Below, one piece after another: positions 1 to 64,000 of a stretch of 64,000 bases of DNA. A program made the position numbers and the translations under genes. Every line of letters starts with the position of its first letter. Position 1 is the first letter of the stretch. The notes below the pieces were generated by a model. That model worked only from the letters and a program-made list of their open reading frames with translations, had not been told where the DNA came from and did not search any database. Source of the DNA: Streptomyces iakyrus (GTDB lineage: Bacteria > Actinomycetota > Actinomycetes > Streptomycetales > Streptomycetaceae); the NCBI RefSeq assembly GCF_000717055.1, contig NZ_JNXI01000002.1:372001-436000 (forward strand), written 5' to 3'.

Positions 1-1
1 G

Positions 2-2581
<2,580 letters not shown>

Positions 2582-2587
2582 GAAACT

Positions 2588-2611
2588 GATTAATCGATTG
2601 ACCGATTGATC
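2588..2611. repeat. Three tandem GATT-type octamers
   Basis: GATTAATC, GATTGACC and GATTGATC follow one another directly just after the beta-galactosidase stop, inside an AT-rich patch that stands out in this GC-rich DNA. The next octamer (GACATTCC) is a weaker match. The first unit and its flank contain the palindrome AATCGATT, a shape used by LacI-type operators. It lies about 96 nt before the ABC ATPase start, so it may be a regulatory site for the exporter genes. Function is not shown. Confidence 0.5.
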
Positions 2612-2706
2612 GACATTCCGAGAGTGTCGGGATGTCATCCGCGGCCGGTCGGCCCTCGTGCCGACCGGCCGCTGCTGTGTTCACCGCAAGGGAGTTGGTG
2701 GGTCAG

Positions 2707-3702
2707 TTGAGTGTCGCCATCGAGGTCCGCGGGCTGTCCCGAACCTTCCACACCACCGTCCGCCGCCCCGGCTTCGCGGGCGCCGTCCGGTCCCTGGTCA
2801 ACCCCGAGCGGGTGGCCAAGCACGCCGTCTCCGACATCACCTTCGACGTGGCCGCGGGGGAACTCCTCGCCCTGCTCGGGCCGAACGGCGCCGGCAAGTC
2901 CACCACCATCAAGATCCTCACCGGCATCCTCACGCCCACCTCCGGCGAGGCCCGGGTCGCGGGCGTGGTGCCCTACCGGGAGCGGGAGCGCAACGCCCGC
3001 AACGTCGGGGCGGTGTTCGGGCAGCGCACCCAGCTGTGGTGGGACCTGCCGGTGCGCGAGTCGTTCGCGATACTGCGGGACATCTACGAGGTGCCGAGGG
3101 CCGAACACGCGGCCCGTCTCCAGGAGTTCGACGACATCCTGGAGCTGTCGTCGTTCTGGGACACCCGGGTCCGTCATCTCTCGCTCGGCCAGCGGGTGCG
3201 CAGCGATCTGGCCGCCGCCCTGCTGCACGACCCGCCGGTGGTGTTCCTCGACGAGCCGACCATCGGCATGGACGTGGTCGTGAAGGAGCAGGTGCGGGAG
3301 TTCCTGCGGCACCAGGTGGAGCAGCGCGGCCGTACGGTGCTGCTGACCACGCACGACATGACGGAGGTCGAGCGGCTCGCCGAGCGGGTGGTGCTGGTCA
3401 ACCACGGGCGGCTGATGCTGGACGGCTCGCTCGACGAGATCCGCCGGAAGTTCGGCTCGACCTGGCAGGTGCGGGCCACGCTGGCCGATCCGCAGGCCGA
3501 GGTCGTACCGCCGCCGGGCACCGCGCTGCTGCGGCACGCGGGCGCGCAGGTCGTGTTCGGTCCCGACGGGCCCGCCGCGCTCACCGTCCAGCAGGCGCTG
3601 AAGGCGGTGATCGAGCGGTTCGAGGTGACGGACATCGCCCTGGACGAGGCGGACCTGGAGGACGTGATGCGGGCCGCGTACGCGCACGCCGGGGAGGTCT
3701 GA
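2707..3702 (+). CDS. ABC-2 exporter ATP-binding protein
   Basis: ATPase subunit that powers the two membrane proteins encoded next. In about 331 residues it shows Walker A GPNGAGKST (about residues 58-66), signature LSLGQ (about 158), Walker B VVFLDEP (about 182) and the H-loop TTHD (about 214). The N-terminal RTFHTTVRRPGF segment before the ATPase fold is typical of the ABC-2 subgroup paired with DUF990-like permeases. The start is uncertain: TTG at 2707 gives MSVAIEV, GTG at 2698 lies only 3 nt from a GGAG, and GTG 2713 is also possible. The stop lies 1 nt before the next ATG. Substrate unknown. Confidence 0.88.
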   Translation: MSVAIEVRGLSRTFHTTVRRPGFAGAVRSLVNPERVAKHAVSDITFDVAAGELLALLGPNGAGKSTTIKILTGILTPTSGEARVAGVVPYRERERNARNVGAVFGQRTQLWWDLPVRESFAILRDIYEVPRAEHAARLQEFDDILELSSFWDTRVRHLSLGQRVRSDLAAALLHDPPVVFLDEPTIGMDVVVKEQVREFLRHQVEQRGRTVLLTTHDMTEVERLAERVVLVNHGRLMLDGSLDEIRRKFGSTWQVRATLADPQAEVVPPPGTALLRHAGAQVVFGPDGPAALTVQQALKAVIERFEVTDIALDEADLEDVMRAAYAHAGEV

Positions 3703-3703
3703 C

Positions 3704-4507
3704 ATGGCCGTGCTCCATGCCTGGCGCGCCGCCCGGGTCACCCCGCTCGGCGAGCTGAACGCACCGCCCCGGATGACCGCCGTCGCCCTCCGGCTGGCCG
3801 TGCAGGTGGTGCTGGTCTGGTCGCTGTGGCGGGGCCTGTACGCGCAGACCGGCACGACCGCGGGGCTGAGCCGCGACCAGGCGGTCACCTACGCCGTGCT
3901 GGCCGTCCTGGCGTCCCGGCTGCGGGAGCTCGACCAGTACGCGGGCCGGGACACGGTCCTGCAGCACATGCACTTCGGCACCATCGTCTACTGGTACCTG
4001 CGGCCGCTGCCGCCGCAGCGCTACTACGCCCTGCGGGCCGCCGGCGAGCAGCTGTACGGGCTGGCGTGGGCGCTGACCGGGTACCTGATCTGCCTGGCCG
4101 CGGGCGTCGTCGAACCGCCCGCGTCGGCCGGCGCGGCCGGGGTGTTCGTGCTCAGCATGCTGCTGGGCCAGTGGGTCCTGTACTACGTCATGCTGGTGCT
4201 GGACCAGTTGTGCTTCTGGACGGTCCGCAACACCGCCGCGATGCTCATCCTGATGTTCGCCCAGAACCTGCTGTCCGGGGTGTACGCGCCGCTGTGGTTC
4301 TTCCCGGACTGGTTCGTGACGATGAGCGCGTTCCTCCCCTTCCAGGCCACGCTGAGCGTGCCGCTGTCGCTGTACGTGGGGCGCATTCCCCTGTCCGACG
4401 CCGGGTTCCAGCTGTCCGTGCAGGCAGCCTGGGTCGTGGTGCTGGCGTTGTTCACCCGGTTGCTGTGGCGGCGGGCCGCCCGGCGCGTGATCTCGCAGGG
4501 AGGCTGA
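3704..4507 (+). CDS. ABC-2 family transporter permease 1
   Basis: Integral membrane subunit of the exporter, 267 residues with about six hydrophobic segments and a short cytoplasmic N-terminus. It matches the DUF990-like ABC-2 permeases that occur as dissimilar pairs behind one ATPase. It begins 1 nt after the ATPase stop and ends 1 nt before the second permease, so the three are almost certainly one transcription and translation unit. No substrate clue is visible. Confidence 0.82.
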   Translation: MAVLHAWRAARVTPLGELNAPPRMTAVALRLAVQVVLVWSLWRGLYAQTGTTAGLSRDQAVTYAVLAVLASRLRELDQYAGRDTVLQHMHFGTIVYWYLRPLPPQRYYALRAAGEQLYGLAWALTGYLICLAAGVVEPPASAGAAGVFVLSMLLGQWVLYYVMLVLDQLCFWTVRNTAAMLILMFAQNLLSGVYAPLWFFPDWFVTMSAFLPFQATLSVPLSLYVGRIPLSDAGFQLSVQAAWVVVLALFTRLLWRRAARRVISQGG

Positions 4508-4508
4508 G

Positions 4509-5315
4509 ATGTCGCTCAAGGCTCTGCGGATCGTGTGGCGCGTGACAGCGCTCAACTTCCGTGCGCAGCTGGAGTACCGCACCGAGTTCCTGCTGATGAT
4601 CGCGATCGGCGCGATCTGGCAGGTGTCGGTGATCGTGTTCGCGACGGTGCTGCTGTCGCGGTTCGCCGGGATGGGCGGCTGGGACAGCTCCGACGTGCTG
4701 CTGATCCCGGCGACGCGGATGCTGGCGCACGGGCTGTTCGTGCTGTTCCTGGGGCGCATGCACTGGGCCGGCCGGCAGATCCAGGAAGGCCGCATCGACA
4801 TCTACCTGATGCGTCCGATGCCGGTCCACCGCCAGGTGCAGCTGGCGTTCTTCCCGACCAACGCCATCGGTGACCTGACGGTCGCGGCGGGCCTGATGGT
4901 GGGCGCGCTCTCCCGCAGCCAACTGGACTGGACGGCGGGCCGCACCGGCTACCTCGTCGCGGCCGTGCTCGGCGGGATGCTGCTGGAGGCCGCCCTGTTC
5001 ACGGTCGTGGCCAGCGCGTCCCTGCGCTTCCCGGCCGCCGACATGTGGGGCCGCTGGCTGGAGGAACTCCTCGGCACCTTCGGCAGCTACCCGCTGAACG
5101 TCCTGCCCAAGGCGGTGGGCGGACTCCTCACCTTCGGCCTGCCGCTCGCGTTCGTCGCCTACTTCCCGGCAGCGGTCCTGACGGGCCACGGCCACTCGAC
5201 CGGCGTCCCGTACTGGGTGGCGGCGGCCTCACCCCTGCTGGGGCTGCTGGCGTATCTGGCGGCGCGGATGCTGTGGAGGTGGAGCCTGAAGCACTACAGC
5301 GGGATCAACGGCTGA
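4509..5315 (+). CDS. ABC-2 family transporter permease 2
   Basis: Second membrane subunit, 268 residues with about six hydrophobic segments, again of the DUF990-like ABC-2 type. The start ATG follows the previous stop by 1 nt, with GGGAGG just upstream as ribosome binding site. With the preceding permease it would form a heterodimeric channel. The 3' end overlaps the convergent MFS gene by 11 nt, which leaves no room for a terminator between them. Confidence 0.82.
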   Translation: MSLKALRIVWRVTALNFRAQLEYRTEFLLMIAIGAIWQVSVIVFATVLLSRFAGMGGWDSSDVLLIPATRMLAHGLFVLFLGRMHWAGRQIQEGRIDIYLMRPMPVHRQVQLAFFPTNAIGDLTVAAGLMVGALSRSQLDWTAGRTGYLVAAVLGGMLLEAALFTVVASASLRFPAADMWGRWLEELLGTFGSYPLNVLPKAVGGLLTFGLPLAFVAYFPAAVLTGHGHSTGVPYWVAAASPLLGLLAYLAARMLWRWSLKHYSGING

Positions 5316-6597
5316 CGGTCCGGCCCGAGCCCCGGATCGGGGTGAGCAGGCCCGTGGCGGCCAGGGCGACGCAGGTCGCCCCGGCCACCAGGGCGACCGG
5401 GGTCGTGCCCTGCTCCTCCGCGGCCCAGGTGAGAACGGCCGCGCCGATGGGGGCCGCCGCGTACTGGAGGGTCCAGAAGGCGGAGGTGACGCGGCCCAGG
5501 AGGTGTTCGGGGGTCACCTCCTGGCGCAGCGACATCGAGCAGGTGCCCGCCATGCCGGCGCAGGCGAGGAAGGCGGCGCTCAGGGCCGCGACGACGGGGA
5601 CGTCGCGCGCCCAGCCGAGACCGGCGAAGGCCAGGCCGCACACGGCGACCGAGCCGGTCCACGTCGGGCCGAAGCCGAGCCGGCGGCGGACCCGGGCCAC
5701 CAGCAGGGCGCCGGTGATGGCGCCGAGCGCGCCGACCGCCATGACCGTGCCGACCGTGCGGTCGTCATGGCCGAGGTCATGCTTGAGGTGGTAGATGACC
5801 AGGTCGTTCAGGCCGAGGGTGAGGAAGCTGAAGCCGAACAGGAGGACGGTGAGGGAGCGCAGCACGGGATGGCCGTGAAGGAAGGCGATACCGGTGCGCA
5901 GGTCCTGCCAGAGGCCGGTACGGCGGTCCTGCCGGTCGTCGGGGGCGCGCTTGCGGAAGCGGACGAAGAGCAGACAGGTGGCGGAGAGCCCGAAGCTGGC
6001 CGCGTCCACGCCCACGGCCGCCGCCGGGCCGGACCAGGCCGCGACCAGACCGGCGCACAGCGGGCCGAGGACGCCCGCCGCTGCGGCCGTGGCGTTCAAC
6101 CGCCCGTTGGCTTCCGTGAGTTGCCCGGTGCCGACCAGCGCGCGCACGACCGTGACGTAGCCGACCGCGAACAGCATGCCGACCGCTTCGCACAGCGGCA
6201 GCACCACGTACAGCAGCCAGAGCTGCGGGCCGAGCAGCCACACCAGCGGGATCAGCCCGTAGAGCACCATGCGCACCAGGTCGCAGGCGATGAGCAGCCG
6301 GCGCCGGTCCACCCGGTCCACGACCGCCCCGGCGAACACCGCCGCCACGACCGCCGCCGCCCCTCCCACCGCCGTCAGCAGGCCCATCCGCGCGACCGAT
6401 CCGGTGGCCTGAAGCACCAGCAGGGGCAGAGCGATCAGGGCGAAGGAGTCGCCGAGCACGGAGAGGGTCTGGGCGGCCCAGAAGATCGCGAAGTCGCGTT
6501 GCCGCCACAGCGGTCGCGTACCGCGCGAGCCGTCGCCGGAGGGGGCGTCGGCGGAGCTGCCGGGTTCGTCCTCGCGCCGCGCCGCCCCGTGCGTCAT
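5305..6597 (-). CDS. MFS transporter, drug-efflux type
   Basis: Twelve-helix major facilitator of 430 residues, resembling the MFS_3 or enterobactin-exporter-like group (FAIFWAAQTLSVLGDS at the N-terminus; VDRVDRRRLLIACD in loop 2-3). ATG at 6597 is chosen because GGGGGAGG lies a few bases upstream; longer in-frame extensions have no such site. It probably exports a small hydrophobic compound. It is transcribed alone and converges on the ABC-2 exporter. Confidence 0.85.
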   Translation of the reverse strand: MTHGAARREDEPGSSADAPSGDGSRGTRPLWRQRDFAIFWAAQTLSVLGDSFALIALPLLVLQATGSVARMGLLTAVGGAAAVVAAVFAGAVVDRVDRRRLLIACDLVRMVLYGLIPLVWLLGPQLWLLYVVLPLCEAVGMLFAVGYVTVVRALVGTGQLTEANGRLNATAAAAGVLGPLCAGLVAAWSGPAAAVGVDAASFGLSATCLLFVRFRKRAPDDRQDRRTGLWQDLRTGIAFLHGHPVLRSLTVLLFGFSFLTLGLNDLVIYHLKHDLGHDDRTVGTVMAVGALGAITGALLVARVRRRLGFGPTWTGSVAVCGLAFAGLGWARDVPVVAALSAAFLACAGMAGTCSMSLRQEVTPEHLLGRVTSAFWTLQYAAAPIGAAVLTWAAEEQGTTPVALVAGATCVALAATGLLTPIRGSGRTVSR

Positions 6598-6845
6598 GCC
6601 GCCTCCCCCGAGCCCCGTCTTCCCCGTAACCCTACGGCTGTCGGGCGACCGGGGGGGCGCCAACCTCCGCCTGTCCGCGGCGAGTTGTCCAACGGGCTGA
6701 ATGCGCAAGCCCGGACAGGTAGCCTCGGCACCGTGAAGTGAATCTCTCCGGCGGCGCTCCCCGGGCGCCGCAGAAGCGAACCGATCCGTCTCCGCGGCCG
6801 CCGCCTGCGCGTGAGCCGCGGACGTATCCGCATGGAGAGATCATC

Positions 6846-7628
6846 ATGGTGCGCGACAGCTACGCCCCCGTCCCCGGCCGGACCCCCGAGGAGACGCTGC
6901 ACGCCTTCACCTCCCGGGCGACCGCCGATCCCGGCGTCGTCGGGCTCGTCCTCAGCGGCTCCCGGGTGCACGCCGGCATGCCGACGGTCCACTCCGACTA
7001 CGACCTGCACGTCGTCGTGCGCGACGAGAGCGTGCCGGTCCTCGCCGCACTGGACCGCTTCCGCTCGGCCCACCTCGACCTCGTCGTCCTCACCCTCGCT
7101 CAGTTCCGCATCCGCGGCATGCCCGGCCGCCCGGACAGCTTCGCGCGGTACTCCTACGTCCACGCCGAGGTGCTGTTCGACCGGCTCGACGGGACCGTCG
7201 CCGGGATCCTCGACGAGAAGCGGACCCTTGGCGCCGACGAGGCCCGGGAGGCCTCCGCCGGCTGGCTCGACGCCTATGTCAACCAGACGTACCGCTCCCT
7301 GAAGAGCTACCGCGACGACCGCCCCGACCTGGGCCATCTGGACGCCGCCGAGTCCGTCCCGTACGCCCTGGAGGTGCTCTTCGCCCTGCACCGCCGGGTC
7401 CGGCCCTACAACAAGTACCTGCGGTGGGAGCTGGCGCGGCAGCCGCTGGGCGACCCCCGGTGGGACGCGGACCGGCTCCTGCCCGCCCTGCGGCGCATCC
7501 TGGCCGACGGGGACCCGCCCACCCAGCGGGCCCTGTTCGCCGGCGTCGAGGAAGCGGCGCGCCGGGCCGGTCACGACGAGGTCCTGGACGCATGGGGCAC
7601 GGACCTGGGTCTCCTGCGCCCCCGGTGA
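6846..7628 (+). CDS. Nucleotidyltransferase-superfamily protein
   Basis: Protein of 260 residues with the pol-beta-type nucleotidyltransferase signature: Gly38-Ser39 followed by Asp51-x-Asp53 (LSGSR...SDYDLHV), which would bind nucleotide and metal. The C-terminal half is alpha-helical, as in aminoglycoside nucleotidyltransferases and other stand-alone family members. ATG 6846 follows GGAGAG. Target unknown: antibiotic modification is possible but nothing in the context supports it directly. No partner antitoxin-like gene is adjacent, which argues against a MNT/HEPN toxin pair. Confidence 0.7.
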   Translation: MVRDSYAPVPGRTPEETLHAFTSRATADPGVVGLVLSGSRVHAGMPTVHSDYDLHVVVRDESVPVLAALDRFRSAHLDLVVLTLAQFRIRGMPGRPDSFARYSYVHAEVLFDRLDGTVAGILDEKRTLGADEAREASAGWLDAYVNQTYRSLKSYRDDRPDLGHLDAAESVPYALEVLFALHRRVRPYNKYLRWELARQPLGDPRWDADRLLPALRRILADGDPPTQRALFAGVEEAARRAGHDEVLDAWGTDLGLLRPR

Positions 7629-7717
7629 CAGCAACCGGCCCCGCCGGTCCGTGCCCCGTACTACGCTCGATCCCTCGAACTGCGCTGATGGACACCGAGA
7701 GGTAACCCCGAACTCCC

Positions 7718-8326
7718 ATGCCCAGAGCCGGTCTCACCCCCGAGCGTCTCGTCGCGGCCGCAGCCGATCTCGCCGACGAGACCGGTTTCGAGCACGTCAC
7801 CCTCTCCGCGCTGGCCCGTCGTTTCGGGGTGAAGGACGCGAGTCTGTACACCCACGTCCGGGGTCTGAAGGACCTGCGGACGCGTATGGCCCTGCTGGCC
7901 GGTGGCGAGATGATCGACCGGATCGCGGAGGCGGTGGAGGGGCGGGAGGCCGGCAGGGACACCCTGGGCGCCTTCGCCACCGCCTACCGGGCCTACGCCC
8001 TGGACCACCCCGGCCGGTACGCCGCGACACAGATCCGCATCGACCAGGATCTCGTCACCGGCTCCCCCGCACTGCGCCGCACGGCCGACGTCACCTACGG
8101 CATGCTCCGCGCCTACGGCCTGGAGGAACCCGACCTCACCGATGCCGTGCGCCTGCTGCGCAGCACCTTCCACGGCTACTGCGCCCTGGAGTCCACCGGA
8201 GCCTTCGGGGCGGCGCGTGACGTGCAGGCCTCCTGGGACAGGGCCATCGACGCCCTGCACGTACTGCTCCTGAACTGGCCGGGCGAGAAGGGGAAAGACA
8301 TTGGCCGACCGCACCCGATCCGATGA
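7718..8326 (+). CDS. TetR/AcrR-family regulator with WHG-type C-terminal domain
   Basis: DNA-binding repressor of 202 residues. The N-terminal TetR helix-turn-helix spans about residues 8-55 (TLSALARRFGVKDASLYTHV). The C-terminal half contains the HPGRYAA stretch typical of the WHG ligand-binding group. Its 3' end overlaps the next gene by 26 nt, so the two are probably co-transcribed and the regulator may control the pair. Ligand unknown. Confidence 0.88.
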   Translation: MPRAGLTPERLVAAAADLADETGFEHVTLSALARRFGVKDASLYTHVRGLKDLRTRMALLAGGEMIDRIAEAVEGREAGRDTLGAFATAYRAYALDHPGRYAATQIRIDQDLVTGSPALRRTADVTYGMLRAYGLEEPDLTDAVRLLRSTFHGYCALESTGAFGAARDVQASWDRAIDALHVLLLNWPGEKGKDIGRPHPIR

Positions 8327-9293
8327 CAGGGCCGGTGCCATAGCCCAGCTCTACGCCCTCGGCACCGGCCCCTGGACCATGGTCCCCGTCATCCGGGGCG
8401 CCCTCGGCCAGATCTGGAAGCTCTCCGGGAACGGCCGCTCCTGGGCCGTGAAGGAACTCCTCTTCGGCTGCGACGAGGCCCAGGTCGCCCGCGAGGCCGC
8501 GCTGCGGGACTCCGCGGAGGGCCTGGGCATCGCGTCACCCCGCCTCCACCCCGCCCGGCACGGCGCGCACGTCTCCCGCGTCGACTCCCCGGGCGGCGGG
8601 TCCTGGGTGAAGCTGTACGACTGGATCGACGGCGCCGAGGCCGATCCCTCCGACCCGGCCGTCCTGGACTGGTTCGGCCGGACCATGGCGCTGCTGCACC
8701 GGGCCGGTGAGGGAGCCGTCGAGGGCCCGGGTGCCTGGTACGAGCGGTGTCCGGACGACGCCGAGTGGCAGGAGGTCGCCAAGAAGGTGCGCGACGCCGG
8801 CCTGACGTGGTCGGACGAACTGGACCGGTTCATCGCCACGTCCGTGCCCCGGCTCGGCCGGTGGGTGACACCCTCGGCGCCCGGCGGCCTGGTGACTTCG
8901 CACCTCGACCTCCGGCCCCAGAACGTCCTGGTCGGCCGGGACGGACCGGTCCTCCTCGACTGGGACAACGCCGGACCCGTCTCGGCGGAACGGGAGTTCG
9001 CGCGGGCCGTCCACGTCTGGTCCGGCGGCAACGACGTGGACATCGCGTCCGCTCGGCGCGTGGCCCGGGCCTACCGCGAGGCCGGTGGCCTGGCCGTCCC
9101 CACCGGGCCGGAGTCCTTCTCGATGCTCTTCGCCACGGCCCTGAACTACATCCACGTGCAGGCCGAGACGGCCGTCGCCCCCGGAGTCACGCCCGAGCAA
9201 CGGGACTTCGGGGCCCGGCAGGCGGTGACCTGCCTGCGCGAGGTGCCCGACCTCGGCGCGGTCTCCCGGCTGGTCGCCGCGCTCGACACGTAG
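8301..9293 (+). CDS. Phosphotransferase, APH/choline-kinase fold
   Basis: Kinase-like protein of 330 residues. The Brenner-type catalytic loop HLDLRPQN (His201, Asp203, Asn208) and the metal-binding LLDWDN (Asp220) are present. The start is TTG at 8301 inside the regulator gene, preceded by GAAGGGGAAAG; no other in-frame start nearby fits. Members phosphorylate aminoglycosides, choline, homoserine or similar hydroxyls, and the sequence alone does not decide the substrate. Translational coupling to the TetR gene suggests that the pair responds to one small molecule. Confidence 0.8.
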   Translation: MADRTRSDDRAGAIAQLYALGTGPWTMVPVIRGALGQIWKLSGNGRSWAVKELLFGCDEAQVAREAALRDSAEGLGIASPRLHPARHGAHVSRVDSPGGGSWVKLYDWIDGAEADPSDPAVLDWFGRTMALLHRAGEGAVEGPGAWYERCPDDAEWQEVAKKVRDAGLTWSDELDRFIATSVPRLGRWVTPSAPGGLVTSHLDLRPQNVLVGRDGPVLLDWDNAGPVSAEREFARAVHVWSGGNDVDIASARRVARAYREAGGLAVPTGPESFSMLFATALNYIHVQAETAVAPGVTPEQRDFGARQAVTCLREVPDLGAVSRLVAALDT

Positions 9294-9317
9294 GACCGGG
9301 CGTCTCCGAAGTACGCC

Positions 9318-10139
9318 TCAATGGTGCGCCACGGGGTCGAACCCGGCGGGTGCCGGCGCGGCGAACCCCGCCACGTCGTCGTAGGACGGTGTCGCCCCCG
9401 TCGGCGTCCGGCCGGCCCGGAGGTCCGCCGCCGCCTCCAGGGCCGCGCCCAGCGCCCGCCGGTACAGCAGCGAGCCGAGGCTGACGCGGCGTACGCCGAG
9501 GCCCGCGAGGCGGGCGACGGGCGGGCCGCCGGGCGAGTAGAGGACGTTGAGGGGCACCTCCAGGTGGCGCACCAAGGTCTCGATGCCGCGCGGGTCCGTG
9601 AGGCCCGGCACGAACACCCCGTCCGCGCCCGCCTGCTGGTAGGCGTCGAGGCGCGCGAGGGTGCCGTCGCCGTCGCCCAGCCAGTGGGTGTCCGTGCGGG
9701 CGTTGACGAACAGGCCGGGCGCGGCCCGCTTGACCGCCGCGATCTTCGCGGCGTGCCGGGCGGCCGGTCCGAGGCCGTCTTCGAGGTTGATGCCGACCGC
9801 TCCGACCGCGTACAGCTCCCGCGCGAACTCCGCCACCTCGTCCGGGTCGTCGCTGAAGCCGCCCTCCGCGTCGACGGACAGCAGGAACGGCCCGGACCCG
9901 AGGGCGACGGCCAGCCGCAGCGTCTCCTCCCGGGTCGCCGCCGCCCCGTCGGGCAGACCGGCCGCCGCGGCGACGCCCAGGCTCGTCGTCCCGACCGCCG
10001 GGAAGCCCTGCCCCGCGAGAGCCCGGGCGGATGCGTGATCCCAGGCGTTCGGCAGGAGCAGGGGCTCTCCGGCACGGTGGAGGCCGGCGAAAGCGGTCCC
10101 GGCCCGGTTCGACGGCGTCTGCTGCGGTTCTGCGGTCAT
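9318..10139 (-). CDS. Isocitrate lyase/phosphoenolpyruvate mutase family protein
   Basis: TIM-barrel enzyme of 273 residues, related to PEP mutase and 2-methylisocitrate lyase. Visible motifs include LLLPNAWDHASA near the N-terminus, the metal-binding VDAEGGF (Asp90), INLEDG (about 118-122) and VNARTD. The KKCGH catalytic loop of true isocitrate lyases is absent, so the reaction may be a related C-C or P-C bond cleavage on an oxaloacetate-like substrate. It converges on the phosphotransferase gene with a 24-nt gap. Confidence 0.82.
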   Translation of the reverse strand: MTAEPQQTPSNRAGTAFAGLHRAGEPLLLPNAWDHASARALAGQGFPAVGTTSLGVAAAAGLPDGAAATREETLRLAVALGSGPFLLSVDAEGGFSDDPDEVAEFARELYAVGAVGINLEDGLGPAARHAAKIAAVKRAAPGLFVNARTDTHWLGDGDGTLARLDAYQQAGADGVFVPGLTDPRGIETLVRHLEVPLNVLYSPGGPPVARLAGLGVRRVSLGSLLYRRALGAALEAAADLRAGRTPTGATPSYDDVAGFAAPAPAGFDPVAHH

Positions 10140-10216
10140 GCCGCCATGATGGGCCCGGTTCGCTTCGGCGCGGGCCGAACCGCGGCTGCCGCAGGATCGG
10201 CCTGGCAGCGATGGAC

Positions 10217-11899
10217 TCAGCCGACCTGCACGCCCGCCCCGTCCAGCCGGACCCGCACCTCACCTCCCGTACTCCAGCGGACCGTCAGCTCCCCGTCCGC
10301 GGAAGCGGTTACGGCGACGGTTTCCCGCAGCGGGACGGGGTCCGCCTCGGCGGTGAGCCGGGCCAGGGCGACGAACAGGGTGGAGTCCCCGGCGGTGACG
10401 CCGGTGAGGTCGTCGTCGAGGCCGGCCGCGGGGAGCAGTTCCGCCCGGAGACCGTCCGGCGCGCTCCAGCCGGTCACGCGGACCGCCGTCCCCGGCTCCG
10501 CCCCGGCGACCAGATGCGCACGCACCTCCACCGCCCCGTGCGCCAGCACCACGCTCGTCACCCGGGCTCCCCCGCCCGCCGTGTGCCGGGACGCCGCCCA
10601 GCCCTCACCCGCGCCGAGCGGTTCGATGCCGGTGCGGCTCGGATCGCCGGCGACGAGGACGCTGTTGTCGTACGAGTCCGCAGGTGTCGTCACGGTGGAG
10701 TACGCGAGCCGCGTGTAGTACGGGTCGTAGCGGACGTCCTCACTGCCGTGGTTGTGGAGGCGGACCACGCCGTCGGAACGGGTGGACTGGAGCAGCCAGT
10801 TGGGCGGACCGACGGGGATGACGAAGTCCGCCCGTTCGGCGGGGGCCGGTTCCTCCGGTGCCGTCCAGACCTCGTGGTCGGGGGGCAGGAGCAGGCCGAG
10901 GAAGCCCTTGCTCGCCCAGTACGGGGAGGCCGGGCCCGAGTAGCCCTGCAGGACGGACGCGTCGGGGCCGTGCCAGCCGAGGGTGAGCAGGCCCCGGTCG
11001 TCCACCGCGCCCCGGTCGAGGAAGTACTTGAGAGCGCCGGAGGCCAGCCGCCGGGTCTCGCCGGGCGGCAGGGGCGTCCGGCCGGTCAGCGCGCCCAGCC
11101 AGAGCGGGGCCGTGGTGGCGAAGCGGTACGTCAGGGAGCGGCCCTGGTGCATGGGGGCGCCGTCGCCGCCGAACAGGCGGGCGTAGTCGCCGAGGTGCCG
11201 GGAGAGGCGGTCGCCGTACACCGTCAGCAGCCGTTCGTCCTGCTCCAGCCAGGCGTGCAGCACAGGGTAGAGGTGCATCGCCCAGCCGTTGTAGTAGTCG
11301 TACTTGCGGCCGTCGCCGTCGGTGTACCAGCCGTCGCCGACGTACCACTGCTCGACGCGTTCCAGGCCGCGGTCGATCGCCGCGCGGGACGCGTCCGGCT
11401 CGTGGCCGATCTCGGCCAGGAAGCCGCCCACGGTGACCGGGAACAGTTCCCAGTTGCAGGGCCAGGGCTCCGCCGTGAGGGCGTCGCCCAGCCAGGCGGC
11501 CGTCCGCTCGCGTACGCCCTCGTCGAGACGGTCCCAGAGGAGGTCGCGCGTGAGGCGGAGGGCCAGGGCGATGGAGGCCGCCTCCACCAGGGGCTGGCTG
11601 CGGTCCTCGATGCGGGGCCAGACGCCCGAGACGCCGGCGGCGAGCCCGGTCGCATAGCGCTCCAGGGCCTTCTCGTCTCGGCGGAAGGCGGCGAGCAGCA
11701 GGGTGCGGGCGTAGCCCTCCAGGCCGTCGGAGAGGCGGCCCGACCAGCTGGCCCGGTCGCCGGGCAGGAAGTAGAGCGCCCGGTCCTCGCTCGCGTACGG
11801 CTCCACGGCGGTGAGCAGGGAGTCGGCCGCCGCCTCCCAGTGGGCGCGGGTGTAGCCGGTGAACGGGGACGTCGTGCGGTCGGCGGGAGGCAGCTGCAT
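10217..11899 (-). CDS. DUF2264 domain-containing protein
   Basis: Protein of 560 residues that matches the DUF2264 family along its length (FTGYTRAHWEAAADSLL at the N-terminus, a YYNGWAMHLYP block in the middle, a beta-rich C-terminus). The fold resembles the alpha/alpha toroids of polysaccharide-active enzymes, but the reaction is not established. There is no signal peptide, so it would act on imported sugars. The upstream ribosome binding site is weak (GAAAGA). Its place just after the rhamnogalacturonan acetylesterase suggests a role in pectic sugar catabolism; that is inference. Confidence 0.8.
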   Translation of the reverse strand: MQLPPADRTTSPFTGYTRAHWEAAADSLLTAVEPYASEDRALYFLPGDRASWSGRLSDGLEGYARTLLLAAFRRDEKALERYATGLAAGVSGVWPRIEDRSQPLVEAASIALALRLTRDLLWDRLDEGVRERTAAWLGDALTAEPWPCNWELFPVTVGGFLAEIGHEPDASRAAIDRGLERVEQWYVGDGWYTDGDGRKYDYYNGWAMHLYPVLHAWLEQDERLLTVYGDRLSRHLGDYARLFGGDGAPMHQGRSLTYRFATTAPLWLGALTGRTPLPPGETRRLASGALKYFLDRGAVDDRGLLTLGWHGPDASVLQGYSGPASPYWASKGFLGLLLPPDHEVWTAPEEPAPAERADFVIPVGPPNWLLQSTRSDGVVRLHNHGSEDVRYDPYYTRLAYSTVTTPADSYDNSVLVAGDPSRTGIEPLGAGEGWAASRHTAGGGARVTSVVLAHGAVEVRAHLVAGAEPGTAVRVTGWSAPDGLRAELLPAAGLDDDLTGVTAGDSTLFVALARLTAEADPVPLRETVAVTASADGELTVRWSTGGEVRVRLDGAGVQVG

Positions 11900-11940
11900 C
11901 GGATGTCTTTCGTGCTCGGACCGGTGGATACGGATCGGAC

Positions 11941-11974
11941 CTGGAGCGCCCCGGTTCCGGTCGGGGCGCCCCAG
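11941..11974 (-). terminator. GC-rich hairpin after the acetylesterase gene
   Basis: A 13-bp stem with one mismatch and an 8-nt loop, arms 11941-11953 and 11962-11974. It lies just past the stop of the acetylesterase (minus strand) and before the DUF2264 start. No T tract is present, as is usual in Streptomyces. It would separate the two transcripts. Confidence 0.6.
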
Positions 11975-11978
11975 GGGT

Positions 11979-13022
11979 TCATCCCACCCTCACCTTGCCC
12001 TTGGGCACCAGATGCCGGGTGACGAGTTCGTCGCGGACCAGGGCCGCGTAGGCCGTCGCACCGCGCACGGAGGTGTGCGTGTTGTCCCGCGCCTCGTTGG
12101 TGAGGTACAGCGGCTTGGAGCCTTCCACGCCGAGGGACTCCACCAGCGCCTTGGTCTTCGCCGTGAGGTCGATCAGCGGAACGCCTCGCGCCGCCGCGAC
12201 CGAGCGGATGACGGCCGGGTGGTCGACACCGAGGCCGTTGACCAGGAGCGCGGTTCCGTTGTTGAGCGTGCCGTCGGGGCTGAACCAACGCCGCACGATG
12301 GGAGTGACAAGGACCGGCTGTCCGCCCCGCTCCCGGACGCCCGCGACCAGGGCCTCCAGGTTGGCCCGGTAGGTGGCCTCGTCCGTGGTCTTGTCGTTGT
12401 GCGCGAGCTGGACGAGCACCAGATCACCGGGGCGGATCAGGGGCCGTACGGTGGCCCACAGCTGCGGGTTCCCCAGATACGAGACCGTACTCTCCCCGGA
12501 ATCGGCGTAGTTGGCGACAGACACCCCCTCGCGGAGGTACTGGGGCAGCTGCTGACCCCAGCCGGAGTACGGGTCGCCGGGCTGGTCGCAGACGGTGGAG
12601 TCGCCGACCAGGAAGATCTGGCGGGCCTGCCGGGCCCGGGTGACCCTGATGTCGGCGAGGGCCGGGGCGGAGCCGCCGATCCGCAGGTCCAGGCCGGGCG
12701 TTCCCGCGGGGCCGGTGGGCTCGCCCTCGGGGGTGCGGACGTTCACCGTGAAGCTGCGGGTGACGCGTTCGCCGGCCGGTACGGCCGTCTCCGGCAGCAG
12801 GGAGCGGCGGGTCTCACCGCTGACGCTCGTGCCGGACGCCGCCTGCCCGCCGAGGGTGACCCGTACGTCGTAGGTGCCCGGTGGGACGTCGAAGTGGCAG
12901 GTGCCGGCCGTGCAGTGGGCGAGGCCGCGGCCGCCGTTCCCCCCGCCCGCGTGGGCGGGTGCGGACGACAGCGCGGTCCCCAGGGTCACCGCTGCCACGA
13001 CGGCGATGCTGAAACGTCTCAC
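11979..13022 (-). CDS. Secreted rhamnogalacturonan acetylesterase-like SGNH hydrolase
   Basis: Removes acetyl groups from pectic rhamnogalacturonan outside the cell (family inference). 347 residues: Sec signal peptide (RRFSIAVVAAVTLGTALSSA...), a beta-rich N-terminal domain, then an SGNH esterase with FLVGDSTVC (nucleophile Ser), an Asn in block III (LAHNDKTT) and the catalytic DNTH (Asp, His) near the C-terminus. GTG 13022 is chosen because GGGAGGAG precedes it. The promoter region carries two palindromes (13079-13088 and 13131-13146), and the first shares its core with a site in front of the LacI gene at 24.6 kb. Confidence 0.87.
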   Translation of the reverse strand: MRRFSIAVVAAVTLGTALSSAPAHAGGGNGGRGLAHCTAGTCHFDVPPGTYDVRVTLGGQAASGTSVSGETRRSLLPETAVPAGERVTRSFTVNVRTPEGEPTGPAGTPGLDLRIGGSAPALADIRVTRARQARQIFLVGDSTVCDQPGDPYSGWGQQLPQYLREGVSVANYADSGESTVSYLGNPQLWATVRPLIRPGDLVLVQLAHNDKTTDEATYRANLEALVAGVRERGGQPVLVTPIVRRWFSPDGTLNNGTALLVNGLGVDHPAVIRSVAAARGVPLIDLTAKTKALVESLGVEGSKPLYLTNEARDNTHTSVRGATAYAALVRDELVTRHLVPKGKVRVG

Positions 13023-13078
13023 TCCGGGCTCCTCCCAGCACACGACAAGACCTGGAGGGGGACCGTACCGCTCTGAGC

Positions 13079-13088
13079 AAGCGCTTTC
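13079..13088. promoter_or_regulatory. AAGCGCTT operator-like palindrome
   Basis: AAGCGCTTTC lies 57-66 nt upstream of the acetylesterase start codon. The 8-bp palindromic core AAGCGCTT with a central CG is the usual shape of LacI-family operators and is repeated at 24499-24506 in front of the LacI gene. Confidence 0.6.
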
Positions 13089-13130
13089 TAGACCTCGAGC
13101 AGCATTCACCAGATCTCCGGCCGTGCATGA

Positions 13131-13146
13131 GTGAAAGCTCTTTCAC
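13131..13146. promoter_or_regulatory. Perfect inverted repeat GTGAAAGCTCTTTCAC
   Basis: Perfect 7-bp arms around a CT centre, 109-124 nt upstream of the acetylesterase start. Its size and symmetry fit a dimeric repressor or activator site. A short hairpin terminating the upstream GH43 transcript (stop at 13241) is less likely because the stem is AT-rich. Confidence 0.55.
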
Positions 13147-13240
13147 GAAGCGGCAAGACGGCGGCCTTCCCCTGCTGCCTCCGGAAGGACCAGACGTTCA
13201 GCGTCCCGGCGTCCGCCTGGAGGGCGGACGCCGGCCAGGG

Positions 13241-14653
13241 TCATGTCCCGCGCGTCCACTGCTGGTTGGTGCCTCCGTTGCACGTGTACGTGATGAGCGC
13301 GGCGCCGTTGGCGGTGGACGCGCCGTTCGCGTCGAGGCACTCGCCGCTCGCGCGGGACTTGACGTTCACGTACGAGCCGGTGGTGGTCAGCGACCACTGC
13401 TGGCTCGTCGCGGTGGAGGCGCAGTTCTCCTGTGTGACCGTGCTCGCGTTCTCCTGCACACAGAGGCTGCTGTTGCGGACCATCAGCTGGTAGTAACCGC
13501 TTCCGACGGACTTGAACCAGTACTTCTGGTTGGCGCCGCCGTTGCAGTCGTACTGCTTGAGCTGGGCGCCCGCCCAGAGCGACTGGCTCGTGACGTCCGC
13601 GCACTTGGAGGAGTGGCGGGCGATCAGCGTGTTGTACGTGGCGGCCGTGCCGGTGACGGTTCCGGCCGCCGTGTCGATGGTGACCTCCGGCGACCAGGAC
13701 ATGGACATGGTGGTCGAGCCCGAGAAGGTCAGCGGCAGCCACACGTACCGGGAGTCGTTGACGGTGCCGCCGAAGGAGTTGCCCCAGCGGTCGCCCATGT
13801 AGAGGTACGAGGTGCCCGAGCTGCCCTGCACGGGCAGGACGAACGCGGTCTGCGAGCCATACGTCGTCGAGTCGCCGACGTTCTTCATGGCCGACCAGGG
13901 CCCGGCGATGTTCGTGGCCGTGGCGTACTGCTGCTGGTTGGGGTTCCAGCCCGTGGCGCCGGAGGTCAGCATGAAGTACACGCCGTTCCGCTTGAACAGG
14001 GCGGGGGCCTCGCGGTGTCCGCCGGGCCAGGGGTTGGCGACCAGGCTCGCGATGCCGGTGTAGTCGGCGGTGAGGCGGTAGATCTGGAGGTCGTAGTTCT
14101 CGCGGGCGGCGGAGATCATGTAGCCGGCGCCGTCGGTGTCGGTGAAGACGGTGATGTCGCGGGACATGTGCTGGCCGAGCGGCCGGAAGCTGCCCTTCCA
14201 GGTGTAGGTGCCGTCGACGGTGTCGGAGACGGCGACGGCGGCGCGGGCCTCGCTGTAGTCGGTGCCGTTCTCCTTGTGCATCCACATGACGAACTTGCCG
14301 GTGGAGGCGTTGTACATGACCTTCGGCCGCTCGATGTTGGCGGTCGCGAGCTCCGGGTCACTGGCCTCGGTGAGGACGTGGTTGCGGAACTCCCAGTTCT
14401 TCAGGTCGGTCGAGCGGTAGGCGTCGACGTACCGGAAGGTGTTGTCGGCGTTGCGGTGCTCGCCGAACCAGTAGTAGTAGCTGCCGACCTTGAGGACGCC
14501 GCCGCCGTGCGCGTGGACGGGGCTGCCCGAGGTGTCCGTGAACTGGGTGCCGTTGGTGATGGTCTGGGGCGCGGCCTGGGCGGGTCCGGCGGTGGCGAGG
14601 GCCGTGAACAGGCCGAGGCACAGGGCGAGGAGGGTGGCGTACGCACGTCTCAT
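13241..14653 (-). CDS. Secreted exo-beta-1,3-galactanase-like GH43 with CBM13
   Basis: Likely attacks the beta-1,3-galactan backbone of type II arabinogalactan. 470 residues: Sec signal peptide (1-28), five-bladed GH43 domain (about 30-330), then a ricin-B/CBM13 trefoil (about 345-470) with QxW repeats (QQW twice near the end). Glu108 (NIERPKV), Glu215 (GGHREAP) and Gln268 (YGSQTAF) sit where exo-beta-1,3-galactanases have their modulating Glu, acid Glu and unusual Gln base. The usual GH43 Asp base is not apparent. The ATG is 1 nt past the upstream GH43 stop, so both form one operon. Confidence 0.85.
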   Translation of the reverse strand: MRRAYATLLALCLGLFTALATAGPAQAAPQTITNGTQFTDTSGSPVHAHGGGVLKVGSYYYWFGEHRNADNTFRYVDAYRSTDLKNWEFRNHVLTEASDPELATANIERPKVMYNASTGKFVMWMHKENGTDYSEARAAVAVSDTVDGTYTWKGSFRPLGQHMSRDITVFTDTDGAGYMISAARENYDLQIYRLTADYTGIASLVANPWPGGHREAPALFKRNGVYFMLTSGATGWNPNQQQYATATNIAGPWSAMKNVGDSTTYGSQTAFVLPVQGSSGTSYLYMGDRWGNSFGGTVNDSRYVWLPLTFSGSTTMSMSWSPEVTIDTAAGTVTGTAATYNTLIARHSSKCADVTSQSLWAGAQLKQYDCNGGANQKYWFKSVGSGYYQLMVRNSSLCVQENASTVTQENCASTATSQQWSLTTTGSYVNVKSRASGECLDANGASTANGAALITYTCNGGTNQQWTRGT

Positions 14654-14654
14654 G

Positions 14655-15776
14655 TCAGTCGCTCACTTTCACCGCGTCGGCGACGGGGACGCCGAAGTCG
14701 GGGGTGCCGTCGCGCTTCCAGCCGAGTTTCTGGACGCGGGTGTGGCGGTTGGGGTCGTTCAGTGGGTCGCCGTTGATCTCCTTGTACTGGCGGGCGTGGT
14801 AGACGAGGACGTCGGTGCGGCCGTCCTCGGCGACGGTGAAGCAGTTGTGGCCGGGGCCGTACTGCTTGGTCGTGTCGTTGCTGGTGAAGACCGGGCTCGG
14901 CGACTTGCTCCAGCTCAGGGGGTCCAGGAGGTGGCTGTCGGCGTCGGCGGTCAGCAGGCCCACGCAGTAGTTGAAGTCGGTGGCGCTGGCTGAATACGTC
15001 ATGAAGAGGCGGCCGTTGCGCTTGAGGACGTAGGGGCCCTCGTTGACCTTGAACCCGATGCACTCCCAGTCGTACTCCGGGGTGGAGAGCCGCACCTGCG
15101 GCCCCTTCAGGGTCCACGGGTTCGCCATCTCGGAGAGGAAGATGCCGGTGTTGTTGTCCATGCCGGGCTCGTGCTGGGCCCAGGCGAGGTAGCGCTTGCC
15201 CCGGTGGGTGAAGGTGGTGGCGTCCAGGGAGAAGGTTTCCCACGCCGTCTTGATCTGGCCCCGCTCCACCCAGGTGCCCTTGAAGGGGTTGGGGTGGGCG
15301 TTCTCCAGCACCCATATCCGGATCGCCCAGACGTCCTCGGCGGGCGCGGAGGCGAAGTAGATGTACCACTTGCCGCCGATGCGGTGCAGTTCGGGCGCCC
15401 AGATGTGGGCGCCCATGGGGCCGGTGGGGTGGGCGCGCCAGATGACGGACTCGTCCGCCGTGCCGAGTCCGCCCAGGGTGCGGGAGCGCCGCAGGATGAT
15501 GCGGTCGTACTCGGGGGCGGTGGCGGTGAAGTAGTAGAGACCGTCCTTGTGCCGGTGGATGTGCGGGTCGGCGCGGTTGCGGACGAGGGGGTTCACGAAG
15601 GGGGCCGGCTTGGGGCGCCCGGCGGGTGTTCCGGCAGCGGTTCCACCCTGGGGCGCCGCCTCGGCGACGCCGGGGAGGGCGGGGACTGCGGCCAGGGCAC
15701 CGGCGGCTGCGGCGCCCTTCAGCAGCAGTCTGCGGCTGGGGGGTTCGGGCAGAGCGTGGTCGCGGTCGCGGCTCAT
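14655..15776 (-). CDS. Tat-exported GH43 family glycoside hydrolase
   Basis: 373 residues. The N-terminus has a twin-arginine signal (SRRLLLKG, then an Ala-rich stretch ending AEA near residue 40). The GH43 triad is visible: Asp70 (RADPH, base), Asp185 (FSLDATTF) and Glu246 (NEGPYV, acid). The conserved His in YGPGHNCF near the C-terminus also fits. An arabinofuranosidase or related exo-activity on arabinan is likely, but the subfamily is not certain. ATG 15776 is chosen because the Tat signal follows it and AGAGGCAGG lies upstream. First gene of the GH43 operon, divergent from the secreted repeat protein. Confidence 0.85.
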   Translation of the reverse strand: MSRDRDHALPEPPSRRLLLKGAAAAGALAAVPALPGVAEAAPQGGTAAGTPAGRPKPAPFVNPLVRNRADPHIHRHKDGLYYFTATAPEYDRIILRRSRTLGGLGTADESVIWRAHPTGPMGAHIWAPELHRIGGKWYIYFASAPAEDVWAIRIWVLENAHPNPFKGTWVERGQIKTAWETFSLDATTFTHRGKRYLAWAQHEPGMDNNTGIFLSEMANPWTLKGPQVRLSTPEYDWECIGFKVNEGPYVLKRNGRLFMTYSASATDFNYCVGLLTADADSHLLDPLSWSKSPSPVFTSNDTTKQYGPGHNCFTVAEDGRTDVLVYHARQYKEINGDPLNDPNRHTRVQKLGWKRDGTPDFGVPVADAVKVSD

Positions 15777-15995
15777 GCGGTGGGGCCTGCCTCTCGCTGG
15801 GGGGACACACGGCGTCGTCGTCCAATGCGCCGTCTGAGATTTCGAACACCATCTGTCATTACGAACGGTGGAAAGGTAAGGGGGTGACACGAGCAGGTCA
15901 ACGGGTCTGACGGGACGAACCCGTCCGGCCCGTTCCGGAAACGGCGGCCGCCGAAGTTTCTGTTATCGAAGGGGACATGGCCCGTCTCCGGTGAT

Positions 15996-18089
15996 GTGCC
16001 CCGCCTCACCCACACCACAGCAGCGGCCGCGGGCGTCCTCGCGGCGGTCGCCTCTCTGCTCACCGCTCCCCCGGCGGCCGCCGCCGGCCCCCGGGACGTC
16101 ACGGCCGACGTGCTGGCCGGCCGGAGCGTGAGACTCGACGGCGACACGGTCGTCACCGTGCCGCCCGGGACGACGACGTACGACGGCGTCTTCCGCGGCG
16201 AGGGCACGCTCACGGTGCGCGGCGGCGGAACGCTGGTCCTCACCAGGGACAGCGACTTCACGCTCCCCGAGTCCCGGCAGCGGCAGCAGGTACGGACGCC
16301 GGGCGGCCATCACCCGTACGTCACCGTCACCCATCCCGACCCGCCGGCGGTCACGGTGGAGCGGGGCGCGACGCTCCAGTACGGCAACGGCGGTACGACG
16401 GGCCTGATCGGCCGCTTCCCGTACGACACCCCGGCGTTCCGCCTCAACCAGGACAACATCCGGGTCGACGGCACCCTGCGGCTGTCGCTGAAGAGCGCCT
16501 ACAACCTGGGCACGATCAGCGGCTCGGGCCTGATCACGCAGCCGCGGTTCCTGTGGGGCACGTGGGACCTGTCGGGCACCCACTCCTTCTCCGGGGTGAT
16601 CGACAACGGCACGCAGGCCAACGCCGGACGGCCCGAGTACGCGACCTCGCTACCGCGCGTGCGCAAGATCCTCAACCAGGGCACCTGGACGGTCGACACG
16701 CCGCTGGGCCGGACCGTCACGATGGGCATGGACTTCTACCAGCGCCAGTACGGCAGCGACATCAACGTCCAGTCGCGGCCGGGCGGGAAAGTCGTCCTGA
16801 CCGGGCAGTACAGCTGGTCGGACCAGGGCGGTGACACGGACCCGTCGCTCAGCGACCCGGCCCTCAACTGGACGCCGGCCCGCAGACACGTCAACAAGCG
16901 CGGCACCAACATCAAGGGCGCGGACGTCCGGTGGGGCGACGGCACGACCGCCCGGATCTTCATGCCGGGCACGGCGGAGACCGTTTACATCAACCTGCTG
17001 GCGGCCCGCTCCCGCTCCCGGCTCACCTTCGACTACAACGGCCCGGTGACGCTCGGCGCCCCCATCGGCGGCGGCCGGTTCCACGACACCCTGTCGGCCC
17101 CCGGCGCGGGCGACGTCGTCATCGCGGGCACCCCCGGCAACGACGTGACCTTCGCGGCCGTGCAGTACTACGACGGCGCCACCACGGTGGAGAAGGGCGC
17201 GGTCCTGCGCCTGGGCAGCGGCGAACGGGGCGGCGACGGCGGCCTGTACACCGGCGGCGCCCACTACGGGCTCGTCAACGACGGCTCCCTGGTCCTGCGC
17301 AACCGGACCAGGCCCCTCACTCTGTCCCGCATCGGCGGCAGCGGCTCCCTCACCCAGTCGGGCACCGCCCCGACGACCCTGACGGGCCGGGCGGTGACGT
17401 ACACCGGGCCGACGACGGTCTCCGAAGGCACCCTTGCCCTGCGCGACGGAGCCGCTCTCACCCGCAGCAGCTCGATCCGGCTCACCTCGGCCGGCGCACG
17501 GCTGGACGCGGGCCGGCCGGGCCTGCGGGTGGCGACGACGCTGACCGGCAAGGGCACCGTGAGCGGCACGGTCGCCAACGACGGCACCGTCACGACGGGC
17601 CTCACCGTCGACGGCCCCTACACCCAGAGCCCCGAGGGCACACTGGTCCTGCGGGACAAGCCGCTGACGGTGACGGGCCGGGCCCGGCTGGCCGGGCACC
17701 TCGACGTGCCGGCCGCCCCTCGCGCGGCTCGCGAGATCACCGTGCTCGACAACAAGGGCAAGGCCGCTACCTCGGGGGCCTTCACCGGCCTGCGGGAAGG
17801 CGCCCTTCTGAAGCGGGCGGACACGCCCTACCGGATCAGTTACCGGGGCGGCGACGGCAACGACGTCGTCCTGACGGCCGTCACCTCCCCCGGCCGCTCC
17901 GCCCCTGCCCCGGCCGCCCCGGTCCCCGCGAACCCGCGCAGCGCCGGCGTCTCGAAAGCCGTCGGCTTCGGCTGGTGGCCCTACGCCCTCGCCGCCGGCC
18001 TGACCATCAGCCTCGCGGTGCCGGTGGCGGCACTGCGGGGGCGGGGCGGCCGCCGGGGCGGACGGCACGCGGGCCGCGCGCGGCGTTGA
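15996..18089 (+). CDS. Large secreted beta-repeat protein with C-terminal membrane anchor
   Basis: No enzyme family recognised. 697 residues: signal peptide (to about residue 30), then a long stretch rich in Gly, Thr and Asp with recurring T-L-x-V-x-G and G-x-G-x-L-T patterns like the beta-helix repeats of autotransporter passengers (for example GPTTVSEGTLALRDG). A Pro/Ala linker (about 630-655), one membrane helix and an Arg-rich tail suggest surface anchoring. No LPxTG motif is present. The assigned GTG has no good ribosome binding site, so a leaderless transcript or another start is possible. Divergent from the GH43 operon, so perhaps a carbohydrate-binding or adhesion factor. Confidence 0.72.
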   Translation: MPRLTHTTAAAAGVLAAVASLLTAPPAAAAGPRDVTADVLAGRSVRLDGDTVVTVPPGTTTYDGVFRGEGTLTVRGGGTLVLTRDSDFTLPESRQRQQVRTPGGHHPYVTVTHPDPPAVTVERGATLQYGNGGTTGLIGRFPYDTPAFRLNQDNIRVDGTLRLSLKSAYNLGTISGSGLITQPRFLWGTWDLSGTHSFSGVIDNGTQANAGRPEYATSLPRVRKILNQGTWTVDTPLGRTVTMGMDFYQRQYGSDINVQSRPGGKVVLTGQYSWSDQGGDTDPSLSDPALNWTPARRHVNKRGTNIKGADVRWGDGTTARIFMPGTAETVYINLLAARSRSRLTFDYNGPVTLGAPIGGGRFHDTLSAPGAGDVVIAGTPGNDVTFAAVQYYDGATTVEKGAVLRLGSGERGGDGGLYTGGAHYGLVNDGSLVLRNRTRPLTLSRIGGSGSLTQSGTAPTTLTGRAVTYTGPTTVSEGTLALRDGAALTRSSSIRLTSAGARLDAGRPGLRVATTLTGKGTVSGTVANDGTVTTGLTVDGPYTQSPEGTLVLRDKPLTVTGRARLAGHLDVPAAPRAAREITVLDNKGKAATSGAFTGLREGALLKRADTPYRISYRGGDGNDVVLTAVTSPGRSAPAPAAPVPANPRSAGVSKAVGFGWWPYALAAGLTISLAVPVAALRGRGGRRGGRHAGRARR

Positions 18090-18101
18090 CCCGCCCGGTG
18101 C

Positions 18102-18929
18102 TCACAGCTCCGCATCCCCCCACACCGTCACCGTCACCTCGTCCCCCACCGCCATCCGGCCGGGCCGGAGCACCGCGTACTTCGTGCCGAAGGCGACTCC
18201 GCCCTGGGCGGCGCGCCGGTAGGCGGCGAGGGTGCGCAGGGGTTCCGGGCCCGCTCGGGTGGCGGTGTGCTGGTCGACCAGGGTGACCGCGCAGCGGATG
18301 GCGAGTTTGGCGTAGCCGAGGTCGGTGTCGCCGATGCGGAGGCGGTGGGCACGGTCCTCCGTGTGGGGGGCGTCCCAGCCGTCGATGACGATGTTGGGGC
18401 GGAAGCGGTTCAGTGGGAGGGGGTGGACGCCGCGGGCGGTCAGCCGGGTGTTGAGGTGGTCGAGGGTGGAGCGGGAGATGACGTGCAGGGCGCTGCTGTC
18501 GGCGTAGCCCGAAGTGCCGGGTGTCCGGCCGTCGGTCACCCGGTCGTGTTCCGGTGGTGTCCGGACCAGACGGCTCGGTGCGCCGAGCACGTACGTGAGC
18601 CAGTCCGCCGCCTCGTCGCCCTGGTCGATGCCCTGGTAAGCGGTTCCGAACAGGTCGACCTTCCGACGGGTGCCGGAGGTGTCCACCCGGAGGTGGAGGG
18701 ACGCGGCCCCGGGCGCGGTGAGCGCGAGGTGGTCGCCGTCGGGGGTGATGCGGGGCCGGATGACGGCCAGCAGCGGGTCCCGGCGCTGCGTCCGGTACAC
18801 GCCGTCCTCACTGACGACCATGAAGCTGCGGTCGTGCGCCAGTCCGGCCGGCGTCAGCAGCGCCTCATCGGCCGACGTGCCGGCGCAGCCCTTGACCGGG
18901 TAGTACGACAACTCGACGACGCGTGCCAT
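18102..18929 (-). CDS. MOSC domain protein
   Basis: 275 residues: an N-terminal MOSC_N beta-barrel (VVELSYYPVKGCAG) and a C-terminal MOSC domain with LNRFRPNIVID and a conserved Cys in AIRCAVT. Relatives such as YcbX and mARC use molybdenum cofactor to reduce N-hydroxylated compounds or move sulfur. ATG 18929 follows GGAAGG. An in-frame extension further upstream runs over the kinase-like gene and is not real. It lies 23 nt after that gene and may share its transcript. Confidence 0.85.
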   Translation of the reverse strand: MARVVELSYYPVKGCAGTSADEALLTPAGLAHDRSFMVVSEDGVYRTQRRDPLLAVIRPRITPDGDHLALTAPGAASLHLRVDTSGTRRKVDLFGTAYQGIDQGDEAADWLTYVLGAPSRLVRTPPEHDRVTDGRTPGTSGYADSSALHVISRSTLDHLNTRLTARGVHPLPLNRFRPNIVIDGWDAPHTEDRAHRLRIGDTDLGYAKLAIRCAVTLVDQHTATRAGPEPLRTLAAYRRAAQGGVAFGTKYAVLRPGRMAVGDEVTVTVWGDAEL

Positions 18930-18952
18930 GACCTTCCCTTCCGTTGCGGGCC

Positions 18953-20071
18953 TCAGCGGCCGCTGGGGGCTTCGGGGAATCCGAGGCGGGGCGCCAGTTG
19001 GCGTGCCTCGGCCGCCCATTCGGCCAGGAAGGCCAGGGCCAGGCCCCGTTCCCGGTAGCGGAGTGCGGCCGGCACGGTGCCCTGGCCGCCGTAGGCCACC
19101 TGCTCCTCCTCCGCCCGCGCCAGCATCAGGGCCGTGAGCCAGTCGTACTTCACGGCGGAGGCGCACACGCCGAGTCGTACGAGGTGTTCGTCGCCGCGCC
19201 AGCCGCTCTCGCGCAGGCCGTGCAGATAGGCGTCGTACGCCGACTTGGCCAGGCCGGGCAGTTCTGCGGCGGGCACGAACAGGTCGAAGACGGAGGCCGG
19301 GAGGTAGTTGCCGAGGTCCTCGCCGAGGGCGCCGTCGCCGGTGAACGCCCAGTCGAGCAGGACGGCGGCGCCGGCGCCGCCGGAGCTGACGTTCGCCGGC
19401 CACTGGTCGAGGTGGCACAGGGCGCGGGGCAGCGACTCCATGACCGTGAGGAACCACTCGCGGTCGTGGTGGAGGCGGACCATGTCCTCGCGCAGGCCGG
19501 GCGGGAAATGCCGCCGGACCAGGGGGTGCTGCCACGCCTCGTCGGTGTCGAGCAGGGCCTCGCCCGTCGTCTTCCCCGCCGTGTAGTCCCGCAGGAAGCG
19601 CTGGGAGAGCCAGGGGGTGTCCTCCCCCGCGCCCACCGCGCCGTGTGCGGCGCCCAGGCGGTGGGCATAGTCGACGTGGCGGCTGAGGGGCCAGGTCGTC
19701 GCCGGTTCGCCCGGCACGTCCTCCAGCCACAACGCCACGTCGCCGTCCGGGCGTTCGGCGCACTCCAGCAGCCGGGGCGCGCGGATGCCGTGCCGCTGCC
19801 AGAGCCGGGCGAGCCCGGACCGGTAGACGTACGCCTCGCGGCGCCAGAAGTTCCAGTGCCGCGGGTCGTTGGAGGCCGACCACGCGACGCTGGTCTCCTT
19901 CGTGCGCGTCAGCACCTTCAGGACGGCCGAGTGGCCGCCGCCGGTGACCCGCCACACCCCGGCCGTGACACCGTTGGACGGGTTGTGCGGGAGCGGCTCG
20001 AACACCGCCTCGTGCGCCGGGACTCCCAGGACCTCACGGACTTCGGCATGCGCTGCAACGACCTCGGGCAT
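18953..20071 (-). CDS. Phosphotransferase, APH family
   Basis: 372 residues with a kinase-like fold: the ATP-lysine region (SAVLKVLTR), the catalytic loop LCHLDQWPANV (His-x-Asp...Asn) and the metal-binding VLLDWAF. Homologues in actinobacteria are annotated as aminoglycoside phosphotransferases, but the true substrate is generally unknown. It lies 9 nt downstream of the APC permease stop on the same strand and 23 nt before the MOSC gene, so a permease-kinase-MOSC operon is likely. Confidence 0.78.
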   Translation of the reverse strand: MPEVVAAHAEVREVLGVPAHEAVFEPLPHNPSNGVTAGVWRVTGGGHSAVLKVLTRTKETSVAWSASNDPRHWNFWRREAYVYRSGLARLWQRHGIRAPRLLECAERPDGDVALWLEDVPGEPATTWPLSRHVDYAHRLGAAHGAVGAGEDTPWLSQRFLRDYTAGKTTGEALLDTDEAWQHPLVRRHFPPGLREDMVRLHHDREWFLTVMESLPRALCHLDQWPANVSSGGAGAAVLLDWAFTGDGALGEDLGNYLPASVFDLFVPAAELPGLAKSAYDAYLHGLRESGWRGDEHLVRLGVCASAVKYDWLTALMLARAEEEQVAYGGQGTVPAALRYRERGLALAFLAEWAAEARQLAPRLGFPEAPSGR

Positions 20072-20080
20072 CCCCCGATG

Positions 20081-21463
20081 CTATGCCGCCGCCTCCGCCG
20101 TGTCCTTGCGTCCCCGCAGCCACACGTACACCGGGATACCGGCGAACAGGAACAGCACGCCCTGGTACACGGCGGCGTACCCGGCACCGGCGATCAGCCA
20201 GAACGAGAAGCCGAAGGAGAGCACGGCGACCGTCAGGTCCCGGGCCAGGCCCGCGGGGCGGACGCGCTCGCGGGTTCCGCGGGCCAGCCAGTACAACTGG
20301 GCGGCGGCCGACAGCAGGTAGGGCACGCAGCCCGTGAACGTCGTGATCAGGACGAGGACGCGGAAGGTGGTGTCCGGGCCGGCCGTGTAGTTGAGGCCGA
20401 TGAGGAGGGTGCCGAGGACGGCGCAGGCCCACACCCCGAAGCCCGGGACGCCGCCCTTGCCGAGGCGGGCGAACGGCGCGGGGAAGAGGCCGTCGCGGGC
20501 GGCGGCGTACGGCATCTGCGCGGCCATGAGGATCCAGCCGTTGAGGCAGCCGGTGATCGAGGCGACGGCGACCAGGGCGATGGCGGTGCCGCCCCAGCCG
20601 CTCCCCGTGATCGCGTTCACGGCATCGGCGAAGGGGGCGCCCGAGTCGACGAGCCGGTCGTGCGGGACCAGTCCGAAGACGGCGACGGTGCCGAGGACGT
20701 AGACGAGGGCGGAGGCCAGGGTGCCGAGGACGCTCGCGCGGCCGACCGTGCGCTCGGGCTCACGGACCTCACCGGCGCTGACGGCGGCCGACTCGACGCC
20801 GAGGAAGCTGTACAGCAGCAGGGCGGCGGAGGCGGCGAGCGCCCCGGCGACGCTTTGACCGGATGCGTTGAACGGGCCGAAGTTGTCCGCGTCGACGAAG
20901 AACAGGCCGACCGTGGCGAGCAGGAGCAGCGGGACGAACTTCAGGATCGTGGAGACGACCTGCACCGTGCCGACCCAGCGTGTGCCCGCGAAGTTGGCGG
21001 CGGCGGGCAGCCAGAGGGCGGCCAGGGCGACGAGGGCCTGGAGGGCGTGGTTGCCGTGCAGGGGTATCAGGACGTCGACGTAGCCGACGACCGCGACGGC
21101 CAGGGCGGCGATGCTGACCCAGCACATCGTCCAGTACGACCAGGCCGACAGGAACCCGGCGAACTCGCCGAAGGCGTCCCGTGGGTAGACGTAGAGGCCG
21201 CCGGTGACGGGGCTGCGCCGGGCCAGCTTGCCGAAGAGCAGCGCGAGCAGGACGGCTCCGACCGAGAGCACGAGGAAGGCGAGGAGGCTGACCGTGCCGT
21301 AGGGGGCGACGGTGGCGGGCAGGGCGAAGATGCCGCCGCCGATGATGTTGCCCATGACGAGGGCCGTAGCGGCGGCGAGGCCGAAGGTGCGGCGGGGAGC
21401 GGGCGCCGCGGGGGTGGCCGGCTCGGCGGGTTCGGTGGCCTCGGTGGGGCTGGGGACGGTCAT
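20081..21463 (-). CDS. APC-superfamily amino acid permease
   Basis: 460 residues, about twelve membrane helices. The helix-1 substrate motif (GNIIGGGIFALP) and the following ATVAPYG are typical of the APC family. ATG 21463 is supported by AGGAACC upstream. It is divergent from a homocysteine S-methyltransferase gene with 130 nt between the starts, an arrangement like mmuP/mmuM, so S-methylmethionine or a similar amine is a reasonable substrate guess. Sequence alone does not separate this from basic amino acid or polyamine antiporters. Confidence 0.83.
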   Translation of the reverse strand: MTVPSPTEATEPAEPATPAAPAPRRTFGLAAATALVMGNIIGGGIFALPATVAPYGTVSLLAFLVLSVGAVLLALLFGKLARRSPVTGGLYVYPRDAFGEFAGFLSAWSYWTMCWVSIAALAVAVVGYVDVLIPLHGNHALQALVALAALWLPAAANFAGTRWVGTVQVVSTILKFVPLLLLATVGLFFVDADNFGPFNASGQSVAGALAASAALLLYSFLGVESAAVSAGEVREPERTVGRASVLGTLASALVYVLGTVAVFGLVPHDRLVDSGAPFADAVNAITGSGWGGTAIALVAVASITGCLNGWILMAAQMPYAAARDGLFPAPFARLGKGGVPGFGVWACAVLGTLLIGLNYTAGPDTTFRVLVLITTFTGCVPYLLSAAAQLYWLARGTRERVRPAGLARDLTVAVLSFGFSFWLIAGAGYAAVYQGVLFLFAGIPVYVWLRGRKDTAEAAA

Positions 21464-21593
21464 GAGGGTTCCTGTACAAGCGGAGGGGGAGGGTCCTGAT
21501 CGTAAACGGTCATCCCATATGCTGGTCGACCTGTTCATCTAATGGACACAGTCGGCAGGGGGGCGCGGGCGGATCTCGGTTACGGTCGTTCGC

Positions 21594-22505
21594 ATGACGC
21601 GCACCATCACCCTCGCCGAAGCCCTTGCCGCCGGGACGGTCGTCCTCGACGGCGGCATGTCCAACCAGCTCGAATCGGCCGGGCACGACCTGAGCGACGA
21701 GCTGTGGTCGGCGCGGCTGCTCGCCGAACAGCCGGAGGCGGTGACCGAGGCGCACCTCGCCTACTTCCGGGCAGGTGCGGACGTGGCGATCACGGCCAGC
21801 TACCAGGCCACGTTCGAGGGGTTCGCCCAGCGCGGGATCGGCCCTGAGCGGGCGGCCGGACTCATGGCGCTGAGCGTGGAGTCGGCCCGGGAGGCGGCCC
21901 GGCGGGCGGGTGTGTCACGGCCCCTGTGGGTGGCGGCCTCGGCCGGTCCGTACGGGGCGATGCTCGCGGACGGTTCGGAGTACCGGGGGCGCTACGGGCT
22001 GAGCGTGGACGAGCTGGAACGTTTCCACCGGCCGCGCCTTGAGGTGCTGGCCGCGGCCGGGCCCGACGTCCTCGCACTGGAGACGGTCCCGGACGCGGAC
22101 GAGGCCGCGGCCCTGCTGCGGGCGGTGCGCGGGCTCGGGGTGCCGGCCTGGCTGACGTATTCCGTCGCCGGGGACCGCACCCGTGCCGGGCAGCCGCTGG
22201 AGGAGGCCTTCGCCCTGGCCGCCGAGGCGGACGAGGTGATCGCGGTCGGGGTGAACTGCTGCGCTCCGCAGGACGTGGACGGCGCGGCCGCGACGGCGGC
22301 GCGGGTCACCGGCAAGCCGGTCGTCGTCTACCCCAACAGCGGGGAGACCTGGGACGCCGGGGCCCGTGCCTGGACCGGCCGGTCCACCTTCACCGTCGGC
22401 CAGGTGAAGGGCTGGCAGCAGGCCGGGGCCCGGCTGATCGGCGGCTGCTGCCGGGTCGGTCCGGACGGCGTCGCGGGCATCGCGGGGGCGCTGGAGGCGG
22501 CGTAG
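21594..22505 (+). CDS. mmuM: Homocysteine S-methyltransferase
   Basis: Transfers a methyl group from S-methylmethionine (or AdoMet) to homocysteine, giving methionine. 303 residues in a single TIM barrel, the length of MmuM-type enzymes rather than the cobalamin-dependent MetH. The zinc ligands are visible: Cys near residue 222 in GVNCCAP and the Cys pair near 285 in IGGCCRVGP. The first residues (LAEALAAGTVVLDGGMSNQLE) match the family. A hairpin follows the stop (22515-22535). Confidence 0.9.
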   Translation: MTRTITLAEALAAGTVVLDGGMSNQLESAGHDLSDELWSARLLAEQPEAVTEAHLAYFRAGADVAITASYQATFEGFAQRGIGPERAAGLMALSVESAREAARRAGVSRPLWVAASAGPYGAMLADGSEYRGRYGLSVDELERFHRPRLEVLAAAGPDVLALETVPDADEAAALLRAVRGLGVPAWLTYSVAGDRTRAGQPLEEAFALAAEADEVIAVGVNCCAPQDVDGAAATAARVTGKPVVVYPNSGETWDAGARAWTGRSTFTVGQVKGWQQAGARLIGGCCRVGPDGVAGIAGALEAA

Positions 22506-22514
22506 CGCGCCGGC

Positions 22515-22535
22515 GGACCGCACTCCCGGCGGTCC
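22515..22535 (+). terminator. Short hairpin after mmuM
   Basis: GGACCGC and GCGGTCC pair over a 7-nt loop between the convergent methyltransferase and carboxylesterase genes. The next 60 nt are very GC-rich with a repeated CCGCTGAGCCC. It probably acts in both directions, but it is weak on its own. Confidence 0.4.
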
Positions 22536-22618
22536 CCATGACGAGGAAGAACCGCCCCGGGCCCGCTGAGCCCCGCGGGGCCCCGCTGAGCCCTGCCCGC
22601 TCGGCGAGTGAGCAGCCG

Positions 22619-24223
22619 TCAGTGACGCCGCAGGGCGCCGGAGCGGCGCAGCCGCCGTACGGCCGAGCGCAGTTCGGTACCGCGGGCGGGCGAGACATCG
22701 GCCGGGACCGTCACGGGGGCGGGTTCCGGGAGCCTGAGGGCGTCTGCCTGCCAGAGGGCGAGTTCTCGGTCCCGGGGGCCGTACGCCGTGTAGGAGACTC
22801 CGTCCTCGGCGTCCGGTGCGCGGTCTCCGAAGACGCGCACCGGGTGGGCCGCGTCCCAGCGCTCCCAGCCCGGGTCGCCGTCCGTGGCGAACCGCACCCA
22901 GGCCGCGTGCATGGCGTCCGCCAGTTCCTGCGGCGCGCCCTCGCCCGCCAGTTTCCGGGACTCCGCGGCCTCCCCGGTGTCGAAGACGAAGCCCAGCTCC
23001 AGCGCGTGGCACGAGCCGAGGCCGGGCAGGTTCGAGGGCCAGGCGAACTCATAGACGTACGACGGTTCCGTGCGGGCGTCGGCGAGGTGGTGCAGGGGGA
23101 GGCGGAGCAGGTGGTCGGTGACGAGCTGGCCGACGATCTCCGCCGTGCCCGCCTCGGGGTGCAGGGTGCGGTAGCCGCGCGGGACCTCGCTGCCGCAGTG
23201 GCAGCGGGCCATGGCGCCCGCGACGGCGACGGCCCCGAGCCGGTCGACGCGCTCCAGCAGACCGCCCGGCACCAGCCACAGCCGGTACTCGTCGCGGGTC
23301 CAGCCCAGCAGCAGCTCGACGCCGGGGGCGGCGCCGCCGTCCGTGAGGGCCTCCAAGGGGTCGCGGGGGACGACGTCGCCGTCGACGACGAGGCCGAAGG
23401 CGGGGCCGCCGACGACCGGGCTGCTCCGCTTCCCCACCTCGGCCTGGGTGCGCAGCAGCAGGTCGCGGTCGACGGCGGCGAAGGCCTCCGCGGTGGCGGG
23501 GATCTTCAGCCGTGCGGCCATCCGGCGCACCATCCGCCGCACCTTGGCCCGCTCGGACGCCTCGGGCGGTCCGCTCTGCAGGACGGCCCGGCGCACCAGC
23601 CCCTGGGTCTGCGGGGCGGCTAGGAGGGCGCCGATGCTGATCGCCCCGGCGGACTGGCCGAACAGGGTGATGCGGCCGGGGTCGCCGCCGAAGGCCTCGA
23701 TGGCCTCGTGCACCCAGGCCAGAGCGGCGATCTGGTCCCGCAGGCCGGGGTTCGGGGGCGTATCCGGGAACAGGCCGTAGCCCTCGACCCCCAGCCGGTA
23801 GTTGATCGACACACAGACCACGCCGTCGCGGGCGAAGGAGTGGCCGTCGTAGACGGGTACGGCGGAGGATCCTCGGGTCAGGGCGCCCCCGTGCAGCCAG
23901 ATGAGGACGGGCAGGCGGGCCCCGGGGGCGGGCTGCGGGGTCCAGACGTTGAGGTTGAGGCAGTCGTCACCCGGCACGACCGGGTCGGACAGGTAGTGGG
24001 CGAAGGCGTCGGAGTACGGCGGTTTCGGCGGGGTGGGGCCGAAGGCGCCCGCGTCGCGGACACCGTCCCAGGGCGGCACGGGCACGGGTGGGCGGAAGCG
24101 GCGGGGGCCGAAGGGCGGGGCCGCGTACGGGATGCCGCGGAAGACCGCGACACCGCGTTCGTACCGGCCCCGCAGGGCACCGAAGGGCGTCCTCACCACG
24201 GGGTCCGTCTGGTCTGCCGTCAT
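22619..24223 (-). CDS. Carboxylesterase type B
   Basis: Alpha/beta-hydrolase of 534 residues from the carboxylesterase/para-nitrobenzyl esterase family. Landmarks: FRGIPYAAPPFGPRRF near the start, DCLNLNVWTP, the oxyanion HGG (WLHGGAL) and the nucleophile elbow FGQSAGAIS. There is no signal peptide. ATG 24223 is preceded by GAGGAGG about 12 nt upstream; an ATG 33 nt earlier is less well placed. It is divergent from the LacI regulator gene, so that regulator may control it. Confidence 0.88.
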   Translation of the reverse strand: MTADQTDPVVRTPFGALRGRYERGVAVFRGIPYAAPPFGPRRFRPPVPVPPWDGVRDAGAFGPTPPKPPYSDAFAHYLSDPVVPGDDCLNLNVWTPQPAPGARLPVLIWLHGGALTRGSSAVPVYDGHSFARDGVVCVSINYRLGVEGYGLFPDTPPNPGLRDQIAALAWVHEAIEAFGGDPGRITLFGQSAGAISIGALLAAPQTQGLVRRAVLQSGPPEASERAKVRRMVRRMAARLKIPATAEAFAAVDRDLLLRTQAEVGKRSSPVVGGPAFGLVVDGDVVPRDPLEALTDGGAAPGVELLLGWTRDEYRLWLVPGGLLERVDRLGAVAVAGAMARCHCGSEVPRGYRTLHPEAGTAEIVGQLVTDHLLRLPLHHLADARTEPSYVYEFAWPSNLPGLGSCHALELGFVFDTGEAAESRKLAGEGAPQELADAMHAAWVRFATDGDPGWERWDAAHPVRVFGDRAPDAEDGVSYTAYGPRDRELALWQADALRLPEPAPVTVPADVSPARGTELRSAVRRLRRSGALRRH

Positions 24224-24426
24224 CCGTCCACCAGCCTCCTCACCGCGCTCGTGCACCGTGAAGATCAGAGCAACTCATTGTGTTCCGGTATTCCGGTGCA
24301 CGGGCGGGCGGGAGGGCTGTTCGGGTTACTCGGCGACCTGGCCGCGCGAGACGGAGCCGATCGCGGTGTGCGACTGCCTCGTTTCGGCTGACCTGCACAC
24401 CCTGCTGAGCGAGTTGTTCGGGGTTT

Positions 24427-24437
24427 CGAAAGTTTTG
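24427..24437. promoter_or_regulatory. CGAAAGTTTTG element
   Basis: Resembles the CGAAACTTTCG-type element found before xylanase and other polysaccharide-degradation genes in Streptomyces. It lies in the 371-nt gap between the divergent carboxylesterase and LacI genes. A sister element in the opposite orientation is at 24548-24560. The rest of this gap holds the promoter and operator listed below and no gene. Confidence 0.45.
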
Positions 24438-24466
24438 ACCGGCGTCAAGCGGCGAATTCACTTCTC

Positions 24467-24495
24467 TTCCACCCGTCCTGCGCCGCACCTACAGT
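24467..24495 (+). promoter_or_regulatory. Candidate promoter of the LacI gene
   Basis: TTCCAC at 24467-24472 and TACAGT at 24490-24495 with a 17-nt spacer. The -10 fits the TAnnnT consensus of the main sigma factor. The predicted start of transcription (about 24502) falls within the GGAAGCGCTTTC palindrome. Confidence 0.45.
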
Positions 24496-24496
24496 A

Positions 24497-24508
24497 GGAA
24501 GCGCTTTC
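24497..24508. promoter_or_regulatory. GGAAGCGCTTTC operator
   Basis: A palindrome with core AAGCGCTT and a central CG, as bound by LacI-family proteins. It covers the predicted transcription start of the LacI gene, which fits autorepression. The same core occurs before the acetylesterase gene (13079-13088). Confidence 0.6.
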
Positions 24509-24547
24509 TGCCCTGCGGTCCTCCGTGTCCGCCGTGCGCAGAGCTGG

Positions 24548-24560
24548 TCGAAACTTTCCA
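24548..24560. promoter_or_regulatory. TCGAAACTTTCCA element
   Basis: Near match to the CGAAACTTTCG element of Streptomyces polysaccharide-degradation genes, in the 5' untranslated region 35 nt before the LacI start codon. May be a second binding site for this or another regulator. Confidence 0.4.
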
Positions 24561-24594
24561 CGGCCCTCGGGCGGGCCGGAGAGGTGGGTTCCCG

Positions 24595-25638
24595 ATGGTC
24601 CGTACGGCGAGTGCGAGCACGGCTGCCGGTCCGACGCTGGCGGTCGTGGCGCGCGAGGCGGGGGTGTCGGTGCCGACCGCGTCGAAGGTGGTCAACGGCC
24701 GCGAGGACGTGGCACCCGAGACCCGCCGCCGTGTCACCGAGGCACTCGACCGGCTCGGCTACGTGCGCAGACCCCGCTTCGAAGCGGCGAAGGCACCCCG
24801 GCTGGTCGATCTGGTCGTGCACTCGCTGGAGAGCTCCTGGTCGGGCGCGGTGCTGCACGGGGCGGAGGACGCGGCGCACGACGCGGGCCTGGAGGTCGTG
24901 GTGTCGGCGGCCCTGATCCGCTCCCGGGTCGGCCGCCCGGAACGCGGCTGGCTCGACAAGCTGGTCGCCCGCGGTTCCTCCGGGGTCCTGTTCAACCTGG
25001 CCGAGCTGAGCGACTCGCAGTACGCGTGGCTGGAGCAGCACCGCATACCGTTCGTGATGATCGACCCGGTGCAGGAACCGCCGGAGGGCGTGGTCTCGGT
25101 GGGCGCCGCGAACTGGCAGGGCGGTCTGACGGCCACGGAGCATCTGCTGTCCCTGGGCCACGAGAGGATCGCGGTCATCGCCGGTCCACGGCGCACGATG
25201 TGCAGCAGCGCGCGGGTCGCCGGATACCGTTCGGCGCTCGCGTCGGCCGGGGTCCGGCACCGCGCCGAGTACGTCCGGCACGCCGGTTTCGACGAGAGCG
25301 TGGCCCACCGCCGCATGCTGGAACTCCTCGACCTGCCCGAGCCGCCGACCGCCGTCTTCGTCTGCTCGGACCGGATGGCGCTGGGTGTCTACGAGGCCTT
25401 GGCCGAAAGGGGGTTGGGGGTCCCGGACGACATCAGTGTGGTCGGCTTCGACGACCTGCCCGAGGCCCGCTGGGCCTCCCCCGCCCTGACCACCGTCCGC
25501 CAGCCGCTGTCCGAGATGGCCGCGACGGCCCTGCGGTCGCTGCTGCGCATGATGGACGGGCACCGTCCCGAGAGCACGCGCACCGAGCTGTCGACGCGCC
25601 TGGTGGAACGGGCGAGTACGGCGGCGCCGCGCACGTAG
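24595..25638 (+). CDS. LacI-family transcriptional regulator
   Basis: 347 residues. N-terminal LacI helix-turn-helix with hinge (about 13-65: LAVVAREAGVSVPTASKVVNG, then LDRLGYV), followed by a periplasmic-binding-protein-like sensor domain (VDLVVHSLESSWSG onward; VFVCSDRMALGVYEAL; DDISVVGFDDLPEARW). It would bind a sugar and release its operators. The Val-Pro-Thr-Ala-Ser-Lys recognition helix differs from the usual VSxxTVSRVLN, so its operator may be distinctive. The AAGCGCTT palindromes at its own promoter and at the acetylesterase suggest a pectin/arabinogalactan regulon. Confidence 0.9.
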   Translation: MVRTASASTAAGPTLAVVAREAGVSVPTASKVVNGREDVAPETRRRVTEALDRLGYVRRPRFEAAKAPRLVDLVVHSLESSWSGAVLHGAEDAAHDAGLEVVVSAALIRSRVGRPERGWLDKLVARGSSGVLFNLAELSDSQYAWLEQHRIPFVMIDPVQEPPEGVVSVGAANWQGGLTATEHLLSLGHERIAVIAGPRRTMCSSARVAGYRSALASAGVRHRAEYVRHAGFDESVAHRRMLELLDLPEPPTAVFVCSDRMALGVYEALAERGLGVPDDISVVGFDDLPEARWASPALTTVRQPLSEMAATALRSLLRMMDGHRPESTRTELSTRLVERASTAAPRT

Positions 25639-25859
25639 GAGCGCTCCGGGCCGCGCACGAGCGGTCGGCCCCAGCGCCTCGCCCCGACCGGCGCACAGGG
25701 CCCGGCCCGTGGTCGTGCGGGCGTCTGCCGCACACCCCTCGTACGCGTCGCGCGCCCGCCACCCGGGGGAACTGGCCGGGACGGACCGGCGTCGAACGGT
25801 GCGGTGGGGAGGGGCCGGTGTCCGGGGGCGGGGCGGCGGCGAGCAGTGGGGGGACGACC

Positions 25860-26285
25860 ATGACACGCTGGCGGCCGCTTCCGGACGTTCTGCCGCGGGA
25901 GGCGCGGCACCTGGTCGAGCAGCTGCGGACCCTGAAGGACCGCACCGGGCTGAGCCTCGCCGAGCTGGCCCGGCGGACCGCCTACAGCAAGTCGTCGTGG
26001 CAGCGGTATCTCAGTGGGGCCAAACAGCCGCCGCGCGGAGCGGTGCAGGCGCTGTGCCGGGTGGCGGGGGCCGACCAGGCACGGCTGCTGGCGCTGTGGG
26101 ATCTGGCCGACACGACGTGGCCCCACGGGGTGCCGGCGGCGGCCGGGCCCGCGGGGCCGGTGGCGGACGCACCGCCGGCCGGTGCCGAGTACAGGCGCTG
26201 GCGGGCGGCGGCCCTGGTGTCGTTCGGGGTCATCGTCGTGCTGCTGGCCGGGCTGTTGTGGATGCTGCCCTCGGGGAGCGGATGA
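25860..26285 (+). CDS. Small XRE-type HTH protein with C-terminal membrane helix
   Basis: 141 residues. The N-terminal half is a helix-turn-helix of the Streptomyces HTH_31 type (LSLAELARRTAYSKSSWQRYLSG). After an Ala/Pro linker a single membrane helix (about 117-136) ends the protein. This design of a cytoplasmic HTH tied to the membrane is common in Streptomyces, and its DNA target or ligand is unknown. ATG 25860 follows a G-rich ribosome binding site. The 221 nt before it hold no gene. Confidence 0.75.
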   Translation: MTRWRPLPDVLPREARHLVEQLRTLKDRTGLSLAELARRTAYSKSSWQRYLSGAKQPPRGAVQALCRVAGADQARLLALWDLADTTWPHGVPAAAGPAGPVADAPPAGAEYRRWRAAALVSFGVIVVLLAGLLWMLPSGSG

Positions 26286-26322
26286 CCGTCACGGCCGGCC
26301 GCTCCCCCGGCGGCGGTGCGGC

Positions 26323-26862
26323 TCAGCCGACCGTGCGGTAGTGGGCGTACTTCCACGGCCCGACGTTCTTCAGCTTCACCTGGTACTTGCCGCCCACGCG
26401 CTTGAAGTTGACGTTCCGCACGAGGCCCTTGTACTGGACGATGTTGCCCGGGAGGCTCTGGAGCCGGCTCTGGGCGAAGTCCCAGCTCTCACTGTCGACG
26501 GTGCCGTCGGTCTCGGGGAGGTTGTGCCGGCTCTGCCACCACTGGGTGGCCGACTCGGTCTCCGGCCCGAAGGAGCCGTCGATCCGGCTCTTCCTGAAGG
26601 GCTGCGACTCGCCCTCGTCGTCCTCCCACTCGGCGCCGTCCGCCCACAGCACGGTCTCCCACAGGGCGATGGCGTTGCCCCTGGAGTAGGCGTCGACGCC
26701 GAGGTTCTCCTCGTCCTCCCAGTCGTTGGTCACGATGCCCTTGCCGTCGATGCCGAAGTAGGCGGGCGCGGCGTTCGCCGCCGGGGCCAGGGCGATGCCG
26801 GTCCCCCCGGCCCCCAGCACCACGGCCGTCGCCATCGCCACGGCCCGATTGCGCATGCTCAT
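26323..26862 (-). CDS. Secreted peptidoglycan-binding-like protein
   Basis: 179 residues: Sec signal peptide (about 1-31, ending APAANAAPA), then a PG_binding_1-like three-helix segment with IDGSFGPETESATQWWQ. The C-terminal 50 residues are not recognised. ATG 26862 is supported by GAAAGGAC upstream. Probably a wall-associated protein or an inhibitor-like small secreted factor. It converges on the HTH-membrane gene with 37 nt between them. Confidence 0.7.
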   Translation of the reverse strand: MSMRNRAVAMATAVVLGAGGTGIALAPAANAAPAYFGIDGKGIVTNDWEDEENLGVDAYSRGNAIALWETVLWADGAEWEDDEGESQPFRKSRIDGSFGPETESATQWWQSRHNLPETDGTVDSESWDFAQSRLQSLPGNIVQYKGLVRNVNFKRVGGKYQVKLKNVGPWKYAHYRTVG

Positions 26863-27103
26863 GCGGTTGTCCTTTCCGAACCGCCGTCCCCCGGCGGGTT
26901 TCCCCTGGGGCGGCTCGTCTCGTCTGGCACGGCACAGCCTCACGGGCCGGCGGTACCCGCGGCGAGCCCTGCCGGCGTCCCCGGACCGCCCTGGGACGGT
27001 TCACGCGCGGTGCGGCGGCGTCCCGGCCGGGGACGGGCCGGCGGGGACCGCGCCCGGGCCGGAGGGCCGACGGCGGCGGGCGCGGCAGCGGTGCCGGGCG
27101 CGG

Positions 27104-27757
27104 TCAGGGGGCCGGGAGCCGGGCCGCCCAGGTGATGCCGCCCAGGAGGTGGGCGCGGAAGGCCGGGTCCTCGTAGGCCTCGCGGGCGTGGCCGAGGGCC
27201 GTGGAGAAGACACGGCCCTCGCCGTGGTCGCGGCACCAGACCAGGGGGTGGTCGGCGCCCATGCCGCCGCCCTCGTAGGAGGACTCGTCGGCGGCGGCCA
27301 GGACGCGGACCCTGCCGCGTGGGCTGGTGCGGAAGTCGTACCACTCGTCGGTGACGTCCCGGACGGCGGGCAGGTGACGGGTCGCCGGATGGTCGTGGTC
27401 CTCGACGACGGCCTTGCCGGGCTGGTGCAGCGGGTGCCGGGCGAACCGCGCGCCCAGCAGGTCGCCGTAGTACGGCCACTCGTCCTCCGTGCAGGCGGCC
27501 GCATGCACGCCCACGAAGCCGCCGCCCGACTCCACTTAGGCGGCGAGCCGTTCCCGCACGGCCGGGGTGAGGATCTCGCCGCTGGTGGAGAGGAACACCA
27601 CGGCCGCACAGGTGTCCAGGCGCTGTTCGAGGGCGGCCGGGTCCTCGGTGGCGTGGACCTCGAAGTCCCCGAGGGTGCGCAGGGCGGCGATGCCGGCCGG
27701 GATGGAGTCGTGCCGGTAGCCGGTGGTACGGGTGTGGGCGAGCAGTCGCGGTGCCAT
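27104..27757 (-). pseudogene. ThuA-domain protein interrupted by an in-frame TAA
   Basis: The ThuA fold (glutamine-amidotransferase-like; role in trehalose or sugar metabolism in relatives) reads through 27757-27539 (APRLLAHTRTTGYRHDSIPAG...AVRERLAA), meets TAA at 27538-27536, and continues in the same frame to 27104 (VESGGGFVGVHAA...TWAARL). Intact relatives have an aromatic residue at that point (AYVxSGGGFVGVH), so one base change, TAC to TAA, explains the break. Either a recent nonsense mutation or a sequence error; the rest looks undamaged. The 246 nt between it and the PG-binding-like gene contain only GC-rich sequence. Confidence 0.85.
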
Positions 27758-27913
27758 GGGATCCGAACCCAGGAGACCGGGGGCCTCCGGGGAGGACCGT
27801 GGGACGACCGAAATTTTCGGACCGGGCGCAACCGGCGGGCATCCGGGGGGGGGCGGCGCGGGGCGTCCGTTTTCTTCAAGACCGGGCCGTGCCGGCCTGC
27901 CTACGGTGGCTCC

Positions 27914-28318
27914 ATGACTGCACGATTCGATGCCATCGGCCTGGTCGTCTCCGACATGGCCGCCTCCGTCGCGTTCTACCGCCGGATCGGGTTCGCCTTC
28001 CCGGACGGCGCCGAGAACCAGCCGCACGCCGAGGCGGAACTGCCCGGCGGGCTGCGGCTGTTGCTCGACACCGAGGAGACGGTCCGCTCCTTCCTGCCCG
28101 GCTGGCAGCCGCCCGCGGGCGGGGGCAGGACTTCGCTGGCTCTGCGCTGCGACAGCCCGGAGGAGGTGGACGCGCTGTTCGAGGAGCTGGTCGGCTCGGG
28201 GTATCACGGCGAGCTCAAGCCGTGGGACGCCTTCTGGGGGCAGCGGTACGCCGTGGTGGACGACCCGGACGGCAACGGGGTGGACCTGTTCGCCCCGCTA
28301 GCCGCCGCGGCCGAGTAG
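27914..28318 (+). CDS. VOC-family (glyoxalase-like) protein
   Basis: 134 residues in two beta-alpha-beta-beta-beta modules. Opening [23 protein letters not shown] and closing [15 protein letters not shown] are typical of vicinal oxygen chelate proteins (glyoxalase, bleomycin-resistance or dioxygenase-like). Specific role unknown. Its last 21 nt overlap the convergent AraC gene. Confidence 0.85.
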
Positions 28319-29029
28319 CTCACCCAGCGGCAGACCTGACAACTCCCTCACGTCGCGGGCCAGATGGGCCTGGTCGGCGTAACCAGCCCGGGCGGCGGTC
28401 TCCGCGAAGGACACGCCGGCCCTGGCCAGGGCGAGGGCGCGGTGCAGCCGCAGGATGCGGGCCAGGGTCTTGGGGCCGTAGCCGAAGGCGGACCGCGAGC
28501 GACGGTGCAACTGACGTGCGCTCACGCCGAGTTCGTCGGCGGTGGCGGCGACCGGACGGCCCGCGTCGAGGGCGGTGACGATCTGCCGGAGCAGCGGGTC
28601 GGGGGGTTCGGCACCGGCCGCACGCCGCAGCGCCAGTTCCTCCAGGCCGCTCGCCGGGTCGGGGGCCGCGTTCACCCGGCCGGACATGCGCCGTACCTGC
28701 GCGGCCGGCCACAGGTCCGCGAGCTCGACGCGCCGGTCGCGCAGCTCGTGCGCCGGCACGCCCAGGAGCGCCGGGGCCGTGCCCGGGTAGAAGCGGATGC
28801 CGGCCCAGGGCCCGGTCACACCGTCCGGGAGGTACGCGCGGGTATCGGGCCCGGCGACCATCAGCCGCCCGTCGTGCCACAGCAGATCCATGCACCCGTC
28901 GGGCAGGACACGCCCCGTCCCGGGCCCCGTCGGGGTGTTGGTCCACACGACGGCCCCGGGCAGCCGCGACGCCCGCTCCACGTACACGAGGGCCAGGCTA
29001 CGCCGCGGCACGGCGACGGGCACCGGCAA
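28298..29029 (-). CDS. AraC-family regulator with DUF6597-like N-terminus
   Basis: 243 residues. An N-terminal domain with [10 protein letters not shown] and GIRFYPG is shared by many Streptomyces AraC proteins. The AraC double helix-turn-helix occupies about 150-240 ([50 protein letters not shown]). The start is unsure: TTG 29029 is the longest, with GTG codons at 29023, 29011 and 28987. Downstream target unknown; the overlapping VOC gene is a candidate. Confidence 0.82.
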
Positions 29030-29065
29030 ACCGGACCGGGGGTCGGCCGGGTACGGCCCGTGCCG

Positions 29066-30001
29066 CTACGTCACCCGCCCCCGGTACTCCACCGGGCTCA
29101 CCCCGTAGACGCGCTTGAACGCCGTCGACAGGGCGAAGGCGCTGCCGTAGCCCACCCTGCGGGCCACCGCGTCGAGGGTGTCGGCGGAGTCGCGCAGGCG
29201 GTCGGCGGCGAGGGCGAGGCGCCAGCCGGTCAGGTAGGTCATCGGCGGTTCGCCCACCAGGGCGGTGAAGCGGCGGGCCAGCGCCGCCCGGGACACCCCG
29301 GCCTTCGCGGCGAGCGAGGCGACGGTCCAGGGGTGGGCCGGGTCGTCCTGGAGCAGGCGCAGCACGCCGCCGACGACCGGGTCGGCGAGGGCCCGGTACC
29401 AGGCCGGTGCCTCCGCCTCGGGGCGTGCGAACCAGGCCCGCAGCGCGGCGATGACCAGCAGGTCCAGCAGCCGGTCCAGGAGGACCTCCTGCCCGGGCTC
29501 GTCCCGGACGATCTCCTCCATGAGGTACGGCGTGAGCGGGCAGTCCCACACGTCGGACGGGAGGGTGAGCAGCGGCGGCAGGGCGTCCAGCAGCCGCCCG
29601 CCGACCTCGCCCCGCATCGGGTAGGTGCCGATCAGCATCACGGTGTCCCCGTCGAGCCGGTCGCCCCAGGTGCGCACGCCGAGGTCCATGGAGCCGTTGA
29701 GGGGGCGTCCGTCGGGGTAGCGGCACTCCTGGTGCGGCAGGATCACCGCCTGCGGTGCCGTGCCGGGCGCGTCGGAGCAGGTGTACGGGTCCGGGCCGCG
29801 GGCGACGGCGAGGTCCCCGGCCTCCAGCCGCGTCTGCTCGCCCCGGTCGGGGACGATGCAGGCCTCGCCGCGGACGACGAGCATCACGGTGAGCGGGGCC
29901 CGGTCCTCCACGCGGACCGCCCACGGCGGGTCGAAGCAGGCCCGGATCATGAACGCGCCCCGCGCTCGGGGCCCCTCCAGCAGACCGGCGAGAGCGTCCA
30001 T
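29066..30001 (-). CDS. AraC-family regulator with cupin domain
   Basis: 311 residues. A cupin_6-like sensor (VMLVVRGEACIVP; LEAGDLAVARG) occupies the N-terminal half, and an AraC HTH domain (about 205-305: WTVASLAAKAGVSRAALARRF; GYGSAFALSTAFKR) the C-terminal third. It is divergent from the NmrA-like reductase gene (starts 82 nt apart). In this frequently seen arrangement the regulator controls the neighbouring oxidoreductase. Confidence 0.88.
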   Translation of the reverse strand: MDALAGLLEGPRARGAFMIRACFDPPWAVRVEDRAPLTVMLVVRGEACIVPDRGEQTRLEAGDLAVARGPDPYTCSDAPGTAPQAVILPHQECRYPDGRPLNGSMDLGVRTWGDRLDGDTVMLIGTYPMRGEVGGRLLDALPPLLTLPSDVWDCPLTPYLMEEIVRDEPGQEVLLDRLLDLLVIAALRAWFARPEAEAPAWYRALADPVVGGVLRLLQDDPAHPWTVASLAAKAGVSRAALARRFTALVGEPPMTYLTGWRLALAADRLRDSADTLDAVARRVGYGSAFALSTAFKRVYGVSPVEYRGRVT

Positions 30002-30082
30002 GTGGCCAGCGTAGACGCGGGCGTATGGGAATGAGCCGTTCGGCGATGGTTCCGTGCGGCGTACGGCAGTTGACTCGGCGGT

Positions 30083-30952
30083 ATGACGAACACAGCGGAG
30101 AACTCAACAGAGAACACAGCACGGGACACGCAGGTCACGACGGTGGTGGTGACGGGCGCAACGGGGCGTACCGGCAGCCGGGCGGCGCGGGCCGCAGAGG
30201 CGGCCGGGCTCACGGTCCGGGCGGCTTCGCGGGCCACGGGCTTCGACTGGTGGGACGCCTCGACCTGGGCGGACACCCTGCGCGGCGCCGACGCGGCGTA
30301 CCTCGCCCACCCCTCGGACGTCGGCGCCCCGGGCGCCGCGGAGGTGGTCGGGGCACTCGCGCGGGAGGCGGTCGGGCTCGGGGTGCGGCGGCTGGTGCTG
30401 CTGTCCGCGCGGGGCGAGGACCAGGCCCTGCCCACCGAGGAGGCACTGCGCGCCTCGGGGGCGGACTGGACGGTCGTGCGGGCGGCCTGGTTCGCGCAGA
30501 ACTTCAGTGAAGGACCGCTGGTGGCGGAGCTGCGGGAGCGCGGCGAGCTGGTGTTCCCGGCCGACGGGGTGCGCGAGCCGTTCCTCGACGTGCGGGACAT
30601 CGCGGACGTGGTGGTGAGCGTGCTGACCTCCGGCGACCGGTACGCGGAGCGGATCCTCACCCTCTCCGGGGCCCGGCTGCTGACCTTCGGGGAGGCCGTC
30701 GCGGAGATCGCCGCGGCGACGGGGCGCCCGCTGACGTACCGGGCCGTCTCGACGCGGGACTACGGTGAGGCGCTGGCGGGGTTCGGTGTGCCGCCGGAGG
30801 AGGTGGCGGGGATGACGGAGGTCTTCCGCACGCTCCTCGACGGCCGCAACGCGCACCTGTCGGACGGCGTGCGGGAGGTGCTGGGCCGCGCGCCCCGGGA
30901 CTTCGGCGACTTCGTGCGCGAGGAGGCCGCGGCCGGGACCTGGAAGGCCTGA
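30083..30952 (+). CDS. NmrA-like NAD(P)-binding protein
   Basis: 289 residues. Atypical short-chain dehydrogenase fold with the dinucleotide motif VVVTGATGRTGSRAA near residue 21 and a conserved FAQNFSEG block mid-protein. The SDR active-site YxxxK is not evident, so it is either a quinone or NADPH reductase or a redox sensor of the NmrA type. The odd Thr/Asn-rich start (MTNTAENSTENTARD) may be a tail, or the true start may be further in. Divergent from the cupin-AraC gene. Confidence 0.8.
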   Translation: MTNTAENSTENTARDTQVTTVVVTGATGRTGSRAARAAEAAGLTVRAASRATGFDWWDASTWADTLRGADAAYLAHPSDVGAPGAAEVVGALAREAVGLGVRRLVLLSARGEDQALPTEEALRASGADWTVVRAAWFAQNFSEGPLVAELRERGELVFPADGVREPFLDVRDIADVVVSVLTSGDRYAERILTLSGARLLTFGEAVAEIAAATGRPLTYRAVSTRDYGEALAGFGVPPEEVAGMTEVFRTLLDGRNAHLSDGVREVLGRAPRDFGDFVREEAAAGTWKA

Positions 30953-30964
30953 GTGGGGGCGCCC

Positions 30965-32131
30965 TCACCGGTCCTCGGGCGGGGGTCCCTCCCCGTTGAC
31001 CTGGGTGCTCTTCAGCTGGGTGTTCTTCACGTGGGTGCTCTTCACGTGGGTGCGCAGGCGGGCCGACACGTCCTCCGGCGGCAGGAAGCGGGACCAGCGT
31101 TCCGGGAACTCGGAGGGCATGTCCGGGTCGGCCTCGCCCGCGGCACTGGCGCGGGCCACGTACTCGGCGACCTGGGCCTGCCGCAGCCGTTCGTTGGCCT
31201 CGCGGGCCGCGGCCGTCGCGGCGGCCGGCCAGACCCGGTCGATGGCGGCGTTGACCGCGGCCCCGACCAGGACGGCGAACGCGGACACACCGATCCACAG
31301 CAGCACGGCGACGGGCGCGGCGAGGGAGCCGTAGATCGTGGGGCCCTCGACGGTGCTGGTCAGGTAGATCCGCAGCAGGAAGCTGCCGAGCACCCACATG
31401 CCGAGGGCGACCAGCGCGCCGGGCACGTCCTCGATCCACGGGGAGCGGACGGGGACGGACACGTGGTACAGCGTCGTCAGGAAGGCGATCGACAGCAGGA
31501 TCACCGTGGGCCAGTAGAGGACCTGTACGACCGTCGTCGACCAGGGCACGACGTCCACCACGGCGTCGGGCCCGGCCACCATCAGCGGCAGCGCGACCGA
31601 GCCGATCAGCAGGGCCACGATGAACAGCAGGAAGGCCAGCAGGCGGGTCTTGACGATGCCCCGGACACCGTCGAGCCCGTACATCACGGTGATGGTGTCG
31701 ATGAAGACGTTCACCGCGCGGGAGCCCGACCACAGGGCGAACAGGAAGCCGATGGAGATGACGTCGGGACGGCCGCCCTTCATCACGTCGTGCAGGATCG
31801 GCTGGGCGATCTCGCGGACGCCCTGGTCGGACAGGACGGTGCGGGAGGCCTCCAGGAGGTTGGTCTGGAGGCTCTGGATGGTGTCGGCGCCGGTCCAGGC
31901 GTCGACGTAGCCCAGCAGCCCGATCATGCTGAGCAGCAGCGGCGGCACCGACAGCAGCGTGAAGAAGGCGGCCTCGGCCGCGAGGCCCAGGATGCGGTAC
32001 TCGATGCAGGAGTTGACGGTGTCCTTGAGCAGCAGCCAGGCGGTCCTGCGCTTGGAGACGTTCCGGTAGAGGGCCCGCGCCCGGTGGAGGCGCCCGGAAG
32101 GTGTGTCGGGGGTTTCACTTGCTGGCTGCAC
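30965..32131 (-). CDS. YihY/BrkB-family inner-membrane protein
   Basis: 388 residues with about six membrane helices. The family block AAEAAFFTLLSVPPLLLSMIGLLGY opens the membrane domain. Function of the family is unsettled: it was once thought to be RNase BN. The GTG start has no spaced ribosome binding site, so a leaderless transcript is possible. The hydrophilic C-terminus ends in pentapeptide repeats (VKSTH, VKNTQ, LKSTQ), encoded by 15-bp DNA repeats at 31001-31045. Divergent from the acyl-CoA dehydrogenase gene. Confidence 0.85.
   Translation of the reverse strand: MQPASETPDTPSGRLHRARALYRNVSKRRTAWLLLKDTVNSCIEYRILGLAAEAAFFTLLSVPPLLLSMIGLLGYVDAWTGADTIQSLQTNLLEASRTVLSDQGVREIAQPILHDVMKGGRPDVISIGFLFALWSGSRAVNVFIDTITVMYGLDGVRGIVKTRLLAFLLFIVALLIGSVALPLMVAGPDAVVDVVPWSTTVVQVLYWPTVILLSIAFLTTLYHVSVPVRSPWIEDVPGALVALGMWVLGSFLLRIYLTSTVEGPTIYGSLAAPVAVLLWIGVSAFAVLVGAAVNAAIDRVWPAAATAAAREANERLRQAQVAEYVARASAAGEADPDMPSEFPERWSRFLPPEDVSARLRTHVKSTHVKNTQLKSTQVNGEGPPPEDR
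31001..31045. repeat. 15-bp tandem repeat, three full copies
   Basis: Units at 31001-31015, 31016-31030 and 31031-31045 share the core TGGGTGYTCTTCA, and a partial fourth copy follows to about 31054. Fifteen bases keep the reading frame of the BrkB-type gene and give pentapeptides at its C-terminus. Likely to vary in copy number between strains. Confidence 0.8.
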
Positions 32132-32241
32132 CCCCTAACGGTATCCGCCGTGCCCGGCCCCACTCACCCACAGGCCGGGTCTTCGCGGACCGGTGCGGGT
32201 CCGCCGGGTGCCAAGGTGCTACCGCGGGGTACTTTCGCAGC

Positions 32242-33876
32242 ATGGCAGGCAGCACGCACACCGTGACGAACCAGGTCCCGCCGCTGGTCGGGTACGATGT
32301 CTTCTCCGCCGACCGGGCCCTGGCCGACGCGGTCGCCCGGCATCTGGACCCGGACCTGCGCGAGGAGGTCCTCGGCGAGCTGACGGCACTGGGCCGCACC
32401 TCCGGCTCGGCGCAGGTGCAGGACTGGGGCAGGCTGGCCAACGAGAACCCGCCGCGGCTGCGGACACACGACAGGTACGGCAACCGCGCCGACGAGGTCG
32501 AGTTCCACCCGTCCTGGCACCGGCTGCTCGGCAAGGGCGTCTCGGCGGGCCTGACGGCGGCGTGGGGCCGGCCGGCCGGGCACCTGCGGCGGGCCGCCGC
32601 CTTCGTGCTGTGGACGCAGGTCGAGGCCGGCAACGGCTGCCCGCTGTCGATGACCCACGCCGCGGTGCCCGCCCTGCGCACCGACCCGGAGCTGGCCGCC
32701 GAGTGGGAACCGCGGCTGACGTCCATGGTCTACGACCAGGAGCTGCGGCCGGCGGACCAGAAGGCCGGGGCGCTGTTCGGGATGGGGATGACGGAGAAGC
32801 AGGGCGGCAGTGACGTCCGGGCCAACCGCACGTCGGCGCGGCCGCTGGCCGAGGACGGGACGTACGAGCTGACCGGCCACAAGTGGTTCTGCTCGGCGCC
32901 CATGTCCGACGGTTTCCTGGTGCTGGCGCAGGCTCCGGGCGGGCTGACCTGCTTCCTGGTGCCGCGGGTGCTGCGGGACGGCACGCGCAACGTGTTCCGG
33001 ATCCAGCGGCTCAAGGACAAGCTGGGCAACCGGTCGAACGCCTCCGCCGAGGTCGAGTTCGACGGGACGTGGGGGCGCCGGGTCGGCGAGGAGGGGCGCG
33101 GGGTGCGCACCATCATCGAGATGGTCGCGGCGACCCGGCTCGACTGCGTGCTCGGCTCCGCCGGGCTGATGCGGCAGGCGGTGGCGCAGGCGGTGCACCA
33201 CTGCACGTATCGCGAGGCGTTCGGCGGGAAGCTCGTCGACAAGCCGCTCATGCGCAACGTCCTCGCCGACCTGGCGCTGGAGTCGGAGGCGGCGACGGCC
33301 CTGGCGCTGCGGCTCGCTGCGGCCTGGGACGACGGCGGCGAGCAGGAGCGGGCGCTGCTGCGGATCGCGGTGCCGGCCGCCAAGTACTGGGTGACCAAGC
33401 GGTGCCCGCCGGTTGCCGTGGAGGCGGCGGAGTGCCTCGGCGGCAACGGGTACGTGGAGGAGTCCGGGATGCCGCGGCTGGTGCGCGAGTCGCCGCTGAA
33501 CTCGATCTGGGAGGGCGCGGGCAACGTCCAGGCGCTCGACGTGCTGCGGGCGTTGCAGCGGGAGCCGGGCGCGCTGGACGCGTATCTGCGGGAGGTCGGG
33601 CAGGCGCGGGGTGCCGATCACCGCCTCGACGGGGCGATCAAGGACCTGCTGACCGAACTCGCGGATCTGGAGGGCGTGGAGGGGCGGGCGAGGCGGCTCG
33701 CGGAGCGGCTCGCGCTGGTACTCCAGGGCTCGCTGCTGGTCCGCTTCGCGCCACCGCAGGTCGCCGACGCGTTCTGCGCGGGGCGGCTCGGCGGCGACGC
33801 GGGCGCTGCGTTCGGGACGCTGCCGCACACGCTGGACCTGGCGTCGGTGGTGGAGCGGGCGCGGCCGGTGTGCTGA
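32242..33876 (+). CDS. AidB-like acyl-CoA dehydrogenase family protein
   Basis: 544 residues with the acyl-CoA dehydrogenase fold: GMGMTEKQGGSDVRANRT (FAD/substrate loop), KWFCSAPMSDGFLVLAQ, and the C-terminal CLGGNGYVEE...ESPLNSIWEGAGNVQALDVLR. The long N-terminus and the SIWEG block fit the AidB/DNA-alkylation-response subgroup rather than beta-oxidation enzymes. ATG 32242 is taken although the upstream ribosome binding site is weak. Probably monocistronic: divergent from the BrkB-like gene and followed by a clear terminator. Confidence 0.88.
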   Translation: MAGSTHTVTNQVPPLVGYDVFSADRALADAVARHLDPDLREEVLGELTALGRTSGSAQVQDWGRLANENPPRLRTHDRYGNRADEVEFHPSWHRLLGKGVSAGLTAAWGRPAGHLRRAAAFVLWTQVEAGNGCPLSMTHAAVPALRTDPELAAEWEPRLTSMVYDQELRPADQKAGALFGMGMTEKQGGSDVRANRTSARPLAEDGTYELTGHKWFCSAPMSDGFLVLAQAPGGLTCFLVPRVLRDGTRNVFRIQRLKDKLGNRSNASAEVEFDGTWGRRVGEEGRGVRTIIEMVAATRLDCVLGSAGLMRQAVAQAVHHCTYREAFGGKLVDKPLMRNVLADLALESEAATALALRLAAAWDDGGEQERALLRIAVPAAKYWVTKRCPPVAVEAAECLGGNGYVEESGMPRLVRESPLNSIWEGAGNVQALDVLRALQREPGALDAYLREVGQARGADHRLDGAIKDLLTELADLEGVEGRARRLAERLALVLQGSLLVRFAPPQVADAFCAGRLGGDAGAAFGTLPHTLDLASVVERARPVC

Positions 33877-33910
33877 TCCGGCGGGCCCTCACGCGCGTGC
33901 GCGAAGGAGC

Positions 33911-33944
33911 GGGGGTGGTGCTGCGCCGACACGGCACCACCCCC
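33911..33944 (+). terminator. Terminator after the AidB-like gene
   Basis: An 11-bp perfect stem, GGGGGTGGTGC (33911-33921) with GCACCACCCCC (33934-33944), 12-nt loop, 35 nt after the stop. No T tract. The remaining ~200 nt before the GAF regulator include a repeated GGTTGCA (about 34023-34038) but no gene. Confidence 0.75.
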
Positions 33945-34140
33945 GCCGCACAGGCCCGTTCGAGCCGCTGAACGCCGCTCGGGACGGCGCCGCTCAAGTT
34001 TCGGACACGGCCGGGCCGTCCACCAGGGTTGCAGGGGGTTGCAACTTGCTGCTGACTGTGTGCGGAGTGTGCGCGCGCCACCAGGGGCAGACGGCACTAT
34101 GAGACGCACAGTCAGAAGCGACTCCGGGGGGCGCACGCGT

Positions 34141-35418
34141 ATGGACGTCACGCACTTGGCCGCCGTCGACAGCACGCGCGCGGCCCGGGTTCTCCAGCAG
34201 GTCCGCTCGGCGCGGCTGGCCGGGCGGCCCGCTCCGGTGGCGCCGCGTCCGGTGATCGAGCGGTCCTGGGAGCGGATGATGCGCAGCGGGGTGGATCCGG
34301 ACCACGACGTGCGGGCGGATCCGCTGTCCCGCGAGGAGGTGCAGCGGCGGCGCGAGACGTCGGTTTTGCGCCATGTGCTGCCGGTGCTGAGGGAGGGGCT
34401 GCTGGCGGCCGCGGACGTCGCCCACCACATCATGGTGGTGGCCGACGAGGACGGTCGGGTGCTGTGGCGCGAGGGCAGCCCGCCGGTGCTGCGCAGGGCC
34501 GACGGGCTGGGTTTTGAACTCGGCGCGGACTGGCGTGAGGACGTCGTCGGCACGAACGGTCTGGGCACCCCGGCGGTGGTGCGCCGGCCCGTGCAGGTCT
34601 TCGCCTCCGAGCACTTCGTGCGCTCCCAGGCCGGCTGGACCTGCGCGGGCGCGCCTCTGACGGATCCGCGGGACGGCCGGCTGCTCGGCGTGGTGGACGT
34701 GAGCGGTCCGCTGGAGACGATGCATCCGGCCACGCTCGCCTGGGTGGGCTCGGTGGCCCGGCTCGCCGAGGCCCGGCTGCGGGAGATGCACACGGAGTCG
34801 CTGGAGCGGCTGCGGGCGGTGGCGGCGCCGGTGCTGGCCCGGATCGGCGGCCGCGCCCTGGTCGTCGATCCGGACGGCTGGACCGCCGCGGTCAGCGGGA
34901 TGCCGTACGCGCGGCGGGTGGCGCTGCCGAAGTCGCTGTCGGCGGGCCCGAGATGGCTGCCGGCGCTCGGGCTGTGCTCGGTGGAGCCGCTGGCGGGGGG
35001 CTGGCTGGTGCGGGCGGCAGAGGACGAGCCGGTGCGGCGCGGCCCGGCCCGGATCGTGCTGGACCTCAGGCAGGCGCGGCGCTGGTCGGTGGAGGTGCTC
35101 GGCGGGGCGGGCTCCTGGACCCGGGAACTGAGCCCGCGCCACGCGGAATTGCTGTATCTGCTCGCGGTTCACCGCTCCGGCCGCAGCGCCTCGGGCCTGG
35201 CCGGGGATGTGTTCGGCGATCCGGCCCGCACGGTGACGGTCCGTGCCGAGATGTCGCGGGTGCGACGGTATCTGGGGGCGTTCCTGGAGCACCGGCCGTA
35301 CCGGTTCGCCGAGGACGCCGAGGTCGAGGTGCTGCTCCCGGACGATCCGCGGGATCTGCTGCCGCACTCGACCGCACCGGCGGTGAGCGGGCGGCGGGGA
35401 TCCGCAGCGACCCCCTGA
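34141..35418 (+). CDS. GAF-domain transcriptional regulator
   Basis: 425 residues. After an N-terminal helix (VIERSWERMMRSGVDPDH, as in AcoR-like activators) comes a GAF domain (about 95-205: IMVVADEDGRVLWREG; VGTNGLGTPAVVRRPVQVFASEHF; GVVDVSG). The C-terminal part looks like a winged helix (ELSPRHAELLYLLAVHRSGRSASGLAGDVFG). No AAA+ sigma-54 domain, consistent with Streptomyces. Start chosen at ATG 34141 with GGGGGG upstream; ATG 34099 is possible. Senses an unknown small ligand. Confidence 0.78.
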   Translation: MDVTHLAAVDSTRAARVLQQVRSARLAGRPAPVAPRPVIERSWERMMRSGVDPDHDVRADPLSREEVQRRRETSVLRHVLPVLREGLLAAADVAHHIMVVADEDGRVLWREGSPPVLRRADGLGFELGADWREDVVGTNGLGTPAVVRRPVQVFASEHFVRSQAGWTCAGAPLTDPRDGRLLGVVDVSGPLETMHPATLAWVGSVARLAEARLREMHTESLERLRAVAAPVLARIGGRALVVDPDGWTAAVSGMPYARRVALPKSLSAGPRWLPALGLCSVEPLAGGWLVRAAEDEPVRRGPARIVLDLRQARRWSVEVLGGAGSWTRELSPRHAELLYLLAVHRSGRSASGLAGDVFGDPARTVTVRAEMSRVRRYLGAFLEHRPYRFAEDAEVEVLLPDDPRDLLPHSTAPAVSGRRGSAATP

Positions 35419-35593
35419 GGTTCACCGCGCGTGCCGTGCAAGGCGCATCGAGGGGTGCATCTTTCGCATATTTGCAGGGTCTTCGTCCCGTGCGCCGCTC
35501 ACCTGCCGTAGCATCCCTCTACGGGCCACCCCACCTGCTCCTCCGTCAACGTGCGGATCAACAGGCGCAGTTGGTCCGTCTCGGGAGGACGTT

Positions 35594-36904
35594 ATGAAGC
35601 ATCGCGGCAGACACCGGCGGCGCAAGCGGGGCAGGGCGCTGCGCGCGACCCTGGCCGGGACGGCTCTCGCGCTCACCGCCGCCGCCACCCTGATCAGCGC
35701 CTCGCAGGCCACCGTCGCCGACGCCCCCGGGGCTCTCAAGCCGGTCTCCGCGTCCGACGGTGCCGGGCGGTTGCCGCTGGCCGAGCACCGGGTGCCCGGG
35801 CGGTGGCTGGACCGGCTCGCGTCGGAGATGGGCCGGCCCGTCGGTGTCGGCACGGTCCTGGACAACGCCGACGTCCCGCTGCGGGAGGCGGCCGACTGCC
35901 CGGCCCCCGAGAAGCACGCCCTGCCGGTGGAGCCCGCGGCCACGCGCGCGTACTGCTTCGGCGGCTCCGGCACCCGTGGCTGGCGGGCCGGCGCGGTCAC
36001 GACCTCGGGCGACGCGGACGACGACGGCCGCTGGGGAGCGAACCGCGTGATCCTGTCCGGCTGGACCCGGGGCGCCGAGGGCGGCTCCCTGGACGGCCCG
36101 GCCCCCGGGCAGGGCCTGGCCAAGGTCGCCTTCGTCGACGCGAACGACCCGGGCGCGCCGCGCTACACGTGGGCTCTGCTGGCCGTCCCGGTGGACGGCG
36201 GGCGGGACTACCGGGGGCTGGTCTCCCCCCTGTCCGGCATGGTCTGGTACCAGGACAAGCTGCTGGTGACGACCCGCGAGGGCGACCGGAACGCGCTGTA
36301 CGTGTACGACATGGACCGCATCCAGCGCGCCACCGTCGAGTCCGACGCGGTCGGCCGGGTGCGGGGCGGCTGGGCCGCGCACGGCTACCGGTTCGTACTG
36401 CCGGCCGTCGGCTCGTACACGCTGCCCGGCGGGGACGACGCGGCCCGTCCGGCCACCGTCTCCCTGGACCGCAGCACCTCCCCCGACAGCCTGGTCGCGA
36501 GCGAGTGGGTGCCGGCGGACGGCGACCGGCACACCCGGCTGTGGCGCTACGCGCTGAGCCGGGACCCGGCCCGCTCCGGGCTGCTCGCCACCGACTCCGC
36601 CGGGGACGCGGACCCGGTCGAGGCGTACGAGACGAAGACGGCCGACGTGCGGGGCGTGCTGGCCCACCGCACCGGCTGGTACCTGGACCGGGCGTCGGGC
36701 GGTCCGGGCGGGCACGGCACGCTGTGGCGCCAGGACACGGACGGCGCACGGGCGACGGAGTGCGGCACGGACGGGACGCGGCACTGCTGGAGCGGCCGGT
36801 CGGGTTCCCTGTCCTACTGGGAGGAGACCGGCGAGGTCTGGTCCCAGTCGGGGCGGATGCTGTTCGCGGTGCCGCTGAGGTCGATCGACCGGGCGCTGGA
36901 CTGA
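35594..36904 (+). CDS. Secreted protein of unknown function
   Basis: 436 residues. A basic N-terminus and a hydrophobic stretch (about 20-40) form a Sec or Tat-like signal. The rest has repeated tryptophan/glycine strands (GMVWYQDKLLVTT; NALYVYDMDRI; HTRLWRYALS) spaced like the blades of a beta-propeller. Four or more Cys suggest disulfides. No catalytic motif is recognised. GGGAGGAC precedes the ATG. The 175 nt before it hold an AT-richer stretch with TAGCAT at 35509-35514 that may be a -10. Confidence 0.7.
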   Translation: MKHRGRHRRRKRGRALRATLAGTALALTAAATLISASQATVADAPGALKPVSASDGAGRLPLAEHRVPGRWLDRLASEMGRPVGVGTVLDNADVPLREAADCPAPEKHALPVEPAATRAYCFGGSGTRGWRAGAVTTSGDADDDGRWGANRVILSGWTRGAEGGSLDGPAPGQGLAKVAFVDANDPGAPRYTWALLAVPVDGGRDYRGLVSPLSGMVWYQDKLLVTTREGDRNALYVYDMDRIQRATVESDAVGRVRGGWAAHGYRFVLPAVGSYTLPGGDDAARPATVSLDRSTSPDSLVASEWVPADGDRHTRLWRYALSRDPARSGLLATDSAGDADPVEAYETKTADVRGVLAHRTGWYLDRASGGPGGHGTLWRQDTDGARATECGTDGTRHCWSGRSGSLSYWEETGEVWSQSGRMLFAVPLRSIDRALD

Positions 36905-36970
36905 CCGGAGCGGCCCGCCGGACCGGGGACCGATCGACAGATGAGCGGGTCGGATGATTTTCTGGCCCGC

Positions 36971-37543
36971 ATGACCTCCATCGCCGTGACCACCTGGTCC
37001 CTGGAGCAGACCGCCCCGACCGACCTGCTGCCGGCCGTCGCGCCGGACGGGGACGTCCGGGTCGTCCGCTCCGAGGTGCCCTCGCCCGAGTTCAGCCGGT
37101 TCCTGTACGCGTCGGTGGGCGGCGACATCCTCTGGACGGACCGGCTCGGCTGGCCGTACGCGCGCTGGGTGGAGCACTTGGAGCGGCCCGGAGTGGAGAC
37201 GTGGGTGGCCTACGACCGCGGCACGCCCGCGGGGTACGTGGAGCTGGAGGCACAGGACGACGCGGTCGTGGAGATCGTCTACTTCGGGCTGCTCCCCGCC
37301 TTCCGGGGCCGGCGCATCGGCGGTCACCTGCTGTCGTACGGCACGGCCCGGGCCTGGGACCTCGCGGACCGCTGGGCGGGACTGGCGCCGACGAAGCGGG
37401 TGTGGCTGCACACGTGCAGCAAGGACGGCGAGCACGCGATGGACAACTACCTGCGGCGGGGCTTCACGCTGTTCGACACCAAGGTCGAGGAGGAGGCGGA
37501 GGCCGCCGCTCCGGGACCGTGGCCTGGGGCGTTCCCCGTCTGA
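36971..37543 (+). CDS. GNAT-family N-acetyltransferase
   Basis: About 190 residues. The acetyl-CoA binding motif A is clear (IVYFGLLPAFRGRRIGGHLL), followed by the C-terminal GNAT strand around AMDNYLRRGFTLFD. Substrate unknown. ATG 36971 is taken as start; an ATG at 36941 would add 10 residues, and neither has a strong ribosome binding site. A perfect hairpin follows (37584-37614). Confidence 0.85.
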   Translation: MTSIAVTTWSLEQTAPTDLLPAVAPDGDVRVVRSEVPSPEFSRFLYASVGGDILWTDRLGWPYARWVEHLERPGVETWVAYDRGTPAGYVELEAQDDAVVEIVYFGLLPAFRGRRIGGHLLSYGTARAWDLADRWAGLAPTKRVWLHTCSKDGEHAMDNYLRRGFTLFDTKVEEEAEAAAPGPWPGAFPV

Positions 37544-37583
37544 CCTGGACGGACACCTCAAGGCCGCCCGATGTGACCTACAC

Positions 37584-37614
37584 CACCCTTGTCTTGCCCT
37601 GCAAGACAAGGGTG
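37584..37614 (+). terminator. Perfect 14-bp hairpin between the GNAT gene and the cys leader
   Basis: CACCCTTGTCTTGC (37584-37597) and GCAAGACAAGGGTG (37601-37614) pair fully around CCT. It lies 40 nt after the GNAT stop and 55 nt before the cys leader peptide. Most simply a terminator, but a protein-binding palindrome for cys control is possible. Confidence 0.65.
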
Positions 37615-37633
37615 TCCGCATCTTGGACGAAGC

Positions 37634-37646
37634 TGGACTGTGTCCA
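37634..37646. promoter_or_regulatory. TGGAC-TGT-GTCCA inverted repeat upstream of cys leader
   Basis: Small perfect inverted repeat with 5-bp arms 24 nt before the leader ATG. A TTGGAC at 37623-37628 just upstream could be a -35, though no good -10 is seen. Possible operator of the sulfur operon. Confidence 0.35.
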
Positions 37647-37669
37647 GATCGCCGTGACACGCTTCCGTC

Positions 37670-37753
37670 ATGTCTGGAACTGGAATTGCCTTGGTGAGTC
37701 GGCGGCACGTCGACCTCGGCCGCATGTCCAGCGCCATCTGTCCGGCGCACTGA
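37670..37753 (+). CDS. 27-aa leader peptide of the sulfur assimilation operon
   Basis: ATG 37670 to TGA 37753 encodes a 27-residue peptide with the block SRRHVDLGRMSSAICPAH. This matches the small 'putative leader peptide' type that precedes sulfite reductase and other sulfur genes in actinobacteria (R-HVDL core, Cys near the end). The single Cys codon five codons before the stop could make the ribosome pause when cysteinyl-tRNA is short. An 8-bp stem (37809-37830) lies downstream, so translation-coupled attenuation is plausible. No Shine-Dalgarno site is seen. Confidence 0.75.
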   Translation: MSGTGIALVSRRHVDLGRMSSAICPAH

Positions 37754-37808
37754 GCGTACTCAGCCCGCGCCCGACATCCCCTTTCTCCTCTCCTTTCCCG
37801 CGCAAGGA

Positions 37809-37830
37809 CGCGCACGTATGCCCGTGCGCG
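37809..37830 (+). promoter_or_regulatory. Hairpin between leader peptide and sulfite reductase
   Basis: CGCGCACG and CGTGCGCG pair over a 6-nt loop, 55 nt after the leader stop and 51 nt before the sulfite reductase ATG. A pyrimidine-rich run (about 37778-37800) precedes it. May be the attenuator controlled by the leader peptide. Confidence 0.4.
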
Positions 37831-37880
37831 CACGCGCAGGTCAGAGCCGCATTCCCGCCTGTCCGAAGGACGTATCAACC

Positions 37881-39578
37881 ATGGCCGCCACCCCGCAGAA
37901 GCCTGCCGACGCGACTCCCCGCCGCAAGGTGAGCCGTCACCGCGGTGAGGGTCAGTGGGCCGTGGGGCACCACACCCCGCTGAACGGCAACGAGCAGTTC
38001 AAGAAGGACGACGACGGTCTCAATGTGCGGACACGCATTGAGACGATCTACTCCAAGCGCGGTTTCCACTCGATCGACCCGAACGACCTGCGCGGCCGCA
38101 TGCGCTGGTGGGGTCTGTACACCCAGCGCAAGCCCGGCATCGACGGCGGCAAGACGGCGATCCTGGAGCCGGAGGAGCTGGACGACGAGTACTTCATGCT
38201 GCGCGTCCGGATCGACGGCGGGGCGCTGACCACGCGGCAGCTGCGGGTCATCGGTGAGATCTCGCAGGAGTTCGCGCGCGGCACCGCCGACATCACGGAC
38301 CGGCAGAACGTCCAGTACCACTGGATCCGCATCGAGGACGTCCCCGAGATCTGGAACCGGCTGGAGGGCGTGGGCCTGTCGACGGTCACCGCCTGCGGCG
38401 ACACCCCGCGTGTGATGATCGGCTCGCCGGTGGCGGGCATCGCCGAGGACGAGATCATCGACGGTACCCCGGCCCTGGAGGAGATGAAGCGCCGCGTCCT
38501 GAACAACCCGGCGTACTCGAACCTCCCCCGGAAGTTCAAGACGGCGATCTCGGGCTCGCCGGTGCTGGACGTGGTGCACGAGATCAACGACGTCGCCTTC
38601 GTCGGTGTCGTCCACCCCGAGCACGGCCCCGGCTTCGACGTGTGGGTCGGCGGCGGCCTGTCCACCAACCCCAAGCTGGGCGTGCGGCTGGGCACCTGGG
38701 TGTCGATCGACGACGTCCCGGACGTCTACGAGGGCGTCATCTCGATCTTCCGCGACTACGGCTACCGCCGGCTGCGCACCCGCGCCCGCCTGAAGTTCCT
38801 CGTCGCGGACTGGGGCGCGGAGAAGTTCCGGCAGGTCCTGGAGGAGGAGTACCTCAAGCGCAAGCTGGTGGACGGGCCCGCCCCGGAGCAGCCGTCCCAG
38901 CTGTGGCGCGACCACATCGGTGTGCACCGGCAGAAGGACGGCCGGTTCTACGTCGGCTTCGCCCCGCGGGTGGGACGCGTCGACGGCGCGACGATCACGA
39001 AGATCGCCGACCTCGCCGAGGCCCACGGCTCGGGCCGGGTGCGCACCACCGTCGAGCAGAAGATGATCGTCCTCGACGTCGAGGAGAACCAGGTCGACTC
39101 GCTCGTCGAGGCCCTGGAGGCGCTCGACCTCACCGCCCGGCCCTCCACCTTCCGGCGCGGCACCATGGCCTGCACCGGCATCGAGTTCTGCAAGCTCGCC
39201 ATCGTCGAGACCAAGCAGCGCGGTGCGCAGCTGATCGACGAGCTGGAGCGCCGGCTGCCGGACTTCGACGAGCCGCTCACCATCAACCTCAACGGCTGCC
39301 CGAACGCCTGCGCCCGTATCCAGGTCGCGGACATCGGTCTCAAGGGCCAGCTCATGCTCAACGACCAGGGCGAGCAGGTCGAGGGCTACCAGGTGCACCT
39401 GGGCGGCGCCCTGGGCCTGGAGGCCGGCTTCGGCCGCAAGGTCCGCGGTCTCAAGGTCACCTCCGAGGAACTGCCCGACTACGTCGAGCGCGTCCTGAAG
39501 CGGTTCCAGGCCGAGCGCGAGGACGGCGAGCGGTTCGCCGCATGGGCGGCGCGGGCCAGTGAGGAGGCCCTGTCATGA
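37881..39578 (+). CDS. sirA: Assimilatory sulfite reductase, ferredoxin type
   Basis: Reduces sulfite to sulfide with six electrons from ferredoxin in the cytoplasm. 565 residues with the duplicated nitrite/sulfite reductase fold. The siroheme-[4Fe-4S] ligands are Cys431 and Cys437 (ACTGIEFCK) and Cys473 and Cys477 (NGCPNACAR). The block TDRQNVQYHWIR and STVTACGDTPR in the first half fit the Mycobacterium SirA/NirA group. ATG 37881 has GAAGGAC upstream. First enzyme gene of the operon; the stop overlaps the next gene by 4 nt. Confidence 0.93.
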   Translation: MAATPQKPADATPRRKVSRHRGEGQWAVGHHTPLNGNEQFKKDDDGLNVRTRIETIYSKRGFHSIDPNDLRGRMRWWGLYTQRKPGIDGGKTAILEPEELDDEYFMLRVRIDGGALTTRQLRVIGEISQEFARGTADITDRQNVQYHWIRIEDVPEIWNRLEGVGLSTVTACGDTPRVMIGSPVAGIAEDEIIDGTPALEEMKRRVLNNPAYSNLPRKFKTAISGSPVLDVVHEINDVAFVGVVHPEHGPGFDVWVGGGLSTNPKLGVRLGTWVSIDDVPDVYEGVISIFRDYGYRRLRTRARLKFLVADWGAEKFRQVLEEEYLKRKLVDGPAPEQPSQLWRDHIGVHRQKDGRFYVGFAPRVGRVDGATITKIADLAEAHGSGRVRTTVEQKMIVLDVEENQVDSLVEALEALDLTARPSTFRRGTMACTGIEFCKLAIVETKQRGAQLIDELERRLPDFDEPLTINLNGCPNACARIQVADIGLKGQLMLNDQGEQVEGYQVHLGGALGLEAGFGRKVRGLKVTSEELPDYVERVLKRFQAEREDGERFAAWAARASEEALS

Positions 39579-39763
39579 GCGAGCGGGCGGCACCGTTCTA
39601 CTGCCCCTACTGCGGCGACGAGGACCTGCGTCCGAGCGAGGCCGCGGAGGGCAGGCACGGCGCGTGGGAATGCGCGGCGTGCAGCCGGGCCTTCTCGCTG
39701 AAGTTCCTGGGCCTGCTGGCCCGGGGACAGAAGCGATCCGATTCCGGAGGGGCACAGATATGA
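39575..39763 (+). CDS. Small zinc-ribbon protein in the cys operon
   Basis: 62 residues with two CxxC pairs (YCPYCGD and ECAACSR) about 22 residues apart: a zinc ribbon or a rubredoxin-like metal site. The ATG overlaps the sulfite reductase stop and its own stop overlaps cysH by 4 nt, so it is translated with both enzymes. Conserved at this position in other Streptomyces as far as I recall. Could deliver electrons or help assemble the iron-sulfur enzymes; unproven. Confidence 0.75.
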   Translation: MSERAAPFYCPYCGDEDLRPSEAAEGRHGAWECAACSRAFSLKFLGLLARGQKRSDSGGAQI

Positions 39764-40470
39764 CGACCGCTCAGGAAGAGCGCGCCACCGAGGACCTGAA
39801 GCAGCTCGCCGAGCAGGCGGGCCGCGATCTTGAAGACGCCTCCGCACTGGAGATCCTCCAGTGGGCGGCGAAGACGTTCGGCAAGCGGTTCTGCGTGACC
39901 TCCTCCATGGAGGACGCGGTGGTCGCCCACCTCGCCGCCCGTGCCATGCCCGGCGTCGACGTGGTCTTCCTCGACACGGGCTACCACTTCGAGGAGACCA
40001 TCGGCACCCGCGACGCGGTCGAGGCCGTGATGGACGTCAACCTCATCACGCTCACCCCGCGCCAGAGTGTCGCCGAGCAGGACGCCGAGTACGGCCCGAA
40101 GCTGCACGACCGCAACCCCGACCTGTGCTGCGCACTGCGCAAGGTCCAGCCGCTGGAGCAGGGCCTGAAGGACTACCAGGCCTGGGCGACCGGTCTGCGC
40201 CGCGACGAGTCCCCGACCCGGGCGAACACCCCGGTGGTCGGCTGGGACGAGAAGCGGCAGAAGGTCAAGATCTCGCCGATCGCCCGCTGGACCCAGGACG
40301 ACGTGGACGCCTACGTCACCGAACACGGCGTGCTGACCAACCCGCTGCTGATGGACGGCTACGCCTCCGTGGGCTGCGCGCCCTGCACCCGCCGGGTCCT
40401 GGAGGGCGAGGACGCGCGCGCCGGCCGCTGGGCGGGCCGCAGCAAGACCGAGTGCGGGCTGCACGGATGA
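39760..40470 (+). CDS. cysH: Phosphoadenylyl/adenylyl-sulfate reductase
   Basis: Reduces APS (or PAPS) to sulfite using thioredoxin. 236 residues with the PP-loop-like SSMEDAVVAH and the C-terminal KTECGLH active-site Cys. Two further Cys pairs (DLCCALRK and GCAPCTRR) are the [4Fe-4S] ligands that mark the APS-using bacterial type. GGAGGGG lies 8 nt before the ATG. The stop falls 23 nt before the preferred cysC start. Confidence 0.92.
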   Translation: MTTAQEERATEDLKQLAEQAGRDLEDASALEILQWAAKTFGKRFCVTSSMEDAVVAHLAARAMPGVDVVFLDTGYHFEETIGTRDAVEAVMDVNLITLTPRQSVAEQDAEYGPKLHDRNPDLCCALRKVQPLEQGLKDYQAWATGLRRDESPTRANTPVVGWDEKRQKVKISPIARWTQDDVDAYVTEHGVLTNPLLMDGYASVGCAPCTRRVLEGEDARAGRWAGRSKTECGLHG

Positions 40471-40493
40471 CGACGACGATTCAGGAGAGTGAC

Positions 40494-41030
40494 GTGACGA
40501 CCGGAGCCACCGTCTGGCTCACGGGTCTGCCGAGCGCCGGCAAGACCACGATCGCCTACGAACTGGCCGGCCGGCTCCGCGAGGAGGGCCACCGGGTCGA
40601 GGTGCTCGACGGCGACGAGATCCGCGAGTTCCTCTCGGCGGGTCTCGGCTTCAGCCGCGAGGACCGGCACACCAACGTGCAGCGCATCGGCTTCGTCGCC
40701 GAACTGCTCGCCCGCAACGGCGTGCTGGCCCTCGTCCCGGTCATCGCGCCGTACCAGGACAGCCGGGAGGCGGTGCGCAAGCGTCACCAGGCGAACGGCA
40801 CCGGCTATGTCGAGGTGCATGTCGCGACGCCCGTCGAGGTGTGCAGCGAGCGGGACGTGAAGGGCCTGTACGCCAAGCAGGCCGCGGGCGAGCTCACCGG
40901 GCTCACCGGGGTCGACGACCCGTACGAGGCGCCCGAGTCGCCCGACCTGCGCATCGAGTCGCAGAACCAGACCGTGCAGGAGTCCGCGGCTTCCGTGTTC
41001 GCCCTGCTGACCGAAAGGGGACTGGCATGA
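40494..41030 (+). CDS. cysC: Adenylylsulfate kinase
   Basis: Phosphorylates APS to PAPS. 178 residues with P-loop GLPSAGKTT, the DGDEIREFLS and GLGFSREDRHTN substrate blocks and the KGLYAKQAAGE lid. GTG 40494 is chosen because AGGAGAG sits 6 nt upstream and the protein then begins MTTGATVWLTGLP; ATG 40467 overlapping cysH would add 9 residues. Having both an iron-sulfur APS-type reductase and an APS kinase means PAPS is probably made for sulfotransferases as well. Confidence 0.93.
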   Translation: MTTGATVWLTGLPSAGKTTIAYELAGRLREEGHRVEVLDGDEIREFLSAGLGFSREDRHTNVQRIGFVAELLARNGVLALVPVIAPYQDSREAVRKRHQANGTGYVEVHVATPVEVCSERDVKGLYAKQAAGELTGLTGVDDPYEAPESPDLRIESQNQTVQESAASVFALLTERGLA

Positions 41031-41962
41031 CGACCGTCGCCACCGTTTCCGAGGAGACCGGCAGCCCCTACGCGCTGTCGCACCTCGACGCCCTCGAGTC
41101 CGAGGCCGTGCACATCTTCCGCGAGGTGGCGGGCGAGTTCGAGCGGCCGGTGATCCTCTTCTCCGGCGGCAAGGACTCCATCGTCATGCTGCACCTGGCG
41201 CTGAAGGCCTTCCGGCCGGCGTCGGTGCCGTTCTCGCTGCTGCACGTGGACACCGGGCACAACTTCCCCGAGGTCCTCGACTACCGCGACCGCACGGTCG
41301 AGAAGCACGGGCTGCGGCTGCACGTGGCCTCCGTGCAGGACTACATCGACCGCGGTGTCCTCAAGGAGCGCCCGGACGGCACCCGCAACCCGCTGCAGAC
41401 GCTGCCGCTGACCGAGAAGATCCAGGCGGAGAAGTTCGACGCCGTCTTCGGCGGCGGGCGCCGCGACGAGGAGAAGGCCCGGGCCAAGGAGCGGGTGTTC
41501 TCCCTGCGCGACGAGTTCTCCCAGTGGGACCCGCGCCGCCAGCGCCCGGAGCTGTGGAACCTGTACAACGGCCGGCACGCGCCCGGCGAGCACGTCCGCG
41601 TGTTCCCGCTGTCCAACTGGACCGAGCTGGACGTGTGGCAGTACATCGCCCGCGAGGGCATCGAGCTGCCTCAGATCTACTACGCCCACGAGCGCGAGGT
41701 GTTCTCCCGCAGCGGCATGTGGCTGACCGCCGGCGAGTGGGGCGGGCCGAAGGACGGCGAGACGGTCGAGAAGCGGCTCGTGCGCTACCGGACCGTGGGT
41801 GACATGTCCTGCACCGGCGCGGTGGACTCCGACGCCGACACCATCGAGAAGGTGATCGTGGAGATCGCCGCCTCCCGGCTCACCGAGCGGGGCGCCACCC
41901 GCGCCGACGACAAGATGTCCGAGGCCGCGATGGAAGACCGCAAGCGCGAGGGGTACTTCTAG
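41027..41962 (+). CDS. cysD: Sulfate adenylyltransferase subunit 2
   Basis: ATP sulfurylase catalytic subunit that makes APS from sulfate and ATP. 311 residues. The PP-loop SGGKDSIVML (about 45) and the family blocks GGGRRDEEKARAKER and LSNWTELDVWQYI are intact, and the protein ends in the usual DRKREGYF. The ATG overlaps the cysC stop by 4 nt. It works as a complex with CysN, encoded 2 nt downstream. Confidence 0.95.
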   Translation: MTTVATVSEETGSPYALSHLDALESEAVHIFREVAGEFERPVILFSGGKDSIVMLHLALKAFRPASVPFSLLHVDTGHNFPEVLDYRDRTVEKHGLRLHVASVQDYIDRGVLKERPDGTRNPLQTLPLTEKIQAEKFDAVFGGGRRDEEKARAKERVFSLRDEFSQWDPRRQRPELWNLYNGRHAPGEHVRVFPLSNWTELDVWQYIAREGIELPQIYYAHEREVFSRSGMWLTAGEWGGPKDGETVEKRLVRYRTVGDMSCTGAVDSDADTIEKVIVEIAASRLTERGATRADDKMSEAAMEDRKREGYF

Positions 41963-41964
41963 AG

Positions 41965-43299
41965 ATGAGCACCATCACCACCGAGGAACTCGCGGAAACG
42001 ACGCTTCTGCGGTTCGCCACCGCCGGCTCCGTCGACGACGGCAAGTCCACCCTCGTCGGGCGGCTGCTGCACGACTCCAAGTCGGTCCTGACCGACCAGC
42101 TGGAGGCCGTGGAGCGGGTCTCCGCGAGCCGCGGCCAGGAGGCCCCGGACCTCGCGCTGCTCACCGACGGCCTGCGGGCCGAGCGGGAGCAGGGCATCAC
42201 CATCGACGTGGCGTACCGCTACTTCGCAACGCCCCTGCGGCGGTTCATCCTCGCCGACACCCCGGGCCACGTGCAGTACACGCGCAACATGGTCACCGGC
42301 GCCTCCACCGCCGAGCTGACGGTCATCCTGGTCGACGCCCGCAACGGCGTGGTCGAGCAGACCCGCCGGCACGCGGCCATCGCCGCCCTGCTGCGGGTGC
42401 CGCACGTGGTGCTGGCCGTCAACAAGATGGACCTCGTCGGCTACGAGGAGAAGGTGTTCGCGGCCATCGCCGAGGAGTTCACGGCGTACGCGACCGAGCT
42501 GGGCGTCCCCGAGGTCACCGCGGTCCCGATCTCGGCGCTCGTCGGCGACAACGTGGTGGAGCCTTCCGCGAACATGGACTGGTACGGCGGCCCGACGGTG
42601 CTGGAGCACCTGGAGACGGTGCCGGTCAGCCACGACCTGAGCCACTGCCACGCCCGGCTGCCCGTGCAGTACGTGATCCGCCCGCAGAACGCGGACCATC
42701 CGGACTACCGGGGCTACGCCGGGCAGATCGCGGCCGGCTCCTTCCGCGTGGGCGAGTCCGTCACCGTGCTGCCGTCCGGCCGGGCCTCGAAGATCTCCGG
42801 CATCGACCTGCTGGGCGAGCCGGTGGACGTGGCCTGGACGACGCAGTCGGTGACGCTCCTGCTGGAGGACGACATCGACATCTCGCGCGGCGATTTGATC
42901 GTGCCGAGCAAGGACGCGCCCGCGACGACGCAGGACATCGAGGCGACCGTCTGCCATGTTGCCGACGCGCCGCTGACGGTCGGCCACCGGGTGCTCCTCA
43001 AGCACGGCACCCGCACGGTCAAGGCGATCGTCAAGGACATCCCGTCCCGCCTCACGCTCGACGACCTGTCCCTGCACCCGCACCCGGGACAGCTCGTCGC
43101 CAACGACATCGGCCGGGTGAAGGTCCGTACCGCCGAGCCGCTGCCGGTCGACTCCTACGCCGACTCGCGCCGCACCGGCTCGTTCATCCTGATCGACCCG
43201 AACGACGGCCAGACCCTCACCGCCGGCATGGTCGGCGAGTCCTTCGCGGCGCCGGAGCCGGTCAAGGACGAGTCCGAGGACGACGGGTGGGACTTCTGA
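41965..43299 (+). CDS. cysN: Sulfate adenylyltransferase subunit 1 (GTPase)
   Basis: GTPase that drives APS synthesis by CysD. 444 residues with EF-Tu-like motifs: G1 GSVDDGKST, G2 region RAEREQGITIDVAYR, G3 DTPGH and G4 NKMD, then two beta-barrel domains. Length equals a stand-alone CysN without a fused CysC kinase, in agreement with the separate cysC upstream. Confidence 0.95.
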   Translation: MSTITTEELAETTLLRFATAGSVDDGKSTLVGRLLHDSKSVLTDQLEAVERVSASRGQEAPDLALLTDGLRAEREQGITIDVAYRYFATPLRRFILADTPGHVQYTRNMVTGASTAELTVILVDARNGVVEQTRRHAAIAALLRVPHVVLAVNKMDLVGYEEKVFAAIAEEFTAYATELGVPEVTAVPISALVGDNVVEPSANMDWYGGPTVLEHLETVPVSHDLSHCHARLPVQYVIRPQNADHPDYRGYAGQIAAGSFRVGESVTVLPSGRASKISGIDLLGEPVDVAWTTQSVTLLLEDDIDISRGDLIVPSKDAPATTQDIEATVCHVADAPLTVGHRVLLKHGTRTVKAIVKDIPSRLTLDDLSLHPHPGQLVANDIGRVKVRTAEPLPVDSYADSRRTGSFILIDPNDGQTLTAGMVGESFAAPEPVKDESEDDGWDF

Positions 43300-43300
43300 C

Positions 43301-43405
43301 ATGACCTCCCCGGACTTCTACTCGATGTTCGCCAAGGAGGGCGGCCGCGTCGGCAGCGGGGCTCTCGGCAGCGGGCAGGGCGGAGTGGCGCGATGTGTGC
43401 GCTGA
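43301..43405 (+). CDS. Possible 34-aa peptide after cysN
   Basis: ATG 1 nt after the cysN stop opens a 34-codon frame (MTSPDFYSMFAKEGGRVGSG to ARCVR). Its position in the operon and its non-repetitive first half suggest it might be translated, but there is no homology I can name and no ribosome binding site beyond coupling. The rest of the 222-nt gap to the lipoprotein gene holds no other convincing gene. Confidence 0.35.
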   Translation: MTSPDFYSMFAKEGGRVGSGALGSGQGGVARCVR

Positions 43406-43521
43406 CGTACGCGCACTGCCCGCGCGCCCTCGCCCCCCACCGCCGTAGACGAAAACCTGCCGACCTCCCGGCCACGACCTGAGAGACCGTGACCGCCGGG
43501 CCTCCGAGAGGACCACCTCCC

Positions 43522-44625
43522 GTGCCTGCTTCATCCGCTCTTCGCCGCAGTCTCGCGGCCATCGCCGCGCTTCCCCTGCTCACCCTGGCCGCCTGCGGCT
43601 ACGGGTCCGAGGCCAAGGACGACGGCGCCGCCAAGGTCGCCGCCGGGGCGAAGAAGATCGACGGTCTCGACACCGTCAAGATCGGCTACTTCGGCAACCT
43701 GACCCACGGCACCGCGCTGGTGGGCATGGAGAAGGGCTTCTTCCAGAAGGAGCTCGGCGCCACCGAAGTCGAGCCGGCCGTCTTCAACGCCGGCCCTTCG
43801 GAGATCGAGGCGCTCAACTCCGGCTCCATCGACATCGGCTGGATCGGCCCCTCCCCCGCGATCAACGGCTACACCAAGTCCGCGGGCAAGAACCTGCGCA
43901 TCATCGGCGGTTCGGCGTCCGGCGGCGTGAAGCTCGTGGTCAACCCGGACAAGATCAAGTCGCTGAAGGACGTCAAGGGCAAGCGGATCGCGACCCCGCA
44001 GCTCGGCAACACACAGGACGTGGCGTTCCTCAACTGGGCGGCGGAGCAGGGCTGGAAGGTCGACCCGCAGAGCGGCAAGGGCGACGTCACGGTCGTCCGC
44101 AGCGACAACAAGGTCACCCCCGACGCCTTCAAGGCCGGCTCGATCGACGGCGCCTGGGTGCCGGAGCCGACCGCGTCGAAGCTGGTCGCCGAGGGCGGCA
44201 AGGAACTGCTCGACGAAGCGACGCTGTGGCCGGACAAGAAGTTCGTGATCACGAACATCATCGTGCGGCAGGAGTTCCTCCAGAAGCACCCGAAGGTCGT
44301 CGAGGCCGTGCTCAAGGCCTCGGTCACCACCAACAAGTGGATCAACGCCAACCCGGACGCGGCCAAGGAGGCGGCGAACAAGCTCCTGGAGAAGGAGACC
44401 GGCAAGGCGCTGCCCGCCGAGGTGCTCGACCCGGCCTGGAAGTCGATCCGGTTCACCGACGACCCGCTGGCCTCGACCCTCAACACCGAGGCGGAGCACG
44501 CGGTGAAGGCGGGGCTGCTGGAGAAGCCGGATCTGAAGGGCATCTACGACCTCGCGCCGCTGAACAAGGTCCTCAAGGCCGAGGGCGAGCCCACGGTCGA
44601 CGACGCCGGCCTCGGCGTGAAGTAA
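43522..44625 (+). CDS. ssuA: Aliphatic sulfonate-type ABC transporter substrate-binding lipoprotein
   Basis: Captures sulfonates (or sulfate esters) outside the membrane. 367 residues: lipoprotein signal with lipobox LAAC near residue 24, then the SsuA/NMT1 fold (IGYFGNLTHGTALVGMEKGFF; NSGSIDIGWIGPSPAINGY; VPEPTASKLV). GTG 43522 is preceded by GAGAGGAC. Followed by the cognate ATPase and permease, and placed in the cys operon, which supports a sulfur source as ligand. Confidence 0.88.
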   Translation: MPASSALRRSLAAIAALPLLTLAACGYGSEAKDDGAAKVAAGAKKIDGLDTVKIGYFGNLTHGTALVGMEKGFFQKELGATEVEPAVFNAGPSEIEALNSGSIDIGWIGPSPAINGYTKSAGKNLRIIGGSASGGVKLVVNPDKIKSLKDVKGKRIATPQLGNTQDVAFLNWAAEQGWKVDPQSGKGDVTVVRSDNKVTPDAFKAGSIDGAWVPEPTASKLVAEGGKELLDEATLWPDKKFVITNIIVRQEFLQKHPKVVEAVLKASVTTNKWINANPDAAKEAANKLLEKETGKALPAEVLDPAWKSIRFTDDPLASTLNTEAEHAVKAGLLEKPDLKGIYDLAPLNKVLKAEGEPTVDDAGLGVK

Positions 44626-44674
44626 GCCCGCGTCCCGAAGCCGCATTGTGAAGAGTTCCCAGGAGGTGACGACC

Positions 44675-45463
44675 ATGGCCACGACCCTCGCCAAGGCCGC
44701 CGACGGCACCGAGTCGGCCACGCACGCCGCCCGGATCGACCACGTGTCGAAGTCGTTCTCGGGCCCCGCCGGGCAGCAGCTCGTCCTGGACGACATCACC
44801 CTCGATGTCGCGCCCGGAGAGTTCGTCACCCTCCTGGGGGCCTCGGGCTGCGGAAAGTCCACGCTGCTCAACCTGGTGGCGGGCCTGGACCGCCCCAGCG
44901 CCGGCGAGATCGCCACGGACGGCCGTCCGGCGCTGATGTTCCAGGAGCACGCGCTGTTCCCGTGGCTGACCGCGGGCAAGAACATCGAACTCGCCCTGAA
45001 GCTGCGGGGCGTGCCCAAGGCCGAGCGCCGCGTGCGTGCCGAGGAACTGCTCGAACTGGTGCGGCTGAAGGGCGCGTACGGCAAGCGGGTCCACGAGCTG
45101 TCCGGCGGTATGCGCCAGCGTGTCGCGCTGGCGCGTGCCCTCGCGCAGGAGAGCAAGCTGCTGCTGATGGACGAGCCGTTCGCGGCGCTGGACGCCATCA
45201 CGCGGGACGTGCTGCACGACGAGCTGACCCGGATCTGGCGCGAGACGCAGGTGTCCGTCCTGTTCGTCACGCACAACGTGCGCGAGGCGGTGCGGCTCGC
45301 GCAGCGCGTGGTGCTGCTGTCCTCCCGCCCCGGGCGCATCGCGCGCGAGTGGCGGGTGGACATCCCGCACCCGCGCCGCATCGAGGACACAGCGGTGGCG
45401 GAGCTGTCCGTCGAGATCACCGAAGAACTGCGTGGGGAGATCCGCCGTCATGGCCAGCACTGA
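44675..45463 (+). CDS. ssuB: Sulfonate-type ABC transporter ATPase
   Basis: 262 residues. Walker A GASGCGKST, Q-loop LMFQEHALFPW, signature LSGGM, Walker B LLLMDEPF and H-loop VTHN are complete. It belongs to the NitT/TauT group. ATG 44675 has AGGAGGT 6 nt upstream. Overlaps the permease by 14 nt. Confidence 0.92.
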   Translation: MATTLAKAADGTESATHAARIDHVSKSFSGPAGQQLVLDDITLDVAPGEFVTLLGASGCGKSTLLNLVAGLDRPSAGEIATDGRPALMFQEHALFPWLTAGKNIELALKLRGVPKAERRVRAEELLELVRLKGAYGKRVHELSGGMRQRVALARALAQESKLLLMDEPFAALDAITRDVLHDELTRIWRETQVSVLFVTHNVREAVRLAQRVVLLSSRPGRIAREWRVDIPHPRRIEDTAVAELSVEITEELRGEIRRHGQH

Positions 45464-46346
45464 TTCGACGACCGTCGCCAAGGACGGCAACGATCTCGCC
45501 GGGCTGGAGGCGGGCCTCGACGCGCTGGAGACGCGGCAGACGGGCCGGACCCCGTTCCGGCAGACCTTCACCGAGAAGATCCTGCCGCCCGTCCTCGCCG
45601 TCGCGCTGGTGCTGGCGGTCTGGCAGGCGCTCGTCTCGTTCAAGGTCGTCGACGACCCGACCAAGCTGCCCGCGCCGTCCGCGGTGTGGGACGTCGTCCA
45701 GACCGCATGGCTCCAGGGCGAGCTGCTCGGCTACATCTGGACCAGCGTCTCGCGCGGCCTGCTCGGCTTCTGCTTCGCCCTGCTGATCGGCACACCGCTG
45801 GGCCTGATCGTGGCCCGGGTGAAGTTCGTCCGCGCGGCGATCGGCCCGATCCTGTCGGGCCTGCAGTCCCTGCCGTCGGTCGCCTGGGTGCCGCCGGCGG
45901 TGATCTGGCTGGGCCTGAACAACTCGATGATGTACGCGGTGATCCTGCTCGGCGCGGTCCCGTCCATCGCCAACGGCCTGGTCTCCGGCGTCGACCAGGT
46001 GCCCCCGCTGTTCCTGCGCGCGGGCCGCACGCTCGGCGCGACGGGCCTGAAGGGCACCTGGCACATCGTCCTGCCCGCCGCCCTGCCCGGCTATGTGGCG
46101 GGCCTCAAGCAGGGCTGGGCCTTCTCCTGGCGCTCCCTGATGGCCGCCGAGATCATCGCGTCCTTCCCCGACCTCGGTGTCGGCCTCGGCCAGCTGCTGG
46201 AGAACGGCCGCAACGCCAGCGACATGGCCATGGTCTTCGAGGCGATCCTGCTCATCCTGATCGTCGGCATCGCCATCGACCTGCTGATCTTCAGCCCGCT
46301 GGAGCGGTGGGTGCTGCGCAGCCGCGGACTGCTGGTGAAGAACTGA
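45450..46346 (+). CDS. ssuC: Sulfonate-type ABC transporter permease
   Basis: 298 residues with a long cytoplasmic N-terminus (about 50) and about six membrane helices. The EAA-type loop is visible as RAGRTLGATGLKGTWHIVLPAALPG, as in SsuC/TauC. GGGGAG precedes the ATG. Completes the importer with the lipoprotein and ATPase. Confidence 0.9.
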   Translation: MASTDSTTVAKDGNDLAGLEAGLDALETRQTGRTPFRQTFTEKILPPVLAVALVLAVWQALVSFKVVDDPTKLPAPSAVWDVVQTAWLQGELLGYIWTSVSRGLLGFCFALLIGTPLGLIVARVKFVRAAIGPILSGLQSLPSVAWVPPAVIWLGLNNSMMYAVILLGAVPSIANGLVSGVDQVPPLFLRAGRTLGATGLKGTWHIVLPAALPGYVAGLKQGWAFSWRSLMAAEIIASFPDLGVGLGQLLENGRNASDMAMVFEAILLILIVGIAIDLLIFSPLERWVLRSRGLLVKN

Positions 46347-46351
46347 GTCCC

Positions 46352-47092
46352 ATGACGAACAAGCCCGTCCTCCTCGTCATCGCCCACGGCAGCCGCGACC
46401 CGCGGCATGCCGCGACGGTGCACGCCCTGGTACGCCGGGTGCGCGCGACGCGCCCCGACGTACGGGTGGAGACCGGCTTCCTGGACTTCAACGTCCCCTC
46501 GGTGCAGGGGGTCCTGGAGTCCCTGGCGGTGCAGGGCGTGCGTGACGTCGTCGCCCTGCCCCTGCTCCTCACCCGGGCGTTCCACGCGAAGGCGGACATC
46601 CCGGCGGTCCTCGCGGACGCGCCCCCGCAGCTGCGCATCCACCAGGCGGACGTCCTGGGCCCCTCCCCCCTGCTCCTGGCAGCACTGGAACGGCGCCTGT
46701 ACGAGGCGGGCCTGACGCCTGCCGACAAGTCCTCGACCGGGGTCGTCCTGGCCTCGGCGGGGTCCACCGACCCGGAGGCGATCGCAGTGATCGCAGAAAT
46801 CGCGCGGGAGTGGCGGCACACCGGCTGGTGCGCCGTGCGGCCTGCGTTCGCCTCCGCATCCCTCCCGCGCACGGAGGACGCCGTCCGCGAACTCCGCACC
46901 CTCGGCTGCACCCGCGTCGCCGTCGCCCCCTACGTCCTGGCCCCCGGCTTCCTCCCGGACCGCATCGCCCGGGGCGCCAAGCGGGCGGACGTCCTGGCGG
47001 ACGTCCTGGGTCCGGCGCCGGAGGTGGCGCGCGTCGTGCTGGAACGGTACGAGGCGGCACGGATGCCGCTGCCGTCGGCCGTGAGCGCCTGA
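46352..47092 (+). CDS. sirB: Sirohydrochlorin chelatase (CbiX/SirB type)
   Basis: Inserts iron (or cobalt) into sirohydrochlorin. 246 residues in two CbiX-like halves. The metal-site histidines are visible in IAHGSRDP near the N-terminus and in LLTRAFHAKADIP. As last gene of the sulfur operon, 5 nt after the permease, it most likely makes the siroheme needed by the sulfite reductase encoded at its start. Confidence 0.88.
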   Translation: MTNKPVLLVIAHGSRDPRHAATVHALVRRVRATRPDVRVETGFLDFNVPSVQGVLESLAVQGVRDVVALPLLLTRAFHAKADIPAVLADAPPQLRIHQADVLGPSPLLLAALERRLYEAGLTPADKSSTGVVLASAGSTDPEAIAVIAEIAREWRHTGWCAVRPAFASASLPRTEDAVRELRTLGCTRVAVAPYVLAPGFLPDRIARGAKRADVLADVLGPAPEVARVVLERYEAARMPLPSAVSA

Positions 47093-47166
47093 CGACTTCC
47101 CTGCCCCGCCCTGCCCGGTCCGCGACCGGCCGGCCCCCGTGCCCGTCCCGGGCCCTTCGATCGGCC

Positions 47167-47194
47167 TTGTGCCCGGCGGGTGATCGGGTAGCGT
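47167..47194 (+). promoter_or_regulatory. Candidate promoter of the caspase-NACHT-WD40 gene
   Basis: TTGTGC at 47167-47172 and TAGCGT at 47189-47194, spacer 16 nt, both fitting the main vegetative sigma consensus. It starts 75 nt after the sirohydrochlorin chelatase stop and lies about 63 nt before the TTG start, so the conflict-type genes can be transcribed independently of the sulfur operon. Confidence 0.5.
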
Positions 47195-47256
47195 CGGAGA
47201 GCGACGCTGACCACTCGCCCCGGCGCCGCTTTGAAACCAGGCGCCTGGGAGGCCAC

Positions 47257-50200
47257 TTGGAGAGCGAGACCCGGCAGCCGGCAGCTCCTGACGTCACCGT
47301 GCTGTCGATCGGTGTGGGGAGCTTCGACGACGGCGCCGACCTTGAAGAACTCGGTTTCGTTGCGGGGCGGATGCGCGAGCTGGAGGAGGCCTTCGACCGG
47401 CTCGGCGCCACGGTCGGCACGTCGCTCGATCCGACGGAGATCGAGGTGGAGGCGCTCCTGCGCGGGCAGCTCGTCGACAGTCCCCCGGTTTCCGGTGTCG
47501 TGGTCGTCCATCTCATCGGGCACGGCAGGATCGACCGGGGTCACCGGCTGTCCTTCGTCGCCCGCGACAACCGCGAGGTGGACGTCGACCGGTGGATCGA
47601 GAAGGCGCAGCAGGAGATCGAGCGCGGCGGCAAGCGGCACCGTGTCGTCTTCCTCGTCGACACCTGCTCGGCCGGCGTCGCGACGGGCAGGCAACCGTTC
47701 ACCGAGATCGACGCGGACCGGGGCGTCTGGGCCCTGGGCGCCGCCGTCAGCAACTCCCCCACGGAGCAGGGCCGGTTCAGCAGCAGGATCGCCGCGGCCC
47801 TGCACCGGCTGGCGGACCTGGACCTCCACATCGACGAGGAGTCGATCGGCTTCAGCCGGTTCGTCCGCGAACTGATCCGGGTGATCCGCAGCGATCCGGC
47901 CGACCAGCGCCTCTCCCTCGGCTTCAGTGTGGAACTGGGGGACGCCGACTGGCCGTTCCTGCCGAATCCCCGTCTGGTCTCCCTGACCCCGGAGCAGCTT
48001 CAGGCCCGGCGGCGCTCGCTGGGCCACGTCCCCGGCGAGGGCGATCCCGGCCGGCGGACCGACGACACCGCCTACTTCGCCGACCGCGCCTCGGGCCGCG
48101 GCCTCGTCCCCGTAGACACCGGCACCGGCTTCTTCTCCGGCCGCACCGCGGAACTCACCCGCTATATGGAGTGGCTGTCCGGGGCAGGTCCTCTGCTGAC
48201 CGTCACGGGTGCGGCCGGTGCGGGGAAGTCAGGGCTCCTGGGGGTCATCGTGTGTGCAGCGGACCCGGGACTGCGCCGGCGCTTCCGCGAGCTGTGGGAA
48301 TCGTCCGGGCTCGACCTGCCCGAGGTGCCGGACGTCGTCGCGGTGCATGCGCGGCAGCGGTCGGCCCGGCAAGTGGTCGAAGCCATCTCGTCCGTGGTGG
48401 GGGCGCGGGGGCCGAAGCAGGCGGATGACCAGGAAGCGGGCGGCCGGGAGTGGAGCGCGCCGCCTCAGACGGCCGAAGCGCTGCGCTTCCTGCTGGACCG
48501 GGAGCAGAAGAACCGCCTCATCGTGCTCGACGCCGTGGACGAGTCCACCGAGCCGCAGGCGGTTCTCCGTCTCGTGGCCGAGCTTCTGGCACCTCGTGCA
48601 GTGGGTGGGCAGACCCTCCGCGTGCCGTGCAGGATCCTGCTGGGCGGCCGCCGGGAAGTGGTCACCGCGCTGTCGGCGCTGGAGGAGGCGGCCGACATCG
48701 ACGGCGTCCACATCGATCTGGATTCCGCTGAACCCGCCGCGGTCGAGCAGGACGTCCAGCGCTACATCCAGCGGCTCCTCGCCACCCGGGAGCCCTACGC
48801 CACGGGCGAGTCCTCTCCGTTCACCGGACTGCTCGCCAGGAAGGGCGCGGCACACATCGTGCGCGGCGGGCGACCGGACGAACCGTGGGGTCCGTTCCTG
48901 CTCGCCGGTCTGTACGTGCATTTCCTGCTGACCCTGAAGTACCCGCCCCGCGACGAGGTGGGTGCCGACATGTACGCGAAGGCGGCGTCGCCCGATCTGC
49001 CGGCGCTGCTGGAATCGATCCTGAAGACACGGCGCGACGACTACCCGCACATGCGGGCGGTGCTCGCGGTGCTGGCCCGTTCTCGCGGTGACGGCATGCC
49101 ACGCACGACCCTGAAGCGCTGCTTGCGGGCTCTGGGCGTCGACGCCCTCGACGAACGGCACTTCCAGGACACCCTGTGGGAGGCCTCGCCCTTCCTGCGG
49201 TACGGGAGCGACCCGCAGAGCGGGGAGACGCTGTACCGGCTTTTCCACCAGGGTCTGGTCGATTACCTCCACGGCCATCCGACGAGTGAGGAGCCGCTGG
49301 AGGAGGCGGGAAGCCTCGCTCTCGAAGGAAGACTGCTGTCGGAGCTCATCGGGCCGTACACGTCGGACGAGCCGGGGCAGGGCGACTCGTGGGAGGCCGC
49401 CGAGAGCGAACCGTACGCGCTGCGGCACGCGTTGGGGCATGCCGCACGGGCACGCTCCGTAGCGCACGCCGAATCCCTGCTCGCCGATCCGTACTTCCTC
49501 GTCCGGTTCGACCTCCGTGAGGACCATCGCGCTCTCGACCTCGTCCACTCGGTGCAGGCTTCGGACTTTCTGCGACTGCTCAGTGCTTCGTGGGCCACCC
49601 ACGCTCGGTTGCACGGTGCCGCCGAACGCGCGTCGGTGTTCGCCTTCGACGCCGACCGGCTGGGACTGCCGGACGCCAGGGAGCGGTTCGGCCGTATCGC
49701 GCAGGAGGTCGCCGTCCGGCCCGGGAATGCGACGTACTCGCTCCTGTGGTCACGCGGCGGTCCCGTGAACTCCAGCAGCCGCTCGGTCACGACCGCGGGC
49801 AGCGCGGTGTACGACATCGCGTTCTCCCCGGACGGCTCGCTGCTCGCTGCGACGACCAACCGCGGTGTGCAGGTGCTGGAGACGGAGACGTGGCGGTCTG
49901 TTGCACCGCTCTTCGGCAGGACGCCACCCGCCGGGGTCCACAAGGTGGCCTTCTCCCCCGACGGCCGCCTGCTCGCCTTCTCCCGGAACTCCTTCACACG
50001 AAGCGTGCAGCTGTGGGACGTGGAGAACCGCGTGCCGGCCGGGCCGCCCTGGGAGTGCAGAACCGGCATGGTACGGGCGCTCGCCTTCTCGTCCGACAGC
50101 CGATGGCTCGCGGTCGTGAGCGAGGAACTCGGCGTCTCCGTGTGGGACATCACCGGTGACTGCCCGTCCGAGGAGGCGCGGTGGGACCTCGGGGAAACGG

Positions 50201-51192
50201 ACGACTTCACCAGAGTCCGTGCTGTGGCCTTCAGCCCCAAGGGGCATCTGCTGGCAGTGTGTTCTTCCAACGGCACGACTCTCTGGGACGTCGCGGGCGG
50301 TGACCGCACACTCGTGGACGGTGAGGGGTACATCCGGTCGGTCTGCTTCTCCCCCGATGGCGGCCTCGTGGCGGTGGCGGCCCAGCGCCGCGTCGCCCTG
50401 TACTCGGTGGCCACGCGCACCCAAGTCGGCAGCGTGGATGTGCCGAATGGGAACGACCTGGCCTTCACCTGCGACGGGAGCCTGCTGGTCGTAGGCGGCT
50501 GGAGGGAGTTCCACGTCATCGACACGGCGTCGATGCACGTCGTCAACCGGTTGCCGGTCGCGGCCAGGTCGTCCTCCATCGCCATGCATCCCGACACGTC
50601 GGTCCTCGTGAGCGGTGATGAGGACGGTCATCTGCGGCTGTGGAAAAGCCTCACCGGAGAGGCGCGTCTGCCGGAGCTGCCGCGCTTCCACGAGGGCGTC
50701 GTCGGTTCACCCGACGGGCGCTTCATCGCTGTCCAGGATGTCGGCAACAGGTTGCTCAGTCTGCGGAACCCGGTCACCGGCGAGGAGATCGTCAGCTGGC
50801 CCTGGGCGGAGCCGCTGGCACATCTGGCAAGCTCGCCCGACGGTTCCCTCCTGGCCGCCAGGTCGTTGCAGCGACTGCGCGTCTTCCCGACCGACCCGGC
50901 GCTCCTGACGGACTTCAGAAGCGTCTTTCTGTCCGACGATCCTGCCTCCTTGCTGCCGCTCGTCTTCTCTCCTGACAGCAGGCTCATCGGCGTGGCCCTC
51001 GGACAGCGAGGGAACGTTCAGTTCGTCGAGGTCCGGGAGGCCCGGACCCTGGCTCTCTGCGCCAGGATCCCGGTCGCCGGGCAGCTGTCCTCGTTCGGGT
51101 TCGCCGGCCCTCAGCTCGTCTACGTCGTCGTCGACGGCGCCCTCGGCACCTACAGCTGCACTCCCCCGGACCCGGAGGCCCCGCTGCCATGA
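47257..51192 (+). CDS. Caspase-like / NACHT NTPase / WD40 protein
   Basis: A 1311-residue soluble multidomain protein. Residues 12-235: caspase-like (peptidase C14) fold with catalytic His89 (HLIGHGR) and Cys137 (LVDTCSAG). Residues about 290-600: P-loop NTPase of the NACHT/STAND type, Walker A GAAGAGKS (318-325) and Walker B LIVLDAVDE (421-429). An alpha-helical linker follows, and from about 838 to the end a WD40 propeller of about ten or eleven blades (AFSPDGSLLA and variants). By family knowledge the propeller senses a trigger, the NTPase oligomerises and the protease domain acts. TTG 47257 follows GGGAGG. Overlaps the hydrolase gene by 4 nt. Confidence 0.88.
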   Translation: MESETRQPAAPDVTVLSIGVGSFDDGADLEELGFVAGRMRELEEAFDRLGATVGTSLDPTEIEVEALLRGQLVDSPPVSGVVVVHLIGHGRIDRGHRLSFVARDNREVDVDRWIEKAQQEIERGGKRHRVVFLVDTCSAGVATGRQPFTEIDADRGVWALGAAVSNSPTEQGRFSSRIAAALHRLADLDLHIDEESIGFSRFVRELIRVIRSDPADQRLSLGFSVELGDADWPFLPNPRLVSLTPEQLQARRRSLGHVPGEGDPGRRTDDTAYFADRASGRGLVPVDTGTGFFSGRTAELTRYMEWLSGAGPLLTVTGAAGAGKSGLLGVIVCAADPGLRRRFRELWESSGLDLPEVPDVVAVHARQRSARQVVEAISSVVGARGPKQADDQEAGGREWSAPPQTAEALRFLLDREQKNRLIVLDAVDESTEPQAVLRLVAELLAPRAVGGQTLRVPCRILLGGRREVVTALSALEEAADIDGVHIDLDSAEPAAVEQDVQRYIQRLLATREPYATGESSPFTGLLARKGAAHIVRGGRPDEPWGPFLLAGLYVHFLLTLKYPPRDEVGADMYAKAASPDLPALLESILKTRRDDYPHMRAVLAVLARSRGDGMPRTTLKRCLRALGVDALDERHFQDTLWEASPFLRYGSDPQSGETLYRLFHQGLVDYLHGHPTSEEPLEEAGSLALEGRLLSELIGPYTSDEPGQGDSWEAAESEPYALRHALGHAARARSVAHAESLLADPYFLVRFDLREDHRALDLVHSVQASDFLRLLSASWATHARLHGAAERASVFAFDADRLGLPDARERFGRIAQEVAVRPGNATYSLLWSRGGPVNSSSRSVTTAGSAVYDIAFSPDGSLLAATTNRGVQVLETETWRSVAPLFGRTPPAGVHKVAFSPDGRLLAFSRNSFTRSVQLWDVENRVPAGPPWECRTGMVRALAFSSDSRWLAVVSEELGVSVWDITGDCPSEEARWDLGETDDFTRVRAVAFSPKGHLLAVCSSNGTTLWDVAGGDRTLVDGEGYIRSVCFSPDGGLVAVAAQRRVALYSVATRTQVGSVDVPNGNDLAFTCDGSLLVVGGWREFHVIDTASMHVVNRLPVAARSSSIAMHPDTSVLVSGDEDGHLRLWKSLTGEARLPELPRFHEGVVGSPDGRFIAVQDVGNRLLSLRNPVTGEEIVSWPWAEPLAHLASSPDGSLLAARSLQRLRVFPTDPALLTDFRSVFLSDDPASLLPLVFSPDSRLIGVALGQRGNVQFVEVREARTLALCARIPVAGQLSSFGFAGPQLVYVVVDGALGTYSCTPPDPEAPLP

Positions 51193-51998
51193 CCCGCCTC
51201 CTCGGCATCCACGGCGTCCGCAACTACAAAGCCGCCGACACCACCCCCGGCCTCGGCGCCAAGCGCCTGCGTGCGGACTGGCTCGAAGCGCTGGGCGACA
51301 GGGTCCCCGGGCTCGATATCGAAACGGCGTACTACGCCGACCTCCTGCGCAGTGAGCGGCAGAGTGACGAGCTGGACGACGCCGATGTGGTGCTGATCGA
51401 GCAGTGGGCGCTGGCCTGGGGGGTCGACCCGAGCGGTGTGCAGGGGCGGGCGACCGGCTGGGTCCGGTGGGTGTGCGGGCAGGTCGCTCGGCGATCCGGG
51501 CAGCGCCCGGCGGTCGTCGAGAGGACGGTCCGGATGTTCTTTCCCGAGGTGGGACGTTACTTCGCCGGCCGGCGTGCGGCGGTGCGCGAGCGGGTGCGGG
51601 ACGCACTCCTCCGGCACCGGCCCGACATCGTCGTCGCGCACTCGCTGGGCAGCGTCGTCGCCTACGAGGCCCTGCACGGACTGGCGGACGAACTGGACGT
51701 GAGGCTGCTGCTCACGCTCGGCTCGCCGCTGGCGCTCCCCCACGCGGTGTTCCACCGCCTCGACCCCGGCCCGCGCGACGGGAAGGGCACGCGGCCCGCG
51801 GTCGTGCGGCGGTGGGTGAACGTCGCCGATGCCGGGGACTTCGTGGCCATCCCCAAGGGGGAACTGGCCCGGGTGTTCACGGGTGTCGAGGAACTGCCGG
51901 AGATCAGCATCGCGCCGGCCTGGCCGCACGGCGTGCGCGACTACCTGCGCCACCGCACGGTGGCCGAAACCATCACGGCGGGCTTGCGGGCGGGGTGA
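51189..51998 (+). CDS. Alpha/beta-hydrolase paired with the NACHT protein
   Basis: 269 residues, cytoplasmic. Begins LLGIHGVRN (oxyanion region) and has the nucleophile elbow AHSLGS with Ser152; candidate acid and base are the Asp in NVADAGDF and the His in WPHGVRDY. It resembles PGAP1/lipase-like serine hydrolases. The ATG overlaps the stop of the caspase-NACHT-WD40 gene (ATGA), so the two are translated together. It may be the effector (lipase, esterase or peptidase) or a substrate of the caspase domain. It ends 3 nt from the convergent GvpL/F gene. Confidence 0.85.
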   Translation: MTRLLGIHGVRNYKAADTTPGLGAKRLRADWLEALGDRVPGLDIETAYYADLLRSERQSDELDDADVVLIEQWALAWGVDPSGVQGRATGWVRWVCGQVARRSGQRPAVVERTVRMFFPEVGRYFAGRRAAVRERVRDALLRHRPDIVVAHSLGSVVAYEALHGLADELDVRLLLTLGSPLALPHAVFHRLDPGPRDGKGTRPAVVRRWVNVADAGDFVAIPKGELARVFTGVEELPEISIAPAWPHGVRDYLRHRTVAETITAGLRAG

Positions 51999-52001
51999 CC
52001 G

Positions 52002-52829
52002 TCACGCGGCCGGTTCCTCGTGGGGTTCCGGCTGGAGCGCGAAGGAGTACGGGGCCCACGGGCCGGTGACCTCCACGCGGAGGCCGGGCACGCCCTGGGC
52101 GGCCGCCAGGATGCCCGCGCGGAAGGCGACGACTCGGTCGGCCGGGACGAGGTAGGCGTCGTTGGCGACGTTGGTGCCGGGGGCCGTGCCCGCCAGGCTG
52201 CCGCGTTCGGGGGTGTGGGCGACGCGGTCGACGGCGAGGGCGCCGGCCGTGTCGGTGAGGCGGGCGGCGGCCTGGGCGACCGTGCGCCAGGCCTCCTCGT
52301 TGCGGCGCTGTCTGCGGCGGCGGATCACCTGGTAGGCGCGGCCCACCCCGATGCCGGTGACCGGGTCCTGGACGGGCTCCGGGCCGTCCTCGGGCGGGGT
52401 GATGTCCGGGGCCGCGTAGATCTTGACGCCGAGTTCGACATGGCCCGTGAGGCGGTCGAGGAGGGAGAGGAAGTACCCGCGGCGGGTGTCGAGGGCCTGC
52501 CGGGCGCGGTCCTCGTCGCGGTAGACGGTGGCCAGGCGCAGGGGCAGTACGGCGGCGCCCGAGGCGACCAGGGCGGCCACCACGGCGTGGTGGGTACGGA
52601 CCGTCGACTCCAGCCAGTCCACGTCCGCGAGGTGCGCCTGGAGTGGAGCGTCGGCGTAGTCGGCCGGCGGGACGTGGCCCACGGCGAAGGCGAGCTGGGG
52701 GCCGCTGACGGCCGGGTCGACCAGGTGGATCGGCTCTCCGGCGACACCGCGCAGGTGGGCCGTGGCCGCCGCGGCCTCGGGGGTGCGGCGCAGGACCGCG
52801 TAGGTGTAGACGAGGTTCGTGTCGCTCAT
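52002..52829 (-). CDS. GvpL/GvpF-family gas vesicle protein
   Basis: 275 residues of the GvpL/F type (VYTYAVLRR at the start; WLESTVRTHHAVVAALVASGAAVLPLRLATVY; ELGVKIY; GVGRAYQVIRRRRQRR). In vesicle-forming bacteria such proteins join the nascent shell, but no gvpA, gvpO or other vesicle gene is seen nearby, so it may be a stray paralogue with another use. ATG 52829; divergent from the transglutaminase-like gene. Confidence 0.82.
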   Translation of the reverse strand: MSDTNLVYTYAVLRRTPEAAAATAHLRGVAGEPIHLVDPAVSGPQLAFAVGHVPPADYADAPLQAHLADVDWLESTVRTHHAVVAALVASGAAVLPLRLATVYRDEDRARQALDTRRGYFLSLLDRLTGHVELGVKIYAAPDITPPEDGPEPVQDPVTGIGVGRAYQVIRRRRQRRNEEAWRTVAQAAARLTDTAGALAVDRVAHTPERGSLAGTAPGTNVANDAYLVPADRVVAFRAGILAAAQGVPGLRVEVTGPWAPYSFALQPEPHEEPAA

Positions 52830-52977
52830 GACTGCGGGCTCCTGTCGGTCGCCGTGCGATTCCTCTCGCGAGACTCCGTTCTCGTGCCGTCCGTAGGTAC
52901 GCAGGGCGCGGCGGAGGCGTTCACAGGAACGGCTGGTGCGTTGACCTTGCCCCAGGGGCAGGGCCGAGGGTCGCGGC

Positions 52978-53835
52978 ATGAACGAGGACTTCTTTCTGCG
53001 GCAGACGCCGTACAGCGATCCCGGGGACCTCGACACGGGGGGCCTGCCCCGCGAGCCGCGCACCCTGGCCGCGATGGTCAGAGGCCTGGTGGTCCACCGG
53101 GGCGAGGGCGGCCGCTTCGGGTACACCGTGCCCGAGGAGCGGCTGCACCACGACGCCGAGTCCCGGTACGTCACGGAGATCGTGCGGCTCCTGCGGGAGC
53201 GCGGAGACACCCCGCTCACCGAACGGCGGGCGCCCGACGGGAGGTTCGTGGGGACCTGCCGGGACTTCTCACTGCTGCTGTGCTCGCTGCTGCGGGCCAC
53301 GGGGACGCCCGCGCGCCTGCGCTGCGGGTTCGCCGGCTACTTCGCCGACGGCTGGTACGAGGACCACTGGGTCACAGAGTACCGGGCGCGGGACGGCGGT
53401 TGGCGGCTGGCCGACGCTCAGGTCCACAGCGGGTACGACGTGCCCTTCGACCCGATGGACGTACCGCGGGACGCCTTCCTGGTGGCCGGTGAGGTCTGGC
53501 GGGCCTGCCGCGAGGGGCGGGTGGACCCGCAGACGTGCGGCTTCGGCTCTGTCGAAGGACTGCGCGGCCTGTGGTTCGTACGGGGCAACGTCCTACGCGA
53601 CCTGGCCGCGCTGAACGGCGTGGAGCTGCTCCCCTGGGACGGCTGGGAGCCGGGGCTCCGCAAGGGCCCGCCGCTCACCGAGGACGATCTCGCGGCGGCC
53701 GACGCGGTCGCCGCGGCCCGCTCCGAGCACGACTGGCCGCGGCTCTTCGCGGACCCGCGGCTGACCGTGCCGGCCGAGATCACGTCGTACACGTCCTGGC
53801 TGGGGGACCGCCGGGTCAGGTTGCCCGTGCGCTGA
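52978..53835 (+). CDS. Transglutaminase-like domain protein
   Basis: 285 residues. The papain-like triad is visible as Cys94 (GTCRDFS), His130 (EDHWVTEY) and Asp146 (LADAQV). Bacterial members are proteases or amidases more often than cross-linkers. No signal peptide, so cytoplasmic. The 3' end overlaps the convergent DUF4440-like gene by 20 nt. Confidence 0.82.
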   Translation: MNEDFFLRQTPYSDPGDLDTGGLPREPRTLAAMVRGLVVHRGEGGRFGYTVPEERLHHDAESRYVTEIVRLLRERGDTPLTERRAPDGRFVGTCRDFSLLLCSLLRATGTPARLRCGFAGYFADGWYEDHWVTEYRARDGGWRLADAQVHSGYDVPFDPMDVPRDAFLVAGEVWRACREGRVDPQTCGFGSVEGLRGLWFVRGNVLRDLAALNGVELLPWDGWEPGLRKGPPLTEDDLAAADAVAAARSEHDWPRLFADPRLTVPAEITSYTSWLGDRRVRLPVR

Positions 53836-54190
53836 ACGGCGTCGCCTGGTGGAACCAGAGCAGCCAGCGGCCCTCCGTGCGCCGCCACAGCGAACTGCGG
53901 TGGGCGTGGCTGCCGTCGTACTCGGTGTCGTAGGTGAGGTGCACCAGGTCCGGGGCGAGCTGCACGCCTCTCAGGGCGGAGACGGTGACGGGCTCGGCGC
54001 CGGACTCGGCGGTGGCGGCCAGGGAGGCGATGATGGCGGCCCGGCTCCAGTGCCGGCCGGAGGCTCCGAACTCGTGGAAGTCGGGGTGCAGCAGCGCCCC
54101 GACCCGCTCGGGCGACCGGCGGACCTTCGGGGTGAGCAGGGCGAGTTCGCCCTCCATCGCGGACTCGACGGCCGGGTTGCGCTCAGGCAC
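53816..54190 (-). CDS. DUF4440/NTF2-like protein
   Basis: 124 residues with the cone-shaped NTF2-like pattern: an N-terminal helix (AVESAMEGELALLTP), RSPERVGALLHPDFHEFGASG and a C-terminal curved sheet (LVHLTYDTEYDG; WRRTEGRWLLWFHQATPF). Function of such small proteins varies and is unknown here. The GTG start overlaps the stop of the DUF1697 gene by 8 nt, so the two are probably co-translated. Confidence 0.78.
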   Translation of the reverse strand: MPERNPAVESAMEGELALLTPKVRRSPERVGALLHPDFHEFGASGRHWSRAAIIASLAATAESGAEPVTVSALRGVQLAPDLVHLTYDTEYDGSHAHRSSLWRRTEGRWLLWFHQATPFSARAT

Positions 54191-54731
54191 CTGTCATCTC
54201 CACCAGCTTGACGACGGTGTTCCAGTTGCGGGTCGTGGCGATCACGCCCTTGTTGATGCGCGGTTTCGACAGGTGCTCGGCCAGCTTGGAGCGGCCGAGG
54301 CCGTTCGGGGCGTACAGGTACAGTGCCCGGTCGCCGAGGCGGAACTCCTCGGGGAGGTAGGCGTCCTGGTCGATCTCCGCGAAGCGGCCGGGGGTGACGG
54401 GCGCGGAGAAGTAGGTGACGTGGAGCTGCTTGGGCTCCAGGTCGGCGGCCGGGAACGGGCAGGCCTCGGCGATCGCCCGCAGGTAGGCGTGGTCGCGCAC
54501 GATCACGTCGACGCCGAAGCCGAAGCGCTTCTCGATGGCCTGCGCGATCTCGCCGGCCAGCGACTCCTCGCCGCCGTGGCCGGAGGAGAACACGGCCTGG
54601 CCGCTCTGCAGGTAGGTGCGGACGTCGTCGTGGCCGAGGTCCGCCAGGAGCATGCGCAGGTCCGCCATCGGGACCTTCCGGCTGCCGCCCACGTTGATTC
54701 CGCGCAGCAGGGCCGCGTATGTCGTCGTCAT
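54183..54731 (-). CDS. DUF1697 domain protein
   Basis: 182 residues. Start MTTTYAALLRGINVGGSRKVPMADLR and NWNTVVKLVEM near the C-terminus are hallmarks of the DUF1697 family, common in soil bacteria and of unknown function. ATG 54731 has only a weak ribosome binding site. The divergent gap to the MMPL transporter is 340 nt. Confidence 0.85.
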   Translation of the reverse strand: MTTTYAALLRGINVGGSRKVPMADLRMLLADLGHDDVRTYLQSGQAVFSSGHGGEESLAGEIAQAIEKRFGFGVDVIVRDHAYLRAIAEACPFPAADLEPKQLHVTYFSAPVTPGRFAEIDQDAYLPEEFRLGDRALYLYAPNGLGRSKLAEHLSKPRINKGVIATTRNWNTVVKLVEMTGA

Positions 54732-55071
54732 CCGCTCACGATAAGGCGGCCGTCGTGCCCCGTGGGGGTGGGCACGACGGCCGCCGCGGGCAGCTGCCCG
54801 GCCCCGTAAATTACTCACCCGTCTTCGCGGGGCACAACCGTCTGCTCAGGATCCACACACCCGAGGAGACCGATATGTCTGGCGATAGGTGTAAGGGGCC
54901 ACGGCCTGTTGGGGTCCTCCCCAGTGGGGAGACGGCTCGCTCCATGGGGATGAGTCCGGGTTCCGCCACTTCACCGGACAGCACGACGAGATGGCCTTAT
55001 CCGGCCCATACCTTCGAAGCGAAAGGGGGCGGCAGGGGGCCGCCACCGCATCTCGAGGGGGCAAGCCCGTC
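54732..55071. other. 340-nt gap with hairpins before the MMPL gene
   Basis: No convincing gene. It holds an AT-rich patch (AATTACT near 54810), an AGGAG followed by ATG at 54873 that opens a frame unlike any known protein, and two perfect stems: CTCCCC/GGGGAG (54917-54931) and GTCCGG/CCGGAC (about 54955-54980). If transcribed with the transporter it would be a folded leader. No known riboswitch class was matched. Confidence 0.35.
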
Positions 55072-57324
55072 ATGGGGAACGGAGACATACGGGTGCGGGG
55101 CCTCGCCGCCCGGGCCGGCGGCTGGAGCGCCCGGCACCGATGGGCTGCCGTCGGTATCTGGGTGCTGTTCGTCGTCCTGGCGATGGGGCTCGGTTCGGCA
55201 GCGGGCCGGGTCGACGTCAAGGACAGCGACCAGCTGAAGGGCGAGACGCACACCGCCGCGCGGATCATCGAGGACGCCGGGATCGACGAGCCGGCGAGTG
55301 AGAACGTACTGATCCAGGCCAAGGGCGGTGACCTGAAGGCGACGGACGCCGAGTTCCGGGCCGCCGTCGACGCCGTCGTGCGGGCGGTGGAGGGGACCGG
55401 CCGGGTCACCGAGGTGGCCTCGCCGTACGACACGAAGACGATCTCGAAGGACGGCCGCAGCGCGCTCGTGCAGTTCGACATGCGCGGCGAGTCCGACACC
55501 GCCGGCGAGCGGGTCGAGCCGGTGCTGAAGGCCGTCGAGGGCGTCCAGCGGGACCACGAGGCGCTGCGGATCGAGGAGATCGGCGGCGCCAGCATGATGA
55601 AGACGTTCGACGACGCGTTCGGCGACGACTTCAAGAAGGCCGAGTACTCCGCGGTGCCGGTGGCCTTCGGCATCCTGCTGATCGCGTTCGGCGCGCTGGT
55701 GGCGGCGCTGCTGCCGGTGGTGCTGGCGATCACCGCGATCATGGCGACGATGGGCCTGATGGGCGTCGTCAGCCATGTGATGCCGATGAGCGACACCGCG
55801 AACTCCGTGATGCTGCTGGTCGGTCTGGCCGTCGGCGTCGACTACTGCCTGTTCTACCTGCGCCGCGAGCGCGAGGAGCGCGAGGCCGGCCGGGACGCGC
55901 AGACGGCCCTGAGGATCGCCGCCGCGACCAGTGGCCGGGCGATCGTCGTCTCGGGTGTCACCGTGTGCGTGGCGATGGCGGGCATGCTGTTCACCGGCCT
56001 CGCCGAGTTCGAGGCGATGGGCCTGGCGTCGCTGATGGTCGTGGCCGTGGCGATGGTGGGGTCCGTGACGGTGCTGCCCGCGCTGCTGTCGCTGCTCGGC
56101 GAGCGCGTGGAGAAGGGCCGCATCCCGTTCCTGCGCCGGCGCAGGAAGAGCGGCGGCAGTCAGGACAGCCGGTTCTGGACGGCCGTGCTGCGGCGCGTCC
56201 TCGCCAGGCCGGTGATCGCGGTGGCGGTCGCGACCGGAGCGCTGCTGGCCATCACGGCTCCCGCGCTCGGCATGAAGACCCAGCAGCTCACGCTGGACCA
56301 GGAGTTCGGCGACTCGCTGCCGATCGTCCAGACGTACAACCGGCTCAACGAGGCCTTCCCGGGCGGTTCCGAGCCGGCCGAGGTGGTCGTGAAGGCGGAC
56401 GACATCAACGCGCCCGAGGTGAAGTCCGCGCTCGCCGACTTCCGTGACCGGGCGATCAGTTCGGGCGCCTCGCGCGGCCCGGTGGAGATCAAGCTGCACG
56501 ACGCGCAGAACATGGCGTTCGTCTACGTCCCGCTCGTCGGCGGTTCCGATCTGGACAAGGCGGGTGCGAGCCTGGACAAGCTGCGTGACGAGGTGCGGCC
56601 GGCCACGCTCGGCAAGGTCGACGGGGTCGAGGCGCCCATCACCGGGCAGGTCGCGGGTTCCAAGGACTTCAACGACCAGTTGGCGGGCGCTGTCGTCCCG
56701 GTGTTCGCGTTCGTCGTGGTCTTCGCCTTCGCGCTGATGCTGCTGTCGTTCCGCTCGCTGACCATCGCCATCACGTCGATCGTGCTGAACCTGCTGTCGG
56801 TGGGCGCCGCGTACGGCATCCTCGTCGCCGTCTTCCAGCACGGCTGGGGCGCGTCCCTGGTGGGCGCAGAGGGCGTCGGCGCGATCATCACCTGGCTGCC
56901 GCTGTTCCTCTTCGTGATCCTGTTCGGCCTGTCGATGGACTACCACGTGTTCGTGGTCTCCCGGATCCGCGAGGCGCGGCTGCGGGGACTGGCGACGAAG
57001 GACGCGATCCGGCACGGCGTGGTCACCACGGCCGGGGTGGTCACCAGTGCCGCGGTCATCATGGTCGCCGTGTTCGCCATCTTCGGGACGCTGTCCATGC
57101 AGTCCATGAAGCAGATGGGTGTCGGCCTCGCGGCGGCGGTGCTCATCGACGCGACGATCATCCGGGGCGTGCTGCTGCCGGCCGTGATGGCGCTGCTCGG
57201 CGAGCGCAACTGGTACCTGCCGAAGTGGCTGCACCGGCTGCCGGACCTCACGCACGACGAGACACCGCAGGCGGTCGCCGGAGCGGCGGCGCGGGACGAC
57301 GAGGGCGAGCCCGTCAAGGTCTGA
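55072..57324 (+). CDS. MMPL-family RND transporter
   Basis: 750 residues with twelve membrane helices in two six-helix halves, each with a large extracytoplasmic loop. The proton-relay motifs are present: VGVDYCLFYLRR in the first half and LSMDYHVFVVSR in the second. Streptomyces members export lipids, siderophores or toxic compounds. ATG 55072 is favoured by the G-rich ribosome binding site. A strong terminator follows. Confidence 0.9.
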   Translation: MGNGDIRVRGLAARAGGWSARHRWAAVGIWVLFVVLAMGLGSAAGRVDVKDSDQLKGETHTAARIIEDAGIDEPASENVLIQAKGGDLKATDAEFRAAVDAVVRAVEGTGRVTEVASPYDTKTISKDGRSALVQFDMRGESDTAGERVEPVLKAVEGVQRDHEALRIEEIGGASMMKTFDDAFGDDFKKAEYSAVPVAFGILLIAFGALVAALLPVVLAITAIMATMGLMGVVSHVMPMSDTANSVMLLVGLAVGVDYCLFYLRREREEREAGRDAQTALRIAAATSGRAIVVSGVTVCVAMAGMLFTGLAEFEAMGLASLMVVAVAMVGSVTVLPALLSLLGERVEKGRIPFLRRRRKSGGSQDSRFWTAVLRRVLARPVIAVAVATGALLAITAPALGMKTQQLTLDQEFGDSLPIVQTYNRLNEAFPGGSEPAEVVVKADDINAPEVKSALADFRDRAISSGASRGPVEIKLHDAQNMAFVYVPLVGGSDLDKAGASLDKLRDEVRPATLGKVDGVEAPITGQVAGSKDFNDQLAGAVVPVFAFVVVFAFALMLLSFRSLTIAITSIVLNLLSVGAAYGILVAVFQHGWGASLVGAEGVGAIITWLPLFLFVILFGLSMDYHVFVVSRIREARLRGLATKDAIRHGVVTTAGVVTSAAVIMVAVFAIFGTLSMQSMKQMGVGLAAAVLIDATIIRGVLLPAVMALLGERNWYLPKWLHRLPDLTHDETPQAVAGAAARDDEGEPVKV

Positions 57325-57343
57325 TCTCCGCTGCGGGGTCGAC

Positions 57344-57378
57344 GGCCCGTTGGTTGCCGGGGCAACCAACGGGCCTTT
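57344..57378 (+). terminator. Terminator after the MMPL gene
   Basis: Perfect 15-bp stem, arms 57344-57358 and 57361-57375 (GGCCCGTTGGTTGCC and its complement), followed by TTT. One of the clearest intrinsic terminators in the window; it may also serve the convergent small gene at 57429. Confidence 0.85.
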
Positions 57379-57428
57379 CGCTGCCCCGCATCAGGTACCC
57401 CGCGCCGGCCCGTGTCAGGCGCCCCGCG

Positions 57429-57746
57429 TCAGGTCAGGCGCCGCACCTGGAGGATGTCCGCGTCGCAGCGCACGATCTCCAGTTCCCGGTCCGGGCGGTC
57501 GCCCCCGAAGGTGAGCTCGATACGGCGGTCCGGCACGAGCCGCCAGCGCCCGGGCACGGCGCCGGGGGCGTCACCGCGTCCCAGCGGGTGGTCGACGAAG
57601 GTGCCGTCGGGTGCGAACTCCATGCCACGGCGTCCGCGTGCGGGCGGGAAGGGGAAGTCGTCGGGCCGGTAGACCCGCACGTCCTCGTGGTCCTCCTCGT
57701 AGGAGTGGAGCCACGAACGGAACAGGCCCGACGGGGGCTCTCCCAT
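57429..57746 (-). CDS. Small conserved-type protein of unknown function
   Basis: 105 residues: SWLHSYEEDHEDVRVYRPDDFPFPPARGRRGMEFAPDGTF pattern in pieces, then a beta-rich half (GRWRLVPDRRIELTF; ELEIVRCDADILQVRRL) like a lipocalin-type half barrel. No signal peptide. No named family recalled with confidence. It converges on the MMPL gene. Confidence 0.6.
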   Translation of the reverse strand: MGEPPSGLFRSWLHSYEEDHEDVRVYRPDDFPFPPARGRRGMEFAPDGTFVDHPLGRGDAPGAVPGRWRLVPDRRIELTFGGDRPDRELEIVRCDADILQVRRLT

Positions 57747-57781
57747 GACCCGGCCACCTCACTCATCCGAAGTCGTCCGCA

Positions 57782-57811
57782 TTGCCGCTCTTACACCGAA
57801 GTGACTAGAAT
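57782..57811 (+). promoter_or_regulatory. Candidate promoter of the M43 protease gene
   Basis: TTGCCG (57782-57787) and TAGAAT (57806-57811) with an 18-nt spacer in an unusually AT-rich patch. The 5' untranslated region would be about 130 nt and begins close to an ATG at 57821 that opens a 21-codon frame. Confidence 0.55.
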
Positions 57812-57946
57812 TAACAGTGTATGGGTTCGGAGGGAACGGGCAACCGAACGCTCCGCCCGGCGTCGCCCGGCCCTCGCGGCGCGTGACACACGCGCACTTC
57901 CGCAGCCGCGTGCGCGGCACACCCCAGCTCCCCCGAGGGGCAAGCC

Positions 57947-58897
57947 ATGTCCGATGCGCAGGCATTCCATCGCGCCACCTCGCCCGACTACAGCCGCTGG
58001 TGCGGCGCCATGGAGGTGCACCGCAGACTCCTCACCCTGAACCCGGAGTACGCCGAGAACCGGGCCCTGATCGAGAACACCGCCTTCGCCTACGAGTCGA
58101 TGGACCAGGTCACCGCCCGCCAGGGCCTCATCGACATCCCCGTCGTGGTGCACGTCGTGCACAACACCCCCGAGCAGAACGTGAGCGACGCCCAGATCCA
58201 GAGTCAGATCGACGTGCTCAACCAGGACTTCCGCGCGGGCAACCCCGACGTGAGCAAGGTGCCGGCGGTCTGGCAGGACCTCGTCGCCGACGCCCGCCTC
58301 CAGTTCCACCTCGCCCGGACCGACCCGCTGGGCCGCCCCACGGACGGCATCACGCGGACCCGGACCACGAACACGGGCTGGGACACCGACGACCTGGTCA
58401 AGTTCAGCCTGAGCGGCGGTCAGGACGCCTGGCCGGCGGACATCTACCTGAACCTCTGGGTCTGCCAGCTGCGCCGCGGACTGCTGGGCTACGCCCAGTT
58501 CCCGGGCGGCGCCGCCTCCACGGACGGCGTGGTCGTCACGCACACCGCCCTCGGGACCACCGGCACCGCCACGGCTCCCTTCGACGGCGGCCGCACGGCC
58601 GTGCACGAGATCGGGCACTGGCTGAACCTGCGGCACATCTGGGGCGACGACGACGAGGGGTGCAGTGGCAGTGACTTCGTCGCGGACACCCCCAACCAGG
58701 CAGGCGCGAACGTCGGTTCGCCCACCTTCCCCCATGTGACGTGCAGCAACGGGCCCGACGGCGACATGTTCATGAACTACATGGACTACACCGACGACGC
58801 CGCGATGTTCATGTTCACCAAGGGCCAGTCGGCGCGGATGGACGCCACGCTCGACAACGCCCGCCTGACCCTCACCCGCCAGGCCGTCGCGGTGTGA
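57947..58897 (+). CDS. Pappalysin-like (M43) zinc metalloprotease
   Basis: 316 residues. The zinc site is [11 protein letters not shown] (His220, Glu221, His224, His230) with the metzincin Met-turn MNYMDY about 45 residues later. [24 protein letters not shown] pattern in the N-terminal part is typical of the family. Most relatives are secreted, yet no signal peptide is seen before the catalytic domain, so export or cellular site is unclear. AGGGG lies before the ATG. Confidence 0.87.
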
Positions 58898-58923
58898 CGG
58901 CGGCCTGAGGCGTCAGGGCGGCT

Positions 58924-60126
58924 TCAGGGCCTGCGTGCGGCCAGTTCGGCCTCGATGAGGTCGGCGGCCCGCCGCGTGCCGCCCTCCTCGGCGGTCTGCG
59001 CCTGGAGTTGCTTCAGCCGGCGGGCCACCTCGGGGTCGCCGGTCAGGGCGAGGGCGGCCGCGCGCAGGGTCTCGCCGGTCGCCTCCTCCGTGGGCAGGTA
59101 CCGGGCGACGCCCAGGCCCTGGAGCATCTCCGCGTTGCCGAACTGGTCCACGGCCTGCGGTACAGCGATCATCGGTGTGGCGGTGGCGAGGCCCTCCTGG
59201 CTGCCGCCGGCGCCCGCGTGCGTGACGAACAGGTCGGCCTGCTTCAGGATCGCCAACTGTGGTACCCAGGGGCGCACCTCGACGTTGCCCGGGACGTCCG
59301 CGAAGCCGGCCGGGTCGACGTGCTTGCCGACCGAGAGCACCAGGTGCCAGCCGGGCAGGTCGCCGAACGCCGCGACGCACTCCCGGTAGAAGCCGGGCCG
59401 CTTGGTGAAGGCCGACCCGAGGGACACGAGCGCGACCTTCTCCGCTCCGGCCGGCCGCTGCCAGTCGCCCTCGGCGGTGCGGCCGCCCTGGCAGGCGCCG
59501 ACGAAGGAGTACACGCGCTCGTCGACGCGGTCCGCGTTCGGCTGGAGCGCCTTGGGGAGCAGGACGATCGAGCGGTCGGGCCGGCCGGCGAAGTCGTCGG
59601 GGTCCAGGGTGATCCCGTTCTCCTCCAGCCAGGCGTGGAACCGGGCGTAGTAGGCGCGTCCCCGCTCGGTCTTCTTCGGCTCCTCCCACATCGGCCGGGC
59701 GACCTCCTCCTCGTACCCCTCCCAGGCGACCATGGCCGGCGAGAGGGAGACCGCGGGAACGCCCCAGCGGTGGGCGAGGACCCGGCCCGGGTAGGAGGCG
59801 ATGTCGTGCAGGACGAGGTCCGGCTCGTCGCCCCCGTAGGCCTCGATCAGCTGCGGGAGAGCCTGGATCGCGTCGTCGAGGAACGGCTCCACGTTGTCCA
59901 GCAGCGTGTCCCCCCACGCCTCCGGGTCGTCGTCGGGTGAGGGCAGCGTGGACGTCCAGGGCTTCACCTCGGCTCCGGTGCCCGCGACCTTGTCCGCGAA
60001 GACGGGCGGGACGGCGTAGGTCACCCGGTGGCCGCGCGCCACGAGCTCGCGGATCACCTCCAGGCTGGGGTTCACGTGGCCGTGGGCGGCGATGGAGAAC
60101 ATGGCGATGTGCGCGCGACTGGTCAT
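58924..60126 (-). CDS. mgt: Macrolide glycosyltransferase (MGT/OleD type)
   Basis: Adds glucose from UDP-glucose to the desosamine-bearing face of macrolides, inactivating them. 400 residues, GT1 family, GT-B fold. Begins [19 protein letters not shown] with the catalytic-base His in AAHGHVNP. The C-terminal donor site is [13 protein letters not shown] followed by [12 protein letters not shown]. It lies 48 nt downstream of an Erm-type methyltransferase on the same strand, the same pairing as lrm-mgt of S. lividans, where both give inducible macrolide-lincosamide resistance. Confidence 0.92.
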
Positions 60127-60174
60127 GCGCCCGACCGTACGCGAGACGAGACGTCTCGTGCAACCTCTTGGTGT

Positions 60175-60954
60175 TCACGAGGTCAGGACCTCGTGCAGAC
60201 GCAGCCAGGTCGCCGGGGCCACCTCGCCCACCAGCACGCCCGGGTCCAGCCGTGCCACCCGGAACGCCGCGTCCACCCGACGCCTCGGATGGGCCCTGCG
60301 CAACGAGGCGTACAGTGAGCCGCCCACCCCGGAGAAGCCCAGCTCGACGAGGGACCGCCAGCTGCGGCAGGCGCCGTCGTCGAGCAGCGGGATCCCGCGC
60401 CGCTCCAGGCGGAGCACACCGGCGTCCACGCGCGGCACCGGCCGGAAGCTGCGCCGGCCGACCCGGCCGAGCAGCCGCCACTCGAAGCGGGGCCAGCTCC
60501 GGACCGTCAGCAGCGTCCAGCTGCCGTAGTCCCCGGTGCGTTTGCGGGCGTACTCGAGCTGGGTGAGCAGGGTGGCGTCGGTGAGGGCGGAGGCGCGCAG
60601 ACACCAGTCGACGACGTCCGCGGTCCGGGAGAACGGCACGTTCCCGGCGACGGAGAAGGCCGTACGGGGCGGACGCGCGGCCAGGAAATCCCCCTCGACG
60701 ACCCGCACCCGCGGGGTGCCGGAGAACCGGGCGCGCAGCACGGACACGAGCCGCGGGTCGATTTCGTAGGCGCGCAGCTCCCGGCAGCGCGCGGCCAGCG
60801 GGGCGGTCAACGCCCCCTTGCCCGCGCCGACTTCGAGCAGCAGCGGGACGGATCCGGACCGTGGGACGGCGAGCCGGGCGAAGCGCTCCGCGGCGGCACG
60901 GTCGGCGAGGAAGTTCTGCGAGAGGGCGCGGGACAGCGTGGTGGGGCGGGCCAT
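60175..60954 (-). CDS. lrm: 23S rRNA adenine N6-methyltransferase, Erm family (Lrm-like)
   Basis: Methylates A2058 of 23S rRNA and so blocks macrolide-lincosamide binding. 259 residues. Erm motifs: LSQNFLADRAAAERF, SAM-binding EVGAGKGALT, acidic AYEIDPRL, GDFLA and the catalytic GNVPFSRT. The C-terminal domain is short and Arg-rich. The start ATG follows AAGGACC. A 10-bp stem ends right before that ribosome binding site, and a small leader frame lies upstream, both fitting inducible expression. Followed by the macrolide glycosyltransferase. Confidence 0.92.
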   Translation of the reverse strand: MARPTTLSRALSQNFLADRAAAERFARLAVPRSGSVPLLLEVGAGKGALTAPLAARCRELRAYEIDPRLVSVLRARFSGTPRVRVVEGDFLAARPPRTAFSVAGNVPFSRTADVVDWCLRASALTDATLLTQLEYARKRTGDYGSWTLLTVRSWPRFEWRLLGRVGRRSFRPVPRVDAGVLRLERRGIPLLDDGACRSWRSLVELGFSGVGGSLYASLRRAHPRRRVDAAFRVARLDPGVLVGEVAPATWLRLHEVLTS

Positions 60955-60968
60955 GGCCTGCGGGTCCT

Positions 60969-61019
60969 TGTCTTCCGGAGAGAGGGAGAAGGGCAGACGA
61001 GGGCCCTGACCGGAAGACA
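60969..61019 (-). promoter_or_regulatory. Long-loop hairpin next to the Erm ribosome binding site
   Basis: On the transcript TGTCTTCCGG (61019-61010) and CCGGAAGACA (60978-60969) are perfectly complementary with 31 nt between. The second arm is followed at once by AGGACC and the start codon at 60954. Pairing could hide or expose the ribosome binding site. Suggests attenuation in answer to a stalled ribosome upstream. Confidence 0.6.
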
Positions 61020-61065
61020 GGTGGGAACGAGGGAAGGCGGGACGCGGGACGCCGGGCTCAGTGGC

Positions 61066-61176
61066 TCAGCGGGCGTGGCTCCCCGGGCCGGTCAGGGCTC
61101 CGGGGCGGCGGCGCGTCCTGGCGGCGTGCGCGCAGCCCCGGGCGTGACCGGAGATGCAGATCGCGTTGATACCCAC
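61066..61176 (-). CDS. Possible leaderless leader peptide of the Erm gene
   Basis: GTG at 61176 lies 7 nt after a good -10 (TAGCGT), so transcription would begin at or near it: a leaderless 36-codon frame starting VGINAICISGHARGC. It ends 47 nt before the first arm of the Erm hairpin. Erm leaders often begin with a short hydrophobic segment where macrolides stall the ribosome, as here (INAICIS). A GTG at 61185 would add three residues. Reality is inferred from position. Confidence 0.45.
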   Translation of the reverse strand: MGINAICISGHARGCAHAARTRRRPGALTGPGSHAR

Positions 61177-61183
61177 GAACAGC

Positions 61184-61213
61184 ACGCTAGGCGGACCGGG
61201 TGCGGACGGACAA
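61184..61213 (-). promoter_or_regulatory. Candidate promoter of the Erm-glycosyltransferase operon
   Basis: TTGTCC (61213-61208) and TAGCGT (61189-61184) with an 18-nt spacer, a close match to the main Streptomyces sigma consensus, in the gap after the sugar-binding lipoprotein gene. Confidence 0.6.
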
Positions 61214-61229
61214 CGGGTTTTCCGCCGGG

Positions 61230-62510
61230 TCAGCGCTGATAGCGGGCGAGCACCAGGTTGCCGTCGTCCACCAGCCGTTCGCGCAGTTCGCCGAGACCGA
61301 TGGCTCCGCTGTAGTACTCCTGCAGGGCGGGGGTCGCCACCTTGTCCTTCCACTCGGGGTAGCCCCGGATTGTCTGCGCGGGGGCCGGGCGCAGGTGGGC
61401 GGCGAGGGCCGTGCCGGCGGCCCAGCCGTGCCGCGTGGTGCGCAGGGCGGGGTCTTCCAGCGCTTGCGTGCCGGTGGGCAGCATCCAGTCGCCGAGGGCG
61501 AGGCGGACCATGTTCTGCGGCCGCAGCAGGAAGCCGAGGAACTCCGCGGCCTCCTTCTTGTGCGGGCAGTCCTCGGCGATGGAGAGGGTCTGGGGGCTGA
61601 CGCCCTGGGTGAGTCCGGCGGCGCCCGCCGGGGCGGGCAGCACCTTCCAGTCGAAGCCCTTCGGCGCCTGCTGGACGATCTGCTGCCGGTAGGAGAAGCC
61701 GAGCGGGACCATCGCGTACCGGCCGCCGAAGAAGCCGGGCAGCGTGTCGGAGCCGCCGCTGCCCAGGGTGGTGGGCGAGGCGCTGCGGTCGGTGTTCGCC
61801 TGGTCGTGGATGGTGCGCGGCACCGTCTGGTCGGCCGCCTCGAACCGGACCGTCACCTTGCCGTCCGGCCCGCGGTGAAAGAGCCGGCCGCCCGCCGAGA
61901 GGGATAGGTTGAGCGTGGCAGAGACGGGTTCCTTCAGCGGCCAGGCGACGCCGTACTTCCCCCCTCCGCTGAGGCGCTCGGTGATCCGGCGGAACTCGGC
62001 CCAGCTCCACGGCTTGTCCGGCGTCGGGATCCGCACGCCGGACTTCCTGAGCCAGGTGGCGTTGGCGATCAGCACGCGCGGTTCCTGGAGGAACGGCACA
62101 CCGTAGACGCCGTCGCCGAAGGTGGTCGTCTCCCAACTGCGCTGCGGGATGTCCGACTTCAGCCTCGCGGGCAGCAGGCCCTTGAGGTCGGCGAGGTAGC
62201 CGCCGTAGGCGAAGTCCGCGAGGTCGTCGGAGGCGTCGTGGATGATGTCGGGGGCCTCGCCGCCCTCGAAGGCGGTGAGGAGCTGGTCGTGGACGCTGTC
62301 CCAGCTGCCCTGGACGTACTCGACCCGGACGTCCGGGTGGGCGGCGTTCCACTCCGCGACCAGTTGCCGGTTGGCCTCGACGGACTCCTCCTGCCAGGCC
62401 AGGGACTGGAAGCGCAGGGTGATCCGGCCGTCGTCGCGGGTGCCGCCCGAGGAGCAGCCGGCGAGCAGCAGCATCAAGGCCAGGACCAGGGCCTGCAGGC
62501 GTGCGCGCAT
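61230..62510 (-). CDS. Sugar ABC transporter substrate-binding lipoprotein
   Basis: 426 residues: lipoprotein signal with lipobox LLAGC (Cys19), then a family-1 extracellular solute-binding fold (ITLRFQSLAWQ; VEYVQGSWDSVHDQLLTAFEGGEAPDIIHDASDD pattern; PWSWAEFRRITERL; LLRPQNMVRLALGDWMLPT). Type of sugar not evident. The start codon overlaps the stop of the permease gene before it (TGATG), so the three transporter genes are one operon. No ATPase gene is present in the visible part; Streptomyces often uses the shared MsiK. Confidence 0.9.
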   Translation of the reverse strand: MRARLQALVLALMLLLAGCSSGGTRDDGRITLRFQSLAWQEESVEANRQLVAEWNAAHPDVRVEYVQGSWDSVHDQLLTAFEGGEAPDIIHDASDDLADFAYGGYLADLKGLLPARLKSDIPQRSWETTTFGDGVYGVPFLQEPRVLIANATWLRKSGVRIPTPDKPWSWAEFRRITERLSGGGKYGVAWPLKEPVSATLNLSLSAGGRLFHRGPDGKVTVRFEAADQTVPRTIHDQANTDRSASPTTLGSGGSDTLPGFFGGRYAMVPLGFSYRQQIVQQAPKGFDWKVLPAPAGAAGLTQGVSPQTLSIAEDCPHKKEAAEFLGFLLRPQNMVRLALGDWMLPTGTQALEDPALRTTRHGWAAGTALAAHLRPAPAQTIRGYPEWKDKVATPALQEYYSGAIGLGELRERLVDDGNLVLARYQR

Positions 62511-63343
62511 CAGCTCTTCACCGCCCCGGTGAGCATGCCGCCCGTGATCCGCCGCTGGATGAGCGCGAAGACGACCAGGGAGGGCAGGGTCGCGAGGAAC
62601 GCGGCCGCCGCGAGCGGGCCGAGGTCGGCGACGCCCTCGGCGCCGATGAAGTGGGTGAGCACCACGGGAAGAGTCTGTTTCTCCGGCGTCTTGAGGAGCA
62701 CGAGCGCGAAGAAGAACTCGTTCCACGCGGTGATGAACGCGAACAGCCCGGTCGCCACGATGCCGGGCGCGAGCAGCGGCGCGGTCACCGAGACCAGGGT
62801 CCGCACCCGGCCCGCCCCGTCGACCGCAGCGGCCTCCTCCAGTTCGGGCGGCACGGCCCGTACGTATCCGGCGAGCATCCACAGCGCGAAGGGCAGCGCC
62901 CACACCACGTACACCAGCACCAGCCCCGGCACCGCGTTGATCAGGCGGAGGTTCTTCAGCACGAGGAACAGCGGGATGATCAGCAGCACGAACGGGAAGG
63001 CCTGGCTGACCACCACCCAGCCCGTCACCGCCTTGGCGAGCCGGGTGCGGCGCCGGGCGACGACGTAGGCCATCGGCGTCGCGATCAGCACGGCGATGAC
63101 GGCCGCTCCGAGCGCGGCGAGCAGGGAGTTGAGGGCGGCGTGCAGCAACGGCTGTTCGTCGAAGGCCTGCCGGAAGTTGCCGAGGGTGGGGTCCTCGGGA
63201 ATCCACGTCGGGTGCAGGCTGCCCAGCTCGCGCGGCGGCTTGAACGCGGTGGAGAGCAGCCAGAGGAAAGGGAAGGCGAGGAAGACGAGGTAGGCGAGCA
63301 GTGCGGTGTACTGGCCGATGCGCGCCGGGCGGCTGGTCCTCAC
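62510..63343 (-). CDS. Sugar ABC transporter permease (MalG type)
   Basis: 277 residues with six membrane helices. The EAA loop EEAAAVDGAGRVRTLVSVTAPLLAPG is typical of carbohydrate permeases of the MalG type, as is FPFLWLLSTAFKPPRELG at the N-terminus. Overlaps the MalF-type gene by 4 nt and the lipoprotein gene by 1 nt. Confidence 0.92.
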   Translation of the reverse strand: MRTSRPARIGQYTALLAYLVFLAFPFLWLLSTAFKPPRELGSLHPTWIPEDPTLGNFRQAFDEQPLLHAALNSLLAALGAAVIAVLIATPMAYVVARRRTRLAKAVTGWVVVSQAFPFVLLIIPLFLVLKNLRLINAVPGLVLVYVVWALPFALWMLAGYVRAVPPELEEAAAVDGAGRVRTLVSVTAPLLAPGIVATGLFAFITAWNEFFFALVLLKTPEKQTLPVVLTHFIGAEGVADLGPLAAAAFLATLPSLVVFALIQRRITGGMLTGAVKS

Positions 63344-63999
63344 GCGTCGTCACCTCCCCTGAGACGGCCGGCGAGGAACACGGCCAGGGCGATCGAGATC
63401 ACGGCCACCATCACGCAGCCCATCGCCGCCGCGTAGCCGAACTGCCCGTAGCGGAAGGCCTCTTCGTAGGCGAAGAGCATGGGCAGCCGCGTCCGGCCGC
63501 CCGGGCCGCCGTTGGTCAGGACGTAGACCAGGGCGAAGGAGTTGAAGTTCCAGATGAGGTTGAGCGCGGTGATGGCGAGGGCGATGGGTCTGAGGGCGGG
63601 CCAGGTGACCGTGCGGAAGCGGCGCCAGGCGCCCGCGCCGTCGACCGCTGCCGCCTCGTGCAGCTCGCGCGGGGTGTTCTGCAACCCGGCGAGCAGGGCG
63701 ACCGTCGTCTGGGGCATGCCCGCCCAGACGCCGACGACGATCACGGCGGGCAGCGCGGTCGCCAGCCCGCTGAGCCAGTCCCGGCCGCTGCCGAGGCCGA
63801 GGTCGCGCAGGGTCTCGTTGAGGATGCCCGCGTCCGGGTTGTAGACGAGCCGCCACATGATGCCGACGACGACCTCGGGCATGGCCCACGGGACGATCGC
63901 GAGGGCGCGGGCCAGCCAGCGCAGCCGCAGGTCCTGGTTGAGCAGCAGGGCGAGGCCGAGCGCGAGGAGGAACTGCGGCACGGTCACGCCGACCGCCCA
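63340..63999 (-). CDS. Sugar ABC transporter permease (MalF type), 5' end cut by window
   Basis: The frame is open to the window edge, so the first membrane helix and start are missing. The visible 219 residues include about five helices and the EAA loop [25 protein letters not shown]. Pairs with the MalG-type permease encoded 4 nt into its end. Confidence 0.9.
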   Translation of the reverse strand, partial: WAVGVTVPQFLLALGLALLLNQDLRLRWLARALAIVPWAMPEVVVGIMWRLVYNPDAGILNETLRDLGLGSGRDWLSGLATALPAVIVVGVWAGMPQTTVALLAGLQNTPRELHEAAAVDGAGAWRRFRTVTWPALRPIALAITALNLIWNFNSFALVYVLTNGGPGGRTRLPMLFAYEEAFRYGQFGYAAAMGCVMVAVISIALAVFLAGRLRGGDDA

Positions 64000-64000
64000 C

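What the first reader, a model, noticed from the sequence alone, without database searches (positions are those of the whole stretch)
47257..51998. Two-gene caspase-NACHT-WD40 plus alpha/beta-hydrolase module, a candidate conflict system
One protein joins an intact caspase-like dyad (His89, Cys137), a NACHT/STAND NTPase with Walker A and B, and a WD40 propeller of about ten or eleven blades, and its stop overlaps the start of a serine hydrolase gene. This is the plan of bacterial NLR-like conflict systems: sensor repeats, an oligomerising switch, a protease. The translational overlap with a lipase/esterase-like protein suggests a second effector or a proenzyme cut by the caspase domain. I do not know this exact pair as a characterised system.
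Basis: partly seen in the sequence, partly recalled or inferred. Interest (0 to 1): 0.88.

Follow-up and report, generated by a model that had tools for sequence, protein, structure and literature searches.

The report
Bacterial caspase-NLR paired with a lipase-like enzyme
A soil bacterium carries a two-gene unit in which one protein fuses a caspase-like protease to a cell-death-receptor-like switch and sensor, and the overlapping second gene makes a lipase-like enzyme; most relatives found keep the two together, so it looks like a suicide or defence device in which protease and lipase act as a pair, which has not yet been tested.

Summary
Gene A (47257-51192) has an intact caspase dyad, a STAND NTPase and about 11 WD40 blades; gene B (51189-51998) is an alpha/beta-hydrolase with a Ser152-Asp217-His247 triad; they overlap by ATGA. 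The pairing is not chance: in 61 genomes of the genus, 29 of 35 strong hydrolase hits lie within 6 kb of a caspase domain, against roughly 0.4% expected. Over 71 loci with both genes, caspase His/Cys and hydrolase Ser are kept in 71/71, and the two diverge in step (Mantel r 0.88). The same hydrolase family serves STAND hubs (49 of 71) and VMAP hubs (15 of 71, one clade). The STAND-propeller part matches Apaf-1 best by Foldseek. Of nine caspase loci without this hydrolase that I looked at, two have an LCAT-type lipase gene beside the caspase, pointing to acyl-lipid chemistry. Metacaspase-NACHT-WD40 proteins (2012) and caspase/hydrolase neighbours in VMAP systems (Kaur 2020) were known; the STAND form is a new variant. 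Best reading: an apoptosome-like hub whose caspase works with, and perhaps switches on, a lipase effector. Defence, cleavage and substrate are untested.

The parts
47257..51192 (+). Gene A: caspase - STAND NTPase - helical region - WD40 propeller protein, 1311 aa (TTG start, GGGAGG at 47247-47252)
47299..47991 (+). Caspase-like domain (residues 15-245); His89 codon 47521-47523, Cys137 codon 47665-47667
   Evidence: NF047832 E 1.3e-6, below cut-off; His and Cys 71/71 across loci
48004..48060 (+). Caspase-STAND linker (residues 250-268) with conserved R-R-S-L-G-[YH]-V-P-G-E; low model confidence; candidate autocleavage or hinge segment (inference)
   Evidence: R252 52/57, R253 50/57, S254 57/57, G260 57/57; pLDDT 32-39 but at the cut end of the model
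48112..48756 (+). STAND NTPase (residues 286-500), Walker-A Lys324 codon 48226-48228
   Evidence: NPHP3_N / AAA_16 / nSTAND1; K324 57/57; Walker B invariant
48757..49770 (+). Helical region between NTPase and propeller (residues 501-838), HD/WHD-like by position and by the Apaf-1 match
49771..50646 (+). Seven-bladed WD40 propeller (residues 839-1130)
50647..51189 (+). About four further blades (residues 1131-1311), the least conserved part in 4 of 4 orthologue comparisons
51189..51998 (+). Gene B: alpha/beta-hydrolase, 269 aa, starts inside the stop of gene A (ATGA); GGAGG at 51174-51178
51336..51623 (+). Helical cap of gene B (residues 50-145) between strand 42-47 and the nucleophile elbow; loop 81-94 (51429-51470) holds Gly86, invariant in 117 sequences; candidate gating segment
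   Evidence: gating is inference
51642..51644 (+). Ser152 nucleophile codon (AHSLGS); Asp217 codon 51837-51839; His247 codon 51927-51929

Best explanation
A two-gene hub-and-effector system. The WD40 propeller of gene A holds the protein off until it meets a trigger (inferred: an invader or damage signal). The STAND NTPase then exchanges nucleotide and assembles an apoptosome-like oligomer (inferred from the Apaf-1-like anatomy). This brings the fused caspase domains together and makes them active. The caspase works with the co-translated hydrolase, most likely by cutting or otherwise releasing a gated form of it, and the hydrolase then deacylates lipids of the cell's own membrane, ending in death or arrest. 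Shown here: the domains, the conserved active sites, the overlapping genes, the co-inheritance, and an LCAT-type lipase in place of the hydrolase in two loci. Inferred: trigger, oligomerisation, proteolytic activation, lipid substrate, outcome.
Against: No functional data. PADLOC gives only a weak match of gene A to HEAT-ARM_XIII (E 1.6e-4, in the repeat part) and none for gene B. No cut site is conserved across the hydrolase family: Gly86 is 117/117 in the near half but 46/63 in the wider set. The locus sits at one chromosomal site in orthologues, and of ten neighbours only an ATPase-like gene and one weak hit match PADLOC models. Of nine caspase loci without this hydrolase, four show no such enzyme beside the caspase (L141, L142, L143, L145). 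Six of 35 strong hydrolase hits have no caspase nearby. Fold similarity gives no substrate.
Confidence: 0.5

Rival explanations
1. The hydrolase is a parallel effector that joins the complex but is not a caspase substrate; the caspase cuts other host or invader proteins.
For: The hydrolase model is compact and confident (mean pLDDT 93.4, no residue under 50), with no long disordered plug; no cut site is conserved across the family.
Against: Strict retention of the protease active site with the hydrolase, and divergence in step; protease-activated partners are a known theme.
Confidence: 0.2
2. A developmental or stress-triggered cell-death unit of Streptomyces, not an anti-invader system.
For: In L017-L020 the pair follows the same CbiX gene (86-98% identical) as in the window, at one chromosomal site; no relative of the hydrolase in 50,697 phage records or among 18 pattern matches in viral contigs; no clear defence gene among ten neighbours.
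Against: Relatives lie on plasmids, at least three beside transposase or integrase genes, and reach a cyanobacterium; the propeller is less conserved than the rest; one strain keeps only a scar, so the unit can be lost.
Confidence: 0.2
3. The hydrolase restrains or resets the caspase, as an antidote.
For: Overlapping genes and constant pairing would fit a toxin-antidote pair.
Against: Close caspase-STAND relatives exist with no gene of this hydrolase family beside them (L141, L142, L143), and hydrolases exist without a caspase (7 of 78 loci); the nucleophile is kept in 71/71.
Confidence: 0.08

Closest known systems
Caspase plus alpha/beta-hydrolase pairing in VMAP (vWA-MoxR) conflict systems, Kaur et al. 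2020 (PMC7159879, passages)
   Same: A caspase-superfamily domain with a neighbouring alpha/beta-hydrolase gene; 15 of 71 loci here are labelled VMAP and carry the same hydrolase family (4 of the 15 confirmed by Pfam VMAP-M2)
   Different: Here the hub is a STAND-WD40 protein without VMAP, MoxR or vWA; the VMAP-linked hydrolases form their own clade
Metacaspase-NACHT-WD40 proteins, Asplund-Samuelsson et al. 2012 (PMC3501461, passages)
   Same: Domain plan of gene A; the paper also names one metacaspase fused to GDSL-lipase and amidase domains
   Different: The passages read mention no separate alpha/beta-hydrolase gene beside the NACHT-WD40 form
EACC1 two-gene systems (Kaur et al. 2020, section 33 read)
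   Same: Related caspase domain; the caspase gene may carry STAND domains
   Different: No EACC1 gene near gene A; the genome's only PF19953 match lies on another contig beside another caspase
canu and Hachiman/AVAST protease - pro-nuclease pairs, Tuck et al. 2025 (PMC12799240, abstract, passages, Discussion)
   Same: A protease fused or linked to a defence hub and a separately encoded enzyme that co-evolves with it
   Different: The partner here is an alpha/beta-hydrolase, not an MBL-fold nuclease; no proteolysis shown
Apaf-1 apoptosome
   Same: STAND NTPase, helical domains and WD40 propellers; best Foldseek match
   Different: The caspase is fused in place of the CARD (recalled), and there is one full propeller plus about four blades

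Membership tests
Caspase/alpha-beta-hydrolase pair (Kaur 2020 theme) | Caspase domain with a neighbouring alpha/beta-hydrolase gene | tested here: met
VMAP ternary system | VMAP, MoxR and vWA components | tested here: not met
   First 450 residues match no VMAP model; direct neighbours are CbiX and GvpL/GvpF
EACC1 two-gene system | 5' gene encoding EACC1 next to the caspase gene | tested here: not met
   The upstream gene is CbiX; the genome's only PF19953 match is on contig C41
EACC1 two-gene system | EACC1-associated caspase above the NF047832 cut-off | tested here: not met
   28 bits against a cut-off of 140
Bacterial NLR-like (antiviral STAND) protein | N-terminal effector, central STAND NTPase, C-terminal repeat sensor | tested here: met
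Bacterial NLR-like (antiviral STAND) protein | Protects against phage | not testable with these tools
   Only a weak PADLOC match, HEAT-ARM_XIII E 1.6e-4
canu-type protease/pro-enzyme system | Partner is an MBL-fold nuclease | tested here: not met
   Partner has an alpha/beta-hydrolase fold
canu-type protease/pro-enzyme system | Partner is activated by the protease | not testable with these tools
   Co-divergence only
Alpha/beta-hydrolase superfamily | Ser-Asp/Glu-His triad on the hydrolase fold | tested here: met
Apaf-1-like STAND protein | NTPase, helical domains and WD40 propellers in this order | tested here: met

The most novel reading that the evidence does not exclude
The caspase of an apoptosome-like bacterial hub proteolytically opens a gated phospholipase, giving a caspase-lipase death pathway that parallels caspase-gasdermin, and this caspase-lipase cassette has been taken up by unrelated hubs (STAND-WD40, STAND-TPR, VMAP), with the lipase exchangeable between families.
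Probability: 0.3. Interest if true: 0.82.

Novelty: new variant of a known kind. Interest (0 to 1): 0.6.

Why it matters
Tuck et al. [quoted passage not shown] This pair meets the first hallmark strongly and offers a candidate for the second. It would add lipases to the enzymes that bacterial caspases control and makes a two-gene, apoptosome-like pathway testable in Streptomyces or E. coli.

Tried and rejected
EACC1 system: rejected, no EACC1 gene near. VMAP system: rejected. Phage or prophage origin: no match in phage records; 18 pattern matches in viral contigs, none a relative. A family-wide cut site in the hydrolase cap: not found. PDB sequence search with the hydrolase: one match at E 0.25. 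Foldseek with the hydrolase gave weak E-values (best 7.4e-4); the fold assignment rests on VIA-align and the triad. Antidote role: made unlikely by caspase-STAND genes without the hydrolase. Defence island: PADLOC on ten neighbours gave matches only for the gene at 44648-45463 (five models, best mad3 E 8e-28, probably as a generic ATPase) and weakly for 57947-58897; flanks of the other loci were not scanned.

Limits of the counts. The 78 loci are 1 own copy (L015), 4 orthologues (L017-L020), 40 mostly best-scoring hits (two of them own; two re-fetched longer as L091, L092), 13 of 15 matching plasmid records (H3 and H14 not fetched) and 20 more; the window is not one of them. The caspase model was built from 37 hydrolase-linked proteins, so those match by construction; 16 of the 29 positive loci are among them and 13 are not. 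Curated models are independent: NF047832 34 of 37, PF00656 23 of 37 at E 0.01. L058 has a WD40-like gene between caspase and hydrolase. L086 (same sequence as L021) is a remnant and counts as neither. One search lists 45 rows: I split them into 35 strong (E 2.2e-28 or better; one, in G035, carries a stop, one, in G046, is partial), 9 weaker (4 of 9 near a caspase), and dropped the second piece of the G035 gene. The list was cut, so '33 of 150 caspases with a hydrolase' concerns the listed ones only; the 0.4% expectation is a rough sum with an assumed genome size. One search leaves out L017 and the 8 loci that lack one gene. In one search the VMAP and STAND labels come from my own models; the STAND label needs 4 changes on the tree, not 1. 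In one search the hydrolase of L017 gives w 0.63 on a dS of only 0.08. Of the nine hydrolase-lacking caspase loci fetched (L141-L145, L150-L153), L151 showed no caspase among the called genes and says nothing.

Full report
What is there. Window 47257-51192 encodes a 1311-aa protein and 51189-51998 a 269-aa protein; the stop of the first and the start of the second share ATGA, and each start has a purine-rich ribosome-binding site. The window lies in a 9.13-Mb genome whose named relatives are Streptomyces. The first protein holds a caspase-like domain (NF047832 E 1.3e-6, below its cut-off), a STAND-type NTPase (NPHP3_N above cut-off; AAA_16 and nSTAND1 below) and WD40 repeats. The second is a weak match to alpha/beta-hydrolase families (Abhydrolase_6 E 0.004, PGAP1 E 0.013; its best Pfam match, Glyco_transf_4 E 9e-4, is below cut-off too).

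Active sites. In an alignment of the first 450 residues of 37 partner proteins of the hydrolase family (the window's own included), His89, Gly90, Asp135 and Cys137 are invariant. In the window and 56 close orthologues Cys137 and Lys324 are 57/57 and His89 is 56/57 with one gap. In the hydrolase, Ser152, Asp217 and His247 are invariant in 63 sequences and in 117. Across 71 loci with both genes: His 71/71, Cys 71/71, Ser 71/71, Asp and His 70/71, the exception being a split gene in L096.

Is the pair real? The own genome has five strong members of the hydrolase family. Four (the window pair, C17, C47, C27) lie beside a gene that NF047832, an independent curated model, matches as a caspase (E 2.7e-7 to 5e-19, all below its cut-off); the fifth is the C-terminal part of a Trypsin_2 protein. 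The genome has eight NF047832 matches in all, so four caspase matches have no hydrolase of this family beside them. Of 78 scanned loci, 70 have hydrolase and caspase in one stretch, 7 have a hydrolase alone and 1 is a remnant. By hand count from that table, 44 of the 70 are hydrolase-first, 20 caspase-first, 4 convergent and 2 divergent. In 61 genomes of the genus searched with the hydrolase model and with a caspase model, 29 of 35 strong hydrolase hits have a caspase domain within 6 kb; 13 of these 29 were not used to build the caspase model; the six without are the six weakest of the 35; the rough chance expectation is 0.4%. Conversely 33 of the 150 listed caspases have the hydrolase, 17 of the top 20, but that ranking favours hydrolase-linked caspases because the model was built from them. 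Distances of caspase and hydrolase correlate at r 0.876 over 71 loci, 0 of 2000 permutations as high; physical linkage contributes to this. Genes overlap by 4 nt in 21 of 43 loci.

Range. Among plasmid records 15 match; of 13 fetched, 11 have a caspase gene near the hydrolase, including a cyanobacterium (Leptolyngbya, L095), Rhodococcus (L098), Nonomuraea (L097) and Arthrobacter (L096). In 296 genomes of the phylum 8 match at 1e-10, 4 of them of the same genus; of the other four, L108 and L110 have a caspase, L109 and L111 do not. No match in 50,697 phage records. The protein search for residues 1-800 of gene A found 65 relatives among the 7990 candidates scored; every row whose name gives an organism is Streptomyces.

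Variants. By labels from my own domain models, 49 of 71 partner proteins are STAND, 15 VMAP and 7 other; the VMAP-linked hydrolases form one clade (100/100), while the STAND label needs four changes. L052, L054 and L090 carry the same parts as three genes, with WD40 on its own gene. I fetched nine caspase loci without this hydrolase: two have LCAT-family genes beside the caspase gene (L144, PF02450 E 2.3e-14, 18 bp from a caspase-STAND-WD40 gene; L152, E 9.6e-9, overlapping a caspase-STAND-TPR gene); two have EACC1 genes (L150, L153); L141 has a GT4-conflict domain fused to the caspase-STAND protein; L142, L143 and L145 show none of these; L151 was uninformative. Exchangeable partners fit the hydrolase as an effector, and LCAT points to acyl-lipid chemistry; both are inference.

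Evolution. In L017-L020 the pair follows a CbiX gene 86-98% identical to the window's, and in L017 also precedes the same GvpL/GvpF gene. Identity to the window falls from caspase and hydrolase to the last blades: for L018, caspase 0.74, hydrolase 0.80, propeller 0.47, last blades 0.41; dN/dS is below 1 in all 28 comparisons (0.00 for the 40-residue linker of L017, otherwise 0.17-0.63). S. cahuitamycinicus (L021; L086 is the same sequence) keeps only a scar between the same neighbours.

How it may work. Sensor propeller, nucleotide switch, oligomer, caspase activation, then action of the hydrolase on membrane lipids. The linker between caspase and NTPase (RRSLG[YH]VPGE) is conserved although it is modelled with low confidence, which may be due to the cut end of the model; it is a candidate for self-cleavage. 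In the hydrolase a helical cap of about 95 residues precedes the nucleophile; its least certain loop holds Gly86, 117/117 in the near half of the family and 46/63 in the wider set. Tuck et al. report gating insertions with conserved glycines in the caspase-activated CanC nuclease (PMC12799240, abstract, passages and Discussion); the parallel is suggestive only.

What is known. Kaur et al. 2020 (PMC7159879, passages and section 33) state for VMAP systems that whenever there is a caspase domain there is always a neighbouring alpha/beta-hydrolase gene, and mention a related hydrolase among effectors of GAP1-N1 systems; Kaur et al. 2021 (PMC8195603, passages) list alpha/beta-hydrolase as hydrolysing membrane lipids. 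Asplund-Samuelsson et al. 2012 (PMC3501461, passages) call Metacaspase-NACHT-WD40 widely distributed and describe one metacaspase fused to a GDSL lipase and an amidase. Tuck et al. (Discussion) note that caspase homologues with known antiphage roles include NLR systems, citing a paper I did not read. I saw no description of a caspase-STAND-WD40 plus hydrolase pair in the listings of searches; supplementary files were not read. Trigger, activation, substrate and outcome remain untested.

Noticed in passing
window 58924-60954 (-): A macrolide-type glycosyltransferase gene (EryCIII-like_C/UDPGT) beside an rRNA adenine dimethylase gene (RrnaAD), as in self-resistance pairs (that reading is recalled; domains).
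   Followed up: no
window 52002-52829 (-): GvpL/GvpF gas-vesicle gene directly downstream of the pair.
   Followed up: no
L144:9193-10518 and L152:7683-9104: LCAT-family lipase genes beside caspase-STAND genes that lack the usual hydrolase.
   Followed up: partly
L141:5300-8689: Caspase-STAND protein fused to a GT4-conflict glycosyltransferase domain.
   Followed up: no
L146-L149: Small caspases (366-384 aa) beside genes that match the hydrolase model weakly (386-391 aa in L146 and L149, shorter calls in L147 and L148), with 4-nt overlaps in L146, L147 and L149.
   Followed up: partly
L089:1714-3783 (own genome C16): Trypsin_2 protease fused to a C-terminal domain related to the hydrolase.
   Followed up: partly
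L021 and L086: S. cahuitamycinicus keeps only a short piece of the caspase and the tail of the hydrolase between the same neighbours.
   Followed up: partly
L138:5175-8036 (own genome C41): An EACC1 gene followed by a caspase with a solute-binding domain, in the same genome.
   Followed up: no
L136:4011-7891 (own genome C27): A caspase gene with NACHT (weak) and TPR domains, divergent from a hydrolase-family gene.
   Followed up: partly
L017:14641-16458 (-): A second, separate caspase reading frame (605 aa) about 5 kb downstream of the pair in S. tibetensis.
   Followed up: no
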